This document shows positions 1-21,793 of a stretch of 21,793 nt of DNA, piece by piece (position 1 is the stretch's first letter; each line of letters starts with the position of its first letter). The notes beneath the pieces were generated by a model, which saw only the letters and a program-made list of their open reading frames with translations, searched no databases and had not been told where the DNA came from. Where the stretch lies: positions 1 to 21,793 of IMG/VR virus record IMGVR_UViG_3300017779_000188; one strand, 5' to 3'. The translations under genes and the position numbers were made by a program. Source of the stretch: a virus.

Positions 1-365
1 AGAGCACCAGACATGTTACTTTCAAATAACATCTCGGATGTCCTACCTTGTATAAGTATTGTAATTTGATAATCAAGAACTCCAGTAGCTAAACTGACAT
101 GATTTATAGAAACATTTTGTAATTTACAAAATCCTTGAAATGTTGTGTCACCAGTGTAAGTTAATGGTAGTAAGAGGTTAGAGTTACCCATAGAAACAAG
201 TTCATCTCTTAAAACTTTTGCTTCTGTTACTGAGCTTGCTACAAATCTACCACTTAATGTTGAACTTCTATCCATTGAGTTTCTTGTATTAGTTGGAACT
301 GCCGCAATATTAAAGGTTGCTGGTGAGGTAAAGGTCATTCTTCCTATAGTTATAGTATTAGCCAT
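1..365 (-). CDS. Putative tail protein downstream of the tape measure (partial)
   Basis: The reading frame begins with ATG at 365 and stays open to the window edge, giving about 121 residues without a stop, so the 3' end is missing. It starts MANTITIGRMTF and is rich in Ser, Thr and Leu with no membrane segment or signal peptide. The ATG overlaps the stop of the preceding small gene as TAATG, so the two are probably translationally coupled. In siphophages the gene following the tape measure usually encodes the distal tail protein or another tail-tip component, and that is the likely role here. I recognise no specific motif, so the function rests on position alone. Confidence 0.6.
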   Translation of the reverse strand, partial: MANTITIGRMTFTSPATFNIAAVPTNTRNSMDRSSTLSGRFVASSVTEAKVLRDELVSMGNSNLLLPLTYTGDTTFQGFCKLQNVSINHVSLATGVLDYQITILIQGRTSEMLFESNMSGA

Positions 366-502
366 TAGCACATATCCTTATCTCTACATTTTCTACAGTA
401 CTGATATTTTGGTCCATAAAAATACTCACCACAATCCCAGTCTGATTTACAAGCTTTTAAATAATGTTTTTCTTTATTATCTAACACTACCGCTTCTTCC
501 AT
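365..502 (-). CDS. Small Cys-rich protein between tape measure and next tail gene
   Basis: A 45-residue protein is encoded from ATG at 502 to TAA at 365-367. It overlaps the last 26 bases of the tape measure gene in another frame, and its stop overlaps the next start as TAATG. The frame fills an otherwise empty gap exactly, which argues that it is real. Five cysteines are spaced C-x5-C-x11-C-x2-C-x5-C, with a terminal ...RKCRDKDMC, which could hold a metal ion. No clear Shine-Dalgarno precedes the ATG, so translation probably depends on termination of the upstream gene. Function is unknown. A protein this small could also be a chance frame, but its fit to both neighbours makes that less likely. 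Confidence 0.55.
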   Translation of the reverse strand: MEEAVVLDNKEKHYLKACKSDWDCGEYFYGPKYQYCRKCRDKDMC

Positions 503-3500
503 CTTTAGATAATTTATTCAACTCTCTTTGAATATTTTGAGCAATTCTTCTCGATGCTATAGGGTCACTAGGAAGTCCTGTTACGTTTACATTTACAACA
601 TTGTTTTGAGACATACCCGCGTTATTTCCTTGTCCAAGTCTATTAATATAACCACCACCAGATGGATTCATCTTTAATATTTCTGGTCCAAGCTCACCTA
701 CCATGTAACTTCCAGAAGCTTTAACTGCGCCACCAATGTGTCTGTTCTCAAATTCGTATTGTTTAAACTTTGAGTAATTTGACCTATTCTTGTCATAAGT
801 TGAGTTTGAATATTCTATACCCATTCCCCCAAGGCCCGGGTCATCAATTCTATTTAATATTTCATTGATTTTAGGGACTGATTCTACTTGTGCGTGATTA
901 AATAGAGTCATAATTCCTTGAAGTACTTCTAATGGCATGCCTAAAGCTTCTGCCATTTTGATTGCATCTTCAACTACAACGCTTCTTAAATCTCCAAAAG
1001 ATAACAGAACTGCTGCGTTAGCTGATATCAAGTCCATTTGTGCATTATGTATATCTATATGAGCTTCTTTAATTTCTCTAGGGAGTTCTAATAATCGTTC
1101 ATTAATAGCAATACGACGCTTTTCAATTTTTTCAATTTCTTCATTTCGTCTAGCTTGAGCTTCTAAAGCTATATCTTTAGCATCCTCACGGAGCTTTTCA
1201 GCTTGGCTAATTTCTTTAAGTCTTCTTTCCTCAGCTCTATCAACAATTTTTTTAGCTTTTTCTCTAGCTATATCTGCATCTTGTTGTGATACAGACTTTG
1301 ATTCAATAGCAGCTATATTTTCATCTATAGCTTGTAACTCTAAATCGCCAAATTCTAAAGAACCCTGCTGTATAGCTAATTCAACACGTCTTCTATCTTT
1401 TCTAAGCTTTTCTCTCTGTAACTGGTCATTAGCACTTAAAGCTAAACCATCTCTTAATCTTTGCTCTATTTCTAAAGCTTCATTTATTAAATCTTGTTCT
1501 GACCTTTGTTCCTGCAGGGTCATCTTAGCATTTGTTAAATGACTATTCTCTATTTCTAAAGCTTCATTTATTTTTTCTTGCTGTTCAATTTTTTCCTCAT
1601 GGGTCATAATCTCAGCAGTTTGTAAATCATTTAGCTCTTTAGCTAGGTCTAAATCTTCTTGATGTAAATCAGCAGATTCTTTGTGTAAGTCATTGTGTTC
1701 TTTATGTGCATCGGCAACATCAAATTCAGCCATCTCTACATCAAAAACTAATTGTTCCGGCTTTCTTAAATCTTCCATCAGAGTTAAGAAGTTGTTAGTG
1801 TCTTTTTCCAATTGAGAAAACGCATCTATTATTGGGTCAACTGGGTCTAGCAATCCCATCTCTACTAGCATATTAAAAACTTCTTCATTGACATCTTTAT
1901 ATCTCATTGCCATCTCTAATCTGCCTTTTTCAGTTTCCATTGCTTTCTGAAACCAAGGACTCATAGCAACTTGTAATCCAACTTGTTCTTCAAGAATTCT
2001 TACGAATTTTTCTTGTGTTGTTTCTAAATCTCCTGCAGCAAGACCTGATTGTAAATAAAAAGCTAACATAGCTTCTAAGTGTTCAACGTTGTCTTCATTA
2101 GCCATAGCGCCTTTTCTAAGTTCTACTTGAAGGGCTTCGGCTGTTTCAAATATTATTCCAAATTTATCAATACCTCCATCTAGTTCCATGTCTTGTATTG
2201 CTGTCGACAACATTGATAATTTATTTCCATCCATGATGTCCCCAACTCCTAAAGCATTACGTAAACTGTCAGAAATACCTTCTCCCATTACGTCACCTAT
2301 TTCAAAAGCAGCTAAAGCTGATGCCGCAGTTATGTCTCCTTTTGATATTGCTGTACGGACTCCGTCTTGAAAACCTTCTGGTATTCCTTCTACAAAACCT
2401 TTAATTACTTCATCTGAGATGTTTCCAGATATACCACCTTCCATAGTGTCTAACTCTTTAAAACTATCTACCATTCCTTGAATACCAGAATTAAAATCAT
2501 CAAAGTTTTGTTGCTTTTGACCTAATTTAAATAAACCTGTTATAGCTGCTACTACAGCTCCAACAGCTCCAGTCAAAAGTTTTAAAGGACCTAAAAGCTT
2601 ACCAGCAATTGATTTGAATGTAGTAAAAAATCCTTTAAGTGGAGTAGCGACTTTTGTAATTTTTGAAAATAACTTAAACATATTTGAAAACATTTTTACA
2701 ATTGTTGCAACTGCACCTGTAGTAACAAGTACTTTCATAAATGTTCCTAGTTCTTTAAAACCTCTAACAAGGCCTACTAAACCTTTAGCTAAAACAATAA
2801 AGAAGTCCATAAGTTTACTTATTACTGGAAGAAAAACTTCACCGATTTCAGATGATGCTACATTTGTAATAGATTTAAACTGTGCAACTTTCTGAGATAC
2901 TGTTTCGAATCTTGTTGCAGCTTCTTCATTTAAAGCATTCTGAGATATTGCTTCTTCTCTTGCTAGAGCTAAAGCTTCATTTAAACCTTCTTGGTTGTTT
3001 GCTAAAGATAAAACTGCTCTTGCTGTTCTTACTTGGTTTAGCCCTAATTTTGCAAGGGTAGGAGTTAATGCCTTACCCGAGTCATTCATTTCGTCTAACC
3101 CCTTTAAGAACACTTGGGCCGCTTTACCTATATCGTTTTCTACTAATTCTGCAAATTCGCCAACACTTACACCAGCAACCTCTGCAAAGTTGAATAAATC
3201 ACTACCTCCAGATTTACCTGCGTCTGCCATTATTGTAAAAAGTTTTCCTAAAGCAGTAGAACCTGCTGAAGCCTGTTGTCCAGTTTCACGCATAGCTGCT
3301 GAAAATGCAAGAATATCAGTTGCGGATAACCCTGCAACTGTACCGATAGCACCAAAGTTTTGGGCTAGTAATATAATTTCAGATTCTTGTGCGGCAACAT
3401 TGTTACCTAGTTGTACAAGTATAGAAGCAAATTTTCCTACTGAATCAGTTGATTCGTTTGTTACATTTAAAAATCTAGCTAAAGAAGTAGCTGCTTGCTC

Positions 3501-3935
3501 ACCAGTCATATTGGTAGCAACTCCTAATTTACCTACAACTTCTACGAAATTAGAAACATCACTTGCTCCAACACCTAACTGTCCAGCGACAGAACCTAAT
3601 CCTGCTAATTCAGAAGCTCTTACTGGTATTTGAGTTGCTAAAGCTTTTAAGTCGTCTGCAATTTTTTCGAATACTTGTGGGTCATCTACATCTGCCATAG
3701 TTTTCTTAACCATAGCAAAAGCATCTTCAAACTCTATAGCCGCTCTTGTACCTGCTACTAAAGAAATACTGATACCAGCTAACATACCAATACCAGCAGC
3801 ATTTATCATTCCAGAAATACCAGAAAATGCTTTAGATAAGACTGCACCAATTTTCAGCGCACCAGATTTAGCACCTTCTTCGGCCTTTGAAGCGTCTGCA
3901 TCAATCTCGAGATGGGCACCACCAATTTTAGTCAT
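477..3935 (-). CDS. Tail tape measure protein
   Basis: This 1152-residue protein sets tail length and is packed inside the tail tube, later entering the cell envelope during infection. Residues about 70-330 match the TP901-type tape measure core (IEFEDAFAMVKKT..., then GxxAGQLGV- and GQQASAGSTALGK-like segments). Hydrophobic stretches lie at about 40-62 and between about 365 and 465, as in tape measures that insert into membranes. A long charged coiled-coil follows from about 740 to 960, with the octapeptide INEALEIE occurring twice. The C-terminus carries the common VGELGPEI motif at 1079-1086. At roughly 0.15 nm per residue, the family rule predicts a tail near 170 nm if the whole protein is used. 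The start overlaps the stop of the frameshifted chaperone by 8 bases. Minus-strand neighbours are the chaperones and the next tail gene. Confidence 0.96.
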   Translation of the reverse strand: MTKIGGAHLEIDADASKAEEGAKSGALKIGAVLSKAFSGISGMINAAGIGMLAGISISLVAGTRAAIEFEDAFAMVKKTMADVDDPQVFEKIADDLKALATQIPVRASELAGLGSVAGQLGVGASDVSNFVEVVGKLGVATNMTGEQAATSLARFLNVTNESTDSVGKFASILVQLGNNVAAQESEIILLAQNFGAIGTVAGLSATDILAFSAAMRETGQQASAGSTALGKLFTIMADAGKSGGSDLFNFAEVAGVSVGEFAELVENDIGKAAQVFLKGLDEMNDSGKALTPTLAKLGLNQVRTARAVLSLANNQEGLNEALALAREEAISQNALNEEAATRFETVSQKVAQFKSITNVASSEIGEVFLPVISKLMDFFIVLAKGLVGLVRGFKELGTFMKVLVTTGAVATIVKMFSNMFKLFSKITKVATPLKGFFTTFKSIAGKLLGPLKLLTGAVGAVVAAITGLFKLGQKQQNFDDFNSGIQGMVDSFKELDTMEGGISGNISDEVIKGFVEGIPEGFQDGVRTAISKGDITAASALAAFEIGDVMGEGISDSLRNALGVGDIMDGNKLSMLSTAIQDMELDGGIDKFGIIFETAEALQVELRKGAMANEDNVEHLEAMLAFYLQSGLAAGDLETTQEKFVRILEEQVGLQVAMSPWFQKAMETEKGRLEMAMRYKDVNEEVFNMLVEMGLLDPVDPIIDAFSQLEKDTNNFLTLMEDLRKPEQLVFDVEMAEFDVADAHKEHNDLHKESADLHQEDLDLAKELNDLQTAEIMTHEEKIEQQEKINEALEIENSHLTNAKMTLQEQRSEQDLINEALEIEQRLRDGLALSANDQLQREKLRKDRRRVELAIQQGSLEFGDLELQAIDENIAAIESKSVSQQDADIAREKAKKIVDRAEERRLKEISQAEKLREDAKDIALEAQARRNEEIEKIEKRRIAINERLLELPREIKEAHIDIHNAQMDLISANAAVLLSFGDLRSVVVEDAIKMAEALGMPLEVLQGIMTLFNHAQVESVPKINEILNRIDDPGLGGMGIEYSNSTYDKNRSNYSKFKQYEFENRHIGGAVKASGSYMVGELGPEILKMNPSGGGYINRLGQGNNAGMSQNNVVNVNVTGLPSDPIASRRIAQNIQRELNKLSKDGRSGSVR

Positions 3936-4541
3936 TTATACCTAAATCCTGCATAGCATCTGCCAATGATATTTGTACTTTTGGTTTTTCGTTACGATTA
4001 TTTTCTGCTTCCTCTCTTGCTTCTTTCAATTGCTCAGCTAAATAGGGTGCATAAAAAGAAGATTCTTCCGAAACTAGACTGAATAAAAGATTTTTAAATA
4101 ATCTCCAACTAATATTTAAAGGTTCGAGTCTGTAGAATCTTAAAAAGTCTGACTCTACTGAAGACCATCTACTTAAGACATCATCCCAAGATAGATTTAT
4201 TTTGGGTCTTCTTCTTCTCCCCCTTCAGTTGAGACTTCTTCTGGGTCTGGAATTATTCCATATGTGACCAACAAGAAAATCAAAACTTTTTCTAGCTGTA
4301 TCCAGCTTATTCCGTCATCTAACATTTGACCAAATTGTTGTTCGCCCATAACAGCTCCCAACCATTCTCCAATGTTTTTTTGGTCTATGCCACCACTATC
4401 GTTTGACAGTTTTAACTGTGCTAACACTACTTTCGCTGGTAGGGTTGAAGGAGCTTCGTAGTTCCTGCCCCCTACCTTGAAAGTAACTTTTACATCGGCA
4501 TCTTCTGCCACTGCTTCATCAAAATCTTTAAATTCTGACAT
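3928..4541 (-). CDS. Tail assembly chaperone GT (predicted -1 frameshift fusion)
   Basis: No start codon opens the frame at 4200-3928, but it stays open for 90 codons from the end of gene G to just inside the tape measure start. It becomes translatable by a -1 shift at the heptamer CCCAAAA (4206-4200), giving a fusion of about 204 residues: 114 from G plus 90 from T. The T part begins after the slip with INLSWDDVLSRWSSVESDF and contains a W-x2-V...W-x2-V/I-E-x-D pattern remembered from actinophage T regions. Its end is acidic and basic mixed, without membrane segments. In lambda and most siphophages the G and GT proteins bind the tape measure and recruit tube subunits, and are absent from the virion. 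The location immediately before the tape measure is canonical. The efficiency of the shift cannot be read from sequence. Confidence 0.88.
4167..4206 (-). other. Programmed -1 ribosomal frameshift site with downstream hairpin
   Basis: On the minus strand the zero frame reads GAC CCA AAA TAA. The heptamer C-CCA-AAA fits the X-XXY-YYZ rule for tandem slippage, and the stop codon follows at once. A bulged hairpin begins three bases later: ATCTATCTT (4196-4188) pairs with AAGTAGAT (4174-4167) as 8 bp with one bulged base and a 13-base loop. The three-base spacer is short for a classic stimulator, so the stop codon itself or a different fold may provide the pause. Confidence 0.85.
4197..4541 (-). 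CDS. Tail assembly chaperone G
   Basis: A 114-residue acidic protein is the zero-frame product of the chaperone pair that keeps the tape measure soluble and feeds tube subunits onto it. The sequence VTFKVGGRNYEAPSTLPA near residues 20-37 resembles the N-terminal beta segment of actinophage tail chaperones, followed by helices. The start is set at ATG 4541 because GGAGG ends five bases upstream; an in-frame TTG one codon earlier would sit too close to that site. The stop TAA follows the slippery heptamer directly. The gene lies between the tail tube protein and the tape measure, as expected. Confidence 0.9.
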   Translation of the reverse strand: MSEFKDFDEAVAEDADVKVTFKVGGRNYEAPSTLPAKVVLAQLKLSNDSGGIDQKNIGEWLGAVMGEQQFGQMLDDGISWIQLEKVLIFLLVTYGIIPDPEEVSTEGGEEEDPK

Positions 4542-4564
4542 CAATACCTCCTACGTATTAATTA

Positions 4565-5170
4565 TTAGACTGTGTCAATAATTTTAAATATATTTGCAAA
4601 TGGTGCATCAGCATTTGGCTTGAGCACTTTGTACTCAATCGTTACTGTCACCTTTTGAGGAGCTTTTGCGTGTGTCATTGAGAATGCACCCACATTAACT
4701 GCTCTAGGAACATGAATGTCCCTTAATTTACCTGCACCTGCTTCATCAGTACCCGGAGCGTTAACTCTTAACAACAAACCATACTCTAAGAAAGAGTCAG
4801 TTGTTGGAGGAACTAATGTTGAATATCCGGATGCTGGAGAATCGGTAGAAATTGTTCCACCAGCCATTGCTAGCTTTAAGTTAGCAAGGGAAGCTTGAGC
4901 AAGCTCTCCTGTGATTCTCACTTCTTGAGCAGTTTTGATTGTCTTAATAGGGTCAATCTCTTCTGCTACTGTTACATCTTCAAATGTTTTATCATATTCT
5001 AATGAAAATCCACCTTCGGAATATCCTATATTGGTCCAGTATGTATTTGCTGGGGTAACACTTGTATTGGATGGGAATACCACGTTTGGGCTTCCACCAT
5101 TCAAGTCAGACTCCAGAGCTGTAAAAAGACTACCAGTTCCCAAAAGAACTTCTGTAATACTTTGTGCCAT
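4565..5170 (-). CDS. Major tail tube protein
   Basis: The 201-residue product has the composition and position of a siphophage tail tube subunit, which stacks as rings around the tape measure. The segment NTYWTNIGYSEGGFSLEYDK (about 42-61) followed by an EEIDPIKT stretch resembles the tube proteins of actinophages, where a W-x-NIGY...G pattern precedes a Val/Asp-rich beta strand. There is no signal peptide or membrane segment. It starts at ATG 5170 behind AGGTAGGTAAATAAA, a weak but usable ribosome site. It lies directly upstream of chaperones G/GT. No C-terminal Ig-like extension is present. Confidence 0.88.
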   Translation of the reverse strand: MAQSITEVLLGTGSLFTALESDLNGGSPNVVFPSNTSVTPANTYWTNIGYSEGGFSLEYDKTFEDVTVAEEIDPIKTIKTAQEVRITGELAQASLANLKLAMAGGTISTDSPASGYSTLVPPTTDSFLEYGLLLRVNAPGTDEAGAGKLRDIHVPRAVNVGAFSMTHAKAPQKVTVTIEYKVLKPNADAPFANIFKIIDTV

Positions 5171-5203
5171 TTTATTTACCTACCTATGGTTATAAAGAGT
5201 TTG

Positions 5204-5485
5204 TCACTCTTCTTCTTCTACTACTTCGTCAGTACCGAACCATTCCTCATCGCTAGATATTTCTTCTTTAATATCAGAAATACCCTTAACTTCTCCCATA
5301 CCTTCTCCTTCAGTAACGAATGTAGGTATTAGTATTTCACCTTGCTTGGTTTGACTTTGTTTAAGTCTGTTCCAATCAGATTCTTTTACTTCTACCCATT
5401 CTTTACCATCAAAGATAATATCGAGCTTTTCGTCTCTAATAGAATCGAAAACTCTAATAAAAGGATTCAATTTAACATTTTTCAT
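5204..5485 (-). CDS. Small acidic protein of the neck/tail module
   Basis: A 93-residue protein of unknown function is encoded between the tail terminator and the tube protein. Its start overlaps the previous stop as ATGA, indicating coupled translation. The first 45 residues (KLNPFIRVFDSIRDEKLDII...) are mixed, while the last 30 are strongly acidic and end in EVVEEEE. Acidic tails of this kind occur in small assembly factors, but I recognise no family. Confidence 0.8.
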   Translation of the reverse strand: MKNVKLNPFIRVFDSIRDEKLDIIFDGKEWVEVKESDWNRLKQSQTKQGEILIPTFVTEGEGMGEVKGISDIKEEISSDEEWFGTDEVVEEEE

Positions 5486-5934
5486 GTATTTGCTCCATAT
5501 ACCATTACTACTTCTATATTATAGCGGGCTAAACCGAGGTCGGGTTCTTCAATTCTTGAGGGTCCGCTCTGATTATAAAAGCCATGTATAACACCAACCT
5601 CACCTCCAGTGGAAGTTAACTTGGTAGGTGCATAGTCAAATGTTTCTTCTACAACTGTATTTGCTAAATTAAAAGCACCAGAAAAATCTGGTTGACCTTT
5701 AGTTCCGGAAGAAGCATATTTTCCTGCGTAAGCATCAATAAACATTGTTGCTTCATAAATAAGAGATTCTCCTCCTAAAGGAGCTCCACCTAACATTGAA
5801 TAAACTAAAAAGGGTAACGTCCCACTAGTAGGAAGTCTTGTTGCTACTTTTGTGTTGACTAAATTTGCTATAGGTGTTCTAGATAATGCCCAAGTTCTAA
5901 ATAAGATTTCTGCATCTGGTAACTGTTGTGACAT
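5482..5934 (-). CDS. Tail terminator / tail completion protein
   Basis: This 150-residue protein fits the tail terminator that caps the finished tail tube and joins it to the head neck. Its opening (PDAEILFRTWALSRTPIANLV, residues about 6-26) and the following V-x-TRLPTSGTLPFLVY are of the type found in minor tail/terminator proteins of actinophages, with the arrangement of helix then beta strands typical of the lambda gpU and SPP1 gp17 fold. Order supports this: it sits after the gp10-like protein and before the tube protein. It overlaps the next gene by four bases. Assignment is by position and pattern, so a related neck protein is possible. Confidence 0.75.
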   Translation of the reverse strand: MSQQLPDAEILFRTWALSRTPIANLVNTKVATRLPTSGTLPFLVYSMLGGAPLGGESLIYEATMFIDAYAGKYASSGTKGQPDFSGAFNLANTVVEETFDYAPTKLTSTGGEVGVIHGFYNQSGPSRIEEPDLGLARYNIEVVMVYGANT

Positions 5935-6920
5935 TACTTTACCTTTCCATTCATATCTGAAATTACTTTTTCTATATTGTGTTGTTTAAACTGACCTAAA
6001 CCAGATGACTTTAATCTTGCTGCAGCTTTAGCTGCACCTCTTCTTAACATAGCACCTTTACCATTTGTGACTGCTCTACGATTTTCATTAGCACCTCTTA
6101 AATATTGAACAGCTTGTGGAGTTTCTGGAAAGTATCTTGCTTTTATTGCTCCGACTCCAACGTCAAACCCAGAACCGCTACCAAACTCAATTTTTAAACC
6201 ATAATCAAGTCCTTCTCCAATAGAAACCCTACCTCTTCTCATATGTCCGCCTTTAACCTTTGTATCTTTAAATGATGGGTAAAGTGTTCCCCTCAATCTA
6301 CCAGTTTTGACTGGAGTAAAAACATATGCTTGCCTAGCTATATCTTCAGTCACTATTTCTAATATTTTATGAATAGCACTGTGGTCATATATACTTGCCA
6401 CATTGACATGTCCGTATACTCTTACAGCTGGTTTAGCGGAAAGACCTGTCTGTCTAAAAGCTTTTTTCGTGAAACTATCAAATTCTTTTTGCATATTAGC
6501 TCCTAAACCAGACCTAGCAGCACGAGATAAAGGATTACTTCCGGGAATTTTCATCATAACTTTACCTGTAGCTCTACCTCCAACACGTCTAAAAGCACGC
6601 TCACCAGCAGTTTCTAAATCTGACATTTGAAAACCATCCATCATTTTCTGAGCGGTACCCATAAGAGAGTTAACGTCTCCCATAATACGTCCAGACTTAA
6701 GAAAAAGATTTCTTACTTTGTTGGCTGTATTAAAATTAGGAACTCCGGGAATAGAAGATAAGTCACCAATAAATAATGAATATTCATAAAAAAAAGTTCT
6801 TAAATCTTTTAAATTTTTAATTTTTTGAAAATTATACCTTCCGCCACCTGCGAATCCATCAGTTACTTGTTTAAAGCTTCGTAAAGAAAGATTTTTCATT
6901 TTTAATCTACCTTGAGCCAT
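5934..6920 (-). CDS. HK97 gp10-like neck protein with long N-terminal extension
   Basis: The C-terminal part of this 328-residue protein carries the HK97 gp10-like pattern: TPVKTGRLRGTLYPS at about 201-215, then VSIGEGLDYGLKIEFGSGS and a proline-containing FPETPQ segment. Members are small (100-150 residues) and act at the head-tail junction. Here about 180 basic residues precede the domain, with no obvious motif apart from Gly/Arg-rich segments. The start at 6920 shares bases with the preceding stop (TAATG). The extension might bind DNA or neighbouring neck proteins, but that is inference from charge only. Confidence 0.75.
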   Translation of the reverse strand: MAQGRLKMKNLSLRSFKQVTDGFAGGGRYNFQKIKNLKDLRTFFYEYSLFIGDLSSIPGVPNFNTANKVRNLFLKSGRIMGDVNSLMGTAQKMMDGFQMSDLETAGERAFRRVGGRATGKVMMKIPGSNPLSRAARSGLGANMQKEFDSFTKKAFRQTGLSAKPAVRVYGHVNVASIYDHSAIHKILEIVTEDIARQAYVFTPVKTGRLRGTLYPSFKDTKVKGGHMRRGRVSIGEGLDYGLKIEFGSGSGFDVGVGAIKARYFPETPQAVQYLRGANENRRAVTNGKGAMLRRGAAKAAARLKSSGLGQFKQHNIEKVISDMNGKVK

Positions 6921-7264
6921 TAGTATCCCGAGTCCATAGTCAATTCTTTATAAAAAATATTTCCAAATCTATCTTTTATTTTTTTAATATTTTTAATATT
7001 ATAAAATTTACTATCATAGCTAACCCTATCATCCATAGATACAGTTGTTCCAGAAGGTATGTAAATTCTAAATTCTATAACTTGTTCTGTTCTGTTCTCA
7101 GAATCTACTTCGGACGTGCCACCAGAATCCATAATTCTTGCTTGTACGTTTGTTGCAGAGTCAGACCAAGTTGCTGTTGAAAGTCCTCTATCGTCTACAG
7201 ATGAACCACTTAATGATTGTATTGTAACGCTTTCATTCAATAAAGATGTTGGTAGTTTAGGCAT
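6920..7264 (-). CDS. Head closure / head-tail joining protein
   Basis: A 114-residue beta-rich protein resembles the head-closure family (SPP1 gp16, HK97-type head-tail joining), which seals the portal after packaging. Indicators are the opening LLNESVTIQSLSGSSVDDRG, a W-containing strand with VQARIMDSGG, and RVSYDSKFYNIKNIKKI near the end. I place the start at ATG 7264 (MPKLPTSLLN). An in-frame GTG at 7297 would add 11 residues, but it lies inside the terminator hairpin and upstream of the TATAAT box. No Shine-Dalgarno precedes ATG 7264, and a TATAAT ends seven bases before it, so a leaderless mRNA is predicted. It is the first gene of the tail operon. Confidence 0.8.
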   Translation of the reverse strand: MPKLPTSLLNESVTIQSLSGSSVDDRGLSTATWSDSATNVQARIMDSGGTSEVDSENRTEQVIEFRIYIPSGTTVSMDDRVSYDSKFYNIKNIKKIKDRFGNIFYKELTMDSGY

Positions 7265-7271
7265 ACCATTT

Positions 7272-7293
7272 ATTATACCAACAAAAAAACCCC
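7272..7293 (-). promoter_or_regulatory. Putative leaderless late promoter of the tail operon
   Basis: On the minus strand GGGGTTTT (7293-7286) is followed by 8 bases, TATAAT (7277-7272), 7 bases and ATG (7264). TGG precedes the -10, forming an extended -10, and there is no recognisable -35. Transcription would start at or next to the ATG. The same spacing is found at the terminase gene. Confidence 0.65.
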
Positions 7294-7311
7294 TCACTTA
7301 GGAGGGGTTTT
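7283..7311 (-). terminator. Intrinsic terminator after the 8095-7325 gene
   Basis: A perfect 10-bp stem (AAAACCCCTC / GAGGGGTTTT, loop of 6) is followed on the minus strand by a run of seven T. It lies 14 bases after the stop of the minus-strand DNA-binding-like gene. The 3' arm also has T on the plus strand, but no plus-strand gene ends here. Confidence 0.9.
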
Positions 7312-7324
7312 AATTAGGTTTTAC

Positions 7325-8095
7325 TTAGAAATTACTTGTTTCGGTTATGCGTTGATATCCTTGCCCAGCAAAATATTCATAAGTTGGTTCTTTAGCTAAC
7401 TCATATGCGTCGCCTTGAGTGTAACCATCTTTGTTTAAGAATTTTTGATACTGTTTTTGAAATTCTCTACAATACGTTTGCAGTCCTGTCGAGTGTTTAC
7501 TACTCAAACCAAAGTATTTAGCTGGTAAAACTCCTAAGTCAGAAACAGCAGGACAAAGTTTTTCTGTTACTGTAGGTTCAGTAACATTTCTTTGTTCATA
7601 ATATTTCTTAGCGTTAGACTTTACAGCTTTTTTACTTCTACTTGAGTATCCGTCTAAAGTATTACTATCATTGTAAAATTCAGATACGGGTAAAACTTCT
7701 CCTGTTTGAGAACATCTTTTGTGAGTTGGATTAAGTTTATTGTGTCTTGCTATACTTTGAGCCTCAACAACAGCATCAGTCAACTCTGGATATTCTGCCA
7801 TCCAGTTTAAAAAAGTAGTTTTGCCAAAAGATAAAGATTTAAATGTTCGGGGTGTGTTTATAGTACCTTTACCCTCTGCAATATAATCTATTACCGGCTT
7901 AGTTATTTCTACTGTGTATTCCACTTTTCTACTTGTAGGTATTCCTAATCTTATTTTCATTATTCTTACCTGTTCGTGAGATACTTCCCAATCTTCTGCC
8001 CATTCTCTTAAAGGTTTATTGGGAAACCTTTTAAACAAGAACTCTGCTTGTTCTAGACTGGGTTTTGAAGTTGTAACTTTATTAGTTGTCTCCAT
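7325..8095 (-). CDS. Putative DNA-binding protein with HTH segments and degenerate Cys repeats
   Basis: This 256-residue protein has a helix-turn-helix-like segment at about 27-51 (KPLREWAEDWEVSHEQVRIM...), and a second at about 84-112 (SFGKTTFLNWMAEYPELTDA) reminiscent of the DNA-binding helices of small terminase subunits. The second half holds two related blocks, KRCSQTGEVLPVSEFY...LDGY (126-150) and KLCPAVSDLGVLPAKYF...TGLQTYC (179-209). These look like the repeated zinc-ribbon blocks (CxxCG...F...G...C..C) of phage endonuclease-associated proteins, but most metal cysteines are lost. It has its own TTGACA promoter, an AAGGAG site five bases before ATG, and its own terminator, so it is a single-gene unit divergent from the plus-strand island. 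A regulator of that island is possible. A degenerate homing-type element is another reading. Confidence 0.7.
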   Translation of the reverse strand: METTNKVTTSKPSLEQAEFLFKRFPNKPLREWAEDWEVSHEQVRIMKIRLGIPTSRKVEYTVEITKPVIDYIAEGKGTINTPRTFKSLSFGKTTFLNWMAEYPELTDAVVEAQSIARHNKLNPTHKRCSQTGEVLPVSEFYNDSNTLDGYSSRSKKAVKSNAKKYYEQRNVTEPTVTEKLCPAVSDLGVLPAKYFGLSSKHSTGLQTYCREFQKQYQKFLNKDGYTQGDAYELAKEPTYEYFAGQGYQRITETSNF

Positions 8096-8120
8096 ATATT
8101 CTCCTTCTATACATACTATA

Positions 8121-8149
8121 ATAATGCCACATCACTCACGATTTGTCAA
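8121..8149 (-). promoter_or_regulatory. Early-type promoter for the 8095-7325 gene
   Basis: TTGACA (8149-8144) and CATTAT (8126-8121) are separated by exactly 17 bases, and TGG sits directly before the -10. It shares the TGGCATTATTAT stretch with the plus-strand promoter at 8451. Confidence 0.75.
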
Positions 8150-8164
8150 GTTTTTTCCAATTTT

Positions 8165-8193
8165 TTTACTATTTAGTCAAGACCTGCTATAAT
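8165..8193 (+). promoter_or_regulatory. Promoter of the plus-strand island
   Basis: TTTACT (8165-8170), 17 bases, then TATAAT (8188-8193), with TGC before the -10 as an extended -10. It is back to back with the minus-strand promoter at 8121-8149, so the 124-base gap is a divergent control region. An AAAGGAGG site follows for the first gene. Confidence 0.7.
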
Positions 8194-8219
8194 AAAGGTG
8201 TGTAGCAAAGGAGGCCTTT

Positions 8220-8447
8220 ATGGCTGAACTAGAGATTATTGCCCAAGATGAAAGGCAAAAAATCTTCAAAGTAGGAGATAGAACCATTTATCTCAGTTGG
8301 AATAAATGGGCTAATTGTTGGGAAGCAGAAATATTTCGTCTAATACAAGACCAATATGGTCGTTTTGTAAACGAATATACTACTGCTGTAACAGGCAACT
8401 CTGAAAAAGAAACAATACAAGAAGCAATACAAACTAAAATAGATTAG
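8220..8447 (+). CDS. Small conserved-looking protein, first gene of the plus island
   Basis: A 75-residue soluble protein with alternating beta-strand-like segments (IIAQDERQKIFKVGDRTIYLSW...) and a short C-terminal helix. Two Trp and one Cys lie in WNKWANCWEAEIF. The ribosome site AAAGGAGG is five bases from the ATG and is one of the strongest in the window, so good expression is likely. I recognise no family. It sits alone between two promoters and resembles small early phage proteins in size. Confidence 0.8.
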   Translation: MAELEIIAQDERQKIFKVGDRTIYLSWNKWANCWEAEIFRLIQDQYGRFVNEYTTAVTGNSEKETIQEAIQTKID

Positions 8448-8450
8448 TAC

Positions 8451-8479
8451 TTGACATTTTTCTAGAATTATGGCATTAT
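8451..8479 (+). promoter_or_regulatory. Early-type promoter for the transglycosylase gene chain
   Basis: TTGACA (8451-8456), 17 bases, then CATTAT (8474-8479), with TGG directly before the -10. The sequence ATTATGGCATTAT matches 10 of 13 positions of the palindrome AGTATGGCATACT seen at two other promoters. AAAGGA follows before the ATG at 8499. Confidence 0.8.
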
Positions 8480-8498
8480 TATGCTATGAAAGGAAATA

Positions 8499-9035
8499 AT
8501 GATAGCTAGTTGTATGCTGTTTTTAGCAACATTTGGTACTCCAGATGCTCCTAATTTATCAGAAAATCAACAAATTAATTCATTTATAGAATGTAAACAA
8601 AATGTACCCTCTACAATGTTGCAATATTCTCATTTGTATGTTGAGTTTTTTGATTATGAAAATATAGATACAGCAGTAAGGATTGGTTGGTGTGAATCAA
8701 GAGGTAAATCTTCTGCTCATAGATTAGATAATGGTGATACAGGTGTTATGCAATTCGTGTCTTGGACATGGAATTGGGTTGCAGAGAAGTATGAGATGCC
8801 GATGTGGGATGAATGGGTAGTTTTAAAATGGGGTAGGCCTTACAATGGACCAACTTCTAAAATAAATACTGGTTTTTCTTTTACTAAAGTACAATATACT
8901 CCGTATTACAACATTATGATGGCTTCAATACTTGCCGAAGATATTTATGGCAAAACTCAATGGCGTGATTGGAATTCAAGTAAATGGTGCTGGGAAGACG
9001 AAGAGAAATGGAGAAAAAAATGGCTCAACGAATAG
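8499..9035 (+). CDS. Lysozyme-like transglycosylase, possible lysin
   Basis: The 178-residue product has the core of the lysozyme-like superfamily. AVRIGWCESRGKSSAHR (59-75) provides the catalytic Glu at about residue 66, NGDTGVMQFVSWTWNWVA (78-95) matches the G-x-M/F-Q-F motif, and the end (MASILAEDIYGKTQWRDW-NSSKWCW) matches the family's A...G...W..S..CW signature. It should cleave the glycan strands of peptidoglycan, for host lysis or for DNA entry. The first 15 residues (MIASCMLFLATFGTP) are hydrophobic but lack a positive start, so a signal peptide is uncertain. It is unusual that the gene stands in the middle of the structural region on the opposite strand, and no holin-like membrane protein is visible beside it. 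ATG 8499 is preceded by AAAGGA at a suitable distance. Confidence 0.85.
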   Translation: MIASCMLFLATFGTPDAPNLSENQQINSFIECKQNVPSTMLQYSHLYVEFFDYENIDTAVRIGWCESRGKSSAHRLDNGDTGVMQFVSWTWNWVAEKYEMPMWDEWVVLKWGRPYNGPTSKINTGFSFTKVQYTPYYNIMMASILAEDIYGKTQWRDWNSSKWCWEDEEKWRKKWLNE

Positions 9036-9235
9036 ATGTATTGTTAATGAACTTAGCTCAAAGTATTAGCAATCTTGTAAGTAAAATACAAATTTGGATT
9101 TGTGTAAGACTAGATTATTATGTCGAAGTAAAAGAATTTGAAATATCAAGACATAACCATTCTTTTCCTGCTGAGTGGTTTATGTCTGATGAACAGATTG
9201 AAGAATTAGAAAAGAGAGAAAATGGAAGTAGATAA
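9020..9235 (+). CDS. Small unknown protein overlapping the transglycosylase end
   Basis: A 71-residue protein begins at ATG 9020 (MAQRIDVLLMNLAQSIS), where GGAG lies six bases upstream. In-frame ATGs at 8984 and 9008 would give longer forms but have poorer sites. The N-terminal 40 residues are amphipathic to hydrophobic (VLLMNLAQSISNLVSKIQIWICVRL) and could associate with the membrane. The rest is charged. It overlaps the transglycosylase by 16 bases and the next small gene by 14 bases. Being next to a lysin, a holin or antiholin role is conceivable, but no true transmembrane helix is clear, so this is only a possibility. Confidence 0.6.
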   Translation: MAQRIDVLLMNLAQSISNLVSKIQIWICVRLDYYVEVKEFEISRHNHSFPAEWFMSDEQIEELEKRENGSR

Positions 9236-9326
9236 AATAGAATACGAATATTGGTATGACGACAAAGGCAGAGTTGTAGGTAGGGTACCTCTTATTGATG
9301 TCGTTGGATTAGATGAGGAAGAATGA
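9222..9326 (+). CDS. 34-residue acidic microprotein
   Basis: The frame runs from ATG 9222 to TGA 9326 and encodes MEVDKIEYEYWYDDKGRVVG... ending DEEE. It starts inside the end of the previous gene and its stop overlaps the next ATG as ATGA, so it fits a coupled chain. AAAGAGAGAA lies just upstream. It is strongly acidic and aromatic, with no cysteine. Function unknown. The tight fit on both sides is the main support. Confidence 0.5.
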   Translation: MEVDKIEYEYWYDDKGRVVGRVPLIDVVGLDEEE

Positions 9327-9433
9327 TAGATTTATATAATTTTAACTTACCAACTTGTGCAATTTGTTTAGAGTCAAAAGAGTTACCAATAAACAGTATC
9401 TTTTGTCTTGATTGCGAATCGGAGAAGTTCTAA
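9323..9433 (+). CDS. 36-residue zinc-ribbon-like microprotein
   Basis: From ATG 9323 to TAA 9433 the frame encodes MIDLYNFNLPTCAICLESKE and 16 further residues containing a second CxxC (CLDC). The two CxxC pairs, 12 residues apart, form a minimal zinc ribbon or knuckle. The start overlaps the previous stop (ATGA) and the stop overlaps the next start (TAATG). Such micro zinc proteins in phages often bind nucleic acid or host factors, but the role here cannot be inferred. Confidence 0.6.
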   Translation: MIDLYNFNLPTCAICLESKELPINSIFCLDCESEKF

Positions 9434-9636
9434 TGGCTAATCAATTTTCTATTAATGCAAGAAGCCACTATGAAGCAAGTCGTCAAACTAAAGTGTTTGA
9501 CAAAGGAAGACTTTGTGAGAATGAAGATTGTGTAGTTACTTTAAGCCAGTACAATCCTTCAGATAGATGTTATTTACACGCACCAAAAAAAGTTGGACGT
9601 ATTCGTGGACATAAAGACCCATTAAAAGATAAATAA
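9433..9636 (+). CDS. Small zinc-finger-like phage protein (LSxYNPxxxC type)
   Basis: The 67-residue protein MANQFSINARSH... contains CENEDCVVTLSQYNPSDRC followed by YLH, a pattern of Cys-x4-Cys, then Leu-Ser-x-Tyr-Asn-Pro, Cys and His. I remember this pattern from many small hypothetical proteins of actinophages. The Cys/His set is likely to bind zinc. I place the start at ATG 9433, not at an upstream in-frame ATG at 9412, because GGAG lies eight bases before 9433 and the start forms TAATG with the previous stop. Basic C-terminus (KKVGRIRGHKDPLKDK). The molecular role of the family is not known to me. Confidence 0.75.
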   Translation: MANQFSINARSHYEASRQTKVFDKGRLCENEDCVVTLSQYNPSDRCYLHAPKKVGRIRGHKDPLKDK

Positions 9637-9695
9637 TGAATGAAAAAGATTATTGTGAAGATTATGGTTGGGATGATTTAGACGATGAATTATAG
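9636..9695 (+). CDS. Possible 19-residue acidic micro-ORF
   Basis: ATG 9636 overlaps the previous stop (TAATG) and the frame ends at TAG 9695, inside the next gene, encoding MNEKDYCEDYGWDDLDDEL. It may be a real microprotein or merely a translational bridge that carries ribosomes to the SET gene, which lacks a strong ribosome site of its own. Confidence 0.35.
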   Translation: MNEKDYCEDYGWDDLDDEL

Positions 9696-9975
9696 ACCTT
9701 TACCAGAACATCTTACAATTAAAAAATCAAAAATAGAAGGACTAGGATTATTTGCCTTAAAAGACATAGAAAAGGGTGTAAATAGTGGAATTACTCATAT
9801 TACAGACCCCATCACTAATAAGCTTTTTAGAACACCTCTTGGTGGTTTTATCAATCACAGTGAAGAACCCAATGCGAAACTTGTAGAAGTCCAAAGATTT
9901 AGATACCTTTACTTTTTAAGAGACATAAAAAAAGATGAAGAAATAACTCTTAAATATACAATGTATTCTGTTTAG
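9685..9975 (+). CDS. SET-domain protein, putative protein lysine methyltransferase
   Basis: The 96-residue protein is a minimal SET domain. Present are the opening SKIEGLGLFALKDIEKG (15-31), the core GGFINHSEEPNA with the Asn-His-Ser motif at 57-59, which contributes to S-adenosylmethionine binding, and the closing DEEITLKYTMY (84-94) with Tyr at 91, the position of the catalytic tyrosine. The region between the first strand and NHS is short, so the substrate-recognition insert is nearly absent. Such small SET proteins occur in some marine viruses and bacteria, and their substrates are not established. It is the last gene of the plus island and its stop overlaps the stop of the convergent zinc-ribbon gene by four bases. 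Enzyme activity is inferred from motif retention only. Confidence 0.85.
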   Translation: MNYRPLPEHLTIKKSKIEGLGLFALKDIEKGVNSGITHITDPITNKLFRTPLGGFINHSEEPNAKLVEVQRFRYLYFLRDIKKDEEITLKYTMYSV

Positions 9976-10211
9976 AAAGATTGTTTACGTCTGGCTGCTT
10001 TTTTTGCTTTATCTCTCATGGATTGAGAAACTTTAGAAGGGTCAGTATTCCAATCAATGCCAACAGTTCCATAGAGATTAACCCTACTGCTAATTTGTCT
10101 AATACATAGTTTTTTACATTTTTCACATTTTACCTTTGGTTCATCATGTATAGAGTGCTGTACTTCGAAAACATGTTCGCATTTTGAACACTTGTAGTCG
10201 TATCTAGCCAC
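9972..10211 (-). CDS. FmdB-family zinc-ribbon protein
   Basis: The 79-residue protein opens with YDYKCSKCEHVFEVQHSI and continues with KCEKCKKLCIRQISSRVNL, the two-CxxC pattern of the FmdB/CxxC-CxxC-SSSS regulatory zinc-ribbon family. It starts at GTG 10211, three bases after the preceding stop, and ends in a basic tail (KKAARRKQSF). These proteins are short zinc ribbons found in many phages and bacteria, often next to structural genes, with no defined activity. Here it is the last gene of the head operon and it collides tail to tail with the SET gene, without a terminator in between. Confidence 0.85.
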   Translation of the reverse strand: MARYDYKCSKCEHVFEVQHSIHDEPKVKCEKCKKLCIRQISSRVNLYGTVGIDWNTDPSKVSQSMRDKAKKAARRKQSF

Positions 10212-10214
10212 AAG

Positions 10215-10421
10215 TTATTTTTTCTTTGATTTTTTTTCTTTGATAGGAAACTTTTTACATACTTGCATGTAATCGTTAACAATATTATCCATATCTTGAA
10301 CTAAGTTAACTTTTTGCATTCTTAAGCTGTTCATTTGTTCAATAACTGCTTCTGCAAAGATTTCAAAGTCTATACCCATCAACCATGCTTTACGCTGTGA
10401 TTTATTAAATTCTATATCCAT
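10215..10421 (-). CDS. Small helical protein of the head operon
   Basis: A 68-residue mostly helical protein (MDIEFNKSQRKAWLMGIDFEIFAEAVIEQMNSL...) with a Lys-rich end (KEKKSKKK). It starts nine bases after the connector gene and lies three bases before the FmdB-type gene. No Shine-Dalgarno is obvious. I do not recognise the family. Confidence 0.75.
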   Translation of the reverse strand: MDIEFNKSQRKAWLMGIDFEIFAEAVIEQMNSLRMQKVNLVQDMDNIVNDYMQVCKKFPIKEKKSKKK

Positions 10422-10430
10422 AATATTAGT

Positions 10431-11117
10431 TTAGTCGAGTATTGAGGCCGATGTAAAGTATTGCCTTTTATATTTACTTAAAACTGATTTATCTTGATTT
10501 GTCAGTACTTCTTGAGCTAACAAATCTGAAACTGGTTCATAAGTCGCTGAATAATCTCCAAGTCTTTCATTTCTCACTAATTGAAATTGTGAGTCTGCTG
10601 TTTTGTCTGCTGCGTGCGTTGAGACATCTCCTGTACTTTGTTGAGACCCTAGAGCTGCAGATGCTATAAACATTTTGCCTGCTGCTTTTGCACTTACTAA
10701 CTTTATATCTTTTGGTATATCTTCTGCTGTAGCTTCTGTATCGGAATATCCAGCTTTAAAAGTTACAACAATATTTTGTAATCTTATGCTTGAAAATTGT
10801 TTTGAACCTGTTTTCTTAATTTTACCTAATGATTTATAAACAACAAAATGTTCTTGATTACCCTCAGTAAGTGTTACTGAATCTTCGACAAGAGAACTCA
10901 CTGAAATAATAGGTGCAACACTTGTATAAATTTCTTCTTGATTGTTGCCATCTAATGTATCTACAACAGAAGCGTTATACTCTAATTCATAACCGACGTA
11001 ATTTTTAATTGCAGCATCTGCTGCTGGTATAAATATATTGGTTATTGCCGTTTCGTCTGTTGAAGACATATCAACACCAATAACACTTTTAACATCTGAA
11101 ACAGTACTTAGCGCCAT
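10431..11117 (-). CDS. Head-tail connector / adaptor protein
   Basis: The 228-residue product has the N-terminal pattern of gp6-like adaptors that dock below the portal: STVSDVKSVIGVDMSSTDETAITNIFIPAADAAIKNYVGYEL (about 4-45), a helix-turn-helix bundle remembered from HK97 gp6 and SPP1 gp15. A beta segment follows (VVTFKAGYSDTEATAEDIPKDIKLVSAKAA), again typical: Y/GY...A..IP..I..A. At 228 residues it is longer than HK97 gp6, mainly through an inserted beta region at about 50-110. Position after the capsid gene supports it. Cytoplasmic and virion component. Confidence 0.82.
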   Translation of the reverse strand: MALSTVSDVKSVIGVDMSSTDETAITNIFIPAADAAIKNYVGYELEYNASVVDTLDGNNQEEIYTSVAPIISVSSLVEDSVTLTEGNQEHFVVYKSLGKIKKTGSKQFSSIRLQNIVVTFKAGYSDTEATAEDIPKDIKLVSAKAAGKMFIASAALGSQQSTGDVSTHAADKTADSQFQLVRNERLGDYSATYEPVSDLLAQEVLTNQDKSVLSKYKRQYFTSASILD

Positions 11118-11127
11118 TGGCTATGAC

Positions 11128-11367
11128 CTACTTGTCTTCAGCTGGTTTTTGTGCTTTAGTTTCTGGAGCTTTTTTAACAGCAGCTTTTTTAACAGCAGCT
11201 TTTTTCTTTCCATAACCGTGTAATTCAAGATAATCAAGTTGATATTCTTTACCGGCTTTTGCAACACTGTCTGGATTACCTTCTGGGCATTGGTTTATAT
11301 TACCTTCCCATAAAGAACCATCTTCAAGCTTCCAAATGTCTTTTTCTACTTTTATAAATTCACTCAT
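11128..11367 (-). CDS. Small protein with Lys/Ala repeat tail, after the capsid gene
   Basis: A 79-residue protein. The first 50 residues include DIWKLEDGSLWEGN and GKEYQLDYLELHGYG. The end holds a perfect repeat KKAAVKKAAVKKA then ETKAQKPAEDK, a flexible basic Lys/Ala/Pro tail like those that bind DNA. It could be a small head-decorating or neck protein, but I know no family. It follows the capsid gene after two hairpins. Confidence 0.75.
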   Translation of the reverse strand: MSEFIKVEKDIWKLEDGSLWEGNINQCPEGNPDSVAKAGKEYQLDYLELHGYGKKKAAVKKAAVKKAPETKAQKPAEDK

Positions 11368-11392
11368 TTAAAATTTTCTCATTTCTTTTGTT

Positions 11393-11440
11393 GTAATGGG
11401 GGAACTTAATCCCCCATTACTATTTGTTCTTACAACAAAT
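11393..11440 (-). terminator. Two tandem hairpins after the capsid gene (attenuator or mRNA-stabilising)
   Basis: The first is an 11-bp perfect stem, GTAATGGGGGA / TCCCCCATTAC (11393-11420, loop of 6). The second is ATTTGTT / AACAAAT (11422-11440, loop of 5) and begins about 5 bases after the capsid stop. On the minus strand no T-run follows either, so a full intrinsic terminator is unlikely. Partial termination or protection of the abundant capsid mRNA 3' end is more plausible. Confidence 0.55.
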
Positions 11441-11444
11441 ATTT

Positions 11445-12677
11445 TTACATATTTGTTATTTTACAGAATGCAGTTGGTCTATAGACTACGAGGCCTAATC
11501 TCATTGTTGCTCTGATAGCTAATTTTCCTTTAAGGAAAAAGTCACTATGAGAATCAGATACAGCAAGGTCAATTCCTTGTCGCATCACAACATGAGCAGC
11601 TTCTCCGCCACCAAACCTACCAACAATAACTGTTCCTTCTGCAACAGCAGAAGTAGCTACGACTGGTAGACCCCAAATTCTTGGGGCTGCGTCTGCACCA
11701 AAGCCACCAGCAACCATAAATAATGGGTTCTTAGGGGCAGCACCAGATGTTGTAGTAGCGATATCTGTAACTGATGTTACGATGTCGTACCAATCTGATG
11801 GGTGCATGATAATTGCGTCTGGTTCTACAAACGCACCTTTTCTTATTTCTGTAATGGCTTGATAGATTTGTCCTAATTTTCCTAATTCGCCGGAATATGA
11901 ACTATTGTTAAAGCCGGGTAACCCGGTTTGGTTCAATATACCTTTTAGATTAGGTGCACTACCGTCACCACTCAAAAGTTGTCCGTCAAGTCTTAGTTTC
12001 ATCATTGTACCAAGTCTTGAATTGACATAACCTTGAATACCGTTTACATCTGCAAGAAGTTCTTCAGTCACAGGCAAGAAAACACCAATTTTTCTTATTG
12101 ATGCAGTCTTTTCAGTGAAGTCTAATGCGGCTTCAGCTGTTGTTGCCTCTTCTGCTTGTTCAGCAGAAGCGTTTGTGAATGTAGTTTCTTCCATATATGC
12201 AAAGGAATTTTGGTCAGTTTCGATTTGGTCAAAAAGACCAATCACTGCGTCTGGGTCTCTAAGAGCGGACTCTAAGATTCCCGGTTGTCTTAATACTTCA
12301 GGTGGAAAGTTGTTAGAAGTTCCAGCACCTAATGTGGTTTTATAACCCATTGGTGAGAACTTAACATTTGAGTCCAAACCTCTAACTCCAGCTTCTGTAT
12401 AGCCTTTGTAAGCATCAGAATTTACAAATGATTCACCAATTGTTTTAGGTGAATTATCTGATTCTTCAGCTGCAAATACTGCTTGTTCCATAGCTTTTTC
12501 GTTTTTAGCTTTGGCTTTTGCATTATTAGCATCATCGACTAATCCAGATAGCTCGGTGTTTAAAGTGTTGATAGCATTTTTTTGTTCTGCGGAATACTTA
12601 CCGTCTTCTGCAGGATTATCAAATACTTCTTTTAACTCAGCTCTCTTTTTCTGAAGTGTTTCGCTATAATTTGACAT
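11445..12677 (-). CDS. Major capsid protein, HK97 fold
   Basis: The 410-residue protein builds the icosahedral shell. The first 110 residues form a charged, helical delta domain (RAELKEVFDNPAEDGKYSAEQKNAIN...) that acts as built-in scaffold and is normally removed by the prohead protease. The rest matches the HK97 gp5 family: FPPEVLRQPGI, the strand-rich VFLPVTEELLADVNGIQGYVNSRLGTMM, the loop LRLDGQLLSGDGSAPNLKGIL, and the terminal MRLGLVVYRPTAFCKI. ATG 12677 follows GGAGAT at eight bases. Upstream neighbour is the protease, downstream are the hairpins. No separate scaffold gene is present, as usual for this type. Confidence 0.95.
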   Translation of the reverse strand: MSNYSETLQKKRAELKEVFDNPAEDGKYSAEQKNAINTLNTELSGLVDDANNAKAKAKNEKAMEQAVFAAEESDNSPKTIGESFVNSDAYKGYTEAGVRGLDSNVKFSPMGYKTTLGAGTSNNFPPEVLRQPGILESALRDPDAVIGLFDQIETDQNSFAYMEETTFTNASAEQAEEATTAEAALDFTEKTASIRKIGVFLPVTEELLADVNGIQGYVNSRLGTMMKLRLDGQLLSGDGSAPNLKGILNQTGLPGFNNSSYSGELGKLGQIYQAITEIRKGAFVEPDAIIMHPSDWYDIVTSVTDIATTTSGAAPKNPLFMVAGGFGADAAPRIWGLPVVATSAVAEGTVIVGRFGGGEAAHVVMRQGIDLAVSDSHSDFFLKGKLAIRATMRLGLVVYRPTAFCKITNM

Positions 12678-12708
12678 TATATTTTATCTCCAAATAAATT
12701 GCTTATAC

Positions 12709-14016
12709 TTATTCGTCGTCTAATTCAAGTAAAGTGGCCTCTGTGATTGTGGTTTGAGCTTCAGCAAAAAGTGCTTCGAATTCTTCATCAACTTCTTCAA
12801 GTTCGACAACTTCTTCTTCAGCAGCTTCTTCAACTTCTTCTACAACTTCATCTTCTACAATTTCTTCAGTAACCTCGATATCATCAGTAGGAGATTCCTC
12901 TTCTACTTCTGTATTCTCTGATTCAGTTTCTGCATCTTCAACAACTTCTTCGACCGCAGTCTCAACGTCGTCTTGTGATTCAGCTTCTGGAATCTCTAGG
13001 TTCTCATCAATAATTGTATCGATTTCGTTCCACGCATCATTAAGGTCATCTTGTACTGCTCTTAAAGCAGAACTAGCTTTCACCGATAATGTCCTTCCAT
13101 CTTTTTCGCGCAATATAGCTATTGCTTTTGCACGTACTATGAGGCTCTCTAATGCAGCAAGCACATCTTTCACCTCTTCTGAAAAAGTTACCCCTTGCAA
13201 GCTGGAACTATCTTCTTCTGAAATTTTAGTATCTTCTTCTGATGATTTTTGACCTTCTTTGGCACACTTACCAGTTTCGCCATAGTCGCAAGACATTTTA
13301 TCTTTGCCTTTTTCTTCATCATCTGTAGATAAATCTTTACCTTGATTAGCAATTGTTTCTTCATAACTTTCGTGTGATGAACAAGGCATATGTACCTTTT
13401 TACCATCTACATCGTGAGTATGACTACCGGAACAGCCTAATTCTTTTGCTCTTTTCTTTGCATCTTCAGCGTTGTCAAAAACATCTTTATCAAGAGCTAC
13501 TTTTAAATCTGAGTTAGATTCATAAATAGCTTCTTCTCCGGATTTAATTGCTAGTGTGTAGGTTTCTCTATTTGCACCAACTAATACTGGTGAAACTTCA
13601 AACACTTCTAATTCTTTGAGATAACGAACGTCTTGTTCGTCAGTAGAACCATCTTTTTGAAAAGGAGCAACTTCATAATCGTTTATTCTAAAACCAAACG
13701 ACCATTCTTGTAAGTCCCCCATTTCTTTTGCGAGATTGTAAGCTTCTTTTCCAGCTTCAGTCCCCATAAAGAAAGTTCCCTTAAATGTAGCTTTATTATC
13801 GTCAGTGACAATTGTACCTTTACCTATTGGTTGGTCCCACTTGTGTGCGAACACCATTGGTACTTGATTATCTTTAAATCCGGATTTTATAGCTCCGGGA
13901 ACGACAACATCTCCATCTGTGTCTAATGTGTTGTAAACAGAGAAAACTGCTTCAACTTGTCCTTTTTCTTCATCTATTGTTTTAAACTCAATAGACTTGT
14001 TAAATTTATCTTTCAT
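12709..14016 (-). CDS. Prohead protease (S78 family) with Cys/His insert and acidic C-terminus
   Basis: Residues 1-160 are an HK97-type prohead serine protease. FAHKWDQPIGKG carries the catalytic His at 58, LQEWSFGFRI the Ser at 106, and LEVFEVSPVLVGANR the acidic position near 140. It cuts the capsid delta domains during maturation. Usual members have about 200-250 residues and this one has 435. After the protease comes a Cys/His-rich block, GCSGSHTHDVDGKKVHMPCSSH (194-215), then CDYGETGKC (243-251), both suggestive of metal binding. The last 90 residues (from about 346) are dominated by Glu and Asp, with VEEVEEAAEEEVVELEEVDE. The acidic tail could act as scaffold, competing with or guiding capsid N-domains. 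Start ATG 14016 has only a weak AGG site. Confidence 0.93.
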   Translation of the reverse strand: MKDKFNKSIEFKTIDEEKGQVEAVFSVYNTLDTDGDVVVPGAIKSGFKDNQVPMVFAHKWDQPIGKGTIVTDDNKATFKGTFFMGTEAGKEAYNLAKEMGDLQEWSFGFRINDYEVAPFQKDGSTDEQDVRYLKELEVFEVSPVLVGANRETYTLAIKSGEEAIYESNSDLKVALDKDVFDNAEDAKKRAKELGCSGSHTHDVDGKKVHMPCSSHESYEETIANQGKDLSTDDEEKGKDKMSCDYGETGKCAKEGQKSSEEDTKISEEDSSSLQGVTFSEEVKDVLAALESLIVRAKAIAILREKDGRTLSVKASSALRAVQDDLNDAWNEIDTIIDENLEIPEAESQDDVETAVEEVVEDAETESENTEVEEESPTDDIEVTEEIVEDEVVEEVEEAAEEEVVELEEVDEEFEALFAEAQTTITEATLLELDDE

Positions 14017-14053
14017 CTACCTACTCATATACCTTTCGATACTATTAACTATT

Positions 14054-16546
14054 TTAACTTGTTAAATCGTCCTTGTGAGACAAGATTTCGTTAGCCTTCT
14101 TTTTACGAGCATCTTCTTTTTTCTTTTGCTCATTAACTATGCTCTTCATAGCGCTAACTCCAGATTTGGTTACACCGCCCCATTTCATAACAGCAATGAT
14201 TCCATTTAATCTAGTATTTTTTTGATGACGAGCCATAAAGCTTTCTCTTCTTTTTACCCAAGATAAAACAGAAGAACTTCTATCTCCAGATTTATATTTC
14301 GTCCAGTTTCTGTAGGCATCGTTTCCAGTGAACGAAGTTGGTGGGTTACCACCGTTACCTGCTCTTCTCCAAATACTTGGATAATTTTCTTTTAGATTAT
14401 CAATGTATTTTTTATCTGGAAATTGTTTAAATTTTGAATTACTTAAGCTAATTTTTTGGTTGTCGCCAGATGAGGGAAAGTTTGTAGGTTTGTCTTTTTT
14501 AGCTTTTTCTTCTTTTCTAAAATCTTTTATTTTACTAAGTTTTGAGAAAGGCATAGTAACACTTCTATCTGTTTTTTTATGCTCACCGTTTTCCATAATA
14601 GCCCAAACAACCATAGTTGCTTCTTTCTTTTCACTGTTGACAGAAGTAACTACGCCATGCACTGTTGAAGGTGGGTCTGGGTCTTTATTGATTGACCAGC
14701 TAACCGTGTCACCAGTTTTTACTGATGCAGCTTTAGCTGATTTTTTTGAACTTAATGGATGACCACTTGGAAGTAGGTCTTGGTCAAAAGCTGTTCTTGG
14801 AAATTTACCTTTTAATCCTTTAAGAAATGCGTTTACCCTAGCTACGCCCCACTGGGTTGCTGAAGAAACATTACCTCGCACTGAAGATGGGTTAGTTCTA
14901 TAGGCACCAACACCTCGTCTGAATACAGCTGCCAACATTCCATAACTTGCTTTATACTTTGGGTCTTTTGCATTATGGTCTTTAACTTTCTTTTGTAATA
15001 CTTTTTTTACTTTAGCAGAAACAGCAGCAGCTTTCTCTTCTTCAGAAAGTTTTATGTCTGTTTGTTCTGCTGATTTAAATTCCATTGATAGGTCAATTAT
15101 AACAGACTTTCTTTTGCCTATTTTTCTCTTACTTCTTCTAACCTCTGGTTGAAACCTTGTTGTATTTAAAGTAGATTTTTCATCTTCTTCGTCAGATGAT
15201 TGCTGTGCCACAGGGGCGGGCTTCTCTTCATCAGAGTTCATAATCCCAGTCTCTCCTTCGGGCACAGCCATCATATTTAAAGGCCTTAAATAAATCTCGT
15301 GAGATTTATCTACCTCTAAACCTAGTGCTTGTCTTGCTTCTGATATAGTTACAAAACCTCCCTGCACTGCAGAATTCATTGTTAGGACTTGTTCTTTCTT
15401 ATCTTCTGATAATGCTCTAACTTGGTCTAAATCATAACCACAATAATATTCGTAATCATTTTCTTCAAAGTCTTGATGTAATAGTTGATGGGTTAGTTCA
15501 TCTGCAACAGCTGACCATAAAGGTATCATTTTTTGTTCTGTAAAAAATTCTCTAAGTTCTCTTGTATTGTTGTATGTTGCTGCATCTAAACCTGCTCCAA
15601 GTCCTGCAAGAATAGCTGGGACTCCTAGAACAGCCGATACTCGCTCTTCTGGAAGTCTTCTTAGTTGTGTTAAGTTTAATTGTTCTGGTGTAAAAGAAAC
15701 TACGTCTACATCCATAGCTCCAGTCATTATCATTGGGGCACCACGATTTGCACCAGCAAATTTTGATTTAAAAGATTGAGCTATACCTTCAGCTTCTTCT
15801 CTTGATGGACCACCCATAGAGTCATCTTTTGGACTTAAAATAACTCCGGGGACAGCCATATTGTGTAGCAAAGCGACTGCAAATTGTCCAGCTGCTTCGT
15901 CTCCAGCCAATTCTCTCATAACTGAGCGAAGTGGCGAAAATCCTCTTCTGTGGTCGTCTGGGTCCATACCTTGTCTTATGTGTACAATGTTTTCTCTAGG
16001 TATCTCAATAAATTCAGTATTAAGATTTTTTTGTACTGCGTGATATTCATAATGAGTAATAAGTTCTCTACTGTTTCCTCTTACCTTTACATAACTAGGC
16101 ATAAGAGGAACTAGTTGAACCACTTTGTTGTTATTATCTTTTACTTTCATCAAGAAAGCATCGCCGTGCGCTGATAAAGAAGTAACTATGTAATGTGAAA
16201 GAATTGAACCCGAGATAAATTCATTTGGTCTTTGTAGTAATTGTTCTAAAGGGTGTGATGTTTGTTCTAATTTACCCTGTTCATTTTTTTTGTAAACTTT
16301 TAATTGGGGTTCAGCGAAAGAAGTTGCTAATACATTAAGACATGCAACTACAGCTGAGTTACCGAGTCCGTCACCTAATTCGTCTATTAGTTTTTGTGGA
16401 AAGTAACCAGATTGAGTATTGTACCCCCAAACAGACCCTTGGGGTTGTTCGTATTTATCTAGAGGTCCTCTTTTTGCTTCAAATCTTTGTGATGGAGCTT
16501 GTAAGTAATCTACTGCTTTTCTGTAAAAACTTTTGTTGTCAGCCAT
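14054..16546 (-). CDS. Portal protein fused to C-terminal DUF-like and Tudor-like domains
   Basis: Residues 1-430 are an HK97-family portal: an N-terminal clip, SAVVACLNVLATSFAEP (64-80), YNNTRELREFF (325-335) and ALGLEVDKSHEIYLRPLNM (407-425) are typical. The protein forms the dodecameric ring through which terminase drives DNA. Family members normally end near 400-450, so about 390 residues are extra. Within them, 530-600 holds a block MLAAVFRRGVGAYRTNPSSVR ... ARVNAFLKG ... DQDLLPSGHPLSS. Residues 607-675 read TGDTVSWSINKDPDPPSTVHGVV, resembling a small Tudor/SH3-like barrel. Residues 718-800 hold YPSIWRRAGNGG ... VLSWVKRRESFMARH ... IIAVMKWGGVTKSG, an uncharacterised domain I have seen near capsid genes of marine phages. 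A Ser/Glu/Lys-rich linker joins the parts. TAA of terminase and the ATG touch (TAAATG). Confidence 0.9.
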   Translation of the reverse strand: MADNKSFYRKAVDYLQAPSQRFEAKRGPLDKYEQPQGSVWGYNTQSGYFPQKLIDELGDGLGNSAVVACLNVLATSFAEPQLKVYKKNEQGKLEQTSHPLEQLLQRPNEFISGSILSHYIVTSLSAHGDAFLMKVKDNNNKVVQLVPLMPSYVKVRGNSRELITHYEYHAVQKNLNTEFIEIPRENIVHIRQGMDPDDHRRGFSPLRSVMRELAGDEAAGQFAVALLHNMAVPGVILSPKDDSMGGPSREEAEGIAQSFKSKFAGANRGAPMIMTGAMDVDVVSFTPEQLNLTQLRRLPEERVSAVLGVPAILAGLGAGLDAATYNNTRELREFFTEQKMIPLWSAVADELTHQLLHQDFEENDYEYYCGYDLDQVRALSEDKKEQVLTMNSAVQGGFVTISEARQALGLEVDKSHEIYLRPLNMMAVPEGETGIMNSDEEKPAPVAQQSSDEEDEKSTLNTTRFQPEVRRSKRKIGKRKSVIIDLSMEFKSAEQTDIKLSEEEKAAAVSAKVKKVLQKKVKDHNAKDPKYKASYGMLAAVFRRGVGAYRTNPSSVRGNVSSATQWGVARVNAFLKGLKGKFPRTAFDQDLLPSGHPLSSKKSAKAASVKTGDTVSWSINKDPDPPSTVHGVVTSVNSEKKEATMVVWAIMENGEHKKTDRSVTMPFSKLSKIKDFRKEEKAKKDKPTNFPSSGDNQKISLSNSKFKQFPDKKYIDNLKENYPSIWRRAGNGGNPPTSFTGNDAYRNWTKYKSGDRSSSVLSWVKRRESFMARHQKNTRLNGIIAVMKWGGVTKSGVSAMKSIVNEQKKKEDARKKKANEILSHKDDLTS

Positions 16547-17806
16547 TTAAAATGCTTCCCATTTTCTTTTTGTTCCGCTACTTAGACAGGCATAAGCTAA
16601 AGTGTCCACGATATCATCGTGAACTCCAACAGGGAATGTCAAAAGCTCTCTTTCGACTTCTCCAACCCAGTCTTCATCTTTAGGAAAATATACAAGTCCT
16701 CTTTCCATCTTAGCAGACAAAGGAAGTGCTCGTGAACGCTTGTCTTTGTCGGCCCTTAGTTCTTTAATCCTAAGACCATCTCTTCTTGCAAATTGAACTA
16801 TAGCTAGCTGGTATCCTGTTTTTTCTATGCCAACCCATTCTAAATTATGAATACCTACTGCTCTTTTAATTTGAGGAACAATGTCTGGTGCCTCAAATCT
16901 ATCTCTTATCATGTCTAACATAAATAATCTGTCAGATTGCATGTGGTATCCAAATACTGAGATGACTGTATAGTCAGCAGACTCTTTAGTAGAAGCTGCT
17001 AAGTCTACTGTTGCAAATTTAACTAAATCTCTATTGATATCAAATTTTTCACCCTCACACCAAACAGTACCAACTCCAAGTTTGTAGTAATTAAACCAAT
17101 GACTTCTAAACATTTGTGCGCCTTCAGAGATAAATTCTGCAAGGTACTCCTGCGCGAACACTAATTCTCCTAAATCTTGTCTTGCAGACTCGACTTCTGC
17201 TGGGTCAATAATAGGATTTGCTACTGTTGGAAATTGAAATCTTGCCCAATCATCAGCTGTGTGAGCTTTTTCCCATAAATGATAAAACCAATTGTCCATT
17301 CCAATAGGGGTTGAGATAAAAAGTGCTGCACCTTTATTTTCGGTAAGAGTAGGTCTTAATACTTCTGTCCACGTTTCTTCTCTCACGAAAGCAGCTTCAT
17401 CCATAACTAAAAAGTTCAAACCTTCACCACGAAGTCTTTGAGGATTATCAGCAGATTTTACAGAGATAGAACCGCCTCCGGGAAATTTTACTTCCATATC
17501 ACCAATTCTTATGTCTACACCAGCTTCTTTTGGAAATTCTTGTGCCGCTGCAACTACATCTCTCCAACCCACTCTAGCAATTGCAAAAGTAGGAGCTACC
17601 CACCAAACACGACCCCCTTTAAGTGCTTCTTCTAAACATAACTGAACACCAAGTCTGGATTTTCCAAAACGACGACCAGCACAGAGAATTTTCCAACGAG
17701 CTGGGTCATCTCTTACTGTTTGTTGTGCTTCGTGAAGTGCGGGGAACTCTAATATGAATTCCTGCTCTCTTAAACTAGTTTTACTTTCTAGTATATCTCT
17801 AGACAT
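16547..17806 (-). CDS. terL: Terminase large subunit
   Basis: The 419-residue protein is the ATP-driven DNA-packaging motor and nuclease. Walker A is AGRRFGKS at 43-50, Walker B is FLVMDE at 132-137, and the coupling motif FISTP follows at 163-167. The nuclease domain shows FATVDLAAS with Asp at 268, the IEKTG segment with Glu at 328, and HDDIVD with Asp at 397-398, the expected acidic metal-binding set. Length is normal for this family. There is no Shine-Dalgarno before ATG 17806, and a TATAAT ends seven bases upstream, so it heads the head operon as a leaderless mRNA. The portal gene follows immediately. A neighbouring gene in the terminase small subunit position lies behind the terminator. 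Confidence 0.96.
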   Translation of the reverse strand: MSRDILESKTSLREQEFILEFPALHEAQQTVRDDPARWKILCAGRRFGKSRLGVQLCLEEALKGGRVWWVAPTFAIARVGWRDVVAAAQEFPKEAGVDIRIGDMEVKFPGGGSISVKSADNPQRLRGEGLNFLVMDEAAFVREETWTEVLRPTLTENKGAALFISTPIGMDNWFYHLWEKAHTADDWARFQFPTVANPIIDPAEVESARQDLGELVFAQEYLAEFISEGAQMFRSHWFNYYKLGVGTVWCEGEKFDINRDLVKFATVDLAASTKESADYTVISVFGYHMQSDRLFMLDMIRDRFEAPDIVPQIKRAVGIHNLEWVGIEKTGYQLAIVQFARRDGLRIKELRADKDKRSRALPLSAKMERGLVYFPKDEDWVGEVERELLTFPVGVHDDIVDTLAYACLSSGTKRKWEAF

Positions 17807-17813
17807 ACTTTTA

Positions 17814-17835
17814 ATTATAGAACGTAGAAAACCCC
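17814..17835 (-). promoter_or_regulatory. Putative leaderless late promoter of the head operon
   Basis: On the minus strand GGGGTTTT (17835-17828), 8 bases, TATAAT (17819-17814), 7 bases, then ATG (17806) repeat exactly the spacing found before the tail operon at 7264. No -35 hexamer is apparent. Transcription is predicted to begin at the start codon. Confidence 0.65.
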
Positions 17836-17850
17836 CTATTGCTAGGAGGT
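17827..17850 (-). terminator. Intrinsic terminator between small gene and terminase
   Basis: On the minus strand ACCTCCTA-GCAA-TAGGGGGT forms an 8-bp stem with one G-U pair and a GNRA loop, then TTTCT. The G-U pair is only possible in the minus-strand RNA, so the structure acts there. The T-run is short, so termination may be incomplete. It lies 10 bases after the 18571-17861 gene. Confidence 0.7.
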
Positions 17851-17860
17851 GTTAGATTTG

Positions 17861-18571
17861 TTATTCTTCTTCTGATTTAGACCTATTTGCATCAGTAATC
17901 ATAGCCATTATTTGTAAATCTTTATCAGAAAGCTTACCTTTCATTACTAAATTATATATTTCCATATCAAGAGAAACTTTACTGCGATGTTTTTGTTCTA
18001 TCCATTTAGAAAAGTTAACTTTTAAACTTCTACGTTTTAAATTAACAAATCCTTTATAAGCTTTAGTTTGAAAAAATAATTTGTAAATAAATTCTTTTTT
18101 AATTACAGGAGTTGAACTATCGTTTATATCTTGTCTATTCCAATTTAAATGATGTCGTAACTGTCGTTTTATAACATTTATAGCAAATTTTAAGTTTTCT
18201 TTCCACAAGTGATATAAAAAATTATTTACATAGGATAGCCAAGTGTATTGGTCCCAACCAATATGGCCATACCAAAATCCGGGTTCCGAACCATTATGTG
18301 CGTGACCACTGTGTCTTGGCAAGACATTTGGGTTGTTTAACCAACTTGCAAATTTATGTGCGTGCTTATGACATAAACGTAAATATACAGGAGGTTCTTC
18401 AATGTAATCCATAAAATCACCGTAACCACCTTGAGTAATTAAATCTAATGCACCTTCATCATTGGGTTCATGGGATTTCCATTTACATTTATGAACTGCA
18501 CATTCGTTTGTTTGATAGTTGTAGTTGTAACTACTATCAGTATCTATTGTATTGTCTTCTAAATTTGGCAT
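17861..18571 (-). CDS. Cys/His-containing protein in the terminase-small-subunit position
   Basis: The 236-residue protein starts at ATG 18571, four bases after GGTGG; an in-frame TTG five codons earlier lacks a site. Residues 24-72 contain C-x4-C (ECAVHKCKW) and RLCHKHAHKF with Cys 67 and His 68, 70 and 72, a likely metal site. More His lie at 87-103 (RHSGHAHNGSEPGFWYGH). The C-terminal half is basic and helical (KRQLRHHLNW, KAYKGFVNLKRRSLKVNFSKW) and ends in SKSEEE. It precedes terL, where small terminase subunits usually are, and DNA binding would suit the basic half. But no terminase HTH is visible, so this is only a positional suggestion. It seems to lack its own promoter and to be read from the upstream operon. 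Confidence 0.7.
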   Translation of the reverse strand: MPNLEDNTIDTDSSYNYNYQTNECAVHKCKWKSHEPNDEGALDLITQGGYGDFMDYIEEPPVYLRLCHKHAHKFASWLNNPNVLPRHSGHAHNGSEPGFWYGHIGWDQYTWLSYVNNFLYHLWKENLKFAINVIKRQLRHHLNWNRQDINDSSTPVIKKEFIYKLFFQTKAYKGFVNLKRRSLKVNFSKWIEQKHRSKVSLDMEIYNLVMKGKLSDKDLQIMAMITDANRSKSEEE

Positions 18572-18629
18572 TATGCCACCTTTCAATTGATTTCATCTCA
18601 TTAATAGACACTCACAGACTACCTACTTT

Positions 18630-18663
18630 TTAACACGCACAACAGGGTGTTGAGTTGTGTTAA
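18630..18663. repeat. Interrupted inverted repeat in the 116-base gap
   Basis: TTAACAC (18630-18636) pairs with GTGTTAA (18657-18663) and the inner CAACA pairs with TGTTG, leaving small internal loops. It sits between the end of one gene and the start of the next. No T-run follows on either strand, so it may be a protein site or an attenuator, not an intrinsic terminator. Confidence 0.45.
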
Positions 18664-18686
18664 CTTTATAAGCAGTCTGAAACTGT

Positions 18687-19064
18687 TTATTCTATATCTT
18701 CGACTGCTTCTCTAGTAGAGTCGATAAACTTCAACATATCATCATAAGTTTTATCTTTAGGATGAAAGCCATTGTTTAGCTCGTCAAAAGTTCCTCTATC
18801 GTCTTCAATTTCATACAAGTCAAATACTCTTTCAAATATAGCTGAGTCTTTTACATCATATTCTCTTAATGCAATATCTTCTGCTGTTAAAAGAGTTGCT
18901 AAAGGAATGACAGGTCCATCTTCTTCTTTAAGAACTAGAACTACTTCTCTCCTCTTTGTCTCTGTATTAATAGCTGAGCCAACGGTTAGCATATGTGGAA
19001 AGTTCTTTATCATCTGAACTTTCTCATACAACTTGCCTAGGCTTCTTTTATAATCTTCAGTCAT
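18687..19064 (-). CDS. Unknown protein, last gene of a small early-type operon
   Basis: A 125-residue soluble protein from ATG 19064 (MTEDYKRSLGKLYEKVQMIK). The frame stays open upstream and another ATG at 19076 is possible. A longer reading from 19136 would add a hydrophobic stretch, but that region is already coded by another frame, so I favour the shorter form. The 8-base overlap ATGACTGA with the previous gene matches the other junctions of this operon. Central residues VVLVLKEEDGPVIPLATLL are beta-like and the end is acidic. No family recognised. Confidence 0.75.
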   Translation of the reverse strand: MTEDYKRSLGKLYEKVQMIKNFPHMLTVGSAINTETKRREVVLVLKEEDGPVIPLATLLTAEDIALREYDVKDSAIFERVFDLYEIEDDRGTFDELNNGFHPKDKTYDDMLKFIDSTREAVEDIE

Positions 19065-19164
19065 GTTTTTTACCATCTTCTTTCTTTTTATAAGTAGCAA
19101 TATTGTGAACCCAATTAATTTTGTAGCTCCACTCATGCTGTTCTTTTCTAAATCTTTTACGCAT
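19057..19164 (-). CDS. 35-residue basic microprotein
   Basis: ATG 19164 to TGA 19057 encodes MRKRFRKEQHEWSYKINWVH and 15 further residues ending KKKEDGKKHD. It is strongly basic, with two Trp. It overlaps its neighbours by 8 bases on both sides and lies in the same compact operon. A nucleic-acid-binding role would suit the charge but is unproven. Confidence 0.55.
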   Translation of the reverse strand: MRKRFRKEQHEWSYKINWVHNIATYKKKEDGKKHD

Positions 19165-19282
19165 TCAAATCAAAGTCTTCATCTGAATTATTATGTTTGT
19201 TAATCATAACTTCCATAATCATTTTTTTGAATTCGTCTGAACCAATTTCTATACTTGGTCCATCAAAAGGATTATCACTCAT
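19157..19282 (-). CDS. 41-residue acidic microprotein
   Basis: ATG 19282 to TAA 19157 encodes MSDNPFDGPSIEIGSDEFKK followed by MIMEVMINKHNNSDEDFDLN and Ala. The start overlaps the previous stop as ATGA. GGAGAAGAAG lies seven bases upstream inside the previous gene and serves as a ribosome site. The short central helix with Met and Ile may mediate binding to another protein. No family recognised. Confidence 0.6.
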   Translation of the reverse strand: MSDNPFDGPSIEIGSDEFKKMIMEVMINKHNNSDEDFDLNA

Positions 19283-19443
19283 TCTTCTTCTCCTATCTTT
19301 CCAATATCTTTAATACTTACAAGTTTTGTTTTCCAAAGATAATGTATATTTGGAATATCTTTTCTTGCCATGTTTTCTGCTTCTGACAAACTGTTAGCTA
19401 TGTATTTTTTATTAGCTACAATCTTCACATTAAATTTTCTCAT
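19279..19443 (-). CDS. 54-residue basic protein of the small operon
   Basis: ATG 19443 to TGA 19279 encodes MRKFNVKIVANKKYIANSLS and 34 more residues, with beta-alpha-like layout and a Lys-rich character (...DIPNIHYLWKTKLVSIKDIG). Start and stop both overlap their neighbours as ATGA. Small proteins with the opening KxFxVxIxANKxYxA occur in other phages as uncharacterised products, but I cannot name a family. Confidence 0.65.
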   Translation of the reverse strand: MRKFNVKIVANKKYIANSLSEAENMARKDIPNIHYLWKTKLVSIKDIGKIGEEE

Positions 19444-19682
19444 AGTTCCTCTCTAAGGTTTTCTTCATTAGGTAAAGTCCAAGTAGTCATTTGATAACTT
19501 AGTCCACTACTTTCTAATGCTTTGTTTATTTGTTCAATAGCTTCTTCTATGTCGGTAAAAGGTGTAAAAACAAAATCTACTCCCATAGTCGGTCTTTCTA
19601 ATTTTTTATCAGTAGTATGCCATTGATAAATGCCTGTTTCATCATATAGTTTTTCTACTGCTTCTTTAGTCACTGGTTTCAT
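19440..19682 (-). CDS. 80-residue unknown protein, first of the small operon
   Basis: The frame begins at ATG 19682, three bases after a strong AGGAGG, and ends with TGA sharing bases with the next start (ATGA). MKPVTKEAVEKLYDETGIYQ then VDFVFTPFTDIEEAIEQINK give alternating helix and strand. One Trp lies at QWHTT. No cysteines and no membrane segment. It is the first product after the TTGACA...CATACT promoter, so it should be made early and well. Function unknown. Confidence 0.8.
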   Translation of the reverse strand: MKPVTKEAVEKLYDETGIYQWHTTDKKLERPTMGVDFVFTPFTDIEEAIEQINKALESSGLSYQMTTWTLPNEENLREEL

Positions 19683-19707
19683 AATCCTCCTGTTGTGTTA
19701 TATATTA

Positions 19708-19736
19708 AGTATGCCATACAATAAATGTATTGTCAA
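19708..19736 (-). promoter_or_regulatory. Early-type promoter of the small-gene operon, with palindrome
   Basis: TTGACA (19736-19731), 17 bases ending TGG, then CATACT (19713-19708). The -10 lies inside a near-perfect 13-bp palindrome (19708-19720), one mismatch from AGTATG-C-CATACT, so a bound protein would block the -10. The leader is about 20 bases. Confidence 0.8.
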
Positions 19737-19749
19737 GTCAAAAGTAAAA

Positions 19750-20143
19750 AAATTTTGTAAATTCATTTTGGATACGACTCTCCGAAGAGAGCCGACGATG
19801 GGAGGGTATCGGCAATGGAACAACTATTGCTAGTTATTCACCGACCTAATAATTATACCCTCTAATTTGCTCGCCGTTTTCTTGCACCATTGTTTTGATT
19901 CTTTAATCATTATTTAAATAATAGGTACAAAAAAGTTAAGGGAATCTATTAATACTTTTACTTAATCACTACATTTAGTATCCAGTACACACACAACTTA
20001 GTTATGTTTCCGATTCCCTAGGCCTTGTGTGGGGTTTCGCTCCCCAATGTGATTGTACAAGTGTCCAAACAAATACCTTCCCATCGTATCTTTTACCACA
20101 AGGCTGTCCCGCTGAAATTACTATTGCTAGTAAAGTCAAGCAG
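19750..20143 (-). ncRNA. Candidate structured non-coding RNA, about 390 nt
   Basis: No convincing gene occupies this block, yet the minus strand holds many perfect helices. In order: CCTGC/GCGGG (20144-20140/20112-20108) around TTACTA-GCAA-TAGTAA (20133-20118). GCCTTGTG/CACAAGGC (20104-20097/20029-20022) enclosing TGGGG/CCCCA (20046/20030). AGGGAATC/GATTCCCT (20019-20012/19946-19939) enclosing ACATAAC/GTTGTGT. GAGGGTAT/ATACCCTC (19862-19855/19809-19802) enclosing AACTA-GCAA-TAGTT. CTCTC-TTCG-GAGAG (19791-19778). A long-range ACGATGGGA/TCCCATCGT (20087-20079/19803-19795) crosses the second helix, giving a pseudoknot, and GATACGA/TCGTATC competes with it. The tetraloops (GCAA twice, cUUCGg) are only stable on the minus strand. 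A sigma70-like promoter precedes it, and a T7 run lies at 19752-19746. It does not match tmRNA, RNase P or 6S RNA as I know them. Confidence 0.7.
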
Positions 20144-20147
20144 GTTA

Positions 20148-20176
20148 ATTATATTAAGAGTCTAAACAAAAGTCAA
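20148..20176 (-). promoter_or_regulatory. Promoter of the candidate ncRNA
   Basis: TTGACT (20176-20171), exactly 17 bases, TATAAT (20153-20148) on the minus strand. It overlaps the last codons and stop of the preceding gene. Transcription would start near 20144-20141, just where the first helix CCTGC begins. Confidence 0.7.
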
Positions 20177-20813
20177 CTACGGTTTTAATATAGTTCTTTG
20201 AGTACATAGCTTTTGAAATTAAATCTAAAGCATTCTCTTCTTCTTCTTCTGTGTCAAAAATCTTTTCTAGTTCATCTCCTACCACATTAGGTAAGCCTTG
20301 ATTAGAAATGTTTTCTTTTATTATGTCAAACATATTTTCCATATCTGAAACTGTTAAATCACCATCTTCGTTTTCCATAATAAAACTAATACAGCTACCA
20401 ACAGCTTTTTTAACACTTGAAGACATTGCTAGAACTTCATCTTCATAATTCCAAAGAGACCATTTGATAACTTCTTCTTTATCTTTAGACTTAAGTCTTT
20501 TAAATTTAATTTTTTGTAAGGTTTTTATAGCCTCCGCGTTTTTAATTAAATTCTGTTCTCTTATTTCCTCTATGCCTCTGTGCATAAGCTCTGCCATACA
20601 AAGTTCCATATAAGCTAAAATAGCTGCGTGGCAAATCACTTCGTCTTTTTGCATAGTTCCACCATCTGTTATCCAGTCTATGTTATTACGCATAACTGAT
20701 AAAGAATTCTTTTGGTAGTTTTGCACTCTTATGTCGTTGTAAAACAACATAGAATGAAATATTGCACTAGCTTTATCTTCTCGTATGTTATCTTCTATAA
20801 AATCACTTATCAT
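20154..20813 (-). CDS. Unknown helical protein, second gene of the right-hand operon
   Basis: The 219-residue protein is largely helical and acidic toward the end (EKIFDTEEEEENALDLISK). A central Lys-rich segment (TLQKIKFKRLKSKDKEEVIKW, about 98-118) separates two helical halves. No membrane segment and no catalytic motif are visible. ATG 20813 lies seven bases after AGGA and overlaps the end of the first gene by 11 bases, so the two are coupled and may act together. I recognise no family. Confidence 0.8.
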   Translation of the reverse strand: MISDFIEDNIREDKASAIFHSMLFYNDIRVQNYQKNSLSVMRNNIDWITDGGTMQKDEVICHAAILAYMELCMAELMHRGIEEIREQNLIKNAEAIKTLQKIKFKRLKSKDKEEVIKWSLWNYEDEVLAMSSSVKKAVGSCISFIMENEDGDLTVSDMENMFDIIKENISNQGLPNVVGDELEKIFDTEEEEENALDLISKAMYSKNYIKTVVDFCLDS

Positions 20814-21513
20814 ATGTAATTCCTAACTTATCTATCTCTTCCTGTGTAAGTAGTCTATTTCTATATTCTAGTAGTTCGTTTTGTTTTTTGTCACCGAGTT
20901 TAAGAAACTGCATACTTTCAATGAACTTCTCTCTAGTCATATGAAAGTTTGGGTGCATACTCATGTTAACTGCGGTTGGAGTAGTCTTTTTTCTTTCCGC
21001 TAAACAAGTAGGCATATTCGGTCCTGCTACTGCACAGCAGACTTCTAAGAATATTGGATAACCTTGCTCATCAAAGAACCATCCCCAGTCTGACCACTGA
21101 TGTTGTCCTCCACCTTTACACTCACTGAACTGCCCATTGGACATTCTCTCTACTTGTGCTGAAGACATTACTTGAATCTTGTTAAGTTTGTTACACATAC
21201 CTATAATCATTGAACTGTTTGGTGCAAAGGTTCTACCCTCACTATGTAGTTTGATTATTGATTCTTGAACATCCTCAAATGTAAAGTACTGTAAGTCTTG
21301 ATACATAGCTCTAAGCTTTATCTCGCTCCAAGAACTTGGTGTGTCATTACCACTTGTATATCTTATGGCCATAAATTGAACACACTCTATCCATTCGTCC
21401 CAATTTAAGCCTACGTTTCCTTCTTCCTTTACTTGCTCTACTGGATTCTTTACATTATCCAAGCTAGCTTGTACTGGTTGAAGTTCTGAATATGGATTAC
21501 CATCATCAGTCAT
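20803..21513 (-). CDS. Possible helicase-loader-like replication protein
   Basis: A 236-residue protein. Its residues 36-110 (LNWDEWIECVQFMAIRY ... WSEIKLRAMYQDLQYFTFEDVQESIIKLHSEGRTFAPN) recall the N-terminal helical domain of phage helicase loaders such as G39P: a Trp-anchored helix, then Y-x2-L, then a helix and a hydrophobic F-x-P. After it come Cys and His positions 132, 138, 159, 160 and 170 (ECKGGGQHQW, LEVCCAV, MPTC), a possible metal site. The end is helical and charged. ATG 21513 is five bases after GAGGT. It leads the right-hand operon behind the 21540-21568 promoter. The loader call is an inference from pattern and remains tentative. Confidence 0.5.
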   Translation of the reverse strand: MTDDGNPYSELQPVQASLDNVKNPVEQVKEEGNVGLNWDEWIECVQFMAIRYTSGNDTPSSWSEIKLRAMYQDLQYFTFEDVQESIIKLHSEGRTFAPNSSMIIGMCNKLNKIQVMSSAQVERMSNGQFSECKGGGQHQWSDWGWFFDEQGYPIFLEVCCAVAGPNMPTCLAERKKTTPTAVNMSMHPNFHMTREKFIESMQFLKLGDKKQNELLEYRNRLLTQEEIDKLGITYDK

Positions 21514-21539
21514 TATTTACCTCATTTCTATATATATAG

Positions 21540-21568
21540 AGTATGCCATACTTTGTAACGAAAGTCAA
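21540..21568 (-). promoter_or_regulatory. Early-type promoter with perfect 13-bp palindrome
   Basis: TTGACT (21568-21563), 17 bases ending TGG, then CATACT (21545-21540). AGTATG-C-CATACT (21540-21552) is a perfect odd palindrome covering the -10, an operator-like placement shared with 19708-19720. Confidence 0.8.
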
Positions 21569-21576
21569 ATCTTAAC

Positions 21577-21621
21577 AAAAAACGCTACTTGCAAATTATT
21601 GGGGAATAAGTTTGTAGCGCT
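21577..21621 (-). terminator. Intrinsic terminator for a transcript entering from the right
   Basis: On the minus strand a hairpin CGCTA ... TAGCG (21619-21583) with inner CAAA/TTTG and TTATT/AATAA pairs, loop CCCC and small bulges, is followed by TTTTTT (21582-21577). It lies directly upstream of the 21540-21568 promoter, so the right-hand operon is insulated. Confidence 0.75.
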
Positions 21622-21702
21622 CTTTGTTATCGTTGTAATATATATTGAGGTATATATGACATTCTTATTGTAATACACAAAACTATTTATGTAAAGAGTA
21701 CT

Positions 21703-21780
21703 TAGTTATTAATTCTAGTTAATAGGTCTAGTTATATTAGTATAGTTATAGTGTCATGGGTGGCACCACGGTAGTGTCAT
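21703..21780. repeat. Iteron-like TAGTTA array and TAGTGTCAT pair
   Basis: TAGTTA occurs four times at 21703, 21716, 21729 and 21743, spaced 13, 13 and 14 bases. Then TAGTGTCAT occurs at 21749-21757 and 21772-21780, 23 bases apart, with a GGTGGCACC inverted repeat between. The region 21622-21793 is very AT-rich and holds no gene I can support. It could be a replication origin, a regulator site or an attachment region. Confidence 0.5.
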
Positions 21781-21793
21781 TACAGAACTACAG

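Follow-up and report, generated by a model that had tools for sequence, protein, structure and literature searches.

A candidate new class of phage-borne structured RNA with a tRNA-like 5' domain

Results

An RNA block in front of the packaging genes

The source record is a 21.8-kb virus DNA, and the window, by which we mean the whole stretch of 21,793 nucleotides that was analysed, spans all of it. The minus strand encodes terminase, portal, prohead protease, major head, and tape-measure genes, and the minus strand also carries, at 19763-20144, the RNA block described here, which is about 380 nt long and is flanked by up1 (219 aa, 20154-20813) and dn1 (80 aa, 19440-19682). The neighbouring genes that were scanned (up1, up2, and dn4) gave no useful sequence match in Pfam, PHROG, or PDB, and no PDB structure is a significant neighbour of the folds predicted for up1 and up2; a role of up2 as a helicase loader was dropped on the same ground. 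Along the minus strand the order is promoter, 5' hairpin, tRNA-like domain, hairpins D2, D3, D4, and H5, tail, and next-operon promoter. The promoter in front of the block is a sigma70-type sequence, TTGACT-N17-TATAAT (20148-20176, minus strand, with the -35 at 20171-20176 and TATAAT at 20148-20153), and the first helix begins 4 nt downstream of TATAAT. Although its -35 overlaps the final codons of the upstream gene, the promoter is conserved, being kept at the same position in groups A and C and in part of group D (groups as given below) with a spacing of 16-17 bp, in agreement with a preliminary description of this DNA in which the RNA gene had its own promoter at the first helix. Immediately behind the RNA lies the promoter of the next operon, recognized by sequence as TTGACA followed by GTATGGCATACT (19708-19736, minus strand), and several relatives have a further TTGACA-type promoter 10-40 bases behind the block. 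The extended -10 GTATGGCATACT is contained in both of the minus-strand promoter regions 19700-19736 and 21530-21575, suggesting that the operons starting at these two sites may be under common control.

Distribution and conservation in uncultivated phages

With TerL (16547-17806) as the query, 33 loci were found in viral contigs, and wherever blastn detects the block in one of these loci, its position upstream of the terminase is unchanged. The distance from block to TerL is about 1-3 kb, the TerL proteins are 80-97% identical, and the two occur together wherever the contig reaches. The block precedes the packaging and head genes in all relatives and is present in one copy; a covariance model of the 3' domain (R1) likewise matches once per record, apart from a few extra weak matches on the opposite strand. 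A 20-mer of the 3' domain, CCGATACCCTCCCATCGTCG, is exact in every TerL-selected relative that reaches the region and has a one-base variant in L059-L062. When viral contigs were scanned directly, the 20-mer recovered 34 stretches and two other 3'-domain patterns recovered 32 and 38, all belonging to one lineage where the flanks were readable. Outside these contigs, blastn found no match to the 3' domain in cultured phages or plasmids and only short chance matches, or none, to the block as a whole; the 20-mer is absent from the 84,980 prokaryote genomes scanned, the TerL scan of the genome collection returned nothing, and the nearest cultured-phage TerL listed is less than 30% identical.

We sorted the sequences into five groups: A (the window, L002, L005, L006, L007, and L009), B (L034, L025, L023, L020, and L015), C (L030, L010, L035, L041, L048, L049, and L056), D (L037, L038, L055, L051, L046, and L059-L062), and E (L029). 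The part between the two ends of the RNA varies by group: in group C the tRNA-like domain and D4 are about 1 kb apart, with two to four short genes in the space between them, and in group E two genes are inserted between the RNA ends. In L049 and L056, one of the inserted genes resembles the window gene at 19279-19443, which in the window sits behind the RNA. The gene directly behind the block differs among relatives. Where blastn can align the RNA block, nucleotide identity is 72-85% for most relatives, whereas the up1 proteins are 21-57% identical among relatives, which points to strong constraint on the RNA itself. Endolysins with Amidase_2 and peptidoglycan-binding domains were seen in two of the records.

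Folding and compensatory change

The preliminary description had proposed a large structured RNA gene on the minus strand, and folding energies, relatives, and compensatory changes all agree with it. The minus strand of the block has a minimum free energy of -114.3 kcal/mol against -86.6 +/- 5.8 kcal/mol in shuffled sequences (z -4.78; 0 of 100 shuffles equal it), compared with a z of -2.72 against shuffles for the plus strand of the same block. The stable tetraloops are confined to one strand, as had been noted: the cUUCGg loop and both ACTAGCAATAGT hairpins (GCAA) form on the minus strand only. The preliminary description had also named a conserved reading frame as evidence against an RNA gene; none was found in the block, where most indel lengths are not divisible by three and the longest frame has at most 57 codons.

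Relatives in viral contigs, which had been proposed as the next check, provide compensatory changes in the helices. In group A, an alignment of 78 pairs in 13 helices has 97.4% of cells paired, and both bases have changed in 11 pairs (4.5 +/- 1.4 in shuffles, 0/500). D2, aligned in 14 sequences, has 98.3% of cells paired and 17 double-change cells (4.6 +/- 1.8 in shuffles, 0/500). D4 together with H5, in 26 sequences whose alignment was fitted to the model, has 92.7% of cells paired and 68 double-change cells (25.5 +/- 3.5 in shuffles, 0/500); the central helices of this region are invariant and thus neither support nor oppose the fold. For groups C and E, the tRNA-like domain has double changes at 7 of its 24 pairs, most of them contributed by L029 alone. 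The shuffles keep the relatedness of the sequences, and structures slid by 1-3 columns score far worse in all three of the shuffle-tested counts. Read on the minus strand, the ratio of G-U to A-C cells is 27:0 for group A and 40:8 for D4, and this identifies the minus strand as that of the RNA.

The block opens with a 5' hairpin (20108-20144, minus strand; helix 1 of group A alignment A10) in which CCUGCU pairs with AGCGGG around an inner UUACUA-GCAA-UAGUAA hairpin, followed by GGGACAG. Most groups have the motif G[GA]GACA (GGGACAG or GAGACAG) somewhere in the RNA, at about 20103-20112 (minus strand) in the window, but it is missing in L007 and L056; it stands before the tRNA-like domain in group A, inside it in groups B and D, and in a hairpin before D4 in group C. 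The middle hairpin D2 (19937-20021, minus strand; supported by covariation in the 14 sequences) has the form CUA-GGGAAUC...GAUUCCC with a conserved interior, ACUAAAUGUAGUG, and a U-rich 3' flank. In most relatives a U-run follows the stem, making D2 terminator-like, so that the transcript may be two RNAs. D3 (19883-19931, minus strand) contains an inner AUUAUUUAAAUAAU hairpin and corresponds to helices 7 and 8 of the group A alignment.

A tRNA-like 5' domain

The 5' domain (20022-20103, minus strand) is tRNA-like in having a 12-pair acceptor/T stack, a 7-base loop, and a 3' tail. In the window, a 7-bp acceptor-like stem pairs 20097-20103 with 20023-20029, a 5-bp T-arm-like hairpin occupies 20030-20046, a D-like hairpin lies between, and C-CUA follows. 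The 3' strand of the acceptor-like stem runs straight into the T-arm-like hairpin, giving 12 stacked pairs in all 18 representatives, with covariation in alignments A10 and A7; the stack divides as 7+5, 6+6, or 8+4, and in L041 and L051 it has 11 standard pairs. The T-arm-like loop has 7 bases in 14 of the 18, 6 bases in three, and 11 bases in L051, and the 3' tail reads N-C-N-A in most representatives. Between the acceptor strands, 23-137 nt replace the D and anticodon arms, and there is no ordinary anticodon arm. ARAGORN reported no tRNA or tmRNA genes in the window and 25 relatives, and the Rfam tRNA and tmRNA models do not pick out the 5' domain either, which counts against a tRNA-like reading. 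The stack was first parsed by eye and the length of 12 was picked afterwards (some group A members allow a 13th pair), so the evidence for it is strong but not blind. An automatic pattern search found the stack in 13 of 14 sequences tested, missing L041 because of a U-U pair, and for each sequence only 0-4 of 300 shuffles contained the pattern in as good a form. L046 alone has a canonical T-loop (UUCAAAU); in most others the sequence is AGCGAUA, perhaps a loop of the GNRA type. A further tRNA-like element, carrying the G3-U70 pair of alanine tRNA and tmRNA, was recognized by eye between the first one and D2 in L059-L062.

A near-invariant 3' domain and its putative long-range partner

D4 (19794-19877, minus strand; supported by covariation and model R1) consists of CGGCGA/UCGUCG and GAGGGUA/UACCCUC helices, a CCCA internal loop, and an apical GCAA hairpin. 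The invariant 20-nt core of the 3' domain, CCGAUACCCUCCCAUCGUCG (19793-19812, minus strand), is exact in the TerL-selected relatives that reach this region. The last hairpin, H5 (GGCUCUC-UUCG-GAGAGUC, 19776-19793, minus strand), has 7 pairs with 100% of cells paired in the 26-sequence alignment and an A-U/G-C/G-U exchange at the second pair; a conserved unpaired tail, GUAUCCAAAAUGA (19763-19775, minus strand; alignment A1), follows. This near-invariant domain, the tRNA-like 5' domain, the terminator-like D2, and the genes between the RNA ends were absent from the preliminary description.

That description did include a 9-bp pairing crossing another helix, and recurrence in relatives backs it. 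In the window, ACGATGGGA (20079-20087) and TCCCATCGT are exact 9-nt complements that cross the local 3' helices; the tRNA-like-domain partner, written as RNA ACGAUGGGA (20079-20087, minus strand), is the only 9-nt sequence in the whole window that complements the core in this way, and is equalled in 5 of 200 shuffles. The partners of this proposed clamp are CGAUGGGA in the tRNA-like domain and CUCCCAUCG in the 3' domain, and in most groups the tRNA-like domain holds an 8-10-nt complement of the 3' core UCCCAUCG: ACGAUGGGA in group A, GUGGGAGGG in group B (the segment scanned in L034 did not include its GUGGGAGGG, which is nevertheless present in the sequence), CGAUGGGAG in groups C and E, and GAUGGGAGG in L059 and L061. 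Position and register differ from one complement to the next, and where they were scored 0-11 of 200 shuffles did equally well. The core barely varies in the compared set and covariation is therefore unusable for this pairing; it is the recurrence of a complement in shifting places that supports a putative long-range pairing. The clamp does not extend to every relative, since L037, L038, L055, L051, and L046 have a weak complement or none. The competing helix GATACGA/TCGTATC, from which a switch had been proposed, fared worse: L006 and L007 have GATTCGA opposite an unchanged 3' partner, other groups have no partner at this position, and the specific switch is left unsupported. The core was also considered as an antisense sequence to another phage site, and no consistent complement was seen in five long records and the window.

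Comparison with known RNAs

An Rfam search of 501 bases at E 10 found no family, its two chance matches lying far below the cut-offs; RNase P, 6S, group I and II introns, and other Rfam families gave no model match, in line with the earlier statement that the RNA is not tmRNA, RNase P, or 6S. A group I intron and a two-piece tmRNA were considered from the layout and rejected for want of a supporting core or model match. The resemblance to tmRNA lies in the stacked acceptor and T-arm with an insert in place of the D and anticodon part, but the window block differs in having no message part, tag frame, G3-U70, or tmRNA-type D-loop. Its third acceptor pair is U-A; most others have A-U, C-G, or U-A, and only L051 has G-U. 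The tmRNA models RF00023 and RF01849 have no match in the window block at E 10, and in the blocks of the relatives only a 17-base T-arm piece of L046 matches RF00023.

Separate tRNA mimics of about 80 nt that resemble tmRNA occur at L041:4605-4683 (plus strand), L063:1501-1579 (G005:4565-4643, plus strand), L064:1501-1581 (G001:7213-7293, plus strand), and L037:9995-10075 (minus strand), and inside the block of L059, L060, L061, and L062. They have a tmRNA-type D-loop, one helix replacing the message part, a T-arm, and, in all of those read by eye, G3-U70; the highest score against RF00023, whose cut-off is 47, is 48.6 bits. Their sequences suggest tmRNA heads that could be charged with alanine but lack a message.

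Discussion

The comparison among relatives shows a strand-specific, structured, and modular RNA with a conserved promoter sequence, its modules being a tRNA-like 5' domain, a variable middle (D2 and D3, or short genes), and a near-invariant 3' domain. We think there is about an even chance that it is a structured non-coding RNA of phages that forms a class of its own, with a GOLLD-like plan, discrete, stable, and acting in trans. Against this reading stand the weak or missing core complement in five relatives, the terminator-like D2, the genes that separate the two RNA ends in groups C and E, and a T-loop that is canonical in L046 only. The preliminary description had left the choice between a new member of the GOLLD group and a new class; model searches speak against GOLLD, although the layout resembles it. 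GOLLD and ROOL, both large RNAs of phages, form cages built of RNA, and GOLLD has a conserved 3' region, a less conserved 5' region, and tRNAs in or near a variable linker (PMC12286853). The block is likewise phage-borne, large, and elaborate, with a conserved 3' domain (26/26), a 5' domain and linker that vary by group, and tRNA-like elements near the linker. It differs in being about 380 rather than about 800 nt long, in having a core unrelated by search, a 5' domain that is itself tRNA-like, and a linker that may hold protein genes. ROOL resembles it as a phage-borne ornate RNA with pseudoknots near tRNA islands, but differs in that no model matches and no tRNA genes were found in the five long records examined. 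With no match to the GOLLD and ROOL covariance models at E <= 10 (window, 501 bases) or E <= 1 (five relatives), half the length, and an unrelated core, a remote member of these cage-forming families is very improbable despite the shared plan. Two other phage RNAs invite comparison. The tRNA cluster of T4 encodes stable RNAs of unknown function, species 1 and 2, beside its tRNAs; searches gave no similarity to the block. In HK022, the put RNA is a pair of neighbouring, strongly conserved stem-loops that precedes an operon of the phage and modifies RNA polymerase; the block has paired conserved stem-loops upstream of an operon too, and differs in sequence and size.

This last likeness bears on the strongest rival explanation, a cis-acting leader or antitermination element at which the late-operon transcript would start, with the 3' domain modifying polymerase or with read-through of D2 being controlled. 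The position of the block just upstream of a long packaging, head, and tail operon in every relative would fit such an element, as would the extreme conservation of D4 and H5 as adjacent stem-loops and the U-run after D2. However, the TTGACA-type promoter behind the block in several relatives means that the late operon need not carry the RNA, the downstream gene is not constant, and both the tRNA-like domain and the clamp would be left unexplained, and we regard this explanation as unlikely. The tRNA-like features would be accounted for if the RNA were a degenerate or reduced tmRNA, or a tRNA derivative mimicking tmRNA, that interferes with or hijacks ribosome rescue. The 12-bp acceptor/T-like stack, the C-N-A tail in most sequences, the canonical T-loop of L046 with its T-arm match to RF00023, and the message-less G3-U70 elements in the same phages, some inside the block, all lean this way; the window domain, though, has none of the G3-U70, tmRNA-type D-loop, or tag frame, nor does the window block match the tmRNA models, which makes this origin improbable.

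A DNA element, whether an operator of the downstream promoter, a replication origin, or a pac or cos site whose hairpins are cruciforms, could explain why the core and H5 are near-invariant on both stem strands and lie near a promoter and the terminase genes. It would predict neither the excess of G-U over A-C cells nor UUCG and GCAA loops on the minus strand only, the distance from H5 to the next promoter varies, and the promoter in front of the block is conserved; we consider it quite improbable. Proximity to the terminase could also suggest a packaging RNA like the pRNA of phi29, working with the adjacent enzyme, given that the block always lies shortly upstream of TerL and accompanies it wherever the contig reaches. 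The block yielded no multimerising loop pair, and phi29 pRNA belongs with a different type of packaging ATPase, so that this is the least probable reading considered, with hardly any weight. We prefer a trans-acting, translation-associated RNA to both the late-operon leader and the DNA element.

If the block does encode such a trans-acting RNA, it would be a discrete, stable molecule folded into a particle. Its tRNA-like end might be recognized by the tRNA machinery, through processing by RNase P or Z and possibly through CCA addition or binding of EF-Tu or the ribosome. The tRNA-like domain would clamp the CUCCCAUCG internal loop of the 3' domain by 8-10 bp, uniting both ends of the RNA across a freely varying linker, and the invariant 3' domain would touch a conserved partner, either a host protein or an RNA. 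As a first guess, its role may be tied to host translation. The tRNA-like domain and the separate tmRNA-like elements point to such a link, as does, purely by analogy, the ribosome binding of GOLLD that is reported in work cited by PMC12286853. A more specific and unlikely proposal is a tRNA-mimic switch, in which capture or charging by the host translation machinery exposes or hides the invariant 3' domain; if true, it would give the phage a means of sensing translation or of taking it over. Few large structured RNAs are known from phages, and their functions are open. The block adds to them a compact and constant feature of one lineage with strong comparative support and with a tRNA-like domain that appears to be specifically paired to the 3' domain, and it indicates that public RNA libraries still lack whole classes from uncultivated phages.

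Other features of the window

A strong intrinsic terminator, CCCCTCCTAAGTGAGGGGTTTTTTT (7280-7310, minus strand), is the source of weak chance Rfam matches. A short gene at 8499-9035 (plus strand) has no PHROG match and by eye is lytic transglycosylase-like (WCESRG...DTGVMQF). A 96-aa protein encoded at 9685-9975 (plus strand) has a SET-domain match (Pfam PF00856, E 1.4e-9), which is unusual for a phage.
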